Source of the DNA: Alitabrizicola rongguiensis
Lineage (GTDB): Bacteria > Pseudomonadota > Alphaproteobacteria > Rhodobacterales > Rhodobacteraceae
DNA: 64,000 bases
NCBI RefSeq assembly: GCF_021491355.1
Contig: NZ_JAKENF010000002.1
Location: 372,001 to 436,000 of the forward strand
Direction: 5' to 3'
A program made the translations under genes and the position numbers. Positions within the stretch are counted from its first letter, which is position 1, and each line of letters starts with the position of its first letter. Shown piece by piece: positions 1 to 64,000 of this stretch. The notes beneath the pieces are model-generated. The model was not told the DNA's origin and did no database searches. It saw nothing but the letters and a program-made list of their open reading frames with translations.

Positions 1-531
1 CGTGATGCCGGGGTCCTTCAGATCAGCAAACAGCAGTCGCGAGATGCGGTGCATCTGGTCATTGGCCAGCGCGTTCAGCGGATAGACCAGAACGGCCCGA
101 ACCCCGGGGCGCGCCAGATCAGGGTCGCGCAGCAAGCTGTCGACCAGCGGAAACAGGAAGGATTCCGTCTTGCCCGAACCGGTTCCCGTGGCCACCAGAT
201 AGTTTTCTTCCAGCCCGATGGTCGCCGCCTGATGCAGATGCAACGGTCGGTCCATCAGGGCGCGCCCACTGTCGCTGCCCTCTAGCGCCATCCAGCCCTT
301 GTGCAGCCGCCCGTCCTGCACCATCCGGCGGATCGAAGCGCCCTTTTCGAAATCCGGCAGGCTTTCCACAAATGGGCCCTTCACCAGATCGGCCGCCGCA
401 ATCGTTGCCGCCACGCGCTGCGACAAAAGCGGCGCCCGGGCCGCCGAAACCCCCGCGGCAGTCGAGGTATAGCGGGCAAGCGTTTCACGCAGCCGGTCCT
501 TGAACAGTAATGGGTCGAGTTCGTGGGTCAT
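1..531 (-). CDS. DruE-like DEAD/DEAH helicase, N-terminal part (Druantia type III)
   Basis: Partial gene: only the first 177 codons lie in the window; the rest runs off the left edge. Reading the minus strand from the ATG at 531 gives a Q-motif-like stretch (LHLHQAATIGLEENYLVATG), then the Walker A motif GTGSGKTE followed by SFLFPL, then VYPLNALANDQ, which is helicase motif Ia. This is the start of a superfamily 2 helicase of the large DUF1998-type group. Its ATG overlaps the stop of the upstream gene as ATGA, so the two are translationally coupled. An upstream protein of about 1,100 residues plus a very large helicase is the arrangement of Druantia type III (druH-druE). The length and the DUF1998 end cannot be checked here, so a related helicase from another defence system remains possible. 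Confidence 0.6.
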   Translation of the reverse strand, partial: MTHELDPLLFKDRLRETLARYTSTAAGVSAARAPLLSQRVAATIAAADLVKGPFVESLPDFEKGASIRRMVQDGRLHKGWMALEGSDSGRALMDRPLHLHQAATIGLEENYLVATGTGSGKTESFLFPLVDSLLRDPDLARPGVRAVLVYPLNALANDQMHRISRLLFADLKDPGIT

Positions 532-3500
532 GGACGTACCTTGGCCAGCTGCCAGACAAGAAGGAAATAGAAGAACAATTCGGGTGCGAGTCGCAGTAGG
601 AACCCGACGGATGCCAATACATCGCCCGGTCGCCAGCTCAGGGTAGTGGCTAGGGTATCGATGAACTGCCTGGCTGATCCTGTCCGGCTGGCGCGGGCGA
701 ACTCGGAAAGGGTGGCCGCAACGGCCAAATCGATCGCATGAGGACGGTCATCTTCGGGTCGGCGCTTTGGCATGGGCGGGCGCCATACGGGCGGACACTG
801 AGCCAGCACGTGAAGGGCAAGGGTCGACAAGGCTTCCGCGCGCCGGCTGTTGCCGCCGCTCTCGCTCGGTGAATCGAACAACACATTGGCCGCCTCGAAT
901 CTCTCCAGCATGCGTAGCTGTGCGGCCCGCAGATGGGCCGGGCCCATGATCGGTGTGCCATGCCAGAACCATCCCGCTCCGGCATCGGTATCCAGCGGCG
1001 CAAAAAGCTTGAAGAAGCGTTCAGGCCGAAAGCCCGCCAGCACCGTTTCGGCGTTCCGTTCAGCTTCGGTGGCATTAGCAAAGGCAATCAGCGCCTGCGC
1101 ATGCAACAACCCCTCGCGCAGGCGTTCCCGCGAAAACGCACTCAGCATGGAACCTGCTCTCAGCCCATCATCGGTCTGATCGGCCAAAGCATCAAACGCA
1201 GCCGGCAGGGCAGAATACAGCCCGGGATCGATCTCCACCGGGTGCACCATCGGCACCCAGCTTGGCGAAGTTTCCCCCGGCATCGGCAAAAGCGCCGCCC
1301 GCATGAGAAGCCCACTCGATAGGGGCAGGCCTGCTATCATAGCTCCCAGCTTACGCCATCGAGGCAGCAGGCTGCGTTCCAAACCATGGTCCAGCCAGCA
1401 GTCCACCGCATAACAATCCGAAAGCCAGCGGCACAGTGTCTCAAACCGGGTCTGGATGAAATCGACTGGCGCATCAGACAGGCTGTGCGAAGCTGTCAGC
1501 GGCAAGGCATAGGTATCGCCCCTTCCGTTCCGTAGGGGACGCCATCCAAGATCCGGGTTAGCGATGTCTGGCCGCACGAAAATCTTCCCGATCATCAGTC
1601 CTTGATTGGCTGGCTGCTGGGCGATGGTGAGCGTCACGTCGCGGGCGTCAGTGCCAGATAGCTCGGCACGCAGCCACTCGGACGCCGCCCGGCGTACGGG
1701 CCGTCTCCCCAGGGCGATCTCGTGAAAGCTTCGCTTGCCCATCTCGTCCTCGGCCTCGACCGCAACAGCATCAATGGCCGTGCTAATGGCAAAGGTGGCT
1801 TGCACCCCAACCCGGACTAGTCGCAGATCAAACCGCGCGGGCTGAAGTGCGTCTACGACCTCGAACAGCACCACCTCGGCCCCGTTCGACCGTCGCAGCA
1901 CAACTGCAGCGTTCCGCCCCACAAGCTCTGAAATCGCGATATTGCGGGTCATCCCCAATGCAAAAGGCTGGGCTTCGTGCCGCGCCCCAACCCGCAAGGC
2001 CGCCCCGCGATCCGGGCACCGAATCGAGACATGGCCGAACCTATCTTCCGCACCTACGCCAATGCGGGCGCCCAAAGGCACCGGGCTGACTGCCCCATCC
2101 GACCGCAGGCGCTGCAGACTGATGTCGGGCCAAACGAGGTGGAACGGCACGACCTCCCCCTCGATCCCGAAGGCGGCGGTGGCATGAGCGTAGCCCCCCT
2201 TGGGATCAAGCTGCAGGCCGCCCTCAAAGGACGTGACATGCTGGGAATGCGAAGGCAGAAAGTTGGATGGCGCTGCAGAGCAAATCAGGTCCAGCCCCCG
2301 CGCACATTCAAACCCTGGCCAGACAAACGCGCCAAAGGTGATGCCGGCTGACCGCGCTTCCCTGTCGGGCGCCAGAAGTTCCAACCGTAGTCGCGCCGGC
2401 CTCGAGGGAAGGCCGGGCGGCAGGAAATCGGCCAAAGCGCATTCACCAAGGCCCTCTGTCACAGCGACGTCGATCACCGTTTCTACGCCGGCCACGCGCA
2501 TGCGCATGCGCCGAGTTTCGTTGGTCTGCAACCCGGTCTCGACCCTGACCACTGCGTGCGGTCCGAACAGTCGCCCCTGCCGGCCAATGGCGATCACTCC
2601 GCCGGTCAACCCCAAGCGGCGGCGCGGCCGGGTCGCCAGCGTCATGCTTTGTCCGCCGATCCGCAGAACCTTCGGCCTCTGGTCTAGCAATGCGCGCTGC
2701 AGAAAACAGCCGTCGCCAAGGGGCACCGACTCCAGATTGTCCAGCGTAAAGGGGCGCCGCGCTGCAACAAGTGCCTCGGATGTATCCAACATCAGATCGC
2801 GGAGGCCATTGGCCGCACCTTCCCACAGGAACTGGCCAACCGTTAGGTCGAACACAGCAAAGTGGCCGTCATCGGCCAGAAACTCCAGCGCAAAGGGCAT
2901 TCCGTCGATCAGCCCCGACAAACGCTTGGGCCAGGGTTGCTCCAGCGCCCAGTCCTCGCCCCCTTTCAGCCGCAGAGGCCGAGCCGCATCATCCATCTGC
3001 ACGGCGATCCGCCCGTTTGCGCGAGGCAGCCGCAAGGCCAGCCCGTCGGCGTCCCAGACCAGCCGCGGACGGGGCGGAAGGGCCGCGGCCAACCCAACGC
3101 GGGCACGCTCTTTTCCGGCCCGGTCAAAGCATTCGGCAAAGTAACTTTCGAACGGGCTTTTTGCCAGAAATCCAGTCGGATTTGCCGCAACCCGCGCATA
3201 AAGCCGGGCGTGCCAGGCCGTTTCATCCCAAAGGATCGACCGCCGGGGAGTGATGACCGTGGGATGCAGGAACTCCAGCGCATCGTCTTCCCATCGGTTC
3301 AGCAACGTCGAGGAATCCACCGGCGGCGCACCGAACAGGTCATGCTGGCGCTGGAACGCTTCGATAAGCTGCTGCACATGTGCCCGCGGCACCCCCGCAT
3401 GCAGAAGATAAAGGTCCACCATCCGTTCCAGCCCCCGGCTGGGCAAGCCCAGCCTGTCACACAGGGCCAGAAAGCTCCGATGCAAGCCCTCCCTCACCGC

Positions 3501-3812
3501 TGGCGTTCCAAGCCGCACGCCCAGCACATCTTCCAGATGCGCGTAGATGCGCAGGTCATTGCCGCCGTAACTGTCATTCAGCGCATGGGTCACTGCCCAC
3601 CCCGCTAGGTATCCATGCGCGTGGAACAACCCCGGAATGGCTTGTGCCCTGCCACCCAGAAAGGTGCGTACTCGCGAAAGGGCCTCCTCGCGTGATTGCT
3701 CGCTCAGAGAGAGCAGACCAAGGAATGGGGGGGCTTCGGCACGTTTCAGCTGTTGGAAAAGAAGAAAGTCGGATGCTCGACAGTTCACGAAATCACCGCG
3801 TAAAATATTCAT
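528..3812 (-). CDS. DruH-like protein (STY4851/YjiT-like), Druantia type III partner
   Basis: About 1,094 residues with no motif I can name as catalytic. The N-terminal third is helical (an SLSEQSREEALSRVRTFLG region); the middle is rich in short beta stretches; the C-terminal end is hydrophobic (LLRLAPELFFYFLLVWQLAKVRP). Length, position directly upstream of a large helicase gene and the ATGA overlap with it match DruH/YjiT-type proteins, from recall and not from a search. I chose the ATG at 3812 (MNILRGDFVNC); an in-frame GTG at 3842 would add ten residues, and neither has a strong ribosome binding site. Together with the helicase at the left edge it would form a two-gene anti-phage system. 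Nothing in the sequence shows the mechanism. Confidence 0.6.
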   Translation of the reverse strand: MNILRGDFVNCRASDFLLFQQLKRAEAPPFLGLLSLSEQSREEALSRVRTFLGGRAQAIPGLFHAHGYLAGWAVTHALNDSYGGNDLRIYAHLEDVLGVRLGTPAVREGLHRSFLALCDRLGLPSRGLERMVDLYLLHAGVPRAHVQQLIEAFQRQHDLFGAPPVDSSTLLNRWEDDALEFLHPTVITPRRSILWDETAWHARLYARVAANPTGFLAKSPFESYFAECFDRAGKERARVGLAAALPPRPRLVWDADGLALRLPRANGRIAVQMDDAARPLRLKGGEDWALEQPWPKRLSGLIDGMPFALEFLADDGHFAVFDLTVGQFLWEGAANGLRDLMLDTSEALVAARRPFTLDNLESVPLGDGCFLQRALLDQRPKVLRIGGQSMTLATRPRRRLGLTGGVIAIGRQGRLFGPHAVVRVETGLQTNETRRMRMRVAGVETVIDVAVTEGLGECALADFLPPGLPSRPARLRLELLAPDREARSAGITFGAFVWPGFECARGLDLICSAAPSNFLPSHSQHVTSFEGGLQLDPKGGYAHATAAFGIEGEVVPFHLVWPDISLQRLRSDGAVSPVPLGARIGVGAEDRFGHVSIRCPDRGAALRVGARHEAQPFALGMTRNIAISELVGRNAAVVLRRSNGAEVVLFEVVDALQPARFDLRLVRVGVQATFAISTAIDAVAVEAEDEMGKRSFHEIALGRRPVRRAASEWLRAELSGTDARDVTLTIAQQPANQGLMIGKIFVRPDIANPDLGWRPLRNGRGDTYALPLTASHSLSDAPVDFIQTRFETLCRWLSDCYAVDCWLDHGLERSLLPRWRKLGAMIAGLPLSSGLLMRAALLPMPGETSPSWVPMVHPVEIDPGLYSALPAAFDALADQTDDGLRAGSMLSAFSRERLREGLLHAQALIAFANATEAERNAETVLAGFRPERFFKLFAPLDTDAGAGWFWHGTPIMGPAHLRAAQLRMLERFEAANVLFDSPSESGGNSRRAEALSTLALHVLAQCPPVWRPPMPKRRPEDDRPHAIDLAVAATLSEFARASRTGSARQFIDTLATTLSWRPGDVLASVGFLLRLAPELFFYFLLVWQLAKVRP

Positions 3813-3943
3813 CTTTGTCAGATCGTTGCGCACAATCTGCACAACTTCAAGGCAATATCTGCTGCTTTATACTTCGCCCTCTGGATTAGAACCCTTCTGA
3901 AATAGTCCGCGCTCGACCTTCTCTGCAGAACATAATTCAACCT

Positions 3944-4195
3944 CAGTGGGCTTTGGCGGAGCAATCAACCGCGCAGCACAAACTCGACGGTCTCTATCAT
4001 GGAATTGCTGAGCGTCTCCGGAGCTGGGGAATCAAGGCGCAGTTGGAATACCTCGACGCATGAATCGCTGAACTCGATCGTGAACTTAATGCGCCCGCAC
4101 CTTCGTCTGTGCGTCAGTGCCCAATTCTCACGGACCTCTATCGCTGCAAAGCGACTGAACTGGCGCTGACGCTTGCTGACACGGCTATCATCTAG
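3944..4195 (+). pseudogene. C-terminal remnant of a large serine recombinase
   Basis: One plus-strand frame reads STAQHKLDGLYHGIAERLRS and LKAQLE-like text up to a TGA at 4061-4063. It continues in the same frame with IAELDRELNAPAPSSVRQ and LTDLYRCKATELALTLAD to a TAG at 4193. This is the coiled, zinc-ribbon-distal C-terminal region of large serine recombinases, whose members typically read LYRRKVAEL...LADPAIR here. The catalytic N-terminal domain is absent and an in-frame stop splits what remains, so this is a scar. It shows that a serine-recombinase element once sat at this end of the island. The sequence between 3843 and 3943 holds nothing else I can recognise. Confidence 0.55.
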
Positions 4196-4286
4196 CCAGC
4201 TCGGGTGAGCTACTCCCCCAAAATCGGACAGTGACGGAAGCTACGATCTGAAGTCTGCTGGTCTCCAAGCACGAGGAGATCAGGAC

Positions 4287-4584
4287 ATGTCGAAGCGCAG
4301 GAACCACGACGCAGCATTCAAGGCGCGTGTGGCGCTGGAGGCCGTGAAGGGAGAGCGCACGGTGTCGGATCTGGCGCCGAATATGGCGTGCATCCGACGA
4401 TGATCCACCAATGGAAGCGTCGCTGCTGGCGGGTGCCACAGGCATCTTCGAACGCGGTGGTAAGGCCGCTATGGCGGCGGAGGTTGCCGAAGAAACGGTC
4501 CGCGACCTGCACGCCAAGATCGGAGAACTGGCCGTGGCCAACGATTTTTTGTCCAGAAAGCTCAAGCCTTGGATCGGGAAGTGA
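4287..4584 (+). pseudogene. IS3-family transposase orfA (frameshifted)
   Basis: The reading frame opens MSKRRNHDAAFKARVALEAV, the usual helix-turn-helix start of IS3 OrfA. It should continue LAAEYGVHPTMIHQWK, but one G is missing near 4377, so the frame ends at 4401-4403. The remainder is intact in the +1 frame (MIHQWKRR, then ETVRDLHAKIGELAVAND) and ends with TGA at 4582. The product would normally bind the element ends and be joined to OrfB by programmed frameshifting. With the deletion it cannot be made at full length. Confidence 0.8.
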
Positions 4585-5448
4585 TGCGCGGGATGGTCGA
4601 GAAGAACCACCCAAGCCTGTCGGTCGGGGCGCAATGCCGTCTGCTGTCGATCTCGCGGTCATCGTTCTACTACGCGCCACGGGGCGAGACGGTGATGAAC
4701 CTCGACCTCATGCTGCTGATCGACAAGCAGTTCCTGGAAACCCCTTTCTATGGCGTGCGGCAGATGACGTGGCACTTGCAGAACGAGGGCCATGCTGTGA
4801 ACTGCAAGCGCATCCGGCGACTGATGCGGCTCATGCGCCTGATGCCGATCTACCAGAAGCCCGACACCAGCCGGCCTGCGAATGGGCACAAGACCTACCC
4901 CTATCTGCTGGGTGGGCTAAGGGTGGAGCGGCCCAACCAGGTCTGGTGCGCCGACATCACCTACCTGCCCATGCGCCGCGGCTTCCTCTATCTGGTCGCC
5001 GTCATGGACTGGTTCACCCGCAAGGTTCTGGCCTGGCGTATCTCGAACACGCTTGAGGCCGACTTCTGCATCGAGGCGCTGAACGAGGCAGTCCACAAGT
5101 TTGGCCCGCCCGAGATCATGAACACCGATCAGGGCAGCCAGTTCACATCCTTCGCCTGGACCGACCGGTTAAAGCGTATCGGCACCCGGATCTCGATGGA
5201 CGGCAAGGGCGTTCGGCGATGGCCTCACCCTCGACAACATCTTCATCGAACGCCACTGGCGATCCCTGAAGTATGAATGCGTCTACCTGCATGCGAGGGA
5301 GACGGGGACACAGGCCAAGGCAGGCATCGGGCGCTGGATCACCTTCTACAACCACCATCGCCCACACACCGCCCATGGTGGACAGCCGCCCGCCGTAGTC
5401 TACTTCAACACCATCGAAACCGATCCGCAGGCGCAGGCAGTAGCTTAA
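4569..5448 (+). pseudogene. IS3-family transposase orfB (frameshifted)
   Basis: An rve-type integrase core: VWCADITYLPMRRGFLYLVAV holds the first catalytic Asp, and MNTDQGSQFTS holds the second. After MDGKG near 5210 the frame shifts and runs to a false stop at 5274-5276. The true C-terminus continues in another frame as DNIFIERHWRSLKYECVYLH and TFYNHHRPHTAHGGQPP to the TAA at 5446, and contains the catalytic Glu region (FIERHWRSLK). It is broken, so the copy is probably not active on its own. It starts around a TTG at 4569 by comparison with the family. Confidence 0.8.
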
Positions 5449-5487
5449 GTCAGCCGGAAATCTGTCCAAGGATCGGGGAGTAGCTCA

Positions 5488-6418
5488 ACCACGCACGCCG
5501 TCAGAGCAGCAATACAGCGATCGCAAGCTTCGCTCGCGCAGCTGAGCCGAGAACTGGGCATCAACCCCAAGACGGTAGCGAAGTGGCGCAAACGTGCGGC
5601 GGTCGAGGACATGAAGACCGGGCCGAAGGAACCGCGGTCGACAGTGCTGACCGAGGAAGAGGAGGCAGCGGTCGTCGCCTTTCGAAGGCACACACTGCTG
5701 CCGCTGGACGACTGCCTCTATGCTTTGCAGCCCTCGATTCCGCACCTCACGCGGTGAGCACTGCATCGGTGCCTGCAACGGCACGGCATCTCGCGTCTGC
5801 CGGATGTGGAGGGTGACAAGCCCGGGCGGCAGAAGTTCAAGCGGTACCCCATCGGCTTCTTCCACATCGACATTGCCGAGGTGCAGACCGCCGAAGGAAA
5901 GCTCTTTCTCTTTGTGGGAATCGACCGGACGTCCGAGTTCGCTGTCGCCCAACTGGTTGCGACAGCGGACAGAAAGACAGCCTGGGAGTTCCTGCAGCAC
6001 ATGCTCGAAGCCGTACCCTACCAAGTCCACACGGTTCTTACCGACAATGGCATTCAGTTCGCAGAGCAGCTGCGGAACCGGAACACCATCTACTCCCGGC
6101 CAATGCGCTTCGACATGATCTGCGAGGCGAACGGCATCGAGCACAGACTCACCAAGCCCAACCATCCGTGGACCAATGGCCAGGTGGAGCGGATGAACCG
6201 GACGATCAAGGAAGCGACCGTGAAACGGTTCCACTACGAAAACCACGATCAGTTGCGTACTCATCTCGCCGACTTCCTGGCAGCCCACAACTTCGCCAGG
6301 CGCCTCAAAGACCCTCGGCGGCCTCACGCCCTACGAATACATCTCCAAAATCTGGACATCAGGGCCGGATCGTTTCATCCTCGATCCGATCCACCAGATG
6401 CCGGGACTGAACACCTAG
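5488..6418 (+). pseudogene. IS481-family transposase remnant
   Basis: Starting right at the IS3 end, the frame reads THAVRAAIQRSQASLAQLSR and LGINPKTVAKWRKRA, the IS481 N-terminal helix-turn-helix. A TGA at 5755-5757 replaces the residue expected between LTR and ALHRCLQRHGIS. The core then continues (IGFFHIDIAEVQT, VLTDNGIQFAEQL, NHPWTNGQVERMNRTIKEA), which carries the DDE residues. After ARRLKD near 6307 the frame shifts, and the end is recovered in another frame as GGLTPYEYISKIW and IHQMPGLNT, stopping at 6416. One nonsense and one frameshift lesion make it a pseudogene; only the first few residues are missing at the 5' side. Confidence 0.8.
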
Positions 6419-6831
6419 TGACGATTCCCTCGGGCTTGCGCTTCTTCTGGGGCAATTCTTCGTCTTCCAAATGGCTCGAAAGCCTCACGACATGGACGAC
6501 CAGTTTTCAAGGCGCAGGCGATCGGCGGCGCAACCAGCCCGTCATCGTGATCAGAACCGGAAAACTCCGGGCCTTGGCGGTCAAAGGTTAGGCCTCACAG
6601 CATCTTGGGACGCGCTCTGGTCGCAGGTGCAGAAACAATCCCGTGGCCGGTCACGAGTGATAAACAATGATAAGCCCGTTAGCATCCGAACATCTGAACC
6701 TTCAAATTCAAACAGTCTGCACTGCGGGTCAGCATTGCACTTGCCCCAACTTCCGCCAGTGTTGTGGCTTCAGCAATGCAAAAATCTTTGCTATCGGCAG
6801 TCGGATTTCGCTCAGATTCGATTGGCGCGCC
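6419..6831. other. Non-coding stretch, nothing recognised
   Basis: About 410 bases between the IS481 remnant and the hairpin downstream of the VPLPA protein gene. Short open frames exist on both strands, but none has a ribosome binding site, a recognisable product or a consistent codon pattern. A fragment ending TGKLRALAVKG (near 6590) loosely resembles the end of a tricarboxylate-transport binding protein, too weakly to annotate. The stretch is probably residue from repeated insertion and deletion. Confidence 0.4.
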
Positions 6832-6852
6832 GGCCAGCCCTGTGGGCTGGCC
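6832..6852 (-). terminator. Hairpin downstream of the VPLPA protein gene
   Basis: GGCCAGCCC, a three-base loop and GGGCTGGCC form a perfect nine-pair stem 19 bases beyond the stop of the minus-strand gene at 6871. No T-run follows in either direction, so it is a terminator-like structure and not a textbook intrinsic terminator. Confidence 0.45.
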
Positions 6853-6870
6853 TGAGTACACTGCAACAGT

Positions 6871-7587
6871 CTAGAGAAGGTCCCGCCGGCGAAGCGCAAA
6901 CCCAAGGCAAAGCGCCCCGGCCAGAAGTGGCAAGCTGGCTGGCAGTGGAACCTGGGCGGGACCTTCTCCTTCTAGAGACCATACAATAACACCTCCGCAC
7001 CAGTCTCCACACCACTCTTGGCCAGGTTCGAGAGCGTCGTAAAAGTCAAAGTAGTGATCAAAGAGTGGCATATCGAGCATGAATACCACCAGATTCACAT
7101 CTCTGAAGTCCGATCCAAAAGTGTAGTTGACAATTCCTCCCTTGCTCGAGACCTCATCAAGGGCCGTCAAATCACCCCAGTCGTCATACCCAAGCACCTT
7201 AAGCGTAACTTCGTACGGTTTTGATGCCATCGCCCAAGTCTTAAGGGCGATACCTTCGTCATCGTTGGGCGGTTGAGCATCATCTGAACTTCGCCAGATG
7301 TAGTTCTGGAACCACAGTTCGGCAGAAGTGATGGTGAACGCCCTGCCATCCTTTCTGGTCAAGAATGTTGTAAAGGCCCCGCTGTCGTCGTGCACATAAG
7401 TGAAGCCATCCGGATACGACATGCTGTTTGACCAGAGGTATTCGCCATTGCTCAAGCAATAGGCGTTGCCATCATATGTCTCATAGTCGGGGCCGCATGG
7501 AACCTCTGTCGCCGTCCCCGTCACCAGCGTAGCTGCCTCCGCCTGTCCTCCCAAGAATGCAGCCGCCAAAATCGCAAAAAAGCGCAT
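6871..7587 (-). CDS. Secreted protein with VPLPA-type C-terminal sorting signal
   Basis: 238 residues. The start at 7587 (MRFFAILAAAFLGGQAEAA) gives a signal peptide and is preceded by AGGGAGA; an in-frame ATG at 7629 would bury the signal. The C-terminus is VPLPASLPLLAGALCLGFAL then RRRDLL: a VPLPA motif, a membrane span and a basic tail. This is the layout of the VPLPA-/PEP-CTERM proteins that an exosortase-type system processes at the inner membrane on the way to the surface. The body is rich in acidic and aromatic residues and I recognise no enzymatic domain in it. It is a single gene lying between IS remnants inside the defence island, with no sorting enzyme or polysaccharide gene beside it, so it may be displaced cargo. 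A role in defence is not indicated. Confidence 0.75.
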   Translation of the reverse strand: MRFFAILAAAFLGGQAEAATLVTGTATEVPCGPDYETYDGNAYCLSNGEYLWSNSMSYPDGFTYVHDDSGAFTTFLTRKDGRAFTITSAELWFQNYIWRSSDDAQPPNDDEGIALKTWAMASKPYEVTLKVLGYDDWGDLTALDEVSSKGGIVNYTFGSDFRDVNLVVFMLDMPLFDHYFDFYDALEPGQEWCGDWCGGVIVWSLEGEGPAQVPLPASLPLLAGALCLGFALRRRDLL

Positions 7588-7703
7588 TGAGCAATCTCCC
7601 TGACACTCATCACAACGTGAACGTGTCATGGCATTTGTGATTCTCCAATGGCAAGGAAAAGCGCGACCCAGAGAATTTGGTGCTTTGTGGTGCCCCGAGT
7701 TTC

Positions 7704-7866
7704 CTAGACGCCCGCCTCATTCAGTGTCCGCTGCCTGACTTCGATGTCAACGCGCGACTCCATGCCGTTGTTCTTCTGCTTACACTGCGGGTTGTATCGC
7801 AACTTGATGTACTCAAGTATGCCCCGCCTTGCGGCTTCTCGCGTCGGGTAGCGCGTGACGGCAAAT
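7704..7866 (-). pseudogene. C-terminal remnant of an IS3-family transposase (orfB)
   Basis: Minus-strand reading gives RYPTREAARRGILEYIKLRY, then NPQCKQKNNGM and VDIEVRQRTLNEAGV before a TAG at 7704-7706. Compare the usual OrfB ending, which has a tyrosine-asparagine-proline turn and an LSPVDFE-like stretch. Only about 54 codons remain, abutting the 3' end of the DUF499 gene. An insertion event therefore trimmed the DNA just downstream of that operon without reaching its last gene. Confidence 0.55.
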
Positions 7867-7883
7867 GTCGGTCACGCTCCGGC

Positions 7884-11186
<3,303 letters not shown>

Positions 11187-11221
11187 CAGATCAATCCTAC
11201 CTTTTCTGCTGAAGTTGGCCT

Positions 11222-11470
11222 TCAGTCACGGGGCAACAAACCATCAGTATTTCGTATTGGCGCTGGCAGGTTGTTCTTCTCGAGATGCGCCAGAATCTTG
11301 GCTTCGAACTGCGGGGCCCAACCATCCCAGTTCGCGTCATAGCAGTCTCTACAGACTGTGATGCTATAGCGCGGAACGTGTTTGCCGGCATAGAGGTGCG
11401 GCCCGAACTGAAAAGCTCGCCCGCAGGTGAAGCAAGTAGTCATGAACTTTGGCGCCGAGCTTCCCGTCAT
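11222..11470 (-). CDS. Small zinc-ribbon protein in the HEPN/methylase operon
   Basis: About 82 residues from the ATG at 11470 (MTGSSAPKF), one base after the methyltransferase stop, with GGATGG nine bases upstream. An ATG at 11479 would add three residues and overlap the methylase gene. Two CxxC pairs (FTCGRAF preceded by Cys, and TVCRDCYDANWDGW), 23 residues apart, form a probable zinc ribbon. The tail is acidic to neutral and has no enzyme motif. It lies between the methylase and the HEPN-ATPase, so it is probably co-transcribed and may be a DNA- or protein-binding accessory subunit. I know of no named component of this size in the family, so its function is open. Confidence 0.65.
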   Translation of the reverse strand: MTGSSAPKFMTTCFTCGRAFQFGPHLYAGKHVPRYSITVCRDCYDANWDGWAPQFEAKILAHLEKNNLPAPIRNTDGLLPRD

Positions 11471-11471
11471 G

Positions 11472-14261
11472 TCACACATCCATCCGCATCTGACCGCTGC
11501 GGTTCGTCAGCGGCGCGGTGGCGGCTTCACGGGTCAGGTCCGTCCAGTCCGCGATCAGCGCGTTGTAGGCGGTCGCCTCCTTCGCGTCGCCCCGCTTTTC
11601 GCAGATGTTGTAAAGCACATAGGCCAGGTCGCGCACGTCATCCGCCTTGGAGCCGAACTTCTTCAGCATCACCGCCGCCTCATAGCCGATCCCGTATTTC
11701 TCGTGCAGACGCACCAGATGCTGGCAGCATTCCCAGACGGTCAGGTGGCCATCGGCATCCGGCTCCCACTCGGCATCCATCTCGTCGCGCTTCAGGATGC
11801 GCACCTTTCCGGCCGCGCTTTCCACGATCCCGGCATGCTTCACGCTTTCGACCGAGATGCCGCGCGCGGTGGCGATGTTGTTCGCTGTGCCATAGTCGCC
11901 AGCCTTCAGCCCGTTCTGTTCGAACCAGGTGATGGCAAAGCGGGTGTCGGCATCGAACTCGCCCTGGATGCCGCCAAGGTATTCGTCGAGCTCGCGGTTG
12001 ATCAGCTGCAGCGCGGCCTTCACCGTCATCGGGCTGTCATCGGATTCCAGCACCGCCCTGTAGCGCGAGAAGACGCCCATGCCGGGGCCAATGGCCGATT
12101 GCGGCATGTCGGCCGGGGCAATGTTGGCAGCCTGAAGCTCGGCGATGGCCGGTGGCAATTCGCGTTTCAGGGCACGGATGAACTCGGCCCGGGTGATGAC
12201 CTCGGCTGAGGCTTCCTTTTTGCGGCAGACGAGGACGACGGAGTTTGCGAGGGCGTTACTCTCCTGCCCCCTCATTCGGTTCGCAAGTTCTGTTCGCATC
12301 GGCCAAGTACTTACGACTGAATACCCGGCATCTAGAATCCCCTGCAGGAACGTCGCCCAACCAGTTGAACTAATCCCTTCGTTCGCGACCTCACTTTGTT
12401 TGAAAGCATAGTAGATCGCCGCAGGAAAAACATTGGCGGACTGGTGAGCCATGTTCGCGATTGCTCTGCGCATCCCGTCCAGAAAGAAAACTTCGGCTGC
12501 GTCCCTCCCGCCTTGCCGGTGGGGCGCAGCAATCAATTCCTCTGCCTTCGGAGTAGCCAATACACTGAAGATATCAGGATATACTGATCGGAGGGCTGGC
12601 TTTAGCCAACAAAAGAAGAAATCTGACAGATCAGCGTAGCCTATATTGTCATAGTATGGTGGATCAGTAGAAATTACCGCTCCTTCGGGGTAGACAACGG
12701 TTTGAGCGTCGTGGTTGATCTCAATACCTTCGCCACTGGGGTGAAATCGCTCAATCACCTTAACGATGCTTCCAAGACTAGTCCGGTAGTCTCCCGCAGC
12801 ATCGCAAAAGACGTTGTTTTCGCCAAAGTCCCACATCATGGGAATAGCCTGACGACCGAAAAGGTTTCGGACCTGTGTTTTCGACGATTCCCATCTGCAA
12901 AGTGAGTTTTGAATGTCAGTCAATCTGCTGACGCCAAACGCCAAATACACACTAACTGCCTCGGCATAGGCTTTGGCGCCTTTGCCACCGTCGCGCAGCA
13001 CGGTGGGATCGGCGGAAAGGGTCGCGGATGCGTTGGCCTCAATCTGTGACCGCGCCTCATGCACAAGATCGCTGAAGGTGTTTAACGCCACTAGCTGCCG
13101 ATCGGTGAAAAGATCACCGAAGGTCTCCATTCCATAATCTGGAGGAGTGAACGCGCGGCGATCAGGCGAAATCGTCATCTCTGGCCGCCATGAGGGCTTC
13201 GCAGCGCGGGCGGCTTCGACCTGTTCGGCGATTGGAGCAACAAAAATCCGCTCTCGCGGACCTTCTGCAACAATTGCGATAAGTTGCTCTCCCAAGCCAT
13301 CCTTTGCAACACGCCGAACGTGTTCCATTGTGATCGCGGTATCCGAGATCAGGCAGCGGAAGTTTGCCCCGCGCCCGGCCTTCGTTCCCTCTTTAGCCGC
13401 CTCAAGCTCGGCTTTCGTCCCACCCTGCCGGATACGATAGGTGATCGTCTTGGCCTGCCGGTCAACGATAGGCTCGATCCATGCCTCTTTCCCGGCTTTG
13501 GACGACAGAAGGAAGCTCGACGCAATCGGCACATGGACATCCGCAAAGGCCGGGTCGGGGCTCGGCACCGTCCGCGCCCAGATCCAGGCGATCACCGTTG
13601 CCTTGCCGCCACCATACTCCTTCGGCAGGTCCACTTGCGGGTAAAGATGCCCGATGCGCTCCCATGCCTTCTCGCGCATCCATTCGCCGTAGTATTTCAC
13701 ATCCTCGGCCAGCCCTTCGGCGTTGCGGTAGAACGACCGCTCCTTGATGCCGGGGTGGATGGGAGGCATGTCCTTGAACTTCGGCGGGATCTCGATCATC
13801 GCCTTACCGATCATCACCGCCACCGGGTTCAGGTCGGACCCATAGGCAGGCAGGCCCAGCCGCTGCGCCTCGAGCGGGATCGATCCGCCGCCCGAGAACG
13901 GGTCATAGACCGGCGGCAGCACTCCACCGCACGACCGCCGGATTTCCGCCCGCGCGCGTTCCAGCACCTCTTCGTTGGTCGAGTTCTCCCACTTCACCAG
14001 GTCTTCGATGATGGCAAACAGCCGCTGCCGCTCGCGCTCCTGATCCTCATGGGCGGGGAACTGGTCGGGGTGACTCGAGGGATCGTCCACCAGCTGCGCA
14101 AAGAGCACCGCCCGACACGCCGCCAACGGCCGCCGCGCCCACCACAGATGCAGCGTGCTGGGATGCCCATGCCGGATCGACTTCTCCCGCGCCGAGGCGG
14201 CGTTGATGGCCTCAAGCGGGATGGCGACTTCGATCAGTTTCTTCTTGTAGGGTTGGGTCAT
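11472..14261 (-). CDS. DUF1156 DNA methyltransferase
   Basis: 929 residues. DUF1156 proteins open with a conserved IEVAIP-type stretch and the motif HLWWARRPLAACRA (residues 38-51), both present. The AdoMet-binding motif is DPFSGGGSIPLEAQRLG (from 120). The amino-methyltransferase catalytic motif is DPPYYDN at about 533-539, followed by IGYADLSDFF. The predicted activity is N6-adenine or N4-cytosine methylation of DNA, marking self in a modification-dependent defence system. The ATG at 14261 overlaps the stop of the upstream nuclease-like gene as ATGA. It is the modification arm of the operon. The partner ATPase and helicase genes flank it and no type I-style specificity subunit is present, so target recognition must lie in this protein or its partners. 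Confidence 0.85.
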   Translation of the reverse strand: MTQPYKKKLIEVAIPLEAINAASAREKSIRHGHPSTLHLWWARRPLAACRAVLFAQLVDDPSSHPDQFPAHEDQERERQRLFAIIEDLVKWENSTNEEVLERARAEIRRSCGGVLPPVYDPFSGGGSIPLEAQRLGLPAYGSDLNPVAVMIGKAMIEIPPKFKDMPPIHPGIKERSFYRNAEGLAEDVKYYGEWMREKAWERIGHLYPQVDLPKEYGGGKATVIAWIWARTVPSPDPAFADVHVPIASSFLLSSKAGKEAWIEPIVDRQAKTITYRIRQGGTKAELEAAKEGTKAGRGANFRCLISDTAITMEHVRRVAKDGLGEQLIAIVAEGPRERIFVAPIAEQVEAARAAKPSWRPEMTISPDRRAFTPPDYGMETFGDLFTDRQLVALNTFSDLVHEARSQIEANASATLSADPTVLRDGGKGAKAYAEAVSVYLAFGVSRLTDIQNSLCRWESSKTQVRNLFGRQAIPMMWDFGENNVFCDAAGDYRTSLGSIVKVIERFHPSGEGIEINHDAQTVVYPEGAVISTDPPYYDNIGYADLSDFFFCWLKPALRSVYPDIFSVLATPKAEELIAAPHRQGGRDAAEVFFLDGMRRAIANMAHQSANVFPAAIYYAFKQSEVANEGISSTGWATFLQGILDAGYSVVSTWPMRTELANRMRGQESNALANSVVLVCRKKEASAEVITRAEFIRALKRELPPAIAELQAANIAPADMPQSAIGPGMGVFSRYRAVLESDDSPMTVKAALQLINRELDEYLGGIQGEFDADTRFAITWFEQNGLKAGDYGTANNIATARGISVESVKHAGIVESAAGKVRILKRDEMDAEWEPDADGHLTVWECCQHLVRLHEKYGIGYEAAVMLKKFGSKADDVRDLAYVLYNICEKRGDAKEATAYNALIADWTDLTREAATAPLTNRSGQMRMDV

Positions 14262-15085
14262 ATTTGAACAACGATTCTTCTGATTGCCGCACGAAAGTCA
14301 TCACGAACGCCGGGCGGCACTTGGTCCAACAGCAGCTGGTTGATTGCCTGGTGATCCGCATCGCTGCGGGTCGGATAAAGCTGGAACTCCCACGTGCGCC
14401 AGTCACCACTGTCGGGTGCTGTAATCACTCCGACGCCGTTCTTTCCAGCAACTCCCAAAAGATTTTCGAAATCTGCCTGTTGGTCTTCGGTAAGTTGCGC
14501 CGGAAAGCCGACGATCAAGAGGTACGCGTAGTGCGATCTCGCCTTGTGTGACAAGGCTTCATAGACGGCGAGGACATCTGTGACCTCGAAACGCTTCACT
14601 TCAATCGTGCGCACGTCTCCTTCCGGGCGCGACGAGAACAACCAGTCCGAAACGGTGCAAAGGACGATGTCTGGCCGACTCCATCGGCCTCCCGTCTGTC
14701 TACGACCTTGTTGTCCAGTGATAGCTCCGAAGACATGGGTGAACCCGGGCTGCTCTGTCCAGTTATTCAGGATTTCCCTAAGCACCGGCTCATAATGGTC
14801 AATCTCTCGATCCTGTTCCATCACTTCCGCTGCTTGTTGCGGTTGCGCTGCAGGCACAACCTCAACAGCTACCTCAGCTGGTGGCAGAAGCTGAATCCCA
14901 CCGTTCCGTCCCCTTCTCCGCTCAATTCGACCCTCGTCCACGAGGGACTGTTCAGCTTCCCAGTATGCATCGGTTGGACTGCCATCGAGGCCGGGAATAG
15001 TCATCCACAGGCTATTCCGGGTAAGTCGTTGGTTTCCGGCCTGTTGAAGCGCCGCGATTATCTGATCACGCATGTTTTCGACCAC
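14258..15085 (-). CDS. Winged-helix / PD-(D/E)XK nuclease-like protein
   Basis: 275 residues. Residues 5-65 look like a winged helix (MRDQIIAALQQAG, then a basic RIERRRGRNGG wing). The C-terminal half has RPDIVLC (Asp139) and TIEVKRFE (Glu162, Lys164), spaced as in a PD-(D/E)XK nuclease core, followed by a helical segment. It could be the cleaving subunit of the operon, or a catalytically retained DNA-binding subunit. The GTG at 15085 is preferred because AGGA lies four bases upstream; the ATG at 15073 has no ribosome binding site. The gene is 19 bases after the helicase gene and overlaps the methylase start by four bases. I do not know a standard name for it in this system. Confidence 0.65.
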   Translation of the reverse strand: MVENMRDQIIAALQQAGNQRLTRNSLWMTIPGLDGSPTDAYWEAEQSLVDEGRIERRRGRNGGIQLLPPAEVAVEVVPAAQPQQAAEVMEQDREIDHYEPVLREILNNWTEQPGFTHVFGAITGQQGRRQTGGRWSRPDIVLCTVSDWLFSSRPEGDVRTIEVKRFEVTDVLAVYEALSHKARSHYAYLLIVGFPAQLTEDQQADFENLLGVAGKNGVGVITAPDSGDWRTWEFQLYPTRSDADHQAINQLLLDQVPPGVRDDFRAAIRRIVVQI

Positions 15086-15104
15086 TAAGTCCTGTGTTTC
15101 TGCT

Positions 15105-18100
15105 CTACTTCGGTTGCTCAGCTCGTTCCAACAGGCGCTTTAGGTTGAACTGGATCGCCGTATGTTCGAACGACGGTTCGTGGTCCGACAGCGCACCGCG
15201 CACATACCGCGGTTCTTGCGCATAGCCACGCTCGATCTGGACGATGGCCAGGATGTATTTCCCGGGTTCATGCAGCGAAGTGATGATTTCCTGCCGGGTC
15301 AGCATCACCGTGTCGGCGCCGTCGATCCGACCCTTGACCTCGATGAAACGCAGATGCCCAGAGCGAGGATCGTAAGAGGCGATGTCGTAGCCAACCTTTT
15401 GCGCCGAAACATCGCGCGGCTCATTGCCCAGCGCCCGCTCTGCCTTGATGACCGCTTCCATGGCCCTCAACTCGCTGATCCTCCGGGCCTCCGGGTCTTC
15501 AGCAAACGCATTGGGTTTGGTGCCTGCAACGACAGCCGCCTTCGCCAACAGCAGCCCCTTGGGCACGACGACCATGCCCCCGCGCACCCGCGGCGGCTGT
15601 GCCGAGATGAAGCGCTCCTTCTCCAGAAGTTCCATCCGGCGTTTCAGTCGATCGGCCAGGTCTTCCGCACGCCGTTCTGCGTTCTGCCAGTTCAGGCGGG
15701 TCTTTTTTCCGGCCTTCTCATCCTCGCGCAATTCGGCGGCCCGGTTGTCCCAGAAGTTGATCTCCTTCTTCAGGCGAGCCTTTACCTCCTGCTCGACCTT
15801 CGCCACCTCCGGCAGACGCCGCGCCTTCACCTCGGCCACGTGGCTCTGCGCGAGATCAATCGTAGCGAAGCGGATGGCGGCCTTTTCCAGATCATTACGC
15901 AGCCAGTCCTCGTGCAGCTTGTCAGAAACCAGCACGATTTCCTCAGCCGTAGCGGGGCGCAGGTTCAGGTGCGGGGCGATCCCCGCATTCGCGGCTTGCC
16001 CTGTCTTGTCGATCGAGGCGAACTGCAGCTTCTCCGAAATGATGTGGGGTTTGCCAGTGCTGGTTGGGCGGCCGTCCTGAACGCTGTGCTCCAACAGGAA
16101 GATCGCGGACAGGTCCTGGCCAGGGTCGGTTTCATCAACCATGACCGCGCCCTGTTTCATCAGGTGGTCGTACTGTTCGCGCACGATGCTGATGACGGCT
16201 TCCAACAAAGGGTGGCCAGGACAGACGAACGTTGCCACTGGCTGCTGATTCACTTTTCCCTTCTCAAAGCAGATGCGCTCGTACTTTTTCTGGACTGGAG
16301 AACCGGTCCCGATCTGCCTGTCGCGCTCGCGGATGCTGACCGGGACATGGGTGATTTCCCACCGGCCCTCTTCCCGAGGCTTGATCTGGCCGCCGAGGCG
16401 CCTAAACGCCTCGACGAAGAAACTCTGGATGTGATGCGGCTGGAGGCGCTGAGCCTCGGCGCGTTCCATGTCGATGCGGATTTCCTGCACTTTGGCGGCA
16501 GGCATCGTATCGTTGGTCAGCGCCCGGCGGGCCAAAAGATCAAGGAGGTGCCGCTGATCGACGGCACCATCGACGGCTTGGAACAGCCGGGCCTTCACTT
16601 CGGGCTGCTCACCGTACTGGATCGCCTCGAACAACAGATCCTTCAGCGCCGTCCCGTCGAACAACTCGCCGAGGACATCGTAGACTCGCCCACCCAGCGC
16701 CTCGCGCGCGGCCTCCAGCTTTTCTAGGAGCCGGGCATAGACCTCACCTTCGCGCGTGTCGGCCGCGACAAGGTTCCAGAGGTGGCAGACCTCGGTCTGA
16801 CCGATGCGGTGAATACGGCCAAACCGCTGTTCGATCTTGTTCGGGTTCCAGGGGAGGTCGTAGTTCACCATAAGATGGCCACGCTGAAGGTTCACGCCTT
16901 CACCAGCCGCGTCGTTCGCGATCAGTACCAGCATGTCACGGTCCTGCATGAACCGCTCGACGATCTTCCGCCGATCCTCGCGCGACACGCCGCCATGGAT
17001 CACCTCGACAGCATCGGCACGACCGAGCCTCGAGCGCACGCGGTCATGTAGGTAATAAAGGGTGTCTTTGGGTTCGGTGAAAATGATCAGCTTCCGGCGA
17101 TTGCCGTGGGAATCGACCATCAGTTCGTCGTCGAGGATCCGGTTGAGCTGCGACCACTTCGTGTCCTGCCCGGAACTGAGCACCCCGAGCGCCATCCGTT
17201 CAAGGGTTTGCAATGCTTCGACCTCAAGCGCGAGCTGATCCACGGTCTCAGCCGTTGTCGCCGTCGTGGAAATCCGGTCCTCAATGTCGTCGATCTCGTC
17301 CTGGCCAAATTCCTCGATGTTCTGCAACACATCGTCTGGCACGTCGGGCGCGTCGAAACCAGAGCGCTTGCCGCGAACCATCAGCCTTGCCTCGGCCAAT
17401 TCTGCCTCCAACCGTTCGCGGCGCCGCTTCAAGGACTGGTAGATCGCGGCTGGGGACGAAGCCAGACGACGCTGCAGGATCTGCAATGCGAAGCCGACAT
17501 TGTTCCGCTTCTTGCCATCCTCTGCAGCAAAGCGCTGGACCCGGTTCATTTCGTTGCGGACATATTCGGTCACCGCCGCGTAGAGCGCCGCCTCGTCTGC
17601 CGACAAATCATACTTGACGGTATAGGCTCGGCGTTCGGGAAAAAGCGGGCGGCCATCAAACCGCAGGAGCTCTTCTTTGGTGAGGCGGCGCATCATGTCA
17701 GCGGTGTCAGCATAATGCACACCGTCGCGGAACCGACCCTCGAAACGGTCACCGTCGAGCAGCGCCATGAACAATTGGAAATCCTGTTCATGCCCATTGT
17801 GGGGCGTTGCCGACATCAGCAGCAGATGACGGCACACTTCGCCGAGCTTCTGACCAACGCGGTATCGCTTGGTGTACTTAGCTTCACCACCAAAATAGGT
17901 CGCGGACATGCGGTGGGCTTCGTCACAGATAATCAGGTCCCACTCAGCCGCTTTCGCCAGCTTGACCTGCAGTTCCTCATTGCGGGCGAGGACGTCCAGT
18001 CGGGCAATCAACCGGTTGTGATCGCTGAACGGATTACCCGACCTTGAGTTCTCGATCATGTCGCGGGTCAGGATGTTGAACTCTAACCCGAACTTCTCGC

Positions 18101-18614
18101 CCAGTTCATCCTGCCACTGTTCGACGAGACTTCCAGGCGCAACGACTAGACAGCGTTCAAGATCACTCCGGGCGATCAATTCCTTGATCAGCAGGCCCGC
18201 CATGATGGTTTTCCCGGCACCCGGATCGTCAGCCAAGAGAAACCGCAACGGCTGGCGGGGCAGCATTTCACCATAAACCGCAGAAATCTGGTGCGGAAGC
18301 GGATCAACTAGGCTGGTATGAATGGCGAGGTAAGGATCGAAATAATGCGCCAGCTTGATGCGATTAGCCTCGGTGACAAGACGCAAGAGATTGCCGTCTG
18401 CATCAAACGACCAGACTCGTCCATGAGCATCGAGTTCAATTCGGGCCTGATCATCGCGATAAAGGGTCGTTTCAGAAACACCACCACCCGGCGCTCTGAA
18501 TACCAGATTGATCGCTTGATCTCCAATCCATTCAACAGAAACGACCTCGACTGGCTGGCCGGGAACGACACCGCGCAATTGAGCGCCGTTCTTGATGTCT
18601 TCCAGAACCGTCAT
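15105..18614 (-). CDS. SNF2-type helicase with C-terminal DUF3883-like domain
   Basis: 1,169 residues. Motifs in order: Walker A DDPGAGKT (129-136), DEAH (231-234), SATPHNG (268-274), and near residue 600 the motif VI stretch EQRFGRIHRIGQ. These define an SNF2-like superfamily 2 ATPase, which moves along double-stranded DNA. A long coiled, charged region follows. The end carries YDIASYDPRSGHLRFIEVKG, the DUF3883 signature, which resembles a nuclease-fold core. It is the first gene of the five-gene operon and is preceded by about 430 bases of non-coding DNA with clustered GAAC/GTTC tetramers. The likely role is translocation and recognition of unmodified invading DNA. Similar helicases occur in DISARM (DrmD), but the partner genes here point to the DUF499/DUF1156 system. 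Confidence 0.85.
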   Translation of the reverse strand: MTVLEDIKNGAQLRGVVPGQPVEVVSVEWIGDQAINLVFRAPGGGVSETTLYRDDQARIELDAHGRVWSFDADGNLLRLVTEANRIKLAHYFDPYLAIHTSLVDPLPHQISAVYGEMLPRQPLRFLLADDPGAGKTIMAGLLIKELIARSDLERCLVVAPGSLVEQWQDELGEKFGLEFNILTRDMIENSRSGNPFSDHNRLIARLDVLARNEELQVKLAKAAEWDLIICDEAHRMSATYFGGEAKYTKRYRVGQKLGEVCRHLLLMSATPHNGHEQDFQLFMALLDGDRFEGRFRDGVHYADTADMMRRLTKEELLRFDGRPLFPERRAYTVKYDLSADEAALYAAVTEYVRNEMNRVQRFAAEDGKKRNNVGFALQILQRRLASSPAAIYQSLKRRRERLEAELAEARLMVRGKRSGFDAPDVPDDVLQNIEEFGQDEIDDIEDRISTTATTAETVDQLALEVEALQTLERMALGVLSSGQDTKWSQLNRILDDELMVDSHGNRRKLIIFTEPKDTLYYLHDRVRSRLGRADAVEVIHGGVSREDRRKIVERFMQDRDMLVLIANDAAGEGVNLQRGHLMVNYDLPWNPNKIEQRFGRIHRIGQTEVCHLWNLVAADTREGEVYARLLEKLEAAREALGGRVYDVLGELFDGTALKDLLFEAIQYGEQPEVKARLFQAVDGAVDQRHLLDLLARRALTNDTMPAAKVQEIRIDMERAEAQRLQPHHIQSFFVEAFRRLGGQIKPREEGRWEITHVPVSIRERDRQIGTGSPVQKKYERICFEKGKVNQQPVATFVCPGHPLLEAVISIVREQYDHLMKQGAVMVDETDPGQDLSAIFLLEHSVQDGRPTSTGKPHIISEKLQFASIDKTGQAANAGIAPHLNLRPATAEEIVLVSDKLHEDWLRNDLEKAAIRFATIDLAQSHVAEVKARRLPEVAKVEQEVKARLKKEINFWDNRAAELREDEKAGKKTRLNWQNAERRAEDLADRLKRRMELLEKERFISAQPPRVRGGMVVVPKGLLLAKAAVVAGTKPNAFAEDPEARRISELRAMEAVIKAERALGNEPRDVSAQKVGYDIASYDPRSGHLRFIEVKGRIDGADTVMLTRQEIITSLHEPGKYILAIVQIERGYAQEPRYVRGALSDHEPSFEHTAIQFNLKRLLERAEQPK

Positions 18615-18871
18615 CTAACCTCCGCCCGGCTCACGCGCTGTTCGAATTGACGCAGCACACCAGCCTACTTTAAACGCGTGACCAAACAGCCTGAAAACCA
18701 GCAATTCCCGTCGGATAGAACATAGGAATGGACTTTTCCCGGAACAAACGGTGACGGTGGCCGAAAACCGTTGATCTGGAAGTCAGGCGACTGCCCTGCC
18801 CCCCTGCGTATTTCCGACCAACCATTCTCACTGTTTTCTCTCTGGCCGCGAAGCCACACAACAACATTGCC

Positions 18872-18908
18872 GAACCAGTTCATCCACGAACATTTGCGCG
18901 AACAGTTC
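18872..18908. promoter_or_regulatory. Cluster of GAAC/GTTC tetramers upstream of the helicase operon
   Basis: Within 37 bases the plus strand reads GAAC, 2 bases, GTTC, 6 bases, GAAC, 8 bases, GAAC, 1 base, GTTC. This includes two inverted pairs. It lies about 260 bases upstream of the helicase start, in the 18615-19046 gap that has no gene. It could be an operator for a local repressor or an SOS-type site. The alphaproteobacterial LexA box is GTTC-N7-GTTC, and the closest pair here has a spacing of 8, so LexA is not supported as it stands. Confidence 0.3.
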
Positions 18909-19046
18909 GGTGATTAGAAGATCAGCAAAGTGAAACAACCACAAGGAGTTGTAGATGGTCGAGCAGTTTAGATGGCACCCATTCTTAGAAAAATGATCTG
19001 CTCTGACCAATAGACCCGATTCAGCAGGGCACGGCCGACTAATCAT

Positions 19047-20585
19047 CTACCTGTCTCGCCACCCGTGCCAAAGAAGGCGACCAAGCTGCCTTGCTCCTGC
19101 TCCTGCCCGGCCGACTTCAACCAGCACTCCACTTACTTCCGACCTCCCTTCGAGCCTGCGGCGGTTGCGCTGGACCATAAGCGCCTCTCCGGCCTCCTGC
19201 GCGATGAGCGTCTCGAGTTGGCCGATGTTCCAGACTGGCGTCTCACATGAAATAGGCAAGACGATGGGTTCTCCAAGATCTGCCGAAACGGCCCGCACCA
19301 CTTCGGCTAGCTTCGCTAGTGCCTCCGGCGGCAACAGGTGTTCGGCCCAGGGCCAACCTTCAAGTAAGTTGTCCACTGCATTTACAGCGACGATGACGCG
19401 AGGTCGGCGGCGTGCAAAATCGCTGGCGAAGCTCTCCCGAAAACGCGACAGCAGCGCAAGGTCGGGAGCCCGTGCCGGCCGGTTGGCACGAACGACCCAT
19501 AAGACCAGATCGCATTGCATTAACTGTTCGAGAAGCCGTTCCTCGACCATGTCGGAACCATCGATCCCCTCGCTGTCAACGAAAGTGAATCCGATCCCTG
19601 ACAATTCGATCTGATGACTGACAAGTCCCTGAGTGGTCGGCACGACGTCTGTTTCCGCCATATCACACCCAGACAAAGCATTGATAAGGCTTGTTTTCCC
19701 AGCGCTCACTTGACCAACGACCATAACCCGCAACGGCGCATCCACTTCGGGCTCGCGTGCCAGATCTCTGCGATGCGATTCCAGTTCAATCTCGAGAAGC
19801 TCAGCATCCGAAAACCGCAGATGGCCTGCGTGCAGGTCAATTGCAGCGCGGGCGACTTCCTCAAGGATCAGCCTTTGCAGGCTTGTTTCGGCGGTATTTT
19901 GAATTGCGCCTGTTGCCTCACCCAAGAGAATGTTTTGTATCTCCTGCAGAATTGCGACCGGCAGGTTGGCGACAAGTCGCTTCATGCGCCATGCATTTTG
20001 GGCAATGTATGCACCGCGCCGGAACCAAATTCGATTGGACCAGAACCAGACCAAAGTACTAATGCGTATCGTATCGGCCATTGGCACATAGCTGCGCATG
20101 TCCCCGCGCAACCGGGTCGCGACCTGGTCGAATAGCAAGAGTGCCTCGGGAATCGAGAAATCCAGAGCGGTACGTGTTCCACCTGAAAGCTCTCCGGCCG
20201 CGCGACCAACGACATCGATCGCCTGCCTTTGCAGGTCGCCCCAAGGCAATGGTGCGATGAGTTGATCCCGGATGTCAGAACTCAGGCGCAGGAAGACCTC
20301 AAGCTCCCGATCCGTCCAATCCGGGTTTGCCTTGACCAGAGGCGATGAGTTACCGGGGGTCGCGCGAGCGGCGCGCCTAGCCCAGCGTGACATCGCCCAC
20401 AGAGCGAGCCGGGAGATGCCGATCACCGCGACAGTCGCTAGAACGAAGCGCAGCAGCCAACCCTTTTCAGCCAACCAAAGGAAGCCAAGAGCAACCAAGA
20501 CGACGAGCGGCATGAGATAGAGCAGGATTCCCAGCAACACCCGGCCCCTGAGAAACAGCGACAGGATCTTCCTATGCGGGGTCAT
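19047..20585 (-). CDS. Membrane-anchored Era/TrmE-like GTPase, third gene of a GTPase operon
   Basis: 512 residues from the ATG at 20585 (MTPHRKILSLFLRG), which overlaps the preceding gene by 14 bases; a start at 20654 would overlap by 83 and is unlikely. Two adjacent membrane segments lie at about residues 14-60 (LLGILLYLMPLVVLVALGF and LLRFVLATVAVIGISRLALW). A helical cytoplasmic region follows, then a GTPase domain: G1 GQVSAGKTS (291-299), G3 VDSEG (336-340), G4 NAVD (402-405), and a G5-like LPISCET. Unlike most bacterial GTPases, the G domain is at the C-terminal end, after the membrane anchor. It would sit on the inner face of the membrane. Its neighbours are a second, different membrane GTPase and a small membrane protein. 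The process is unknown. Confidence 0.75.
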   Translation of the reverse strand: MTPHRKILSLFLRGRVLLGILLYLMPLVVLVALGFLWLAEKGWLLRFVLATVAVIGISRLALWAMSRWARRAARATPGNSSPLVKANPDWTDRELEVFLRLSSDIRDQLIAPLPWGDLQRQAIDVVGRAAGELSGGTRTALDFSIPEALLLFDQVATRLRGDMRSYVPMADTIRISTLVWFWSNRIWFRRGAYIAQNAWRMKRLVANLPVAILQEIQNILLGEATGAIQNTAETSLQRLILEEVARAAIDLHAGHLRFSDAELLEIELESHRRDLAREPEVDAPLRVMVVGQVSAGKTSLINALSGCDMAETDVVPTTQGLVSHQIELSGIGFTFVDSEGIDGSDMVEERLLEQLMQCDLVLWVVRANRPARAPDLALLSRFRESFASDFARRRPRVIVAVNAVDNLLEGWPWAEHLLPPEALAKLAEVVRAVSADLGEPIVLPISCETPVWNIGQLETLIAQEAGEALMVQRNRRRLEGRSEVSGVLVEVGRAGAGARQLGRLLWHGWRDR

Positions 20586-22476
20586 GCGCGGCCCCACGCA
20601 TTGCATCGGAGAAGCGGCGCCGAAGTTCCGCTTCGTCAATCGGGTTACCCTCACGAAGATGATAAAACCACCAAGCTGCTACCCGACCAAGGGCCCAGGT
20701 TGACGTGAAACCCCAAGTAGCGCCCGCGACTGGGGCAACAGTCTGGCCAATTACCGGCACCAGTTTAGCCCCCTCACGAGCGGCAAAGGCCAGGGCTTGG
20801 CCACCCAATACGCCAGCGCCGAGGGCTGCACCAAGCTGTGCCAGTCGGCTCGCGCTCCACTCAACTCCGTAGCGACCTGCCAATGCCGACAGCATCGCAA
20901 CCTGAAGAGTAGGTACAGACGCCGCGCCGACCAAAGGGAGTGCTCCAGCAGCGGTAGCGCTGCCTGCGTAACCTAGCACCAACGCCCGGTTCCGCCCAAA
21001 CTCCGAGCCTTCCTCGTCCGAGGAAGTCTCGCCCGCCAAGAACATCACAACCGAAGGCAGTATCTCGACAAGTTCTTTCGAAAACGGCTCCAAATCGGCC
21101 TTAACGGGATTGGAGAGGTCAAGCGTGACCATTGGCAAGTTTGCTCCAAAAACCGACTCGATGGCTTTCTGGTTGTGGGCCTGCGCTCTGCCCCGTGCCG
21201 ACACATCGGAAATAAGGTCTGCCCCTGTGTGAATCACGATGACCGGCTGCTTGCGGCTCACCTTGCGAATGCGGCGCAAGGCCTCGACGATTGCGCCCTG
21301 CACCGGATCGTCAAGCCGCATCACGACCAAAACTACGTTCGCTGTAGTCTGGATCTCGGCAAGATCGGCGGCAGGATCGTAGTCGATCTCGCCAAGGCCC
21401 CTTGTGTCAAGAAATCGCATCACGGGTTCGTTCGGCGGAAAATCAAAGGACCGCGCCGTACGCGTGCAAGGATTGAACCCATTTCCAATCGCCGCCCCAT
21501 CTAGGCGGGTCAGCGCCTGAACTAGCGAGCTCTTGCCTGCTCCTGTCTTTCCGAGCAACCAGAGCGTTGGCACCGGAAGGCACGTTTCGCCGACAGCTTT
21601 CGGACTTGGCCTGTCGTCGGGCGAGGCGGACCAGATCCAGTCTTTTGCTTCGTTCCAGAGCGCCTTTGGTGCATCGACGACGGCCCCTGCGGCATCGGAA
21701 ACCGCACCCCAAAACCGCCACCCATTTTCGTCGGCAAACACTCGGCCTACCTCAGCGATGCTGGCTTTTTCGATTGAGTTAACATGGCCGTCAACCTCGG
21801 CGATTTCCGTCAGAAAGCGGAGGACCTCGGCCGACATCGCGTCGTAGTCGCAATCAGGATTCTGTCGCTTGTATGAAGACAGTGCTTTCGCTGCTTCCGT
21901 GATTGATCTGCCACTGATGCTTTCTTCAATGATGGGCAGTGCTGCGTCGATGTAGTCGGGCGCTATCCCCCATTCGCTGGTGAAGTACTCCGCAATCGCG
22001 CCAAGTTCGGCTTGATCGAGCGCGCCAGCCTCTCGCTGGATCAGGACTGATAGCCCCGCAATCAAGTCGAACAGTGAAGCGGCCAAAAGATCGATTGGGG
22101 TGTTTATGAATTTGGGCACGGCTTCGACCCGGGATCCTGAGTAGCTCCGCCAAGCCCTCATGACACCCCAGCTGATCGCACCAGCCATCGTGGCCGCCCC
22201 AATTACCCAACCAACCGGCGTAACCGCCGTGCCTATTCCGATCGCAGTGAGCCATGTGCCGAAGAAAGTGGAAGCGACAGTCGATGAACCTGCGACGACT
22301 GCTCCGGCTGCAGCTGCAGAACCGACCTGCCAGAGATCGCCGACAGTGCGCCCGGCTGTCAAACTCAGATAAGCATCCTCTCCGATGCCAAGCTTGGCCT
22401 TGAAGCGAAGTGGATCTGCGACGACTCGCGCGACTCTATCAAAACCGACCGGGCGGGCGGCCCCATCCGCTTCCAT
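20572..22476 (-). CDS. GTPase with TerB-like and DUF697-like membrane regions
   Basis: 634 residues from the ATG at 22476 (MEADGAARPVGF), which shares one base with the upstream stop (TAATG). Order: a glycine- and alanine-rich hydrophobic region (about 50-105); a helical TerB-like region (about 122-247) with ITEIAEVDGH-like text; a GTPase domain with G1 GKTGAGKS (309-316), G3 DTRGLG (357-362) and a G4 position that reads HTGAD (416-420) instead of NKxD; then a long hydrophobic C-terminus (about 490-600) of DUF697 type with repeated glycines. TerB domains are acidic helical bundles at the inner membrane in stress and defence gene sets. The missing G4 lysine suggests altered nucleotide specificity. 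It is probably the core of the three-gene system. Confidence 0.75.
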   Translation of the reverse strand: MEADGAARPVGFDRVARVVADPLRFKAKLGIGEDAYLSLTAGRTVGDLWQVGSAAAAGAVVAGSSTVASTFFGTWLTAIGIGTAVTPVGWVIGAATMAGAISWGVMRAWRSYSGSRVEAVPKFINTPIDLLAASLFDLIAGLSVLIQREAGALDQAELGAIAEYFTSEWGIAPDYIDAALPIIEESISGRSITEAAKALSSYKRQNPDCDYDAMSAEVLRFLTEIAEVDGHVNSIEKASIAEVGRVFADENGWRFWGAVSDAAGAVVDAPKALWNEAKDWIWSASPDDRPSPKAVGETCLPVPTLWLLGKTGAGKSSLVQALTRLDGAAIGNGFNPCTRTARSFDFPPNEPVMRFLDTRGLGEIDYDPAADLAEIQTTANVVLVVMRLDDPVQGAIVEALRRIRKVSRKQPVIVIHTGADLISDVSARGRAQAHNQKAIESVFGANLPMVTLDLSNPVKADLEPFSKELVEILPSVVMFLAGETSSDEEGSEFGRNRALVLGYAGSATAAGALPLVGAASVPTLQVAMLSALAGRYGVEWSASRLAQLGAALGAGVLGGQALAFAAREGAKLVPVIGQTVAPVAGATWGFTSTWALGRVAAWWFYHLREGNPIDEAELRRRFSDAMRGAAHDPA

Positions 22477-22904
22477 TAGGCCCCGACCCGAGCAAGCCGA
22501 GCCTCGAGCTCGTTGATCCGCGAGGTCCAACTCGCGTTGGCAAAATCGGCGATAGCCCCTCGTGTCAAGCCGAAGGCGACAAGCAGTGGCATCAAGAAAG
22601 CAGACAAGGTCGCGCCAATAAATGGGATCGAGGCAACGAGCAGTCCGACAGCTACCGAGATCACGACGCCGAACACCGTGTTTGGAAAGCGCGCCAAGAT
22701 TTCGAACACGACCGTCAGGATCTTGCGGCCGATCTGCAGGACCACGTCACCAACCGCCACGGTGACGCGCGCAAGATCCATGACAAGTGATTTTACATCA
22801 GCGGAAAGCGCTAACCTGTCGATCTGGTCGGAAATCTTGCGCAACGGTAGTGCTGCATTGATCTCGCGCAAATTCTCAACATCGACTTTTGGAACATTAG
22901 ACAT
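22476..22904 (-). CDS. Small membrane protein, first gene of the GTPase operon
   Basis: 142 residues. The N-terminal half is amphipathic (INAALPLRKISDQIDRLAL, then DVVLQIGRKILTVVFEILA). The C-terminal half has one or two membrane spans (VFGVVISVAVGLLVASIPFI, then LSAFLMPLLVAFGL) and ends in a short charged helix (SRINELEARLARVGA). AGGG lies seven bases upstream of the ATG at 22904. Its stop overlaps the next start (TAATG), so the stoichiometry with the GTPase is probably set by coupling. I do not recognise the family. It may be the membrane partner or effector of the two GTPases. Confidence 0.65.
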   Translation of the reverse strand: MSNVPKVDVENLREINAALPLRKISDQIDRLALSADVKSLVMDLARVTVAVGDVVLQIGRKILTVVFEILARFPNTVFGVVISVAVGLLVASIPFIGATLSAFLMPLLVAFGLTRGAIADFANASWTSRINELEARLARVGA

Positions 22905-23097
22905 AGAGGCACCCTGAAACGCTTATCTCTCAACACTAGGCGAATGGAACGGTGATTGCCTAGAGGTATGAGATGACGGTCGGCGAACGCTGCTTGGCTC
23001 CGGAAGTGGTGGCGTGACCTGTCCGGCATCATCGCCCTTGGGGCGTCTGAGTTGACTTCGCGATAGAGGGTTTCTGGCTCATGGGAACCGCCTAGGA

Positions 23098-23245
23098 GTG
23101 AGGACGAGACAGAAACCCGGAACATCGAAGGCGACTGCGGAGGTCGTTTTGAATGACATCCGCCTGCGCACGCAGATGCACCCATGTGCCGAAGAGAAGA
23201 TCAGGATCGTGCTGGAAGGGCTGCGCGGCGAGGAAAACATCGAAA
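23098..23245 (+). pseudogene. 5' fragment of an IS3-type transposase orfA
   Basis: The frame from a GTG at 23098 reads VVLNDIRLRTQM, then CAEEKIRIVLEGLRGEENI. This closely follows the OrfA opening of IS3-family elements, in which a conserved EEKIRIVLEGLRGE-type stretch precedes the helix-turn-helix. Similarity stops right after GEENI, near 23245, and unrelated residues follow. The remainder of the element is missing. Confidence 0.6.
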
Positions 23246-23509
23246 CGGAGACATCGGCCACCAGGATTTCTTTGCCGTTCAACTCCGGCAACGACGCGAA
23301 CTGAAGGCAGCCTCGAACTTCCGCGATCTAGCGCGCGGAATTGCGAGAAACCACGTCGCACATGCCGACGAACTTCGCACAAGACTTCCCAAGAAATTCG
23401 CAGATTACGACATTTCGGAGCGGACAGTTTTGTCAACTTTCACGCTTCGTTCACGCTATGTCTGTTGCAGAAAAACGATCTAAACCATTGTATTAAAATA
23501 ATATAGCAG

Positions 23510-23551
23510 ACGGATTTGCAATCCGCTGCGTAACCTCTCCGCCAACCCGCC
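23510..23551 (-). pseudogene. Truncated tRNA-Cys(GCA), 5' half only
   Basis: Reading the minus strand from 23551: acceptor strand GGCGGGT, a D-arm (GGCGGAGAGGTTACGC), then the anticodon arm GCGGA-TTGCAAA-TCCGT with anticodon GCA. Directly after the anticodon stem the sequence turns AT-rich, and there is no variable loop, T-arm or 3' acceptor strand. Integrases often cross over in the anticodon arm or T-arm of tRNA genes, so the break at this point suggests an attachment site whose far half was lost or lies outside the window. It cannot be a working tRNA as it stands. Confidence 0.6.
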
Positions 23552-23955
23552 GGAGCCAGCCGGGGATTAGGGGCTTTCCTCGGTAGCGTCAAGGTGGAAC
23601 CTGCGACAGGCGAGGTGCTCCTGCCGTCAGGGACCCTGCGAATCGTATCTGCTTCGGGACAGGATCCCAGCCTCGACGATTTCCTCCGCCGCACCAATCC
23701 CGCTTCGGAAAATGGACCGTCCACGGCCAGATGCCGCCAAAGGGCCGCAAGGCGATTTCGTTTGAAACCGGGCGGAAATGCGGCGGAATTGGGGCAGTGA
23801 CGTAACGAGCAGGATCGGTGCGATGATCTGGGAAATTCTGAGACGGTTCTTCGGACGCGGCGGCCGCGCGGTCGCAGTGGCCTTTACCCCCGACGCCCCC
23901 ATCCTCCGGCCGGTCTGACTGCGGATCAGGAGGCGCCGTTCGGCCCCGCTTGCGA

Positions 23956-25170
23956 TCAGAAGAACGCTTGCAGCCCGGTCTGCGCCCGGCCGAGGATCAG
24001 CGCGTGGACATCATGCGTGCCCTCGTAGGTATTGACCGTCTCGAGGTTCACCATGTGGCGGATCACCTGGAAATCCTCCTGGATGCCGTTGCCGCCATGC
24101 ATGTCGCGCGACTTGCGCGCGATCTCCAGCGCCTTGCCGCAATTGTTGCGCTTGATGAGGCTGATCATCTCGGGCGCGGCCTTCGCCTCGTCCATCAGCC
24201 GGCCGACGCGGAGCGCCGCCTGAAGACCCAGGCTGATCTCGGTCATCATGTCGGCAAGCTTCAGCTGGAACAGCTGGGTCTGGGCGAGCGGGCGGCCGAA
24301 CTGATGCCGGTCGAGGCCATATTGCCGGGCGGCGTGCCAGCAGAACTCGGCCGAGCCCATCACGCCCCAGGCGATGCCGTAGCGGGCTCGGTTGAGGCAG
24401 CCGAACGGGCCCTTGAGCCCCTCGACATTCGGTAGCAACGCGTCTTCGCCGACCTCGACATCCTTCATCACGATCTCGCCGGTGATCGAGGCGCGCAGGC
24501 TTAGCTTGCCTCCGACCTTGGGCGCCGAGAGCCCCTTCATGCCCTTCTCAAGCACGAAGCCCTTGATCTTGCCGCCATGCGCCTCTGACTTGGCCCAGAC
24601 CACGAAGACATCGGCGATCGGTGCGTTCGAGATCCACATCTTCGCGCCGTTCAGCACGTAGCCGTTGGCGGTCTTCTTCGCCGTCGTCTTCATGCCCGCC
24701 GGGTCCGACCCCGCATCGGGTTCGGTCAGGCCGAAGCAGCCGATCAGTGTGCCGGCGGCGAGGCCGGGCAGGTATTTCTTCCGTTGCGCCTCGGTGCCGT
24801 AGGCATAGATCGGGTACATCACCAGCGAGGACTGCACCGACATCATGCTGCGATAGCCGCTATCGACCCGCTCGACCTCGCGGGCGATCAGGCCGTAGGC
24901 CACGTAGGAGGCACCGATCCCGCCATATTCCTCGGGGATGGTCGAGCCGAGAAGGCCCATCTCGCCCATCTCGGCAAAGATCGCCGGATCGGTCTTTTCC
25001 TCGCGATAGGCGGCGATGACGCGGGGCTGGAGCTTCTCCTGGGCAAAGGCGCGGGCGCCATCGCGCAGCATCCGCTCTTCCTCGGTCAGCTGGTCCTCAA
25101 GGCGGAAGGGGTCCTCCCAATTGAAGCTGGAAAGATCGGGGGCGTCCTTGGATTTCAGCGTCGCGGTCAT
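23956..25170 (-). CDS. gcdH: Glutaryl-CoA dehydrogenase
   Basis: 404 residues, the usual length. An FAD-dependent acyl-CoA dehydrogenase that oxidises and decarboxylates glutaryl-CoA to crotonyl-CoA in lysine, tryptophan and glutarate breakdown. Signatures: [17 protein letters not shown] in the FAD/substrate region, [16 protein letters not shown], and the C-terminal stretch [17 protein letters not shown], where the Glu of YEGT is the expected catalytic base. The motif around [20 protein letters not shown] is also typical of GcdH. Start ATG at 25170. A LysR-type regulator is divergently transcribed 121 bases away, an arrangement that often means control of gcdH by that regulator. High confidence in the subfamily from the overall residue pattern. 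Confidence 0.9.
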
Positions 25171-25291
25171 GGCATTTCCTCGAGTTTCGTCGCGCTTTGC
25201 TCATGCAAGGCGAAGGGATCTGAAGCGCATATTGCACAGAACAGATGAGAGGACTAACGATATGTCCTCCATGACCTATGAGTAAAACGCA

Positions 25292-26179
25292 ATGATCGCG
25301 CCGCGCCGCTATCTACCCTCGATCCCCTCGCTTCTGGCACTCGAGGCGCTGGATCGGCTCGGCAGCGCCTCGGCGGCGGCCGAGGAGCTGTCGCTGACGC
25401 AAAGCGCGATCTCGCGGCAACTGCAGACGCTCGAGGGACAGATGGGCGTCCAGCTCCTCTTGCGCGACCGCAAGCAGCTGCGCCTGACACCGGCGGCGCG
25501 CGATTATGTCCGTCAGGTGCGGGCGGCGCTGGAGCAGATCGCCCAGGCCTCGCTCAAGCTCAAGGCCAATCCCACGGGGGGTACGCTGAACCTCGCGATC
25601 CTGCCCGCGTTTGGCGTCCACTGGCTCGCACCGCGGCTGGCCGAGTTCGCGCGATTGCATCCGGAGGTGACAGTCAACCTCTCGACCCGGATGAAGCCCT
25701 TCGACTTCGACGCCGAGGGCTTCGATGCCGCCATCCATTTCGGCCACGCCGACTGGCCGGGGGCCGAGCATCTCCTGCTGATGGAGGAAGAGGTGTTGCC
25801 GGTCTGTGCCCCCGGCTTCCTGAAGGAACCGCCAAAGGCGCCGGAAGATCTGCTCGCCTATCCGCTTCTCCTGCTGGAATCCCGTCCAGGTGCCTGGCAT
25901 CGCTGGATGGCGGCGGAGGGTGTGTCGGCGACAATCCCCCGTGGCATGGTCTTCGATCAGTTCTCGACCATGAGCCAGGCTGCGATCCACGGCCTTGGAA
26001 TCGGCCTTCTGCCCACCTTCCTGGCCGAGCCCGAGCTTGCTTCCGGCCGGCTGACAATCGCATGGGGCGCACGGCAGCGCAGTTCGGGCAGCTACTGGCT
26101 GGTCTGGCCCAAGAACCGCCCGGCCAGGCCCGCGCTTGCGAGCCTGACCGACTGGTTGGCGGAGCAGGTCAAAGGTTGA
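25292..26179 (+). CDS. LysR-family regulator (GcdR/GcvA-like), divergent from gcdH
   Basis: 295 residues. The N-terminal winged helix-turn-helix reads LEALDRLGSASAAAEELSLT then QSAISRQLQTLEGQ, the standard LysR DNA-binding pattern. The C-terminal half is a type 2 periplasmic-binding fold for the effector (LNLAILPAFGVHWLAPRLAE). It is transcribed away from gcdH across a 121-base gap that must hold both promoters, and it is expected to sense an intermediate such as glutarate or glutaryl-CoA. That ligand is inferred from the neighbour only. Its end overlaps the convergent oxidoreductase gene by 11 bases. Confidence 0.85.
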   Translation: MIAPRRYLPSIPSLLALEALDRLGSASAAAEELSLTQSAISRQLQTLEGQMGVQLLLRDRKQLRLTPAARDYVRQVRAALEQIAQASLKLKANPTGGTLNLAILPAFGVHWLAPRLAEFARLHPEVTVNLSTRMKPFDFDAEGFDAAIHFGHADWPGAEHLLLMEEEVLPVCAPGFLKEPPKAPEDLLAYPLLLLESRPGAWHRWMAAEGVSATIPRGMVFDQFSTMSQAAIHGLGIGLLPTFLAEPELASGRLTIAWGARQRSSGSYWLVWPKNRPARPALASLTDWLAEQVKG

Positions 26180-27338
26180 GGGTCACCCAGGCGGCATTCC
26201 GTGCCGAGGAGCGGACGCAGGCATCGACGAAGGCAACACCCGTGACACCGTCGCGGACCGTCGGAAAGGTCACCGCCGGATCTATCGCAGTCCCTTCGAT
26301 CCGGGCGCGGATCGCGCGCGCGGCCTCGGTGTAGATATTGGCGAAGCCTTCCAAATAGCCTTCGGGATGGCCGGGCGGCACCCGGGTCACGCGCGCGGCC
26401 TCTGGACCGGCCCCCGCCCCGCCACGGGTGATGCGCTGGCGCGATCCGTTGAGGGGCGTGAACCAAAGGTAGTTCGGATCCTCCTGCGCCCATTCGATGC
26501 CGGCCTTGGTTCCGAAGACGCGGAGCTTCAGCGCGTTCTCGTTGCCGGCGGCGACCTGACTGCACCACAGCATGCCCCGCGCACCGCCCCTGTAGCGCAG
26601 CAGGACATGGCCGTTGTCATCCACCCGGCGGCCCGGCACGAAGGATTGCAGGTCTGCCGCCAGCGACTCCAGTTCCAGCCCCGAGACGAAACTGGCGAGA
26701 TTGAAGGCGTGGGTGCCGATATCGCCGGTCGATCCCCCTGCCCCGGTCTGTTTGGGGTCGGTGCGCCAACCCGCCTGTTTCTGGCCCGATTGTTCGATCG
26801 GCTCGCTCAACCAGTCCTGTACATATTCGACCTGCACAAGGCGGATGTCGCCAAGCTCGCCCGCCGCGACCATCGCACGGGCCTGCCGGACCATGGGATA
26901 GCCGGTGTAATTGTGGGTCAGCGCGAAGACGACGCCCGACTCCTCAGCGGCTCTGGCCAGCTTCTTCGCCTCGGGCAGCCTCGCGGTCAGCGGTTTGTCG
27001 CAGATCACATGGATGCCGCGGCGCAGGAACTGCATGGCCACCGGCGCGTGCATATGGTTCGGCGTGACGATCGCCACAGCCTGGATACCGTCCTTACGCC
27101 GGGCCTCCTTCACCGCCATCTCGGCGAAGCTTGCATAGGCGCGCGGCACCCCGAGGTCGGCGGCCGAGGCAAGCGCCTTTTCCGGGGTCGAGGAAAAGCA
27201 ACCTGCGACCAGCTCGTACTGGTCGTCGAGCCGGGCTGCGATGCGATGGACCGCGCCGATGAACGCATCGCGACCGCCCCCTACCATGCCAAGCCGAATC
27301 CGCGGCGAGCGGCCTTCGTTGCGACCTTCGATCGCCAT
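26169..27338 (-). CDS. Gfo/Idh/MocA-family oxidoreductase
   Basis: 389 residues from the ATG at 27338 (MAIEGRNEGRS), preceded by GGAGGAGGA; an upstream in-frame ATG at 27398 has no such site. The N-terminal Rossmann fold reads IRLGMVGGGRDAFIGAVHRI. The dinucleotide/substrate motif CDKPLTARLPEAKKLA has the family's catalytic-type Lys in DKP. The C-terminal substrate domain includes GDIGTHAFNLASFVSGLE, with the GTHAFN histidine. Members oxidise or reduce sugars and inositols with NAD(P). There is no operon context to name the substrate: it is a single gene, convergent with the LysR gene. Confidence 0.85.
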   Translation of the reverse strand: MAIEGRNEGRSPRIRLGMVGGGRDAFIGAVHRIAARLDDQYELVAGCFSSTPEKALASAADLGVPRAYASFAEMAVKEARRKDGIQAVAIVTPNHMHAPVAMQFLRRGIHVICDKPLTARLPEAKKLARAAEESGVVFALTHNYTGYPMVRQARAMVAAGELGDIRLVQVEYVQDWLSEPIEQSGQKQAGWRTDPKQTGAGGSTGDIGTHAFNLASFVSGLELESLAADLQSFVPGRRVDDNGHVLLRYRGGARGMLWCSQVAAGNENALKLRVFGTKAGIEWAQEDPNYLWFTPLNGSRQRITRGGAGAGPEAARVTRVPPGHPEGYLEGFANIYTEAARAIRARIEGTAIDPAVTFPTVRDGVTGVAFVDACVRSSARNAAWVTLNL

Positions 27339-27404
27339 TGCGTCCTCCTCCCTGTTGTCTCTTCTTTGCGCAAATACCCCGGGGGTGAAGCCCCGCAAGG
27401 GGGC

Positions 27405-27423
27405 GAGGGGGCAGCGCCCCCTC
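27405..27423. repeat. GC-rich intergenic palindrome
   Basis: GAGGGGGC, a three-base loop and GCCCCCTC form an eight-pair stem in the gap between the oxidoreductase gene and the LLM gene. It is flanked by a second G/C-rich inverted block (27378-27395). Such G5/C5 palindromes recur between genes in Rhodobacteraceae genomes and may act as repeat elements or as a transcription stop. The rest of 27339-27594 shows nothing further. Confidence 0.4.
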
Positions 27424-27594
27424 CTCGCTGCCTTTGATGCCGGGAAGTAACCTGCCCCGCAAGTTCGTCGTGGCTTCGCCGCACAGGTTCTGTGCGGCCG
27501 CAGCCACGCGCCGGCCTTGCCGCAGCGGGCGATCCCCTCCTACATGGGACCAAGCAGGCGGTATCAACAGGGCCGCATTGAAGGGCAATGAACC

Positions 27595-28617
27595 ATGAAA
27601 AAGATCGGCTTCCTTTCCTTCGGCCATTGGACGCCCTCTCCGCAATCGGGCACGCGTTCAGCCGCCGACGCGCTTTTGCAATCCATCGACCTCGCCGTAG
27701 CGGCCGAGGACCTGGGTGCGGATGGCGCCTATTTCCGGGTGCACCACTTCGCTCGCCAGCTCGCTTCGCCCTTCCCGTTGCTTGCCGCGGTGGGCGCGCG
27801 CACGAAGAAGATCGAAATCGGCACCGCAGTCATCGACATGCGCTATGAGAACCCGCTCTACATGGCCGAGGACGCGGGGGCGGCTGACCTGATCTCCGGC
27901 GGACGGTTGCAGCTGGGCCTCAGCCGCGGATCGCCGGAACAGGTGATCGACGGATGGAAATACTTCGGCTACCGCCCCGAAGAGGGAAAAAGCGATGCCG
28001 ACATGGGCCGTCGCCATGCCGAGGTTTTTCTAGATGTGTTGAAGGGCGAGGGCTTTGCACAACCCAACCCGCGGCCGATGTTCCCGAATCCGCCCGGCCT
28101 TCTGCGGCTCGAACCCCATTCCGAAGGGCTGCGCGACCGGATCTGGTGGGGATCGGGGTCGAACGCGACGGCCGAATGGGCGGCGAAGCTCGGTGTGAAC
28201 CTGCAGAGCTCGACGCTGAAGGACGACGAGACCGGCGAGCCGTTCCATGTGCAGCAGGCACGCCAGATCCGGGTTTATCGCGACGCGTGGAAGGCGGCAG
28301 GTCACACGCGGCCGGCGCGTGTCTCGGTGAGCCGGTCCATCTTCGCGCTGGTCAGCGACATGGACCGTGCCTATTTCGGCGGCGGCCGCCCCGAGAAGGA
28401 CTCAATCGGCTATATCGACGAGAGGACCCGCGCGATCTTCGGCCGCAGCTATGCAGCCGAGCCTGACAAGCTGATCGAGGATTTGCGCAAGGACGAAGCG
28501 ATTGCCGAGGCCGACACGCTGCTTCTCACGGTTCCGAACCAGTTGGGCGTCGACTACAATGCGCATGTGATCGAGGCGATCCTGACCCATGTCGCGCCAG
28601 CGCTCGGCTGGCGCTGA
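27595..28617 (+). CDS. LLM-class flavin-dependent oxidoreductase
   Basis: 340 residues. A luciferase-like alpha/beta barrel: MKKIGFLSFGHW at the start, LGADGAYFRVHHFARQLASP then FPLLAAVGARTKKIEIGTAV, and LQLGLSRGSPEQV, where FMN- or F420-binding members have SRGS-type loops. These enzymes use reduced flavin and oxygen for monooxygenation, or act as dehydrogenases; the substrate is not evident here. AGGGC lies near the ATG at 27595. It is a single gene. The protein is complete and shows no irregularity. Confidence 0.8.
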   Translation: MKKIGFLSFGHWTPSPQSGTRSAADALLQSIDLAVAAEDLGADGAYFRVHHFARQLASPFPLLAAVGARTKKIEIGTAVIDMRYENPLYMAEDAGAADLISGGRLQLGLSRGSPEQVIDGWKYFGYRPEEGKSDADMGRRHAEVFLDVLKGEGFAQPNPRPMFPNPPGLLRLEPHSEGLRDRIWWGSGSNATAEWAAKLGVNLQSSTLKDDETGEPFHVQQARQIRVYRDAWKAAGHTRPARVSVSRSIFALVSDMDRAYFGGGRPEKDSIGYIDERTRAIFGRSYAAEPDKLIEDLRKDEAIAEADTLLLTVPNQLGVDYNAHVIEAILTHVAPALGWR

Positions 28618-28661
28618 TCGGGCAGATTGGCGGCTTTGCGTGCGATGCCATGCGTCTCGGG

Positions 28662-29177
28662 TCAATCGCCGGTCGCAGGCACCGCCTCGATCCTGACAAG
28701 CTGCCATACGCTCCGCGTATAGGTGGTCTCGGACTGATAGGCGCGATCCGAGTCATAGGGGTAGACGACCCAGAGGGGGCCTTTGTCACGAAGGCTCATC
28801 GGCTGACCGTCGAAGAGATCGGCAACGATCGGCACGTCCGGAGTGATCTCGTCCAGCGGCACGGTCGCGACATAATCGTTTGCAGCGTAAAGATCGACAA
28901 CGCCGATCTCGACGCCTGACACCTTCAGGACGTCGCTCAGCGGTACGCCCGAGAATTCGTGCTTGCCTTCTGTCCAGATCGTTGTCGTCGAGAACGTCAC
29001 ACGGCGCATCTTTGCCAGATCAGACCTGCTATAGACATGCATGACGCCCGACAGGTTACGCACCGTGAGAACGACGTCATCGCCAGCGCGATGTTCTGCC
29101 CAACTGGCCAGAGCAAAACTGGAGGCAAGAGCGGCCACAATCAGGGCCAGCAAAGCACGAAATCTCAGAACCGACAT
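28662..29177 (-). CDS. Exported molybdopterin-domain protein
   Basis: 171 residues from the ATG at 29177 (MSVLRFRALLALIVAALASS), which gives a clean signal peptide; an in-frame ATG at 29309 would place 44 unlikely residues before it. The mature part follows the sulfite-oxidase-type molybdopterin-binding fold (VLTVRNLSGVMHVYSRSDLA, FSGVPLSDVLKVSGV, and LWVVYPYDSD near the end). It is shorter than true sulfite oxidase domains and lacks an obvious molybdenum-ligating Cys, so it may be a non-catalytic relative. Its function is unknown. It is convergent with the LLM gene and divergent from the alpha-glucosidase gene. Confidence 0.65.
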   Translation of the reverse strand: MSVLRFRALLALIVAALASSFALASWAEHRAGDDVVLTVRNLSGVMHVYSRSDLAKMRRVTFSTTTIWTEGKHEFSGVPLSDVLKVSGVEIGVVDLYAANDYVATVPLDEITPDVPIVADLFDGQPMSLRDKGPLWVVYPYDSDRAYQSETTYTRSVWQLVRIEAVPATGD

Positions 29178-29391
29178 GCCCGAACCAAATGCCAATTGGA
29201 GCAGTTTTCCCTCATCTGTCGGCAAATCCAAGGCCCTGCCATGTCTCGAAAGCATAGATATTGGCACTATAGGCGGGAATGTCGGCCCAGATGGTACCAT
29301 TCCGCACAATCTCAGCCGCCATCTCGCCGATCAGGTTGCGATTTTCGGACCACCAGCTAGCCTTCCCCTCAAAAGCATGGGCGAGGCGGGC

Positions 29392-31017
29392 ATGAACGAG
29401 TGGTGGCGCGGTTCAGTGACCTATCAGGTCTATCCCCGCAGCTTTCAGGACTCCGATGGCGACGGCATAGGCGACCTTAAAGGGATCGCAGAACGGCTTG
29501 AGCATGTCGCGCGGCTCGGGGCCGATGCGGTCTGGCTTTCGCCGGTCTTCCGCTCACCGATGGCCGACATGGGCTATGATGTGTCCGATTACCGCGACAT
29601 TGATCCTCTGTTCGGCAGCCTTGCCGATTTCGATGCTCTGGTCTCACGCGCGCATGCTCTCGGCCTGAAGGTCATCATCGACCAGGTGATCAGCCACTGC
29701 TCCAAGGATCACCCCGCCTTTGTCGAAAGCCGGGCCAGCCGCAGCAACTCCAAGGCTGACTGGTTTGTCTGGGCTGATCCCAGGCCCGACGGCACCCCGC
29801 CCAACAACTGGGTCTCGGTCTTTGGCGGCCCGGCCTGGGAGTGGGATACGCGGCGGCGGCAGTACTACCTGCACAACTTTCTGCCATCGCAACCCGATTT
29901 CAACTTCCACAATCCCGAGGTGCAGGACTGGCACCTGGCCAACATGCGCTTCTGGCTGGAGCGCGGCGTGGACGGGTTCCGTCTGGATACCGTGAACTAC
30001 TATTTCCATGACCGGCGTCTGCGCTCGAACCCGCCCGAGGAGCGCGAAGAGAACGAGCCTGCGGTCAACCCCTACGACATGCAGGATCACCTCTACTCGA
30101 AGACTCAGCCCGAGAACCTGCCATTCCTCGAACGCATCCGCGCTTTGCTTGACGAGTTTCCCGATCGCGCCGCAGTGGGCGAGGTTGGCGAGGCCAAGCG
30201 CCGGGCGGTTCAGGTGATGGCAGATTACACCCGCGGCGACCGGCGGCTGCACATGGCCTACAGCTTCGACATGTTGGGCCCCGAGTTCACAGCCGCACAT
30301 TTCCGCGGCAAGATCGAGGGTTTCTTCGAGGGGGCCCCCGATGGCTGGCCCTGCTGGGCCTTTTCGAACCATGACGTGATCCGCCATGTCACCCGATGGG
30401 AAAAGCACGGCGCCTCGCCCGAGGCGCTGGCGCGGCTCGCCGCTGCGATGCTGGTATCCTTCGAAGGGTCGCTCTGCCTCTATCAGGCCGAGGAACTTGG
30501 CCAGACCGAGACCGACATCTTGTTCGAGGAATTGACCGACCCGCCCGGAATCGCCTTTTGGCCGGAATACAAGGGGCGAGACGGCTGTCGCACGCCGATG
30601 GTCTGGGATGACAGTCCCAACGGTGGATTTACCACTGGCAGGCCTTGGCTGCCCGTCAAACCGCCGCAGCTTGCGCGAAATGTGGCCTCGCAAGAAGGCG
30701 TGCCCGGATCTGTGCTGGAAACATACCGCGCCCTCTTGGCCTACCGCCGGGGCTCGCCCGCCTTGCGAACCGGGCGGACCCGCTTCTTTGCAACGCCCGA
30801 ACCCCTCCTCGCCTTCCGGCGGGATGCGGGAGGGCAGAGCATCGCCTGCGCGTTCAATCTGTCCCCGATACCGGTGACCATACCGGCGAAGGGGGGGCGC
30901 CTGTCAGGCCCCGCGCAGGATGCAACCCTCGTGGGTGAGACGCTGCGCCTCGGACCGAGCGGGTTCGCCTTCCTTGCCCCAAGCGGAGCAACTGAGGCCC
31001 TGGTCCTCGGGGGCTGA
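29392..31017 (+). CDS. GH13 alpha-glucosidase
   Basis: 541 residues from the ATG at 29392 (MNEWWRGSVTYQVYPRSFQD), with GAGGCGG upstream. A longer in-frame opening exists, but its residues do not fit the family. Glycoside hydrolase family 13 landmarks: GIGDLKGI and DVSDY at the start of the barrel, the nucleophile in DGFRLDTVN (Asp199), the acid/base in AVGEVGE (Glu264), and the transition-state Asp in FSNHDVIR (Asp328). It closely follows alphaproteobacterial AglA-type alpha-glucosidases, which hydrolyse sucrose, maltose or trehalulose in the cytoplasm. The usual aglEFGK transport genes are absent here, so this is an isolated copy. Confidence 0.85.
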   Translation: MNEWWRGSVTYQVYPRSFQDSDGDGIGDLKGIAERLEHVARLGADAVWLSPVFRSPMADMGYDVSDYRDIDPLFGSLADFDALVSRAHALGLKVIIDQVISHCSKDHPAFVESRASRSNSKADWFVWADPRPDGTPPNNWVSVFGGPAWEWDTRRRQYYLHNFLPSQPDFNFHNPEVQDWHLANMRFWLERGVDGFRLDTVNYYFHDRRLRSNPPEEREENEPAVNPYDMQDHLYSKTQPENLPFLERIRALLDEFPDRAAVGEVGEAKRRAVQVMADYTRGDRRLHMAYSFDMLGPEFTAAHFRGKIEGFFEGAPDGWPCWAFSNHDVIRHVTRWEKHGASPEALARLAAAMLVSFEGSLCLYQAEELGQTETDILFEELTDPPGIAFWPEYKGRDGCRTPMVWDDSPNGGFTTGRPWLPVKPPQLARNVASQEGVPGSVLETYRALLAYRRGSPALRTGRTRFFATPEPLLAFRRDAGGQSIACAFNLSPIPVTIPAKGGRLSGPAQDATLVGETLRLGPSGFAFLAPSGATEALVLGG

Positions 31018-31030
31018 GGGACAGCCGTGC

Positions 31031-31567
31031 CTAGCGCTGGACACGGTACTTCGACTGGACGAGTCCCGAAGGAAATGTAGTCGTGCCCAGATGGTGCAGC
31101 GCGACGTCGCGGTCGAGCGACCCGAACAGGCGCAGTCCCTGACCGATAAGCACGGGGACTTGCGTGATCACCAGATCCTCGATCAGCCCGTCGCGCAGAA
31201 AGGATTGGACCACTCGTCCGCCATCGACATAGACGTGCCGCCACCCCTCGATTGCCAGCATCTCCATAGCCGCAGACGGGGTCAGGTCGACGAAGCGGAC
31301 ACGTCCCAGCAGAACCTCGGGCACAGCCGTTCCGGCCAATGACCGAGAAAGCACGACAACCGGTTTGTCATAGGGCCAGGCACCAAACCGCGACACGGCC
31401 TCGTAGCTGCCCCGCCCCATGACAAGGCCGTCCATTCCAGCAATGAAATCGGTGTAGCCGTGATCCTCATCCGGATCGTCTCGGCTCAAGAGCCAACCGA
31501 TATCGCCATCCTCGCGGGCGATGAAGCCGTCGAGGCTGGTGGCAATGAAGACATGTCCGCCGATCAC
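31031..31567 (-). CDS. Dihydrofolate reductase-fold (RibD C-terminal-like) protein
   Basis: 178 residues: GHVFIATSLDGFIAREDGDI, GLVMGRGSYEAV, and a C-terminal VYVDGGRVVQSFLRDGLIED stretch, all typical of the RibD_C/DHFR-like family. These small proteins bind NADPH and are often annotated as reductases of unknown substrate. Real folate reduction is doubtful because the family diverges from FolA at the active site. It is convergent with the alpha-glucosidase gene across 13 bases. It is complete, with the start at 31567. Confidence 0.8.
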   Translation of the reverse strand: MIGGHVFIATSLDGFIAREDGDIGWLLSRDDPDEDHGYTDFIAGMDGLVMGRGSYEAVSRFGAWPYDKPVVVLSRSLAGTAVPEVLLGRVRFVDLTPSAAMEMLAIEGWRHVYVDGGRVVQSFLRDGLIEDLVITQVPVLIGQGLRLFGSLDRDVALHHLGTTTFPSGLVQSKYRVQR

Positions 31568-31620
31568 GGGCGCCCCTCCCCTGTCCAGTCCGACCGCGAA
31601 TGGACCGCCCGCGCCTGCGG

Positions 31621-32097
31621 CTATTCCGGATGCGACGGAGCCTGATGCGACGGGGCGATATAGGGCCGCGTCACGTCGCGCAGAGCCACTTCAAGCGCCT
31701 CGACCTCCATCGCAATGGCGCCGTCTCCTGCCAGGACGAAGGTCACGACACCCGCACCTTCCGCCCCTTCGGCCCACTCGATGTCGAGCAGCGACAGGAC
31801 GGTCTCCTTCGCCGCACGGTCGATCCCCTGTGACCGGACCTTGAGTACGTCCTCGACCCAGAGCAGCGCCTGAACCCGTTCATAGGGCCTGCCGGCCCGA
31901 TCCGCCGCCTCGCGATCCTCCCACCGGAAACGATTGATGAGCAGCGCAAGACGCCGGCGCTTCGGGTTCCAGCTGATCTCGGTGATCGGAAAGACCGCAT
32001 CCTGTGTCAGCGCTGCGATGACGCGCAGGTCCTCGCCATCCAGCGCGACCAGATGCAGCGGGCCCTCGTCGGCATCCTCGAAGCGCGCGTCCGCCAT
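31621..32097 (-). CDS. DUF2948 family protein
   Basis: 158 residues from the ATG at 32097 ([13 protein letters not shown]), which shares one base with the murA stop (TGATG). A conserved cytoplasmic protein of alphaproteobacteria, recognised by LHLVALDGEDLRVIAALTQD and the NPKRRRLALLINRFRWED region. No catalytic motif is visible. The tight coupling downstream of murA is typical of Rhodobacteraceae genomes and points to a housekeeping role, possibly in envelope growth, but its function is not known. Confidence 0.8.
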   Translation of the reverse strand: MADARFEDADEGPLHLVALDGEDLRVIAALTQDAVFPITEISWNPKRRRLALLINRFRWEDREAADRAGRPYERVQALLWVEDVLKVRSQGIDRAAKETVLSLLDIEWAEGAEGAGVVTFVLAGDGAIAMEVEALEVALRDVTRPYIAPSHQAPSHPE

Positions 32098-33365
32098 CAG
32101 CCATGGATCCTTTCGATCAGCGCTCCACAAGCCGAGAGCTTCTCTTCGACTTTCTCATAGCCGCGGTCGAGGTGATAGACCCGGCTGACGACGGTCTCGC
32201 CCTCGGCCGCCAGAGCCGCAAGGATCAGCGACACGCTGGCGCGCAGGTCGGTCGCCATCACGGGTGCCCCCTTCAGCTTTTCCACCCCGGTCACGGTCGC
32301 CGTGCCGCCCTGGACATCGATCCGCGCGCCCATCCGCGTCAGCTCCGGCGCGTGCATGAAGCGGTTCTCGAAGATGCGCTCTTCCAGAACGCTGACCCCA
32401 TCCGCGGTGCAGAGAAGCGCCATCATCTGCGCCTGCAGGTCGGTGGGAAATCCGGGGAAGGGTTCGGTCACCACATCCACCGCACGGATGCGACCGTTCT
32501 TCCGGCTGACCTTCAGGCCCCGCTCGGTTTCGCTGACCGAAACGCCGGCGGCATCGAGCTTCTCGGCAAAGGCACCGACAAGGTCCATCCGGCCGCCAAG
32601 GCACTCCACCTCGCCCCCGGTGATCGCGGGGACGAGCATGTAGGTGCCAAGCTCGATCCGGTCGGCCACGACGGCGTGGGTAGCACCCCCAAGCGCGGTG
32701 ACCCCTTCGATGGTGATGGTCTCGGTCCCCTCACCCTCGATCCGCGCCCCCATGCGGCGCAAACACTGGGCCAGGTCGACGATCTCAGGCTCGCGGGCGG
32801 CGTTCTTCAGGACCGTCGTCCCTTTGGCCAGAGTCGCTGCCATCAGCGCGTTCTCGGTCGCGCCGACCGATACCAGCGGAAAGTCGATGACCGCACCTTT
32901 CAGCCCGCCCGCCGGCGCCTTGGCGTGAACATAGCCGTCGCGCAGATCAAGGACCGCCCCCATCGCCTCGAGCGCCTTCAGGTGCAGGTCCACAGGGCGC
33001 GCGCCGATGGCGCAGCCGCCCGGCAGCGATACGATCGCCTCGCCGGCGCGCGCCAGCATCGGACCCAGAACAAGGATCGAGGCGCGCATCTTGCGCACGA
33101 TGTCATAGTCGGCCCGGTGGCTCGTCAGGTCATGCGACGACAGCGCCAGCACCTGCCCGCCCTGTAGGCTGGCCACCTCGGCGCCAAGTGATTGCAACAG
33201 CTGCGTCATCGTGCGGATGTCGGACAGGCGCGGCGCATTCGTCAGCGTCAGCGGCGCGTCGGTCAGAAGCGTTGCCGGCATGAGCGTCAGGCAGGCGTTC
33301 TTCGCCCCTGCGATCGCAATCTGGCCGTTGAGGGGGCCGTTCCCCTTGATCAGTATCGAATCCAT
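32097..33365 (-). CDS. murA: UDP-N-acetylglucosamine 1-carboxyvinyltransferase
   Basis: 422 residues, full length. MurA transfers enolpyruvate from PEP to UDP-GlcNAc, the first committed step of peptidoglycan synthesis, in the cytoplasm. The UDP-GlcNAc/PEP Lys is in the GAKNA segment (Lys22); the catalytic Cys, the fosfomycin target, is Cys118 in [13 protein letters not shown]. The start ATG at 33365 reads [14 protein letters not shown]. It is followed by the overlapping DUF2948 gene and preceded by a small charged protein gene ten bases away. Nothing unusual is seen in the sequence. Confidence 0.95.
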
Positions 33366-33374
33366 CTGCCCGCC

Positions 33375-33563
33375 TCAGTCGTTGTTGTCGCTCGGGCCGT
33401 CGTCCTCGCGGCCTTGTCCGTTGTCGTCTCTCGCGCGCGCCTGGGCCTTGCGCCGGGCCATGTTGGCCTTCAGCGCCGCCTTCAGACGGTCTGCGCGTTC
33501 CTCCGCAGCGGATTTCCCCTGCGACGCGCCACCGTCCCTGCCCCTGTCCTGCATCCGCGACAT
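33375..33563 (-). CDS. Small charged protein upstream of murA
   Basis: About 62 residues if it starts at the ATG at 33563 (MSRMQDRGRDGG); an ATG at 33587 is possible. It is very rich in Arg, Lys, Asp and Ala: ADRLKAALKANMARRKAQAR is a basic helix, and the tail is acidic and Asn-rich (DDGPSDNND). It lies ten bases upstream of murA on the same strand, so it is probably co-transcribed. Related short proteins accompany murA in Rhodobacteraceae, from recall. No domain is recognised. It could be a nucleic-acid-binding peptide, but that is only composition-based. Confidence 0.5.
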   Translation of the reverse strand: MSRMQDRGRDGGASQGKSAAEERADRLKAALKANMARRKAQARARDDNGQGREDDGPSDNND

Positions 33564-33619
33564 TGCGTTCCCATACTCCAGTGCCACAGAAGGGTCCAGA
33601 AGATGCCGCCAGATTGCTC

Positions 33620-33646
33620 TTGCACGGGTCCCGGATTGCGTCTAAT
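33620..33646 (+). promoter_or_regulatory. Possible promoter of the tRNA-Thr gene
   Basis: TTGCAC (33620-33625) and TCTAAT (33641-33646), 15 bases apart, lie about 56 bases upstream of the tRNA. The spacing is slightly short for a sigma-70 promoter. This is a weak call based only on the two hexamers. Confidence 0.25.
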
Positions 33647-33701
33647 CAGCCGCCCGTGACGCCCGAAGCGCTGGCCCGATCCGGCCTTGGACGCCCCCGG
33701 C

Positions 33702-33776
<75 letters not shown>

Positions 33777-33857
33777 TTTATCTCCTTGATTTCGTGATAT
33801 TGCCTTGCCTATCAAGGCTTTGGTCCGCTCGACTGGTACACAAGGGCGGTACACACG

Positions 33858-35441
33858 ATGGTCAAGATGCAGACACCTTGGAAACACCCTGACACAGGAA
33901 CGTTCTACTACAGGCAACGAGTGCCGGTCGACGTTGCGCCCATTGTGGAAGGACAGAGGATAGACCTGTCAATCGGCGAAGAACGCGTGACTGCTTCAGT
34001 TGCCAAGGGGATGGTCAAGCTATCGCTCAGGACGAAGCTAGTCAGGGAAGCGAAGGATCGGCATCAAACCGTCGCATACGCCCTAAGCGAGGCTTGGACA
34101 CGAGCGAGGAAAGCAGGTGCAAATGGGTTAGTTGATCTGACTCACAGAGAGGTTTTGGCCTTGGCGGGCGAGTACTACCGCACGGTTGTAGCGGCTCACC
34201 AAGATAACCCCGGTCCTGCAGATGGATGGGATGCGAGCCTCGACCCTGTGATTGCAGCGTTCGATGATCCCGTTCTTGCCGAACGGCTACATGGGGCAGA
34301 CGCAGACCTACTGCTTCGCAAGTTCGGGGCGATGATCTCAACGACCAGCAGACATGCCCTCATCGGAGAGATGAATCGAGCCCACTTGGACGCAGTCGAG
34401 ACACTCAAGAAACGGGCCTCAGGTGATTACAGCACAGACGAGACAATCAATCGTTTTCCGCTTGCTTCGGTGGCCCCGAGAGATGGCGGTGAGGTGATCT
34501 TGCTTACTCGTCTTTTCGACCACTGGACCTCTTACCACCTCAAGGAAGGCAAGTCCCAACGCACGGTGGGAGACTTCAAGGGAAAGATCGACAGTCTGGT
34601 TTCCTTCCTCGGTCACGACGAGGCTCAGCGCGTCAGTCAGACAGACATAAGGCGTTGGTGCGATCACCTGTCTCTTGAACTCAATCTGTCAGGTAAGACC
34701 GTGTCGGAGAAATACCTGGCGGCTGTCAGGTCGATCTATCGGACTGGGTTGAGATCGGGGATCATCTCGGTCGATCCGACAGTGAACGTGCGGGTCAAGG
34801 TGGCGAAGGCCCCGTCTATCCGCTCCAAGGGCTTCACAGACGAAGAGGCAATTCAGATCCTCAAGGCGGCACTGAGCGCAGAACACAACAAGAGCGGGGC
34901 TGCTCCAGAGACCAAGGCAGCATGCAAGTGGGTGCCGTGGATATGCGCTTACACCGGAGCACGATCTGGGGAGATCACACAGTTGCGAAAAATGGACGTG
35001 ATCGAACAAGGCGGGGTTACTGCAATCAAGATCACGCCAGAGGCAGGCTCGACGAAGACAAGGAAGTTCCGCATCGTCCCGCTACACCCACATCTGATAG
35101 AGATTGGTCTTCTGGACTGGGTCAACTCACGTCCTGATGGGCCGTTGTTTTTCGTTTCTACCGGGCGGGTAAGGAAGGACGGAACAACGCAAGCGGCAGA
35201 TGTTCGCGGTAAGGTCGGCCAGTGGGTGCGGGAAGTGGCTGGCATCGAAGACAAGAGCCTTCAACCCAACCATGCATGGCGTCACCGCTTCAAGACGATT
35301 GCGAGAACTGTTGGCATACCCAGAGACATGAGCGATGCGATTACAGGCCACGAAGACGGAAGTGCCAGCAGCGGCTATGGGGAATACGAATTATCGACCT
35401 TGTACAAAGAGATTTGTAAGCTTCCTCGGTTTTCGGTGTGA
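33858..35441 (+). CDS. Tyrosine recombinase (integrase) of the tRNA-Thr element
   Basis: 527 residues. The N-terminal stretch PWKHPDTGTFYYRQRVPVDV is of the kind found in large integrases of proteobacterial islands. The middle is a core-binding domain (LFDHWTSYHLKEGKSQRTVG). The catalytic domain has Arg in TGARSGEITQLRKMD (about residue 372), HAWRHRF (His-x-x-Arg near 470), a His in ITGHEDG, and the nucleophile in SSGYGEYE (about 504). All catalytic residues are present. It is transcribed away from the tRNA, the common layout. It would catalyse insertion and, with a directionality factor that I cannot identify, excision at the 33-base sites. Confidence 0.9.
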   Translation: MVKMQTPWKHPDTGTFYYRQRVPVDVAPIVEGQRIDLSIGEERVTASVAKGMVKLSLRTKLVREAKDRHQTVAYALSEAWTRARKAGANGLVDLTHREVLALAGEYYRTVVAAHQDNPGPADGWDASLDPVIAAFDDPVLAERLHGADADLLLRKFGAMISTTSRHALIGEMNRAHLDAVETLKKRASGDYSTDETINRFPLASVAPRDGGEVILLTRLFDHWTSYHLKEGKSQRTVGDFKGKIDSLVSFLGHDEAQRVSQTDIRRWCDHLSLELNLSGKTVSEKYLAAVRSIYRTGLRSGIISVDPTVNVRVKVAKAPSIRSKGFTDEEAIQILKAALSAEHNKSGAAPETKAACKWVPWICAYTGARSGEITQLRKMDVIEQGGVTAIKITPEAGSTKTRKFRIVPLHPHLIEIGLLDWVNSRPDGPLFFVSTGRVRKDGTTQAADVRGKVGQWVREVAGIEDKSLQPNHAWRHRFKTIARTVGIPRDMSDAITGHEDGSASSGYGEYELSTLYKEICKLPRFSV

Positions 35442-35501
35442 CGGACAATCAGAACACCAATCCTCAGGCGGGATGGTTCCATAAGTGACTGTAATTATTT
35501 G

Positions 35502-35894
35502 TTATTTAGTCCTCCACTCGTGAGGGATTATTCCTTTTCTGGATGCCTCAACCAGTAAGGGACCACAAGAATGATATTCCACTTTGGCTTTGGCCGCGGG
35601 CAGTTCAGGGTATTTTTCTCCTATGACAAAGCCGGGCCTTACCTTCGTCTTCCATTCCTTGGGGGAGATTGCATGGACCAAGACCGAGGGGATTATCTGG
35701 ACACGCTGGGCTGAAGCAAAGGAAGTATGACCGACTGTCCCTGATGCAGGAGGGCTCTGAGGCCCGATAAGTGGCATTTTAGAGGGTATCTCGAAAGATT
35801 GGCTACCAGCACTAGGCCATATGGAAGATAGCCCTGTAACCCCGGTTAAGCAGGGCTCCTGTGAGATCTCGGTAGCGAGCATCACCGCCTTCAT
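35502..35894 (-). CDS. Hypothetical protein, minus strand, between integrase and palm module
   Basis: 130 residues from the ATG at 35894 (MKAVMLATEISQEP), which has AGAAGG at a normal distance. The C-terminal part (EWKTKVRPGFVIGEKYPELP, KVEYHSCGPLLVEASRKGII) looks like a real folded protein. The N-terminal part is low-complexity (Pro/Ser/Gly). No family is recognised. It is convergent with the integrase gene and divergent from the gene at 35998, a position where elements often keep a regulator or excisionase, but it shows no helix-turn-helix. The remainder of the 35442-35997 gap holds no other gene. Confidence 0.4.
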   Translation of the reverse strand: MKAVMLATEISQEPCLTGVTGLSSIWPSAGSQSFEIPSKMPLIGPQSPPASGTVGHTSFASAQRVQIIPSVLVHAISPKEWKTKVRPGFVIGEKYPELPAAKAKVEYHSCGPLLVEASRKGIIPHEWRTK

Positions 35895-35997
35895 CACACC
35901 TTCTGTCTGATGACTGGGCTGTCCTGATTACCCCCAATCATCCCGAAAGAAGAGAACCGAGTGGGTTCCTTCGCCAATCAATCAGGACCGTACTTCG

Positions 35998-36669
35998 ATG
36001 AAAGCTTGCAGAATTGCTGGGTGTAGCCGCCCAGCGAAGGGCAAAGACGTGCGCTGTGCCGCACACCAGACCGCCCATAGACGCCATGGGGACGCACTCC
36101 AGAAAGGCGTCAAGGCGGTAGAGCTTGAACCACTCAAGCGAGAGATAAAGTCGATCCTTGGCGGACAGAAGGACTGGTCTGGCAAGGCGGTCGTTGGCCA
36201 GCTGTGGGCCGGTGTTGTCGATCAAGCCAGGCTGACCCTCGATGAATATCATGAGCAGGGAAAGGCGTTGCCGAGTTGGAAGGTGAAAGCAGCCCAGACC
36301 TTAAGCAACTTGTCCAAAGACGTTCTCGCTGAAGACATCCTGGTCACCGTCGCCTCGCTCTATCTCTATCGGGAGCTTCGCCCGGAACGTTTTGTGTCAG
36401 ATCGGGCATTTGTCTTTCAGGTAGTTCGACGAGTCCGGAACATGACCCTGACCTCGCGCGGATCTTGGTTTGATCCTGCTTCGGGGAAGACAAAGCACTG
36501 CTACGACACACCCAGAGAGAAGGAGGTGATGGCGCTTGCCCAAATCCTCGGCGCGACCTTCGGGGGGCTCGGGCTTGCCATCGCAAAAGCGGCGATGAAG
36601 CACCGGGAGCAGAAGCAACAGCTCGTTAGGGCAACAAAGGAAGCAATCATGGAAATCGTCCAGCGATGA
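35998..36669 (+). CDS. Hypothetical protein with N-terminal zinc-binding motif
   Basis: 223 residues. The N-terminus has Cys4, Cys9, Cys20 and His23 in CRIAGCSRPAKGKDVRCAAH, followed by RRHG, a short zinc knuckle common at the ends of phage HNH and DNA-binding proteins. The remainder is helical and basic (LKREIKSILGGQKDW, VVRRVRNMTL), with no nuclease motif. ATG at 35998. Its stop overlaps the start of the palm gene (ATGA at 36666-36669), so the two form a module. It may be a DNA-binding partner for the palm protein. I do not recognise the family. Confidence 0.6.
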   Translation: MKACRIAGCSRPAKGKDVRCAAHQTAHRRHGDALQKGVKAVELEPLKREIKSILGGQKDWSGKAVVGQLWAGVVDQARLTLDEYHEQGKALPSWKVKAAQTLSNLSKDVLAEDILVTVASLYLYRELRPERFVSDRAFVFQVVRRVRNMTLTSRGSWFDPASGKTKHCYDTPREKEVMALAQILGATFGGLGLAIAKAAMKHREQKQQLVRATKEAIMEIVQR

Positions 36670-37991
36670 GCGTGATCGAGAAGCACTGGCCCCGATGCTT
36701 ACCCGAAGCCTCGATTCAGCCTGACGCAGGCCAAACCGACCAAAGACCGACGAGAAACTTCGATCCCTGGCGCACTGCCAAGAGCCCCGCAGCCAAGGAA
36801 CTGGTCAGGACAGTTCTCGGCCAGTTTCTTCGGTACGAGCAGCACCGATCACCTAGACAAAGAGCAAGAAGAAAGCGCGATCAGGAAGTGCTCGAAAGTA
36901 CCATCGAAGCCATCGTCTGCGATCTGGCGCTGGCCCACATTTGGGCTGATGATGGGGTTCTCCTGAGCCGATCCAACCGGGTGCTTGGCCGCAAATCACG
37001 ATATCGACCTGCTTGCGCCAACAAGACGCTACCGGTCATCCTCGACAAGCTGGCGTCTCCAGAACTTGAGTTTGTTGTTCAGGAACTCGGTCATCTCAAT
37101 CCATTTCTTGGCAATCAGCTGACGTTGGTCAAACCAGGTAGAAGGCTGACCAGCCGCATCGAGGAACTGTCCCTCGAGGAAGGCGACTTCGGTTACTGCG
37201 CCGAGCGGGAGTGCATCATCCTGAAACGACCAAAGGAGGGGCACTTCGATCAGGGCGAATGGATCGAGTACGACGACACAGCGGAAACGCTTGGGATGAG
37301 ATCTGCAGTTCGCAACTTGAACTCATTCCTCGAAACCGCTGATATCGACTGCCATCCTTGGGCCTTGCCCGATCATCTCTCGACGCGGCAGCGCTGGCTG
37401 TACCGAGTGTTCACGCGCGGGTCGTTCCAGAGTGGCGGGAGGCTCTTCGGGGGCTTCTGGCAGGAGATGACGAAGGCTGATCGCAGGGAGGGATTAACCA
37501 TCGAAGATGAGGAGACGGTAGAACTTGACTATGGCCAGATGGCTCCGAGGCTCCTCTACGCGCTCGTCGGAGCAACTCCTCCCAGCGATGACGCCTATCT
37601 GATTAGTGGCCATCACCCGGCAATCTTTCGCAATGGGTTCAAGAAGCTCTTCAACGCGCTTCTCTTCGCTGATCGACCACTCTCGAGAAAGCCCCAAGGC
37701 ACTGCAAAGCTGCTACCCAATGCTCCCATCGGGAGACTTGTCGATGCTTTGCAGCGAGAGCATCCAGCCATCGCACACTGCTTCCACACCGGCATCGGCC
37801 ATCATCTTCAGTTTCTGGAAAGCGAGCTGCTGGTCGAGCTGCTAACTCGATGCAACGACATCGGCTTGGTCGCCTTGCCGATCCACGACGCAATCATCGT
37901 AAAGCGAAGCAGGGCTGATGAGGCTCAAGCCTTGATGGAGGATGTGTTCAGAGCAAGAACCGGCTTAGGGGCAATAGTCCACCGATACTGA
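36666..37991 (+). CDS. Family-A DNA polymerase-like palm protein of a mobile element
   Basis: 441 residues. Three motifs in the right order resemble the palm and fingers of family A polymerases: motif A TVELDYGQMAPRLLYALVG (Asp at about 286; compare DYSQIELR), a fingers-like helix NGFKKLFNALLFA (about 325; compare the Lys...Tyr-Gly of motif B), and motif C LPIHDAIIV (about 404-412; compare VHDE). GGRLFGGFWQEM precedes motif A, as in a class of unnamed mobile-element proteins I recall that have GGRFYG-WWQ. There is no 3'-5' exonuclease domain. It could synthesise DNA for element replication or repair, or act in a defence setting. Coupled by ATGA to the 223-residue gene. Confidence 0.6.
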   Translation: MSVIEKHWPRCLPEASIQPDAGQTDQRPTRNFDPWRTAKSPAAKELVRTVLGQFLRYEQHRSPRQRARRKRDQEVLESTIEAIVCDLALAHIWADDGVLLSRSNRVLGRKSRYRPACANKTLPVILDKLASPELEFVVQELGHLNPFLGNQLTLVKPGRRLTSRIEELSLEEGDFGYCAERECIILKRPKEGHFDQGEWIEYDDTAETLGMRSAVRNLNSFLETADIDCHPWALPDHLSTRQRWLYRVFTRGSFQSGGRLFGGFWQEMTKADRREGLTIEDEETVELDYGQMAPRLLYALVGATPPSDDAYLISGHHPAIFRNGFKKLFNALLFADRPLSRKPQGTAKLLPNAPIGRLVDALQREHPAIAHCFHTGIGHHLQFLESELLVELLTRCNDIGLVALPIHDAIIVKRSRADEAQALMEDVFRARTGLGAIVHRY

Positions 37992-38030
37992 CAATGAAGC
38001 TAAGTCAGCTAGTATGGATATCTTGATAGG

Positions 38031-38060
38031 ATGGTTATCAGGGAGAGGGTAATGGTTATC
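38031..38060 (+). promoter_or_regulatory. Direct repeats upstream of hsdM, possible operator
   Basis: ATGGTTATC occurs at 38031-38039 and again at 38052-38060, a period of 21 bases, two helical turns. Around them lies AT-rich sequence (TAGGTATATATTC near 38070). They are about 150 bases upstream of the hsdM GTG. This is a plausible place for promoter and operator control of the R-M genes, but no regulator of the R-M type is visible in the operon. Confidence 0.3.
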
Positions 38061-38211
38061 TATCATAGGTATATATTCACCCTCCCCCTTAAAGGGACTC
38101 ATAAGCCTTCTTTCTCCGGAAAGCCCAATCGAGATCGACACTTGCGCTTGGTCTCTCAATCCTGCGAGAAATGACTCGCAACTGTTAGGCGAAGCGTTCG
38201 GGAGGTGTACA

Positions 38212-39777
38212 GTGGTCAGTGCGGATGTTGAGAAGCGCCTATGGGCAGCAGCTGATCAACTGTGGGCCAACACAGGGCTGAAGCCTGCCCAGTTCTCGAC
38301 ACCTGTCCTCGGTCTGATCTTCCTGCGCTACGCGGAGAAGCGGTTCGCGGAGGCGGAGCAGCGCATCGGTCCGGTCGGGTCGGGCAACAGGCGCAAGGTC
38401 AGCAAGGCGGACTATGACGCGGAGGGCGTGATCTTCCTGCGCCCGGAAGCCCGCTTCAGCCATCTCCAGCAGCTCACCGAGAGCGACGACATCGGCAAGG
38501 CGATCAACGAGGCGATGGCCAACATCGAGGAGGACAACCCCGATCTGGCTGGAGCGCTTCCCCGAACATACACCGACCTCGGCAACGCGGTGCTGGTGGA
38601 GCTGCTCCGCCTCCTCGCCCCCATCGACCTGACGGGGGACGCCTTCGGCAAAGTCTACGAGTATTTCCTCGGCAACTTCGCCATGCGCGAGGGGCAGAAG
38701 GGCGGGGTCTTCTACACGCCCGAGAGCATCGTGAAGCTGATCGTGGAGATCATCCAACCCTTCCACGGGCGCATCTTGGACCCAGCTTGTGGGTCAGGTG
38801 GCATGTTCGTGCAGTCAGCTGCCTTCGTCGAGCGGCACGGTCAGAACGCAACCAACGAGATCAGCATCTACGGGATCGAGAAGGACCGTGTGACGGTCAA
38901 CCTGAACAAGATGAACCTCGCCGTTCATGGTCTGTCGGGCGACGTGCGCGAGGCCAACACCTATGCGGCAGACATCAGGCAACTCTTCCCCCGTGTCTTC
39001 AGCGAGGGCGGCGGGTTCGACTTCGTGATGGCCAACCCTCCCTTCAACGTCTCGGGCGTCCGCAAGGACGATCTGGAGGGCGACTGGCGCTTTCCCTACG
39101 GCATCCCCAAGCCCGACAACGCCAACTACCTCTGGATGCAACTCTTCCACTCTGCCCTGAACGACCGGGGCCGTGCGGGCTTCGTCATGGCCAACTCTGC
39201 AGCCGATGCGCGGGGGAGCGAGCAGCTGATACGGCAGCGGATGATCGATGATGGGTCGGTCGATGTGATCGCCTCCATCGGGTCGAACTTCTTCTACACG
39301 GTCACGCTGCCCTGCACCCTGTGGTTCTTCGACAAGGGCAAGCGGAGGACCGACCGCGCCGATACCGTGCTGTTCCTCGATGCCCGCGCCATCTACCGCC
39401 AGATCGACCGCGCCCATCGGGACTTCCTGCCCGAGCAGATCGAGTTCCTTGCCAACATCGTGCGGCTCTACCGGGGCGAGGAGGTGGAGACGGAGGCGGG
39501 CAGCGATGGCCTGCTGGCGCAGCATGGGCTGGACGCGGGCTACGCGGACGTGCCTGGGCTGTGCAAGGTCGCCACGCTTGCAGAGATCGAGGCGCAGGGC
39601 TGGAGCTTGAACCCCGGGCGCTATGTCGGGGCCACGGCGCGGGATGGCGAGGATGTGGACTTCGTCGAGCGGTTCGAGGCGCTGAACGAGGAGCTGGTGC
39701 AGCTGAACGCAGAGGCGGCGGCGCTGGAGCAGCAGATCGCGGAGAACGCGGCGTTGGTGTTGGAGGCCGCGCAGTGA
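38212..39777 (+). CDS. hsdM: Type I restriction-modification methyltransferase subunit
   Basis: 521 residues. An N-terminal helical HsdM domain ([20 protein letters not shown]) precedes the N6-adenine methyltransferase with AdoMet motif DPACGSGGM (about 189-197) and catalytic NPPF (about 275). The C-terminal helices ([20 protein letters not shown]) contact HsdS. It methylates adenines at the site chosen by HsdS, protecting host DNA. The GTG at 38212 has GGGAGG nine bases upstream. It is followed by hsdS with GTGA overlap, then a small secreted-protein gene and hsdR. Confidence 0.95.
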
Positions 39778-41000
39778 ACGGTGAGTGGAAGGCTTTCAAG
39801 CTCGATGAACTTGGCTTCGTCGGCAGAGGGAAGTCGAGACATCGTCCAAGGAATGATCCCCGCCTCTATGGGGGCAGGTATCCCTTCTTCCAGACAGGAG
39901 ACGTGAAGGCGGCGGAACTCTATCTGCGTGAGCATGAGGCGACTTACAACGAACTCGGATTAGCCCAGAGCAAGCTCTGGCAGCCCGGGACACTATGCAT
40001 AACCATCGCAGCCAACATCGCAGAAAGTGCGATCTTGACCATCCCCGGCTGCTTTCCTGACAGCGTTGTCGGTTTCGTAGCCGACCCTAATCTCGCCGAC
40101 ACGAAGTTCATCAAGTATCGGCTTGATACGCTGAAACTGGCGATGCAAGCCGCTTCTCTCGGCACGACGCAAGACAATCTCAGCTTGGACAAGCTCCTTC
40201 GTTTTGACTTCCTTGTCCCCCCTTTGCCAACTCAACAGCGCATCGCCGCGATCCTGTCGGCCTATGATGACCTGCTCCAGAACAACACGCGCCGCATCGC
40301 GATCCTCGAGGAGATGGCGCGGCGGCTCTACGAGGAGTGGTTCGTCCACTTCCGCTTTCCGGGGCATGAGGAGGCGGAGTTCGACGGGGACGAAGAAGAG
40401 AGACTGCCGAAAGGCTGGGCGCGAACGGGCCTCTACGACGTGGCAGACGTTGTGTATGGCCATCCCTTCAAGTCGGGTCTCTTCAACACCGACGGACAAG
40501 GACTTGGGGTCGTTCGAATACGTGACGTGATCGCGGATCGCGCAAGTGCCTCCACGACCGAAGAAGGTAAGCCTCAGCATCGGTTGTCGAACGGTGACAT
40601 CCTCGTTGGCATGGACGGTGCTTTCTACTTGGGACGGTGGGCGGGGGGGGATGCTTGGCTCAACCAACGAGTTTGCTGCCTTCGACCGAAGCCTTGGATG
40701 CCTCGCCATTTGCTGTTCCAGACTGTCGCAAGCCCGATCAAGCGCCTTGAGGAAACCATCGTAGGCACGACCGTGGCACATCTCAGCGCCCGTGACATGA
40801 AGCAGATGCAGATTGTCTTGCCTGATCAGCGCGGTCTTGACCTTGCCATGAAGCATTTGGAACCGAGCTACGGCCAAATCCTGACCCTGAAACGGAAAAA
40901 CGCCAATCTCCACGCCCAGCGCGACATGCTGCTGCCGAAGCTCATTTCAGGCGAGATCGACGTAAGCGGTGCTGAGGAGCTGCTGGAGGCGGCAGAATGA
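39774..41000 (+). CDS. hsdS: Type I restriction-modification specificity subunit
   Basis: 408 residues from the GTG at 39774, which overlaps the hsdM stop. Two target-recognition domains (residues about 1-150 and 210-350) are separated by the conserved helical spacer ([20 protein letters not shown], then [30 protein letters not shown]). The second conserved region is at the C-terminus ([20 protein letters not shown]). Each target domain reads one half of a bipartite DNA site. The complete two-domain layout argues that the specificity is intact; the site itself cannot be read from sequence. A 4-base ATGA overlap links it to the next gene. Confidence 0.9.
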
Positions 41001-41350
41001 GGCTTTCCGCTGCTGCCCTTACCTGCGTGGTGGCCTTTACTCTGCCGACTGCTGCTGTCGCTAACTGCTCCGAACCCGGTAGTGAGCCGTTCTGCCTCGA
41101 TGACGATGACAGTTTTCGGAGCGAGGACGAGTTCGAGAGCTGCCGCTGGGAGGTCGAGAACTTCGTCGAGGAAGTAACCGACTTTGCCGAGTGCCAGCAG
41201 GAAGAGCAGGAAGCCAAACTAAGCGAGATTGAAAACCTGAGACAGCAGATCGACGAGATCGAGCAGGAGAAGACAGAGCAGATCGAACGCGCCAACGAGG
41301 TGGTGGAACGGTTCAACTGCCGCGCAGAGAGCGGAGCGGCTTGCTATTGA
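40997..41350 (+). CDS. Secreted cysteine-rich coiled-coil protein within the hsd operon
   Basis: 117 residues. The first 22 form a clear Sec signal peptide ([20 protein letters not shown], then VA-N). The mature part has six cysteines (24, 33, 49, 66, 108, 116), an acidic patch (LDDDDSFRSEDEFE) and a long coiled coil (EEQEAKLSEIENLRQQIDEI to EQIERANEVVERF). It is coupled on both sides: ATGA with hsdS and an overlap with hsdR. A periplasmic protein has no known part in type I restriction, so it may be a separate defence component, a receptor-masking or superinfection-exclusion factor, or a structural passenger. I know no family for it. Confidence 0.65.
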   Translation: MRLSAAALTCVVAFTLPTAAVANCSEPGSEPFCLDDDDSFRSEDEFESCRWEVENFVEEVTDFAECQQEEQEAKLSEIENLRQQIDEIEQEKTEQIERANEVVERFNCRAESGAACY

Positions 41351-44300
41351 CCCCACCCAGCCAAGCTCACGAATACGGAGAGGACGCGGCTATTGAGCAG
41401 CCCGCGATCCAGCTCTTCGCATCGATGGGTTGGGAGACGGTGAACCTCTACAACGAGTGGGCCAGCGGGAAGTCCACGGAAGGCAGGCAGACCGAACGGG
41501 AAGTCGTGCTGGAGGCGCGGCTGCGGTCTGCCATTGCACGGCTGAACCCCGGCTTGCCGCCGAGCGCCATTGATCAGGTGGCGGAGGAGGTCACGCTCGA
41601 CCGTTCCCGCATGATCCCCGTGAACGCCAACCGCGAACTCTGGGCGCTCATGCGGGACGGGGTGAAGGTCCGGGTGGTGGACGACCGAGGACGGGCAGAG
41701 ACCCGCACCGTGCGGATCGTGGACTGGCGGAACCCGGAGGCGAACGAGTTCCTGCTGGCCTCGCAGTTCTGGGTTAAGGGTGAGATGCACCGCCGCAGAC
41801 CCGACCTGATCGGCTTCGTCAACGGCCTGCCCCTGCTGATGGTCGAACTGAAGAAGTTCAGCGTCCCTGTGAAGGCAGCCTATGACGACAACCTGACCGA
41901 CTACCGCGACACCATCCCTCACCTCTTCGTTCCGAACGCCTTCATCATCCTGTCGAACGGTGCAGACACCAAGGTGGGCAGCACCTTCGCGGGCTGGCAG
42001 TTCTTCAACGAGTGGAAGCGGATCAACGACGAGGGAGAAGCAGGCATCGTCTCTCTGGAGACCGTGATCCGAGGGATGTGCGCCAAGGAGCGGCTGCTCG
42101 ACCTGATCGAGAACTTCACGGTCTTCGAGGAGGCGAACGCGGGGCTGATCAAGATGCTGGCGAAGAACCATCAGTATCTCGGGGTCAACCGTGCCATCAC
42201 GGAGGTGATCCGCTCGAAGGACAGACCGGAGGGTGAGGCGGGGCGGCTGGGCGTGTTCTGGCACACGCAAGGAAGCGGCAAGTCGCTGTCGATGGTCTTC
42301 TTCACCCAGAAGATACTGCGAACTGTGCCGGGGAACTGGACCTTCGTGATCGTCACGGATCGGCAAGAGCTGGACGAGCAAATCTACAAGACCTTCCTCT
42401 CCACTGGGGCGGTTACGCACACCGAGGTTCATGCAGACAGCGGGGCGCATCTAAAGCAGCTCCTGTCGGCTGACCACCGCTACGTGTTCACGCTGATCCA
42501 GAAGTTCGGCACCCGGGATGGTGCGGCCTATCCGAAGCTGTCTGACCGCCGCGACATCATCGTGATCACTGATGAGGCACACCGCACCCAGTATGACACG
42601 CTGGCCCTGAACATGCGGAACGCCCTGCCCAACGCCGCGTTCCTGGGCTTTACCGGGACACCGCTGATGGCCGGGGAGGAGAAGACGCGGGATGTCTTCG
42701 GTGACTACATCTCGGTCTACAACTTCGCCCAGTCCATCGCGGATGGTGCGACCGTCCCCCTCTACTACGAAAACCGCATCCCCGAGCTGCAGCTGACGAA
42801 CGAGAACCTGAGCGACGACCTCGAGGAGCTGCTGGACGAGGCTGATCTGGACGACGCCCAAGCGCGGAAGGTCGAGCGGGAGTTCGCCCGGGAATACCAC
42901 CTGATCACCCGAGATGACCGACTGGAGACCATCGCCGCCGATCTGGTGAAGCACTTCGTTGGCCGGGGCAGTCGCAGCAAGGCCATGATGGTGTGCATCG
43001 ACAAAGCCACGGCGGTGCGGATGCATGACAAGGTCCGCAAGCACTGGGCAGCCCATCAGGCAACGCTCGAGGCTTCTCTGGCATTGGCAGCCCCAGAAGA
43101 GAGGCCAGTGATCGAGGCGCAGATCGAAACCATGCGGACCACCGACATGGCCGTGGTGGTGTCACAGAGCCAGAACGAGATCAGGGACTTAGAAGCCAAG
43201 GGGCTGGACATCAGGCCGCACAGAAAGCGGATGGTCGAAGAAGACCTCGACGAGCGGTTCAAGGATGCCAGCGATCCTCTCCGTCTGGTGTTCGTCTGCG
43301 CGATGTGGATCACGGGTTTCGACGTGCCGTCCTGCTCGACGATCTACCTCGACAAGCCCATGAAGAATCACACGCTCATGCAGACCATTGCACGGGCCAA
43401 CCGCAACTACCCCGGCAAGGAAGCAGGCTTCATCGTTGACTACGTGGGGGTGTTCAGGAACCTCCAGAAGGCTCTCGCCATCTACGGGGGCGGGAATACA
43501 GGTGCAGGAGACCCGCCGATCAGGGACAAGAGCGATCTGGTCGAACACCTCCGCCATCTCGTTGCGGCCATGCTGGCCTACCTTGAAGAGCGCAGCATCG
43601 ACAGCGGACAGATCAGGCGGGCGCAGGGACTGGAGAAAGTCGCATTACTTGGGGAAGCGGTGGAGAAACTGATCGGAACCGATGTCGAGAAGCGTGACTA
43701 CCTGTCACGAGCGCGGACGGTCGCGCGGGTCTACAAGGCGATCCTGCCCGATCCAGCCTCTTCCGAGTTCTCACCTGATGTCGTGCTGATTTCCGTCCTT
43801 GCGGAACGCATCCGTGCGCTGTTGCCGCAGCCGGACATCGCAGCGATTATGCAGGACGTAGAAGACCTCCTTGATCGGTCCGTCGCTCCGATCCCCTACG
43901 CCACCCCAGAAGAGCCGGAGGTGATCGACATCAGCGCGGTGGACTTCGACAAGCTCCGAGCGATGTTCGACACAGGCAGCAGGCGGACCGAGGCAGAGAA
44001 GCTGAGGGCATTGCTGGCGGAAAAGCTCACGCAGATGGTCGCAAGGAACCCGACGCGGACGGACTTCCTCGAGCGGTTCCAGAAGCTGATCGACAGTTAC
44101 AACAACGGCAGCCAGAACATCGAGGCCTTCTTCCGAGCGTTGATGGCCTTTGCCGAGGACCTGTCTGCAGAGGAGCAAGAGACCATCAGGGAAGGGCTGA
44201 CCGAGGAAGAGAAGGCTATCTTCGACATCTTGACCAAGCCGGAACCCGAACTCACGGAGAAGGAACGGGAAAAGGTGAAGGGCGTTGCCCGCTCGTTGCT

Positions 44301-44511
44301 CGACACCCTAAAGCGCGAGAAGCTCGTCCTTGACTGGACGAAGAAAAAAGAGACGCGAGGAGCGGTTCGGCAGGCCATCGAGCTGACCCTCGACGATGGT
44401 CTTCCCGATCCCTATGACGAGGCGGTTTTCAACCGTAAGTGCGACAGCCTCTACCGCCACGTCTTTGAAGCGTATCATTCTGGTCCCAGCGGTATCTACG
44501 CAGCCGCCTAG
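41341..44511 (+). CDS. hsdR: Type I restriction endonuclease subunit
   Basis: 1,056 residues. The start is a TTG at 41341 or 41347, both inside the end of the preceding gene. N-terminal PD-(D/E)XK nuclease core: RRPDLIGFVNGLPLLMVELK (Asp and Glu-x-Lys, near residues 150-170). Superfamily 2 motor: Walker A TQGSGKS (about 307-313), DEAHRTQYD, GFTGTPLM, and later QTIARANRNYPG. The C-terminal helical region binds the modification complex. It translocates unmethylated DNA and cuts at a distance from the recognition site. All core motifs are present, so with hsdM and hsdS the system should be complete. Confidence 0.95.
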   Translation: MLLTPPSQAHEYGEDAAIEQPAIQLFASMGWETVNLYNEWASGKSTEGRQTEREVVLEARLRSAIARLNPGLPPSAIDQVAEEVTLDRSRMIPVNANRELWALMRDGVKVRVVDDRGRAETRTVRIVDWRNPEANEFLLASQFWVKGEMHRRRPDLIGFVNGLPLLMVELKKFSVPVKAAYDDNLTDYRDTIPHLFVPNAFIILSNGADTKVGSTFAGWQFFNEWKRINDEGEAGIVSLETVIRGMCAKERLLDLIENFTVFEEANAGLIKMLAKNHQYLGVNRAITEVIRSKDRPEGEAGRLGVFWHTQGSGKSLSMVFFTQKILRTVPGNWTFVIVTDRQELDEQIYKTFLSTGAVTHTEVHADSGAHLKQLLSADHRYVFTLIQKFGTRDGAAYPKLSDRRDIIVITDEAHRTQYDTLALNMRNALPNAAFLGFTGTPLMAGEEKTRDVFGDYISVYNFAQSIADGATVPLYYENRIPELQLTNENLSDDLEELLDEADLDDAQARKVEREFAREYHLITRDDRLETIAADLVKHFVGRGSRSKAMMVCIDKATAVRMHDKVRKHWAAHQATLEASLALAAPEERPVIEAQIETMRTTDMAVVVSQSQNEIRDLEAKGLDIRPHRKRMVEEDLDERFKDASDPLRLVFVCAMWITGFDVPSCSTIYLDKPMKNHTLMQTIARANRNYPGKEAGFIVDYVGVFRNLQKALAIYGGGNTGAGDPPIRDKSDLVEHLRHLVAAMLAYLEERSIDSGQIRRAQGLEKVALLGEAVEKLIGTDVEKRDYLSRARTVARVYKAILPDPASSEFSPDVVLISVLAERIRALLPQPDIAAIMQDVEDLLDRSVAPIPYATPEEPEVIDISAVDFDKLRAMFDTGSRRTEAEKLRALLAEKLTQMVARNPTRTDFLERFQKLIDSYNNGSQNIEAFFRALMAFAEDLSAEEQETIREGLTEEEKAIFDILTKPEPELTEKEREKVKGVARSLLDTLKREKLVLDWTKKKETRGAVRQAIELTLDDGLPDPYDEAVFNRKCDSLYRHVFEAYHSGPSGIYAAA

Positions 44512-44539
44512 CTGTTGGGCTTTATGGCTCACCCAACAG
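44512..44539 (+). terminator. Hairpin after hsdR
   Basis: CTGTTGGG (44512-44519) and CCCAACAG (44532-44539) pair as a perfect eight-base stem over a 12-base loop, starting directly after the hsdR stop. There is no T-run, so it is a plausible stop or RNA-stabilising structure and not a proven terminator. The rest of the 44512-44816 gap contains the res-like repeats. Confidence 0.4.
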
Positions 44540-44685
44540 TAATCCGTCTGTGTTCAAGGTAGATCCTCTAACGCGGAATATTCACAGCAAACTTTTCTTT
44601 GCCCTGAGATCAATTGCGGATTGCTCGGCATCCCCCCCTCCCCGGGGGTAAGCGCGTTGTCTGGAGCAGCTGAAAGCCTACCTTC

Positions 44686-44805
44686 ACGTCTCATTGAACC
44701 TTGCCTCAATGAGACGTCTCCGCCTCCACACTCTGATGTCTCATTGAGGTTGGTATTGACATTCTGAGACAGCCCCTTCACCATGTCTTAGATCTCATTG
44801 AGACA
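44686..44805 (+). repeat. Res-like palindromic repeats upstream of the resolvase
   Basis: The word GTCTCATTGA or its complement appears at 44688-44697, 44706-44715 (inverted) and 44738-44747, with a variant at 44792-44801. The first two form a 12-base perfect inverted repeat (44686-44697 and 44706-44717). Partial copies lie near 44764. Tandem inverted sub-sites directly upstream of a serine recombinase gene are the layout of a res site: they bind recombinase dimers and double as its operator. Confidence 0.6.
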
Positions 44806-44816
44806 AGGAGTGAGAA

Positions 44817-45398
44817 ATGCTGATCGGCTACGCGCGGACTTCGACAATTGAGCAGAAGGCTGGCCTAGAGGCGCAAGAGCGTGACCTGTACGCCGCTGGG
44901 TGTGAGAAGCTCTTTGTGGAACAGATATCATCCGTTGATGCAGTCGGAAGGGTGAAGCTAACCGAGGCACTCGAGTTCATGCGTGAGGGGGACACGCTAG
45001 TTGTCACCAAGTTGGATCGCCTGGCCCGCTCCGTTGCGCACTTGATGGAAGTCCTAGACCGCATCAACAAAAAGGGCGCTGCACTTCGTATTCTAGGGAT
45101 GGGGATCGACACGGGCACACCGACCGGGAAGCTGATGTTGACGATCCTCGGCGGGGTGGCCGAGTTCGAACGGTCAATCATGCTGGAGCGGCAGCGCGAA
45201 GGGATCGCGAAGGCGAAGGCGGAAGGAAAGTACAAAGGGCGGCGACCTACGGCGATGGCGAAAGAGCCTGAAGTACGACGCCTTAGGGACGAAGGTCTTG
45301 GCGCATCGGAAATCGCAAAGAGACTGGGTATTGGGCGGGCGAGCGTTTACCGTGCTTTGGCAGGTACAGCGTCAAACACCGCCATCTCTAGCCGTTGA
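44817..45398 (+). CDS. Serine resolvase/invertase
   Basis: 193 residues. The catalytic serine is Ser9 in LIGYARTSTIEQKAGL; the conserved arginines lie in LVVTKLDRLARSVAHL; the E-helix follows (GVAEFERSIMLERQREGI). The C-terminal helix-turn-helix (GLGASEIAKRLGIGRASVYR) binds the sub-sites. ATG at 44817 with AAGGAG upstream. It belongs with the res-like repeats just before it and would resolve dimers of the element or invert DNA. The 3' end overlaps the convergent gene at 45372 by 27 bases. Confidence 0.9.
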   Translation: MLIGYARTSTIEQKAGLEAQERDLYAAGCEKLFVEQISSVDAVGRVKLTEALEFMREGDTLVVTKLDRLARSVAHLMEVLDRINKKGAALRILGMGIDTGTPTGKLMLTILGGVAEFERSIMLERQREGIAKAKAEGKYKGRRPTAMAKEPEVRRLRDEGLGASEIAKRLGIGRASVYRALAGTASNTAISSR

Positions 45399-45830
45399 CA
45401 GCAGGGCGTCCAACTCTTGGTGCAGTTCGCTGCGTGGCAAATCGCTCAACTGGTCAATTACCACTTGCTGTGCTGCTGCAAGGAGCTTTGCGTCAATCGA
45501 CGTCACTGGGAAGTCAATTCCCCGTTCATCCAAGTCTGTCAAAAGTGCGCAAAGACATTCCATTACTGGTCCGTAGAGTAACCCAGTCGGGGGAAGCTGC
45601 TCCAAAGCCATGGCCATAACACCAGCGGCAAATGAGATCTTGTGGGGCCGATTACCTATGCGACCGTCGAAAAACTGCCGCTGGTTATCCCAGGCTTTTT
45701 CTACCAGCTTGTTGGCCACCAAAGCGGGGTTAGCATCGAGTAGACCCATCTTGACCTGTCTCTCAAGCAAGATCTCGATAACGGTTGCGGCCTCAGCCTT
45801 CTTCCACTGATCCTTGACTCCGCGAAACAC
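45372..45830 (-). CDS. Hypothetical element protein, convergent with the resolvase
   Basis: 152 residues, mostly helical (VKDQWKKAEAATVIEILLER, ANPALVANKLVEKAWDNQ, FAAGVMAMALEQLPP). A short Asp-rich stretch (LLTDLDERGIDF) precedes the C-terminal helices. It has no signal peptide or membrane segment. The start at 45830 lacks a strong ribosome binding site. It is the last gene before the right attachment repeat, a common position for a stabilising or defence gene. I do not recognise the family. The gap 45831-46070 carries no other gene. Confidence 0.5.
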   Translation of the reverse strand: MFRGVKDQWKKAEAATVIEILLERQVKMGLLDANPALVANKLVEKAWDNQRQFFDGRIGNRPHKISFAAGVMAMALEQLPPTGLLYGPVMECLCALLTDLDERGIDFPVTSIDAKLLAAAQQVVIDQLSDLPRSELHQELDALLSTARDGGV

Positions 45831-46070
45831 AACTTCACTCCAAATAATACGGTTGACCCATACACCCTAGGGAACATGGAAAGGTTGCACAAGACAACCA
45901 CTGGGTGCCGTTCGCCCCGGCCCGCTACTGGCTATGCAGGAGTACTTCTTTCTGATGAGCGAGCCACGCATCTTGACGGCGCTGGAAAAAGGTGCACACG
46001 CTTGGTACACAAACGGAGCGAGAACAAGCCAAAAAGTTACGCAAAATCAATGGTATTTGCATGATCTGCT

Positions 46071-46103
46071 AGAGTTCAATCCTCTCTTGCAGCACCATTT
46101 ATC
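46071..46103 (+). repeat. attR direct repeat of the tRNA-Thr element
   Basis: Exact 33-base copy of 33750-33782, comprising the last 27 bases of the tRNA-Thr gene plus six. It has no tRNA 5' part before it, so it is the displaced original 3' end and marks the right boundary of the element. The host sequence resumes at 46104. Confidence 0.9.
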
Positions 46104-46184
46104 CCCCTCTTGCCCTGATGGTCCGCCTGCCGTTCCTGTATGCGGTCACGTCGCAGCCGCCCTGCCAGCCTTTGCTCCCAAGTG

Positions 46185-47174
46185 TCAGGCGTTCACGTCC
46201 ACCACGACCCTGCCCTGCACGCCGCCCTTGAGGATAGCGCGGCCCAGGTCCGGCAGGTCGGAGAGTGTCGCCTCGTGGATCATGCCTTCAAGCTTGGCCA
46301 TCGGCAGGTCCGTGACGATCCGCTCCCAGGCCATGCGGCGGCGGGCGAAGGGCTGGAAGACAGAGTTGATGCCGAGCAGGTTGACGCCCCGGATGATGAA
46401 CGGAATGACAGTCGTATGCAGGTCAGCCCCGCCGGCGAGGCCGACGGCGGCGACGCTCGCGTCCATCTTCATCTGCGCCAGAACCCGCGCCAGCATCGGC
46501 CCTCCGACCGAGTCGACGGCGCCTGCCCAGGTTTCGCTTTCAAGCGGCCGTTTCGGCGCATCTGCCAGATCGGAGCGAGGGACGATCCTGGTCGCACCCA
46601 GATCGCGCAAGTAGGCCTCCGTCTCGGGCCGTCCGGTCACGGCGGCCACGGAGTAGCCGAGCCGCGCAAGAATTGCCGTGGCCACGGATCCGACGCCGCC
46701 GGCCGCACCGGTGACGAGCACATCGCCCGACGACGGCGTCAGCCCATGCTCCTCGAGCGCCATGACGGCCAGCATCGCGGTAAATCCTGCCGTACCGACA
46801 GCCATTGTGTTCCGTGTCGTCAGCCCCTCGGGCAGAGGCACCAGCCAATCGGCCTTGACCCGTGCCCGCGTCGCATACCCTCCCCAGTGGACTTCGCCCA
46901 CGCGCCAGCCGGTCAGCACCACCCGGTCACCAGGGCGATAGCGCGGGTCCTCGCTCGTCTCGACCGTGCCGGCGAAGTCGATCCCCGCAACATGCGGCCA
47001 CTGCCTCACCAGCCCGCCACCGGAACCAAGGCACAGTCCGTCCTTGTAGTTCAGCGTTGAATATTCGACCGCGACGGTGACGTCGCCCGGCGGAAGCCGG
47101 TCATCGGGCAGGTCCTGGATCGTGGCGCGGGTTGCACCGGCATCGTCCTTTTCGACCACAAGAGCTCGGAACAT
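46185..47174 (-). CDS. acuI: AcuI/YhdH-type acryloyl-CoA reductase (MDR family)
   Basis: 329 residues from the ATG at 47174 (MFRALVVEKDDAG), with AGAAGGAG upstream; the longer in-frame start at 47228 has none. It is a zinc-free medium-chain dehydrogenase/reductase: YSTLNYKDGLCLGSGG, HVAGIDFAGTV, and the NADPH-binding VTGAAGGVGSVATAILARLG. In Rhodobacter, AcuI reduces acryloyl-CoA to propionyl-CoA, which matters for DMSP and 3-hydroxypropionate metabolism and detoxification. It is preceded by galE on the same strand, 13 bases away. The family match is strong; the exact substrate is from recall. Confidence 0.85.
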   Translation of the reverse strand: MFRALVVEKDDAGATRATIQDLPDDRLPPGDVTVAVEYSTLNYKDGLCLGSGGGLVRQWPHVAGIDFAGTVETSEDPRYRPGDRVVLTGWRVGEVHWGGYATRARVKADWLVPLPEGLTTRNTMAVGTAGFTAMLAVMALEEHGLTPSSGDVLVTGAAGGVGSVATAILARLGYSVAAVTGRPETEAYLRDLGATRIVPRSDLADAPKRPLESETWAGAVDSVGGPMLARVLAQMKMDASVAAVGLAGGADLHTTVIPFIIRGVNLLGINSVFQPFARRRMAWERIVTDLPMAKLEGMIHEATLSDLPDLGRAILKGGVQGRVVVDVNA

Positions 47175-47187
47175 CGGTCTTCTCCTT

Positions 47188-48177
47188 CTAACGGGTAAAG
47201 CCGGGCCGATTGGCCCATCGCCAGGCATCGGCGATCATCTGATCAAGGGTTGAGCGACGAGGAGACCAGCCCAGTTCGCTCTTTGCGCGCTCGCTTCCGC
47301 AGACAAGACGTGTCGGATCGCCGGGGCGCCGGCCCCCCTCGATGATCGGGACGGGGCTATTGGTGATCTGACCGGCATGGGCGATGACCTCGCGAACCGA
47401 AAAACCCGTGCCAGATCCAAGGCAATAGACGCGGCTGCCGCCCTGATTCATCAACCGCCTCAGTCCCAGCACATGGGCTTCTGCGAGATCCGAGACATGG
47501 ACATAGTCGCGAATGCAGGTGCCGTCGGGGGTATCGTAGTCGCTCCCGAACACCGTCAGCGCCGGCCGTCGACCCGCGATCGCGTCCAGCATCAGCGGGA
47601 TCAGATGCGTCTCCGGATCATGCTGTTCGCCGATTTCAGCGTCGGGATCGCAGCCGGCCACGTTGAAATATCGGAAGATGACGTGGTCGAGTCCGTGGCT
47701 CTTCGCGAAATTCTCCAGCATTTCCTCGATCGCAAGCTTCGAGGCGCCATAGGCGTTGATCGGGCGCTGCGGTGTGTCCTCGGTCAGGATGACCCCGTCC
47801 TGATCGCCATAGGTGGCGCAGGTCGAGGAGAAGACGAAGCGGCTGATGCCGGCTGCGAGTGTCGCCTCGATCAGGTTCAGGGCGCCGGTCACGTTCTCGC
47901 GCCAGTAGCGCCCGGGATCGCGCATCGATTCGCCGACAAGGGACAGGGCGGCGAAATGCATCACGGCAACGGGGCGCCATTCGGCAAGGGCCGCGTCGAT
48001 GGACGCCCTGTCCATCAGATCGCCTTGGACGAAGGGGCCAAAGCGGACAGCCTCGGACCAGCCGGTTGAGAGATTGTCGAAGGCCACAGGAATGAAACCG
48101 GCGTTTTTCAAGGCCTTGCAGGCGTGAGAGCCGATATAGCCCGCCCCGCCCGTCACCAGAATACGCTCCGCGATCAT
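47188..48177 (-). CDS. galE: UDP-glucose 4-epimerase
   Basis: 329 residues. The extended short-chain dehydrogenase fold has the NAD motif VTGGAGYIGSHACKAL (Gly10-Gly16), the catalytic SSTCATYG stretch (about 117-124) and YGASK (Tyr143, Lys147). It interconverts UDP-glucose and UDP-galactose in the cytoplasm. It sits beside the surface-polysaccharide genes, so it probably supplies UDP-galactose for that glycan. It is co-directional with acuI, 13 bases apart. ATG at 48177; the 278-base gap upstream shows no gene and no clear promoter. Confidence 0.9.
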   Translation of the reverse strand: MIAERILVTGGAGYIGSHACKALKNAGFIPVAFDNLSTGWSEAVRFGPFVQGDLMDRASIDAALAEWRPVAVMHFAALSLVGESMRDPGRYWRENVTGALNLIEATLAAGISRFVFSSTCATYGDQDGVILTEDTPQRPINAYGASKLAIEEMLENFAKSHGLDHVIFRYFNVAGCDPDAEIGEQHDPETHLIPLMLDAIAGRRPALTVFGSDYDTPDGTCIRDYVHVSDLAEAHVLGLRRLMNQGGSRVYCLGSGTGFSVREVIAHAGQITNSPVPIIEGGRRPGDPTRLVCGSERAKSELGWSPRRSTLDQMIADAWRWANRPGFTR

Positions 48178-48455
48178 CCCGTGCGATCCCTGCCCGTCCC
48201 AATCGATCGTGACCCTTGCACATCCGGACGTCGACCGGAAGCGCCCGGGGACGGGCCGCAGAAGAATTCGGTAACGTCACCTTAAGCATGACCGGCGAAC
48301 TCTGCGCAAAGCCTGACCACAGCCCGCTGCAGAATGCCGGAGCCGCCGATGATATCCAGACCTGACGGCTGATCCTCTCGAACGCCAATCATTACCCGCC
48401 CAACTCGCGCCCCCACCGCGCGAGGCCGGTTCCCCATTGCCAAGCGAGACCTGCC

Positions 48456-51017
48456 ATGCCGATCCGCCGCCTTGCCGCCCTGTTCCGGCGCTACCGCGCC
48501 ACTCACCTTGCCATGTCCCTTCCCGGCATGGCCTTGGAAGACGAGGCAGGTCGCCCCTTTGGCCGGATCGACCGCATCGAACTTGTCCAGGGCCGCATCC
48601 GCGTCGAGGGCTGGACCACAGCCGATCGCGTGATGCTGCGCTCTGGAATGGCGGCGGCCGATGTGGTGCCAACGCTCGAGCGCACGGATGTGCTCTGCGC
48701 GCATCCGGACCTCGCCGACATCAAGCCGGGGTTTTTCCTGGACCTGACGCCGGCTGGCAGCCAGGTGCTGGTCGGTCTGTCGCTGCCCGGGCGGCAGGTC
48801 TTCCTGCCGCTCCCAAAGCCCGGTCCCCTGACGGAGGCATGGGCAGCCTCACGGCTACTGCCTCGCTTCGTGCGCGATCTGACCCTGGCATCGCCCGCCA
48901 TCGTCGTGGCCCTGGCCACGGGCAGTCCATCGGCCCGGGCGCGGGTGAAGCGAAGGCTCGGCATGGCAGGGGACACCCCGGCACGTGGCCTGCAGACGCA
49001 TCTTTTCCTTGAGGATGCGCTCGCCTCCCTGCCGCCGGAGCGCAGGCAAGCCGAGCTGGCGCGTCTCGACCTTCCCCAGAAGAAAAGATGCGCCGTCACC
49101 CTGATCCTGCCAGTCTACAATGCATTCCATCTTCTGCCCGTGGTGCTGGATCGCATCGCGCGCCATACCGACCTGCCCTGGCACCTTGTCGCGGTCGAGG
49201 ATGCCTCCAGCGATCCGGCGGTGCGCCCCTTCCTTCGCGACTGGGCCGCAGCCCAGGGGCCGCGCGTGACGCTGATCGAGAACGAACGGAATCTCGGCTT
49301 CATCGGTTCGGTCAATCTCGCCCTTGCCCGCGCCCGGGACAGGGGCGACCACGTCGTCCTGCTCAATTCCGACGCCCTGCTTCCGTCTGGCTGGGCCTCG
49401 CGCCTGATCCGGCCGCTGTTCGCCCATCCCGACATTGCAAGCGTAACGCCGATGTCGAACGATGCCGAACTTCTGTCCGCGCCGCTCGCTTGCCAGCGGT
49501 CGGACCTCTCCCCAGGAGTGGCGGACCGGATCGATACGCTTGCCGGCCGCTTCCATCCTGATGCGGCGCTGACCGATCTGCCGACTGGCGTCGGATTTTG
49601 CATGGCTATCGGAATCGACTGGCTGCGGAAGGTCCCGGATTTCGACACGGCCTTCGGTCGTGGCTACGGCGAAGAGGTCGATTGGTGCCAGCGCGTGAGG
49701 GCGCTTGGCGGGCGGCATCTTGGGCATGCCGGCCTTTTCGTCGAGCATCGCGGCGGGGCGTCCTTCGGTGCCGAGAAACGTGCCCTCATCGCCGCCCACA
49801 ATGCGATCATCTCCCGCCGCTACCCCCGTTTCGACACCGAGGTCCAGGCAGCGCTGCGCAACGATCCGCTCGTCACCCCGCGGCTGGCCCTGGCCATAGC
49901 GCTGGCGGCAGATGCGGCCGTGCTGCCGATGCCGATCTATCTGGCGCATTCGCTTGGTGGCGGCGCTGAGGACTGGCTGAAGGCCAGGCTGAATGATGAA
50001 TTGGCTGATGGCCGCGCAGCCATCGTCCTGCGGGTCGGCGGCGCCTTCGCCTGGCAGATCGAACTCCATCGCCGCGATGGCGTCCTTTTGGGGGCGACCG
50101 ACAGCTTCGCCTTTGTCCAGCGCCTGCTCGAGCCGGTCCGGCGCCGTGACATCCGCTATTCCTGCGGGGTCGGCGTCGAGGATCCTCTCGCGCTGCCGGG
50201 CCAGCTCTTGTCGCTGAAGCGCGCGGTCGATGACCGGATCGAGGTGCTCGTGCACGACTACCTGCCGCTCAGCCCATCCTACACGCTGCTCGGTGGCGAT
50301 GGACGGTTCCGCGGCCTGCCCGTCCCGGAGAGCGCCGACCGCGCGCATCGCCACGTCGGACGCGACCGCAGGGTGACCACGCTGGCCGATTGGCGGAGCG
50401 CCTGGGGCCGACTGATCGCCGAGGCCGACGCGGTGACGGTGTTCTCCGAAACCAGCCGCGCACTCATGCTCGGCGCCTATCCCGAAGCCGCGGCGGCGCT
50501 ACGGCTGGTTCCTCACCGGCCTCTCGCCGCCTTGCCCCGTGTCATTCCGCCTGCCCGCCACCGTCCGGTGATCGGCGTGCTGGGCAACATCGGCTATCAG
50601 AAAGGTGCCGCTGTCGTCGCCGAACTGAGCCGCCGCCTTGCCGCCACCGGAGCGGCCGACCTCGTGCTGATCGGCACCATCGACCCGGCCTATGTCCTGT
50701 CGCCGCAGACGCAGGTTCACGGCGCCTACCGGCGCGAGGAGATCCCGGCTCTGGCCAGCCGCTACGGTATCGATCGCTGGCTGATCCCGTCCATCTGGCC
50801 GGAAACCTTCTCGTTCAGCGTGCGAGAGGCTTTGGCCACGGGCCTGCCGGTCTGGTGTTTCGACCTAGGAGCCCAGGCAGAGGCCGTGGCGGCGGCGCTG
50901 GCCGAGGGGGCTGCGGGCGGGATCCTGCCGCTCCCCGAGGGCTGCGAGGCCGCCGACAGGATCATCGCGCGGCTCCTCGCCCCCTCTCGGACCGCGACTG
51001 AGAGGCTCAGCGCATGA
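48456..51017 (+). CDS. Two-domain glycosyltransferase (GT2 plus GT4-like)
   Basis: 853 residues. Residues 1-190 form an N-terminal domain without a recognised fold. From about 208 a GT2 domain begins ([15 protein letters not shown], then VAVEDASSD, where the DxD-like metal site is expected, and [20 protein letters not shown]). The C-terminal third is GT4-like ([20 protein letters not shown], then [20 protein letters not shown]), with the usual Glu-x7-Glu-type stretch. Two transferase activities in one protein suggest that it adds two sugars, or builds a short repeat, on the surface glycan. It overlaps the acetyltransferase gene by 4 bases (ATGA). Cytoplasmic; no membrane segments. Confidence 0.75.
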
Positions 51018-51742
51018 CCCGCGCCATCCAGATCGCCGACCTGATCTGCCAGGGTGTCGAAGTCCTGCGCAGGCCCGGACAGGGCGCGAGCCTCACCTTG
51101 CCTGCCCATACTGTGATCGAGGCGCCGGCCAGCCTGAAATGGACTGTCTTCGGCCATTCGATCGAACTCGGCGCGTTTTCCTACCAGGTCTCGGGCTACT
51201 GCTTCGCGGCGCGGATCGGTCGTTACTGTTCCTTCGGCGAAGAGGTGCAGATCGGCCGGCAAGACCACCCGATGACCTGGGCCTCGACCAGCCCGGTCTT
51301 TTACCTTAACGGTCGCACCTTCGATCTGAGCAGCGGTTTTTCCGGCGCCTCCGAATGGCAAGGCTTCCAGACCCGCCCGTCCGAAACGCCGACCCGGGCG
51401 CGCATCACCACCATCGGCAACGATGTCTGGATCGGACACGGGGCAATGATCCGGGCCGGGCTGACGATTGGCGACGGCGCGGTGGTGGCTGCGGGCGCTG
51501 TCGTCGCGCGCGACGTGCCACCTTACGCGGTGGTGGCGGGCAATCCCGCGACCATCCGCAAGTTCCGCCTTCCGCCGCTTCTCATCGCCCCGATGCTCCG
51601 CTGCCGGTGGTGGCGCTTCGCTCCCTGGCAACTCGCCCATCTCGACCCGGCGCGCCCCGAGGCCTTCATCACCGGTGTCTTCCGCATGGATGCGGTCGAA
51701 CCCTTTGCGCCTACCGTCATCGACCTGAGGGAGGCCGCCTGA
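51014..51742 (+). CDS. CatB-type hexapeptide O-acetyltransferase
   Basis: 242 residues. A left-handed beta-helix of hexapeptide repeats: [35 protein letters not shown]-like stretches, and the catalytic-type [16 protein letters not shown] then [20 protein letters not shown]. It transfers an acetyl group from acetyl-CoA to a sugar hydroxyl. It lies between the two-domain glycosyltransferase and a sulfotransferase, both overlapped, so it probably decorates the exported polysaccharide. The fold is secure; the acceptor is unknown. Confidence 0.8.
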
Positions 51743-52506
51743 TGGACCTGATCCAGCACCCGATCGTCTTTCTTCACCTGCCAAAGACGGCGGGCCAGAC
51801 GGTGCACAATGCGCTCGCCGCCGCGCTAAGGAACCAGCATGTCTCACCGATCCGAGTGCACAGCCATGCCGAGGGCAGTCGGCAGTTTCCGCCGGGTTAC
51901 GCGCTATACTCAGGGCATCTGGACATGGCCGAGGCCGGGCATCTGCCGCGGGGGCGTTTCACCTTCACCATTCTGCGCGACCCGCGCGAACGCATCGCCT
52001 CATTCTGGCTTTACCTGCGCCGCGACTCACTGCGGCTCGATCCGGCCCAACTGGCGCTCCCGTCGAATATCGGCCGCCGCCGAGCACTCGACTGGACTGC
52101 GGAGGATTACTTCTTCAGCGGCGACGCCGCCTGGCAGACCTTCATCCGGGACCACTACGACAACTTCTACTGCGGCTATTTCGGCACTGGCAGGTTCCGG
52201 GGCGGAGCCGCGATCCGGTCCTTGACGGCCCATACCGCCATCGCGCGTGCCCGCGAAGGGCTCGCGGCGCTGGATGGCGTTTTCGCGACCCACGACCTCA
52301 GACCTCTCGAGGCGGCCCTGGCCGAACGCTATGGCCTGACCGTGCGCTTCGACACCCGCAAGGACAACGCCGCCGACCTTGGACCGGAAACCCGGCGCTG
52401 GCCCATCCTTCTCGACGCGCTCGGCAGCGATGCCGCCCGGCGACGGATCGAAAGCTTCGTCGACCGCGACGAAGCCCTGCTTGCCCCGCGCCATGCCTGG
52501 ACCTGA
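51742..52506 (+). CDS. PAPS-dependent sulfotransferase
   Basis: 254 residues from the ATG at 51742, which shares one base with the preceding stop (TGATG). The 5'-phosphosulfate-binding loop is HLPKTAGQT (12-20); the 3'-phosphate motif is ILRDPRERIASFWLYL. The tail (WPILLDALGSDAARRRIESF) fits the family. It transfers sulfate from PAPS to a carbohydrate. With the acetyltransferase it forms a pair of tailoring enzymes translated as one operon with the glycosyltransferase. Sulfated surface polysaccharides are uncommon in soil bacteria but known in marine Rhodobacteraceae. Confidence 0.75.
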   Translation: MDLIQHPIVFLHLPKTAGQTVHNALAAALRNQHVSPIRVHSHAEGSRQFPPGYALYSGHLDMAEAGHLPRGRFTFTILRDPRERIASFWLYLRRDSLRLDPAQLALPSNIGRRRALDWTAEDYFFSGDAAWQTFIRDHYDNFYCGYFGTGRFRGGAAIRSLTAHTAIARAREGLAALDGVFATHDLRPLEAALAERYGLTVRFDTRKDNAADLGPETRRWPILLDALGSDAARRRIESFVDRDEALLAPRHAWT

Positions 52507-52525
52507 TTCAAAGATGACCGGCTCG

Positions 52526-53314
52526 TCAGTCGTTCAGCAGGTCCCGCGCCTGCCAGCGCAAAAGCAGAAGCCCGGCAGCAAGGGCGATCAGGGCAACGGC
52601 GAGGACATAGAGTGGCGAGACGTAATCGCCGTGGTACCCCGGATAGAACCCGCGTCGCAGCAGGCCAGGCAGATGGGCGAGCGGGTTCCACCACAGAATG
52701 TCGCGGTATTGCGCGGGCAACCGGTCGGGGGTGAAGAACACCGCCGACATCAGGAAGACCGGCCGCATCAGGATCGACCAAACCATCTGCCAGGCCGGAA
52801 AGCGGGTGAACAGGAAGGCATTCAGCGTACCGACCCCAAGCGCCAGCACCGCGGCGAGGCCAAAGCACAGAGCGATCGGCGAGGGATCAAGGACGGTCTG
52901 GGTCTCGAAGGACCAGAGAATGCCGCCAAGGATCAGATAGGCCACCAGAAGCTGGGTCGCGAGCGTCAGCAGGAAGCGGGCGATGATCGCATCCGCCCAG
53001 GTGACCGCCGGATAGGCCAACAGCGCGCGCGAAAACAGCAGAGAGGTTGCGACCTTGCCCGAGACCGTCGCAAAGACAAGGAACGGAAGAAGCCCTGTCG
53101 CATGAAAGATCGGAAAGTTGCGCCCGAGTTCCGGCTGTTCGAAGCCGAGCGAAAACAATGCCGACAGAAGCGCAATCCCACCCACCGGCTCCAGCACGGC
53201 CCAGACATAACCACCCGGCGAGCGGCCATACCCCGTCGCCATCTCGCGCAGAAGCAAGGCCCAGATCGCGCGGAGGCTTGCCCATCGCCGTTCCGGTGCC
53301 GCCATCCCGATCAT
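52526..53314 (-). CDS. ABC polysaccharide export permease (KpsM-like)
   Basis: 262 residues with six predicted membrane spans of the ABC-2 type, for example YVWAVLEPVGGIALLSALFS, LPFLVFATVSGKVATSLLF and PLYVLAVALIALAAGLLLL. The family mark is RFPAWQMVWSILMRPVFLMS. It pairs with the ATPase at 54609 and the inner-membrane adaptor at 53401 to push the finished polysaccharide through the inner membrane. It is on the opposite strand to its partners, with 86 bases between the divergent starts. Confidence 0.8.
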   Translation of the reverse strand: MIGMAAPERRWASLRAIWALLLREMATGYGRSPGGYVWAVLEPVGGIALLSALFSLGFEQPELGRNFPIFHATGLLPFLVFATVSGKVATSLLFSRALLAYPAVTWADAIIARFLLTLATQLLVAYLILGGILWSFETQTVLDPSPIALCFGLAAVLALGVGTLNAFLFTRFPAWQMVWSILMRPVFLMSAVFFTPDRLPAQYRDILWWNPLAHLPGLLRRGFYPGYHGDYVSPLYVLAVALIALAAGLLLLRWQARDLLND

Positions 53315-53400
53315 TGCCCCGCTCCGCTGGCCGTCCTTTGGGGCGAGCCAAGCATGGCCAGCCTTAACGCCCAGTTAACCCCTTTGCCCCGGAGCCGAGC

Positions 53401-54606
53401 ATGACCGCCGCCGCCGCGCTTTCCCGCCCCGCCGTCGCCATTCCGTCGCCCGATCAGCCATTGCCCCCAGGCTGGAGCGCAGCCTTCCCCCCCGCCGCGC
53501 GGCCCGGCCGCATCCGCCGACGGCATATCGCGCTGGCACTCAGCTTTCTGATCCTCGTGGCGCTGCCGGCAGCCGCGACCGCGGCCTATCTCTGGTTGCG
53601 GGCCGCCGACCAGTACGCGGCGACCACGGCGTTTTCCGTCCGCAAGGAAAACAGCGGCACAGCGATGGAGCTTCTGGGCGGCATCACAGCTCTTGGCGAA
53701 TCCTCGGCTCCCGACGCCGACATTCTTTACGACTACCTATCGAGCCCGCGCCTGGTGGCCCAGATCGACCGCGAACTGGACCTGCGCCAGATCTGGTCGA
53801 AGGCCGCAGGCGACCCGGTCTTCGGCTATGCCGCCCCCGGCACGATCGAGGATCTGACCGATCACTGGCAACGGATGGTCCGCATCTCCTATGACAGCAG
53901 CACGCGGCTGATCGAACTCAGGGTACTGGCCTTCGCTCCCGATGATTCCGTCAGAATTGCGCGCGCCGCGCTGGCCCATGCGCAAGCGATGCTGAATGAC
54001 CTCAACGCGGTCGCGCGCGAGGATACCGTCGCCAATGCCCGCACCGATCTGGCCGAGGCCGAAACCCGCCTGCGACGCGCGCGTGCAGAAGTCACGCGCT
54101 TTCGCGTCAGCCACCGCCTCGTCGATCCGGGCGCCGAGGCGGAAAGCCAGGGTGGGCTGATCGCCACGCTGCAGGAACAGCTCGCCGAGGCGCAGATGGA
54201 TGTCGACCGGCTGGCAGCCTCGTTACGCGAGGGCGATTTCCGGCTGGTGAACGCCCGTGACCGGGTGCGGGTGGTCGAAGATCGTATCGCCGAGGAACGG
54301 CGCAAGGTCAGCGATACTTCGACCGGAGATGCCGCCGCAGCCGCCGTCCTCGGCGAGTACGAGGCCCTGGCGGCCGATCTGACCTTCGCCGAGGAAAGCT
54401 ACCGCGCCGCCCGCACAGCCTACGACGCCGCCCAGGCCGAAGCACGGCGGCAGGGTCGCTACATCGCCGCCCATGTCCCGCCCGCCCGACCCGAAAGCGC
54501 CCGGTTCCCACAACGCTGGACTATTTTCGCCACCGCCACGCTGTTCCTGTTCCTGGGCTGGACGGTGCTGGTGCTGATATACTCCGCGTTGCGTGACCGG
54601 CGATAG
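53401..54606 (+). CDS. Capsule export inner-membrane adaptor (KpsE/BexC-like)
   Basis: 401 residues. A Pro-rich N-terminus is followed by a membrane span (HIALALSFLILVALPAAATA, about 41-60), a large periplasmic region with a long coiled coil (ARTDLAEAETRLRRARAEVT, then ATLQEQLAEAQMDVDRLAAS), and a second span near the C-terminus (FATATLFLFLGWTVLVLIY). This is the layout of polysaccharide co-polymerase and periplasmic adaptor proteins that join the ABC exporter to the outer-membrane channel. The next gene, the ATPase, starts three bases after its stop. No outer-membrane channel gene lies in the window. Confidence 0.8.
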   Translation: MTAAAALSRPAVAIPSPDQPLPPGWSAAFPPAARPGRIRRRHIALALSFLILVALPAAATAAYLWLRAADQYAATTAFSVRKENSGTAMELLGGITALGESSAPDADILYDYLSSPRLVAQIDRELDLRQIWSKAAGDPVFGYAAPGTIEDLTDHWQRMVRISYDSSTRLIELRVLAFAPDDSVRIARAALAHAQAMLNDLNAVAREDTVANARTDLAEAETRLRRARAEVTRFRVSHRLVDPGAEAESQGGLIATLQEQLAEAQMDVDRLAASLREGDFRLVNARDRVRVVEDRIAEERRKVSDTSTGDAAAAAVLGEYEALAADLTFAEESYRAARTAYDAAQAEARRQGRYIAAHVPPARPESARFPQRWTIFATATLFLFLGWTVLVLIYSALRDRR

Positions 54607-54608
54607 AA

Positions 54609-55289
54609 ATGATCCGACTCGATCACCTGACCAAGGTCTTCCACCAGGGCGGGCAGCGCCGCACGGTGCTCGACGATGTCTGCCTGACCATCCCGAAGGG
54701 GCGGTCCGTCGCGCTTCTTGGCCGCAACGGCGCCGGCAAATCGACGCTTCTGCGACTGATCGCGGGCACGATGAATCCGACCTCGGGACGGGTCAGGCTG
54801 GCGGGCCGGGTGTCCTGGCCCGTGGGTTTCGCAGGGTCGTTCCACGGGGACCTGACCGGCATCGAGAACACCCGGTTCGTTGCCCGCATCTACGGGGTGG
54901 ACAGCGACGAGCTTGTCGACTTCGCCGAGGGCTTCGCCGGTCTCGGCCCGGCCTTTCGCGCGCCGTTCCGCACCTATTCCTCGGGGATGAAGGCGCGGCT
55001 GGCCTTCGGCGTATCGATGGGCATCCGTTTCGACACCTATCTGGTCGACGAGATCACCGCAGTCGGCGATGCGGCTTTCCGGGTGAAAAGCGCGGCCCTC
55101 TTCCGCGACCGGATGCGGCAGGCCGGCGCCATCGTCGTCAGCCATGCGATGGGCCAGATCCGCGAGCTTTGCGATGCCGCCTGCCTGCTGGAGAATGGCC
55201 GTCTCACCTGGTTCGACGATGTGAGCGAGGCCATTGCACGCCACGAAGCGCTGATGCGGAGCGAAGCGGTTCAGATGATCTCAAGGTAG
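54609..55289 (+). CDS. Polysaccharide export ATPase (KpsT-like)
   Basis: 226 residues. ABC ATPase motifs: Walker A GRNGAGKST (38-46), signature YSSGMKARL (about 123-131), Walker B/catalytic TYLVDEITAVGD (Glu148) and switch HAMGQ. The GRVSWPVGFAGSFHG stretch typical of KpsT/TagH-type capsule exporters distinguishes it from sugar importers. It drives export of a lipid-linked or free polysaccharide with the permease at 52526. It starts three bases after the adaptor gene; its end overlaps the convergent RTX gene by 19 bases. Confidence 0.85.
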   Translation: MIRLDHLTKVFHQGGQRRTVLDDVCLTIPKGRSVALLGRNGAGKSTLLRLIAGTMNPTSGRVRLAGRVSWPVGFAGSFHGDLTGIENTRFVARIYGVDSDELVDFAEGFAGLGPAFRAPFRTYSSGMKARLAFGVSMGIRFDTYLVDEITAVGDAAFRVKSAALFRDRMRQAGAIVVSHAMGQIRELCDAACLLENGRLTWFDDVSEAIARHEALMRSEAVQMISR

Positions 55290-57715
55290 CCGGCCAGGCC
55301 GGTCAGCGTGGCGTTGCCTTCAAGGGTCAGGCTGTTGCCAAAGCCGAAGTCGAAGACCTCCGCGCGCCCCTCGACATGGGCAAAGGCCTGCACCAGATCT
55401 GTTGATGTCCATCCGGGGCCAAAGATCGTGTCGTCGATCTGCAGACGATCGCCCTCGGCAGGCCTGAAATCCTCGATCACATCCGAACCTCCGTTGAAGA
55501 TGAACAGATCGGCCTGGGTTCCGCCGCGAAGCGTGTCGCCGTGCGGGCCGCCGTCGAGCGTGTCGCGCCCGGAACCGCCATTCAGGTAATCGGCCCCATT
55601 CCTGCCCGAGAGAAGGTCGCTGCCGTCCCGACCGAACAGCCGGTTGGCGCCGCTGTCGCCCGAGAGCCGGTCATCGAAGCTCGACCCAGCCAGATCCTCG
55701 ATATCGACATAGACGTCTCCCATCGCTTCGCCGGTATTGGTCTGCGGCTTCAGAAGATCGGCCGTGACCCCGGCCAGCGCCTCGGAATACTGCGCGCGGT
55801 CGCGATGCTCGCCGCCCGAAAGCGTATCCTGCCCTGCCCCGCCGAGCAGAACATCATCTCCGATCCCGCCATCAAGCACATCGTCGCCCTTGCGCCCGAA
55901 CAGCCAGTCGACATTCGCCCCCCCGCGCAACACATCCGACCCGAGCGTTCCGCGCAGGTTGTCCGGGCCAGCGCCGCCGATCAGCCCCTCGATCCCGACA
56001 TGGACATCTCCTGCGGCGAGGTTGGTGTTCAGCGCCGGGTAGAGCAGATCGACCCTCATGCTGCCGTTTGCCATCGAATAGTCGGCATAGTCGAAGCCGC
56101 CCGCCCCCTCCATCCGGTCGGCCCCGGGCGACCCGAGCAGCACATCGTCGCCCGCTGCACCCTTTTGCGTGTCGTTGCCGGCGGTGCCGGTCAGGGTCAT
56201 CCCAGCCACCACCGGATCGCCGACGACATGGGTCAGGGTGAACAATTCGCCCGAACTGAAGGCCGAACCGGGGATTCCCGATCCATCGGCCGTGTCCAAC
56301 ACCAGCGTCTCACCACCAAAGCGCAGGATGGCACCGGTCGCAGTGGTGGTAATCTCGATCGCAGAGATATCGTAGACACGTCCCCAGGCGGTCAGGTCCA
56401 GCCGGTCTTCGGTGGGGTCGAAGTCGCTGATCCTGTCGCTGGCGCCGTCGCCGGCCAGAACGAACCAGTCGGCTCCTGCCCCGCCAGTCATCACGTCGCT
56501 GCCGAGGCCGTCCATCAGAATGTCGGCGCCCGCTCCGCCATCGACCGTGTCTGCCCCTGCCCCGCCAGAAATCAGATCGCCGCGCGCATCGCCGGTCAGG
56601 CGGTCTGCGGTCGCCCCCCCGGTCTTGATCGGCGCAAGGCTGCCGGGATCGAAGTGCAGCCGGGTGATGCCGGCTGCCTCGGTTGCGACGAAAACCTCGA
56701 CCGTGCCACCGCTGGCCGCGGCCTCGATCGCGGTGATGCCGGACAGGGTCAGCCCCTCGGCCTGAAGCACGGTGTCGAGCAGGATGAGGCGCCCCTCGGG
56801 AAGAAGCACAAAGACATTGATCCCATCATCCCCGCCCCCCGCAAAGACAAAGACCCGACCGCCGATCGTCACCACATCCAGCGCCTGAACGCCTTGAAAC
56901 CTTGTATCCAGGCTGTCGATGACATGATCGACCACCGAAAGCGATCCGCCCGCCCCGATCTCGATCACGCTCAGCGACGAAGACCCAGTACCAGAAACGA
57001 TCGCGTAGGACTTTGCACCGAACGTCGCGGTCTCGATTGCGGAGGGCGCAGAAATACCCAGACCGCCAGAGGCCCCAAGGCTGGTGACTTGAACGGGCAG
57101 ACCGTCCGCCCCGATCCTGAAGCCCAGAACAGCGTTCTGGACCGCCGAGAGAGCCAGCAGATAGGGCCCGTCCGCCAGCGCGACCGAAGCCAGCGCGGTA
57201 ATGTCCGTCGTCGTGGTCGAGACGTTCAGAAGCTGCTCACCGACCTCTTCCATCCGGCCGTTCGACAGGTAGTGACTGGTGGTCAGCACGCTGGCGCCCA
57301 TGCGCGAGGTGTAGAGAAAACGCTCGCTTCCCAGATCGACAGTGACCTGGGCCGTCACCGCCCCTGCCGGGCTGCCCTTGATCTGCGCGACGCTCCCAAG
57401 ACTGCCATCGCCGCCAAGCGCGAAATCGTTGAGGCGCCCGTCATTGGCCCCGGAGTAGAGCAGCGCCGTCTGCGTGCCGAGCATCACGATATCCAGATGC
57501 GCCGGCGCCGGCAGGGTCCCCGTGACGGCGATCGCCTCCTGATCGGTCAGGGTCATCGCAGCTTCGCCCACGGCGATCGACAGGACGCCGCCGCCCGGCC
57601 GGGTCGCTGTGAAAAGTTGCCATCCGCCCGCTGTCGTCATCACCTCCATGTCGGTGATGCCCGAAAGAAGGTTGCCCGGCCCGTCGAGAAAGGTCCCGAC
57701 CACCCTGAACGTCAC
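55271..57715 (-). CDS. RTX (hemolysin-type calcium-binding) repeat protein
   Basis: 814 residues from the GTG at 57715, with GCAGGAGG upstream. Residues 1-370 are beta-propeller-like repeats (GITDMEVMTTAGGWQLFTAT and similar, with recurrent ITAIEAA and GGTVEVFVATEAAG units). From about 385 on, RTX nonapeptides appear in blocks: GAGADTVDGGAGADILMDG, GGANVDWLFGRKGDDVLDG, GRNGADYLNGGSGRDTLDGG. These fold as calcium-binding beta-rolls after secretion by a type I system with a C-terminal signal. It is convergent with the export ATPase gene, inside the polysaccharide cluster. Adhesion or matrix binding is likely, but there is no enzyme domain to name a function. Confidence 0.8.
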   Translation of the reverse strand: MTFRVVGTFLDGPGNLLSGITDMEVMTTAGGWQLFTATRPGGGVLSIAVGEAAMTLTDQEAIAVTGTLPAPAHLDIVMLGTQTALLYSGANDGRLNDFALGGDGSLGSVAQIKGSPAGAVTAQVTVDLGSERFLYTSRMGASVLTTSHYLSNGRMEEVGEQLLNVSTTTTDITALASVALADGPYLLALSAVQNAVLGFRIGADGLPVQVTSLGASGGLGISAPSAIETATFGAKSYAIVSGTGSSSLSVIEIGAGGSLSVVDHVIDSLDTRFQGVQALDVVTIGGRVFVFAGGGDDGINVFVLLPEGRLILLDTVLQAEGLTLSGITAIEAAASGGTVEVFVATEAAGITRLHFDPGSLAPIKTGGATADRLTGDARGDLISGGAGADTVDGGAGADILMDGLGSDVMTGGAGADWFVLAGDGASDRISDFDPTEDRLDLTAWGRVYDISAIEITTTATGAILRFGGETLVLDTADGSGIPGSAFSSGELFTLTHVVGDPVVAGMTLTGTAGNDTQKGAAGDDVLLGSPGADRMEGAGGFDYADYSMANGSMRVDLLYPALNTNLAAGDVHVGIEGLIGGAGPDNLRGTLGSDVLRGGANVDWLFGRKGDDVLDGGIGDDVLLGGAGQDTLSGGEHRDRAQYSEALAGVTADLLKPQTNTGEAMGDVYVDIEDLAGSSFDDRLSGDSGANRLFGRDGSDLLSGRNGADYLNGGSGRDTLDGGPHGDTLRGGTQADLFIFNGGSDVIEDFRPAEGDRLQIDDTIFGPGWTSTDLVQAFAHVEGRAEVFDFGFGNSLTLEGNATLTGLAGYLEII

Positions 57716-57824
57716 ATGCCGCCTCCTGCCGCCACTGCACCAAAGTCGCCTGTCCGTCCTTGGTCTTTCCTTAACCGCGACGCGCAAGACTGGCCGCAAT
57801 AGCTAAACCTCTAAGGACTTGCAC

Positions 57825-58745
57825 ATGTGCGCATGGCCGACCGTCACGATCCTTCTGGCCACCTGCAACGGCGCGCGCCATCTGCCCGACCAACTCGCAA
57901 GCCTCATCCGCCAAAGCCATGGCGATTGGCGGCTGTGGGTAAGCGATGACGGATCGACCGACGGCACGAGGGCGCTCCTGTCGGGCTTTGCGGCAGATCA
58001 TCCCGACCGGGACATCCGCCTGTTCGATGGCCCCCGGCGCGGGTCGGCGGCAAACTTCCTGACCTTGCTGTGCCGTGCGGATCTGCCCCTTGGCCCGGTG
58101 GCCTTCTGCGATCAGGACGATGTCTGGCTGCGGGGAAAACTGGCACGCGCGCTTGATCTTCTGCCCAACAGTGACCGTCCCGGGCTATACGGCGCTGCGA
58201 GCCTCATCACTGATGTCGCGCTGCGCCCGAAGGCCGTGAACCGCTCCGCCTGCGCTTCAGCTTCCTTCGCCAATTCTCTGGCACAGAACATTTTTTCCGG
58301 TCACACCCTTTGCCTGAACCCTGCGGCGGTCAGGCTGGCACGTGCGGCGGGCATCCCTCGGGACCTGGCCTTCCATGACTGGTGGCTCTATCAGCTTGTG
58401 TCCGGCGCCGGGGGCGAATGCCTGTTCGACCCTCAGCCGGTGGCGCTGTACCGCCAGCATGGGACGAACCTGATCGGTGGCGGGAGGGGGATCGCCTCCG
58501 CCCTTGCGCGCACGCGGCTGGTTTTGGGACGCGATTTCCGCCGCTGGTCAGAGTCGCATCGGCGGGCGCTGGCGCTCCGGTCGCATCTGCTCTCGCCCGA
58601 GGCGCGCCTGATCCTGACCGAAATGCAGCGGGCCGCCCCCTCTGGGACGGCCCGACTGAAGAGTTTCCGGCGTCTCGGCCTTCGGCGCAATGGCCGGCTG
58701 GGCACGCTTGCCTTGTGGGGCGCGGCCGCCTGTGGGCTGGCATAA
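57825..58745 (+). CDS. GT2-family glycosyltransferase
   Basis: 306 residues from the ATG at 57825 (MCAWPTVTILLATCNGA), with AAGGA seven bases upstream. The GT-A fold shows VSDDGSTDGTRALLSGFAAD (nucleotide-sugar binding) and FCDQDDVWLRGKLARAL, the DQDDVW motif of rhamnosyl- and related transferases. It acts on a growing surface saccharide in the cytoplasm. It is flanked by the RTX gene (divergent) and ugd (convergent). The C-terminus is basic and intact. Confidence 0.8.
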   Translation: MCAWPTVTILLATCNGARHLPDQLASLIRQSHGDWRLWVSDDGSTDGTRALLSGFAADHPDRDIRLFDGPRRGSAANFLTLLCRADLPLGPVAFCDQDDVWLRGKLARALDLLPNSDRPGLYGAASLITDVALRPKAVNRSACASASFANSLAQNIFSGHTLCLNPAAVRLARAAGIPRDLAFHDWWLYQLVSGAGGECLFDPQPVALYRQHGTNLIGGGRGIASALARTRLVLGRDFRRWSESHRRALALRSHLLSPEARLILTEMQRAAPSGTARLKSFRRLGLRRNGRLGTLALWGAAACGLA

Positions 58746-58784
58746 CCGCCTCTGGCGCGGCGGCAAACCGCCACGCCTTGCGCG

Positions 58785-60089
58785 TCAGCGGCCGACGGCG
58801 ACGTAGTCCGAGAAGCCCGCCGCAGTGGCGCTTTCCTCGGAATAGATGTTGCGCAGGTCGGCCATCCGCGGCGCGGCCATGACCTTGGCCAGCCGGTCGA
58901 GGTCCAACGCGCGGAACTCGTTCCACTCGGTCAGGACCACCACGGCATCGGCGCCCGTGGCCGCGTCATAGGCATTCTCGATCCACTCGACGCCCGGCAG
59001 AAGCTTCACGCCCTCGCGGCGGCCTTCCGGGTCGACGACACGAACCTTGGCTCCACCGCCGACCAGCGCCGGAACGATCGTCAGCGATGGCGCATCGCGC
59101 ATGTCATCGGTGTTCGGCTTGAAGGTCACGCCCAGCACCGCGATGGTCTTGCCCGCGACCGAGCCGTCGCACAGATCGATGACCTTGCCGATCATCCGCC
59201 GCTTGATCTCGTCGTTCACCTTGATCACGGTCTCGACGATCTGCATCGGCGCGGCGAATTCCTGGCCGATACGGGCCAGCGCCATCGTGTCCTTGGGGAA
59301 GCACGAGCCGCCATAGCCAGGCCCGGCATGCAGGAACTTGTTGCCGATCCGGCCGTCCAGCCCCACACCCTTCGATACCGCCTTGATGTCGGCACCGACC
59401 TTTTCGCACAGCGCCGCGATCTCGTTGATGAACGTGATCTTGGTGGCGAGGAAGGCGTTCGCCGCGTACTTGATCATCTCGGCGCTTTCGAGATCGGTAT
59501 AGACGATCGGGAAGTCGCGCAGGAACAGCGGGCGATAGATCTCGGCCATCACGGCCTTGGCGCGTTCGGATTCGACACCCACGACAACGCGGTCGGGCCG
59601 CATGAAATCGTCGATCGCCGCACCCTCGCGCAGGAATTCCGGGTTCGAGGCGACGTCGAAATCGGCATCCGGGTTGGCCTCGCGCGCAGCCTTCTGCACG
59701 GCGCGGTTGGTGCCCACCGGGACTGTCGACTTGGTGACGATCACCGCATAGCCGGTCAGCGCCTGACCGATCTCGGCCGCGGCGGCCATCACATAGGTCA
59801 GGTCGGCATGGCCATCGCCGCGCCGCGTCGGCGTGCCGACCGCGATGAATACGGCGTCGGCGCCATGAACGGCTGCCTTGATGTCCTGGGTGAACGACAG
59901 GCGCCCGGCCTTCACGTTCTTGGCCAGAAGCACATCCAGACCCGGTTCGAAGATAGGAATCTCCCCCCGGTTCAATTTCTCGATCTTCGATGGATCCTTG
60001 TCGACGCAAACAACGTCATGTCCAAAATCGGAAAAGCAGACCCCTGACACGAGGCCCACATATCCGGTCCCAATCATTGCAATCTTCAT
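58785..60089 (-). CDS. ugd: UDP-glucose 6-dehydrogenase
   Basis: 434 residues. NAD motif IGTGYVGLVSGVCF at the start, the central DFDVASNPEFLREGAAIDDF, and the catalytic Cys263 in GYGGSCFPKDTMAL. It oxidises UDP-glucose twice to UDP-glucuronate, a precursor for acidic polysaccharides, which fits the neighbouring glycan genes. ATG at 60089. All catalytic residues are present. A short GGCGG/CCGCC hairpin lies in the 39-base gap to the glycosyltransferase, which is convergent. Confidence 0.95.
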   Translation of the reverse strand: MKIAMIGTGYVGLVSGVCFSDFGHDVVCVDKDPSKIEKLNRGEIPIFEPGLDVLLAKNVKAGRLSFTQDIKAAVHGADAVFIAVGTPTRRGDGHADLTYVMAAAAEIGQALTGYAVIVTKSTVPVGTNRAVQKAAREANPDADFDVASNPEFLREGAAIDDFMRPDRVVVGVESERAKAVMAEIYRPLFLRDFPIVYTDLESAEMIKYAANAFLATKITFINEIAALCEKVGADIKAVSKGVGLDGRIGNKFLHAGPGYGGSCFPKDTMALARIGQEFAAPMQIVETVIKVNDEIKRRMIGKVIDLCDGSVAGKTIAVLGVTFKPNTDDMRDAPSLTIVPALVGGGAKVRVVDPEGRREGVKLLPGVEWIENAYDAATGADAVVVLTEWNEFRALDLDRLAKVMAAPRMADLRNIYSEESATAAGFSDYVAVGR

Positions 60090-60150
60090 GAATTCGGCAC
60101 CTGCTCAGAATGCCCCCCGGCACCCTGACTATGCAGTTGCAGCACCCGTG

Positions 60151-60748
60151 TCAAACCTTCTGGAGTTTTGTCGCTTCGACGAAAGGTCTTGATGCTCTTT
60201 TGGCCAGCACTGTTTCTCGCCATGCAATGTAAGTGACGGCCGCGATGATGATCGCGCCCCCTGCAAGCACCTAAGGATCGACCGGCTCGCCGAAGACAAT
60301 CGTTCCCAGAAGCGACGCCCAAACGAGTTGCAAGAATCTGACCGGCCGCGTCACCGTCGGCGGCGCCTCAAAGGCCACCGTAAGCCCAAGCCACAGGATC
60401 TGTGGGGCGCTCACCGGAAGCCAGACGGCGATGGCGAGCGGCATGAGAAGAAGCGTCACCGCAATCGACATCATCGCAACGATCAACCCCGCCGGGGCAA
60501 TCTGGCTCAGCCGTTTGGCAAAAAGGTACGAGCCGGCGAACCCGGCTGCGGCGCAAAGCTGCGAAAGCTGGGCAAAGGAAAGATCGCGAAGTCCGCGTCG
60601 CAGGACCACCATTGCGCCGGCAAGTGCCACCAGCACCGCGAGGATCCGCCTCAAGGCCAGCCGTTCCCAGATGGCGCACGATGGCGTTGACCGCGACGAA
60701 ACACAGGCGCGACAGCAGCATCCGGAGAACAGCCCGGACCGGTCGCAT
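60151..60748 (-). pseudogene. EamA-family (drug/metabolite) transporter, decayed
   Basis: From the ATG at 60748 the minus strand reads MRPVRAVLRMLL then FVAVNAIVRHLG, the usual opening of EamA transporters. The frame then jumps to RRILAVLVALAGAMVVLRRG, so about 60 residues of the first half are deleted and the frame is shifted. The second half (SYLFAKRLSQIAPAGLIVAM, FLQLVWASLLGTIVFGEP) is followed by a TAG at 60271 where the family usually has Trp (EPVDP-stop-VLAGG). The last segment ends with a TGA at 60151. Internal deletion plus stop means no working ten-span transporter. Confidence 0.75.
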
Positions 60749-60830
60749 ATGGCAAAGGGCAGCCGCGGTTATCGGCGAAAGGGAGCCGATCCTGCCGCGA
60801 ACCGCAAGGGGCGAAGCGCTCCCAGGAAGC

Positions 60831-61736
60831 CTACCAGCGGATATGCTTCGGCCAGACGAAGACCTGATCGGGGTCGGCACCTTCGGCGCGTGCCATGGAC
60901 CAGCAGGCGCGGCGCAACTCCGCTGCAGCGAGGCTGCGGCCACGACGGCCGTGCTGACCCAGTTCGAACGGCGGCGCAACGGTAACGGTCACCGGCTGCC
61001 CGATCCGCCGCGCGGTTTCACGCAAGATAAGCGCCACCCGCAAAGGATAGGACAGATGGCTCGCGATCTGGAACAGGCGCGAATTCTGGCCGTGGACATG
61101 CATCAGCACCGTCTGCACCCCCGGTCGTGCGGCCAGGCGCGCCGCGAAGGGATGCCATTCGGCATCGACGGCGTGGGGCGCCAGCGGTTTCGGCGCTGTT
61201 GCCACGCTGCCGGCGGGAAAGACGATCAGGGCATGGCCCTGGTCGAGCCATTCAGTCGCCTGCCGCCGCGTCTCGGCGGAGGTGCGGCGCGCGGCCTCGC
61301 CCGGGCCAAAATCAACCGGCAGAACCGCATCCCGCACCGCTTCCGGCTGACAGAGCAGGCTGTGGGTCATGATCTTCACGTCCTTGCGGACGCGCGAGAC
61401 GAGATGGCCGATCAGCAGACCGTCGATGATGCCGAAGGGATGGTTCGCCAGAATCAGCAGCGGCCCCTCGCCCGGCATGGCATCCGCTGCGACGCCGAGG
61501 ACGCGCGAACGGATTCCAAGCACCCGGATCGCCGCCGAGAACACAGGCTCTTCCGGGTCGCGCGTTTCATCCCATTCTGCGTAGAGGCGCTCCAGCCTGG
61601 CCCTACCGCTCAGATATTCGATGCCGGTGATGAGGCTGCGGCGAAACAGGCCCTGTTCGGGACGGGCATAGGTGACCGGGAACCGCCGCCCCTTGCGCCG
61701 AGGCATCCTGCCGCCTGCATTCACCACCTGTTCCAT
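60831..61736 (-). CDS. Lysophospholipid acyltransferase family protein
   Basis: 301 residues. The PlsC-type active site reads ILANHPFGIIDGLLIGH, the NHxxxxD form with His and Asp; the second block is LIVFPAGSVATAPK. It resembles OlsA/hemolysin-like acyltransferases, which acylate lyso-lipids such as lyso-ornithine lipids, at the membrane. The start ATG is at 61736; the C-terminus has VFVWPKHIRW. It is a single gene and no OlsB partner is visible, so the acceptor is not decided by context. Confidence 0.75.
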   Translation of the reverse strand: MEQVVNAGGRMPRRKGRRFPVTYARPEQGLFRRSLITGIEYLSGRARLERLYAEWDETRDPEEPVFSAAIRVLGIRSRVLGVAADAMPGEGPLLILANHPFGIIDGLLIGHLVSRVRKDVKIMTHSLLCQPEAVRDAVLPVDFGPGEAARRTSAETRRQATEWLDQGHALIVFPAGSVATAPKPLAPHAVDAEWHPFAARLAARPGVQTVLMHVHGQNSRLFQIASHLSYPLRVALILRETARRIGQPVTVTVAPPFELGQHGRRGRSLAAAELRRACWSMARAEGADPDQVFVWPKHIRW

Positions 61737-61886
61737 ATGCGTCCCCGCTCTGTCCAGTTAAGGACACAGGATAGCGGGACCGAGTAACGGCCCGGTGACG
61801 GGCCCTACTAATCGAAGCGGCTCATAGATCTACGAATGGCTCTGCCCAGGGCCGACGAACACCTTGGACGGCCCTTGACGCGATCG

Positions 61887-62627
61887 TCAGAGCTGCGCCG
61901 CGACCTCTTCGGGGATGTCGAAGTTGTGGGTCACGGTCTGCACGTCGTCGTCCTCTTCCAGAAGGTCGATGAGGCGCATCAGCTTCTGCGCGGTTTCAAG
62001 ATCGACCTCCGTGCGGGTCTGCGGCCGCCAGACGAGCTTTGATTCCGTCGACTCGCCAAGCGCCTTTTCCAGCGCGTCCGAGACCTCGGACAGGTTCTCG
62101 ACCGAGCAATAGATCCAGTGGCCGTCGTCGTCGGACTCGACATCGTCCGCCCCGGCTTCGAGTGCGGCCATCATCACCGTGTCGGCATCGCCCGCCGAGG
62201 CAGGGTACGAAATCTCGCCAACCCGGTCGAAGGAATGGCTGACCGAACCGGTCTGGCCGAGGTTTCCGCCACCCTTGGTGAAGTAGCTGCGGACGTTGGA
62301 CGCGGTGCGGTTCAGGTTGTCGGTCATCGCCTCGACGATGATCGCGATACCGTTCGGGCCGTAGCCCTCATAGCGGATCTCGGTATAGTCCGCCGCGTCG
62401 CCGCCCATGGATTTCTTGATGGCGCGGTCGATCACGTCCTTCGGCATCGACTGGGCCTTGGCGGCCTTCACCGCCAGACGCAGGCGCGGGTTCTTGTCGG
62501 GGTCGGGATCGCCCATCTTGGCGGCGACTGTGATCTCCTTCGCCAGCTTCGAGAACATCTTCGAGCGCGCCGCATCCTGCTTGCCCTTGCGGTGCTGGAT
62601 GTTCGCCCATTTAGAATGGCCTGCCAT
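61887..62627 (-). CDS. YebC/PmpR-family regulator
   Basis: 246 residues, typical length. It opens [20 protein letters not shown], with the conserved KWANIQHRK, then the [20 protein letters not shown] stretch and [14 protein letters not shown]. YebC-type proteins bind DNA or ribosomes; one branch aids translation through polyproline stretches and others repress genes. It is usually near ruvC or with unrelated neighbours; here it is a single gene. ATG at 62627. Confidence 0.9.
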
Positions 62628-62718
62628 GACCCCTACTCCGATCCCATTTTGGGTGATGGCGCCCTATACACGTGGCACAGGGGGGGCCGCAACCCCGGCA
62701 CCCTCGGCTATCGGGTGG

Positions 62719-64000
62719 TCAAGGGTAGAGCGGCCAGAGGATCGGGATCAGGAACGAGCAGAGCAGCCAGGTGATGATGTTCAGCGGGATCCCGATCTTG
62801 GTGAAGTCGAGGAACTTGTAGCCCCCCGGACCATAGACCATCATGTTGGTCTGGTAACCGATCGGCGTGCCGAAGGCGAGCGTGGCCGAGAACATGACCG
62901 CCACGACGAAGGGCCGCGGATCGGCCCCAAGCGAATGCGCCAACTGGATCGCGATCGGTGTATAGATCACCGCGACCGCGTTGTTCGACAGGAACTCGGT
63001 CAGGATCAGGCCCAGCAGATAGACGGCGAGCATCATCGCAAAGGGCGACAGGCCAATCATCCACGGACTCACATGCGAGACGATCATCTCGACAGCGCCC
63101 GATCGGTCCAGTCCCTCGCCTACCGCAAGCATCGCAAAGATCATCGCCATCAAGCGGCCATCGACAAAGCTCAGCGCCTCATCGGCGTCGATGCATCGGG
63201 TCACGAAGATCACGGTGACGGCAATGAAGGCCAGCACCTGAATGGGTGCGACATCGAGCGACGACAGGATGACCACGAAGGCCAGGGCCCCGATGGCGAT
63301 CGGCGCCTTCTGCCGACGATAGGGCTTGTGGGTAGGATGGCTGATGTCGACAAGGTCCACATCCTCCGCCAGTCGGCGAATGTCTTCCGCCGAGCCCTCG
63401 ATCAACAGCGTGTCGCCAACTTGTACAACCAGATCGTCAAGCTGACGGCCGATGTTCTCGCTGCGACGATGTGCGGCCAACACATAGACGCCGTAGCGCC
63501 GGCGCAGGCGCAATTCGCCAAGCGAGCGGCCGACAAGGCGGCAGCCGGGGGTGATGAGGACCTCGACCGTCTCGGTCGCGACCGAAGACAGGCGATCCAC
63601 GAGGCGGATGTCCTTGTCGCCCTGCAGGCCCAGAAGCTCGGTCATCTCGGTGCGGAGCACAACGCGGTCTCCGGCCTGCAGCACTGCCGAACCCAGGTCG
63701 CGTCGAAGCGAGGCATCTCCTCGCAGAACATCGACGACCCGCACGCCGTTCGGTTTGAACTGTGCCACGTCAAGCACCTTCTGGCCGATCAGGATCGACT
63801 CCTCGGGGATCGCGACCTCTGTGAAGTAGCGCATGTTCTTGCGTTTCCCGAGCAGCGTGCCCATCGACTGGCGCACCGGCAGCAGGCGGTTGGCGAAGAG
63901 AAGCAGATACAGGCCGCCTGCCACGGTCACCGCGATGCCTAGCGGTGCGATCTCGAACAGCGAGAAATGCGCAAGTCCCTGGTCCCGGGCCACTCCATCG
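62719..64000 (-). CDS. SLC13/DASS-type permease with TrkA-C domains (5' end cut off)
   Basis: 427 codons in the window; the gene continues past the right edge, since the sequence before the first Met-like GTG at 63993 reads on in frame. Order from the visible N-terminal side: the end of a membrane domain (ITVTVAGGLYLLLFANRLLP-like), two TrkA-C (RCK) domains (GQKVLDVAQFKPNGVRVVDV; GRSLGELRLRRRYGVYVLAA), then more membrane spans (PIAIGALAFVVILSSLDVAP; MMLAVYLLGLILTEFLSNNA). TrkA-C insertion in SLC13-like symporters is typical of sodium:sulfate or dicarboxylate carriers. The substrate is not readable. Confidence 0.8.
   Translation of the reverse strand, partial: DGVARDQGLAHFSLFEIAPLGIAVTVAGGLYLLLFANRLLPVRQSMGTLLGKRKNMRYFTEVAIPEESILIGQKVLDVAQFKPNGVRVVDVLRGDASLRRDLGSAVLQAGDRVVLRTEMTELLGLQGDKDIRLVDRLSSVATETVEVLITPGCRLVGRSLGELRLRRRYGVYVLAAHRRSENIGRQLDDLVVQVGDTLLIEGSAEDIRRLAEDVDLVDISHPTHKPYRRQKAPIAIGALAFVVILSSLDVAPIQVLAFIAVTVIFVTRCIDADEALSFVDGRLMAMIFAMLAVGEGLDRSGAVEMIVSHVSPWMIGLSPFAMMLAVYLLGLILTEFLSNNAVAVIYTPIAIQLAHSLGADPRPFVVAVMFSATLAFGTPIGYQTNMMVYGPGGYKFLDFTKIGIPLNIITWLLCSFLIPILWPLYP

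Follow-up and report, generated by a model that had tools for sequence, protein, structure and literature searches.

The operon and its island

In a window of Alitabrizicola rongguiensis DNA (the whole stretch that was analysed, 64,000 nucleotides), three genes named here A, B and C form a single operon on the minus strand (Table 1). A and B have one base in common (TAATG, position 22476), and B and C overlap by 14 bases given a start of C at ATG 20585. The longest open reading frame for C would begin at GTG 20654, a start that was set aside as many homologues begin at the 14-base overlap. Indeed, the exact overlap together with an ATG start was found for the same two genes in 35 of the 70 measurable named loci, and ATG 20585 is therefore preferred. 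A, B and C are considered real genes because their homologues align over long stretches.

Table 1 Features of the GTPase operon and of its surroundings (positions in the window; aa, residue numbers in the protein)
Feature	Position	Strand	Description
Gene A	22476..22904	-	small membrane protein of 142 aa; goes with BN, the TerB-bearing half of B
Gene B	20572..22476	-	634 aa BN-BC fusion protein; relatives mostly encode the halves as separate genes
BN half of B (aa 1-262)	21691..22476	-	weakly hydrophobic stretches; TerB-like helical domain aa 140-247
BC half of B (aa 285-634)	20575..21624	-	G domain; DUF697-like helical tail
BC G-domain motifs			GKTGAGKS aa 309; DTRG aa 357; HTGAD aa 416
Gene C	19047..20585	-	512 aa; membrane helices at the N-terminus, then a helical stretch, and a G domain at the C-terminus
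Gene C G-domain motifs			GQVSAGKT aa 291; NAVD aa 402
Island right end	23510..23551	.	exact 42-base copy of part of tRNA-Cys
HmaA helicase, HMA candidate defence system	15105..18614	-	PADLOC HmaA, 1584 bits
275-aa gene inside the HMA operon	14258..15085	-	no significant family (PADLOC, Pfam, NCBIfam)
HmaB methylase	11472..14261	-	PADLOC HmaB, 1226 bits
HmaC ATPase with Swt1-like HEPN domain (PF18731)	7884..11186	-	PADLOC HmaC, 941 bits

The initial annotation had described one coupled unit, joined by TAATG and a 14-base overlap, whose first gene encodes a membrane protein of 142 residues and whose last encodes a GTPase with an N-terminal membrane anchor and a C-terminal G domain. All of this holds. 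Protein A is hydrophobic at residues 69-114, with a marginal stretch at 40-58. The hydrophobic stretch of C covers residues 6-49, and its structural model places the G domain at residues 285-444, preceded by about 280 mostly helical residues.

The proposed make-up of B, namely a TerB-like domain, a G domain and DUF697-like hydrophobic ends, was upheld in part. The G domain is present (PF01926, aa 307-415), the TerB match reaches 24.1 bits and falls 0.3 bits short of the Pfam cut-off of 24.4, and DUF697 applies to the family but not to the B protein of the window, which has no match. In an alignment of 54 members of the B family, with the GTPase half present in 44 rows, TerB was matched in 16 members (best E-value 8.8e-14) and DUF697 in 26, both at E 0.01. 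The term DUF697-like is apt for the family because of these 26 members. The hydrophobic stretches of B, at about 54-97, 123-142, 498-517 and 545-563, are all weak, and a search of solved structures with the TerB half gave no useful match.

An island of 52.9 kb at tRNA-Cys, which also carries HMA and ZacABC, has this copy of the operon as its last cargo. The operon had been placed between a HEPN/methylase operon and the island edge, and this position is correct. The former is the HMA system, whose HEPN domain lies on HmaC, and the 42-base tRNA-Cys copy is found on the other side. Two such copies occur in this genome and in the compared stretch of G003, which has a different insert, and one each in the compared stretches of G001 and G002.

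Two modules and their fusion

Gene B is a fusion of two units, BN and BC, which spread independently. The operon is therefore A and BN joined to BC and C. The first module consists of A and the TerB-bearing BN, and the second is a hetero-pair of unlike membrane GTPases, BC and C.

The pairing of BC with C is nearly constant. Among 195 related genomes, BC and full-length C occur in the same seven, and a C match lies directly downstream of BC in all of the 80 best loci; in four Vibrio records, the two are separated by 11-12 kb. Homologues of A were found in eight of the 195 genomes, all of them among the ten genomes with BN, and of the 16 loci with an unfused BN, 13 have A next to it. Most of the 80 loci (75) have the GTPase pair but no A/TerB module. 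The spread of the pair is patchy and takes in Pseudomonadota as well as, among MAGs, three further phyla. A phage origin was also considered and rejected: 24 stretches of viral contigs fitted a BC pattern, none of which was confirmed as a BC homologue. Protein B had no match in phage genomes, and the search with BN found one viral contig.

The same BN-BC fusion is present in five of the 80 named loci. In the tree, six fused loci belong to one clade (support 100/98), inside which one unfused member is nested. A TerB-GTPase fusion of different build, surrounded by apparently metabolic genes, is located elsewhere on the tree (G466), and the starred branches require at least two changes of the fused state. 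At one locus (L050), the A/TerB module has apparently been lost. Co-occurrence of the unfused modules beyond chance was not found, as they occur together in one genome (G020) against about 0.5 expected. The fusion itself is counted in favour of a functional link between the A/TerB module and the GTPase pair. The natural forms comprise A+BN, BC+C, A+BN-BC+C and TerB-BC+C.

Likeness to known families and systems

The initial annotation knew of no named anti-phage system with this gene set, and the searches support it: the operon is not covered as a named system by any model of PADLOC (PADLOC-DB 2.0.0), Pfam or NCBIfam. The status of the genes as defence genes by family was rejected, since for none of A, B and C did a PADLOC-DB 2.0.0 model fit most of the protein. 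In the open-licence literature, no description of an operon of TerB/DUF697 GTPases was found among the matches listed, nor was such an operon found among those on YcjX/YcjF and bacterial IRG relatives.

IRG proteins (Irga6/IIGP1, Irgb10 and GM4951) are the best PDB folds for the model of B in Foldseek. The first-ranked one has a target TM-score of 0.41 and an rmsd of 15, and EHD and a bacterial dynamin pair are also within the first 15 folds. As the target TM-scores are about 0.4, the IRG likeness of B does not extend to a demonstrated shared overall fold. By sequence profile, IRG is among the best matches of BC, with IF-2 slightly higher. The GIMAP-type Pfam family AIG1 matches 21 of the 54 B alignment members and IIGP four, neither matching the B protein of the window (E 0.01). 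Taken from sequence and model, BC appears to be an IRG/GIMAP-related GTPase. In contrast to IRG and GIMAP, its family is bacterial and paired with C, has DTRG as its G3 motif (44 of 45 counted rows) and is devoid of the N/TKxD lysine (missing in 44/44 aligned rows).

YcjX/YcjF (DUF463/DUF697) likewise joins two proteins, one of them with a P-loop, in a membrane unit, and DUF697 is matched by 26 of the 54 B alignment members, though not by the B protein of the window. Here, however, a single protein contains both G domain and DUF697-like tail, with another GTPase as its partner. No match to DUF463 was obtained for the three window proteins at E up to 1. Shango has a TerB protein, SngA, and resembles the operon by a TerB-like domain in a defence setting, but the operon is without an ATPase/helicase partner, and none of the four PADLOC families that gene B matched (E up to 1) is a Shango model. 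The membrane GTPase DynA of Bacillus subtilis is reported to aid membrane integrity and to delay lysis after phage infection (PMC8844932). DynA is a single dynamin; the operon has two GTPases, neither of them a dynamin over its full length, and also a TerB module.

Genomic setting and possible role

The three genes probably serve to guard the cell membrane, and phage defence by the operon is plausible. The best explanation, put forward tentatively, is a composite one: a membrane hetero-GTPase pair with an A/TerB regulator, recruited in the fused clade by defence islands, would limit phage-caused membrane damage. In the fused clade, a mobile or defence setting was found in five of six loci, which is a small sample; the stretch of one fused locus (L051) is too short to judge. 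Besides HMA and ZacABC in the window, the neighbours include RepB and ParA-type plasmid genes and a WYL regulator (L048), a DEAD/UvrD helicase and a ZorB-like protein (L049), WYL and a PDC-M55C/HEC-05-like protein (L052), and a phage-type integrase (L068). The composite explanation is further favoured by the near-constant pairing of BC and C, the fusion, the membrane stretches and the IRG-type matches of B. Points against it are the surroundings of the unfused pairs (see below) and of the G466 fusion, the negative outcome of the viral and phage searches for BC and B, the chance-level co-occurrence of the unfused modules, the Vibrio records with BC and C apart, the TerB match of the window protein below the cut-off and the low TM-scores with IRG folds.

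That the GTPase pair merely serves membrane homeostasis or the response to envelope stress, has no defence role and is carried on the island as a hitch-hiker is possible but rather doubtful. YcjX/YcjF or Psp-linked proteins are models for such a pair. The setting of the fused clade speaks against it. So does the island-type WYL gene, found among the 80 loci with fused ones only (2/5 named loci against 0/75 unfused, a contrast picked after inspection of the data). Moreover, the neighbourhoods are variable: the most frequent further protein cluster was seen at 20 of the 80 loci, at scattered positions, which suits a mobile accessory better than a core gene. A search for a third gene that regularly accompanies the GTPase pair revealed nothing beyond local synteny, e.g., in Photobacterium. 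Nevertheless, the unfused loci agree with plain homeostasis. Beside 28 unfused alphaproteobacterial BC-C pairs, PADLOC matches were not clearly more frequent than in random regions, among the matches listed, and most of the leading neighbour families have metabolic functions (first 25 of 159 families). The DUF697 matches in the B family and the spread over several phyla point the same way. The defence-island setting is thus not borne out as a general rule, and the initial interpretation is supported in part. Such absence of defence enrichment is half of the refuting condition that had been set beforehand for the initial defence proposal.

Interferon-inducible GTPases act on pathogen-bearing membranes. 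It is conceivable, though unlikely, that the operon is an immune device of this kind, in which an IRG/GIMAP-like GTPase works solely as a hetero-pair together with another membrane GTPase, a fused TerB sensor acting as the switch. It would then be their prokaryotic counterpart in the way it works and perhaps also by descent.

Abortive infection, in which the GTPase pair would harm the membrane or halt growth once A/TerB senses infection, is quite improbable. It would suit membrane proteins located on a defence-carrying island as well as the conserved gene coupling, but no toxin domain was recognised with PADLOC, Pfam or NCBIfam (AbiGi at E 0.02 only), and the unfused pair is without a clear defence setting in the 28 alphaproteobacterial loci. 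The frequency of BC-C without A/TerB and the apparent loss at L050 also argue against it, since an uncontrolled toxin pair would be harmful.

The dynamin-like GTPases LeoA/LeoBC, the anti-phage system Eleos, carry their G domain at the N-terminus, ahead of a stalk. Although B and C have PADLOC matches, to LeoBC (E 4.5e-13) and LeoA (E 1.3e-7), respectively, and both sets consist of GTPases, a distant membership in this group is very hard to credit, as the best stretches cover about 100 of 559-601 profile positions, in the G domain only, and both size and domain order differ, the G domain of C being C-terminal.

In the composite explanation preferred here, helices at the N-terminus of C would anchor it in the membrane, to which BC would attach by its tail. 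Both would assemble in a GTP-dependent manner as a hetero-complex at the inner membrane. Fused to BC, the A/TerB module may sense envelope disturbance and turn the assembly on, and the active assembly would then stabilise or remodel the membrane. This stress device of the fused clade may have been acquired by islands and plasmids with anti-phage genes, where it would probably limit membrane damage under phage attack.

The TerB domain is frequent in stress and defence operons and is poorly understood, and the fusion connects the GTPase pair to a TerB module. The split, fused and reduced forms found in nature are ready constructs for dissecting the role of each module. If the proposed explanation is true, a widespread, unnamed membrane GTPase pair would gain its first testable role.

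Operon anatomy and the fusion in gene B

The initial annotation had described three coupled genes read as one unit, and the open reading frames bear this out: all are on the minus strand, A and B share one base, and 14 bases are common to B and C. This overlap, with ATG, recurs in 35 of the 70 measurable named loci, among the best 80 of at least 568. A and C have clear hydrophobic stretches (residues 69-114 and 6-49, respectively); those of B are weak. Pfam finds a G domain (PF01926) in protein B and a TerB match slightly below its cut-off.

Coordinates of the operon genes and the tRNA-Cys copy in the window
Feature	Position	Strand	Length	Remark
Gene A	22904-22476	minus	142 aa	Open reading frame
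Gene B	22476-20572	minus	634 aa	Open reading frame
Gene C	20585-19047	minus	512 aa from ATG	Longest open reading frame starts at GTG 20654
Partial tRNA-Cys copy	23510-23551		42 bases	Exact

When the whole of protein B was searched against 195 genomes, the A. rongguiensis genome (G000) included, strong matches were confined to roughly the first 260 residues or roughly the last 350, and both were present only in G000. Matching loci hold two units: in one, gene A precedes a TerB-bearing gene (BN, aa 1-262 of B); in the other, a GTPase gene (BC, aa 285-634) precedes C. Judged from sequence, gene B is a fusion of BN and BC. In the AlphaFold2 model of protein B (mean pLDDT 78), TerB-like helices span about 127-250, the G domain starts at 304 and a helical tail follows; residues 33-90 are predicted at low quality.

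Distribution of the modules and history of the fusion

Strong BC and full-length C (E < 1e-160) occur in the identical seven of the 195 genomes, counting neither eight further genomes with weaker BC matches (E 1e-6 to 1e-3) nor the short G-domain matches to C present in all genomes. Gene A is found in eight of the 195, all among the ten carrying BN. Six other genomes of the genus gave no match to protein B in this search. In all of the best 80 named loci (of at least 568 confirmed), the C match lies downstream of BC and starts within about 320 bases of it, and A adjoins BN in 13 of 16 loci where BN is a separate gene (unfused). At L072, most of C is on the opposite strand. BC and C are 11-12 kb apart in four Vibrio plasmid-labelled records and adjacent in a fifth. 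In a Vibrio vulnificus record (L027:7352-21005), about 11 kb separate C from BC; an RNA 2'-phosphotransferase gene lies in this interval, and recombinase genes are near. On a Paracoccus versutus plasmid (L029:11516-13931), about 1.2 kb interrupts BN, and the neighbouring gene A frame is intact. Family-wide, at E 1e-15, BC was found in 15 and BN in 16 of 394 genomes, together only in G000 and, as separate genes, in G020. Co-occurrence as separate genes, in that one genome against about 0.5 expected, is near chance.

The BN-BC fusion with C was found in five of the best 80 named loci (of at least 568 confirmed), in Gemmobacter (L048, L049), Rhodobacteraceae MAGs (L051, L068) and Thioclava (L052). 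Gene A is present at four of the five and was not found at L052. On a tree built from 45 BC sequences, the five loci group with the window in a single clade (100/98). Nested inside it is L050, where no BN was found, probably by loss as the tree suggests. In genome G466, only the TerB part, 33% identical to aa 104-254 of the window protein, is joined to BC in a protein of about 558 aa, and gene A was not detected with it; this fusion falls elsewhere on the tree, outside the fused clade. The starred branches require at least two changes of fused state. Horizontal transfer of BC is suggested by close placements across phyla, e.g., L119 with L097 and L127 (100/100, short branches), all three being MAGs in which mis-binning is possible.

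The island and its defence genes

Comparison with relatives places the right island edge directly past gene A. The alignment of G003 covers the flank rightwards of 23434, and the opposite flank returns 29 kb left of the window. The island measures 52.9 kb, with a G+C of 0.605 vs 0.63-0.65 in the flanks, and its cargo includes ZacABC and HMA, a candidate helicase/methylase/ATPase system named in PMC8565338. A tRNA-Cys gene lies at the left flank, adjoining a phage-integrase-family gene. In the stretches read, its 42-mer has two copies each in G000 and G003, one each in G001 and G002, and none in G005-G008. In G003 (L139:7438-14176), two copies bound a different, shorter insert of about 6.7 kb, which makes the site resemble a hot-spot for integration.

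ZacABC (L146:6522-12616; PADLOC matches up to 1067 bits) lies to the left of the operon, at a distance of about 26-33 kb. Ahead of it are two genes, one of 862 aa and one of UvrD type with 1052 aa, both with homologues beside unfused A-BN in L038; the 1052-aa helicase is also common to fused L052. Elsewhere on the island, two very large genes lie next to each other, of 1979 aa (from 5.4 kb beyond the window's left end up to 531) and 1104 aa (528-3842), the latter with no match in Pfam (E 0.01) or PADLOC (E 1e-5). A 275-aa gene between HmaA and HmaB (14258-15085) belongs to no known family. Two Psychromonas loci (L088:13450-15813; L106:13372-15807) carry, after the unfused GTPase pair, a homologue of the island's 957-aa UvrD helicase.

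For the neighbour scan, 34 alphaproteobacterial loci were picked by record title from the best 80 of at least 568, setting aside the remaining 46, mostly gammaproteobacterial. Up to two nearest genes per side of at least 100 aa gave 122, of which two partial ones were dropped; the 120 scanned came from 33 loci (16 at five fused, 104 at 28 unfused). The control regions, 18 in related genomes, had their positions fixed before reading; the first 15 supplied the 120 genes scanned, out of 144. At E 1e-20, target neighbours matched mad3 in four, WYL in two, mREase_II in one and other families singly (best 25 of 36 families, beyond which up to 11 weaker single matches may lie); control genes matched mad3 in five and four families once each (ShosA twice, GlgB-like C3a214, PsyrA). 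The WYL rows come from fused L048 and L052, and the DpdF, PsyrT, C3a193, GajB and RTasHel rows, with identical E-values, from one protein of fused L049. The count of homologues beside defence genes proposed in the initial annotation thus gave no clear excess of PADLOC neighbours for the unfused GTPase pair at the 28 alphaproteobacterial loci. Around 16 unfused BN loci (118 genes; best 25 of 48 families), mad3 was matched in five, and the GajA and GajB matches are probably one Gabija locus. The main rival explanation, plain membrane homeostasis, is credible, at less than even confidence. The neighbours of the G466 fusion look metabolic, as judged from protein appearance.

At the fused loci, homologues of the island's WYL gene occur in two of five vs none of 75 unfused named loci (best 80 of at least 568), an exact chance of 10/3160 (about 0.003), computed by hand for a contrast picked post hoc. 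RepB and ParA-type genes adjoin at L048, a ZorB-like MotB protein and a DEAD/UvrD helicase at L049, and a PDC-M55C/HEC-05-like protein at L052; L068 has a phage-type integrase, and the L051 sequence is too short to judge neighbours. A four-gene set beside the L049 operon (L049:12872-18452), including the ZorB-like MotB/OmpA protein, may be an unclassified Zorya-like system.

Resemblances of the two GTPases and a possible role

The BC profile matches IF-2 best and IRG proteins next. IRGs are also the best PDB folds for the protein B model, and the top 15 include EHD and a dynamin pair from bacteria; the TM-scores, taken on the target, are about 0.4 or lower. Among 54 members of the B alignment, Pfam (E 0.01) finds AIG1 in 21, DUF697 in 26 and IIGP in four. 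The C profile is nearest to EngA/Der and MnmE/TrmE; the best folds for its model are pre-60S ribosome particle chains, probably Nog1, and at TM-scores of about 0.26 they tell little outside the G domain. In BC, the G3 motif reads DTRG in all but one of the 45 rows counted (44 of 45). In G4, BC lacks the lysine in all 44 aligned rows and retains the aspartate in 25, vs 53 of 53 rows in C. By these motifs, BC and C are not equivalent partners, and nucleotide use by BC may be altered.

The anatomy supports a membrane-associated GTPase hetero-pair in which one partner is joined to a TerB module. The complex of BC and C at the membrane, its triggering by the A/TerB module and any phage benefit are inferred. 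DynA of Bacillus subtilis (PMC8844932) provides a precedent, being a membrane GTPase reported to slow lysis after phage infection. Our tentative reading, held at somewhat less than even confidence, is that the operon would serve membrane integrity as an A/TerB-triggered device, which defence islands may have recruited in the fused clade.
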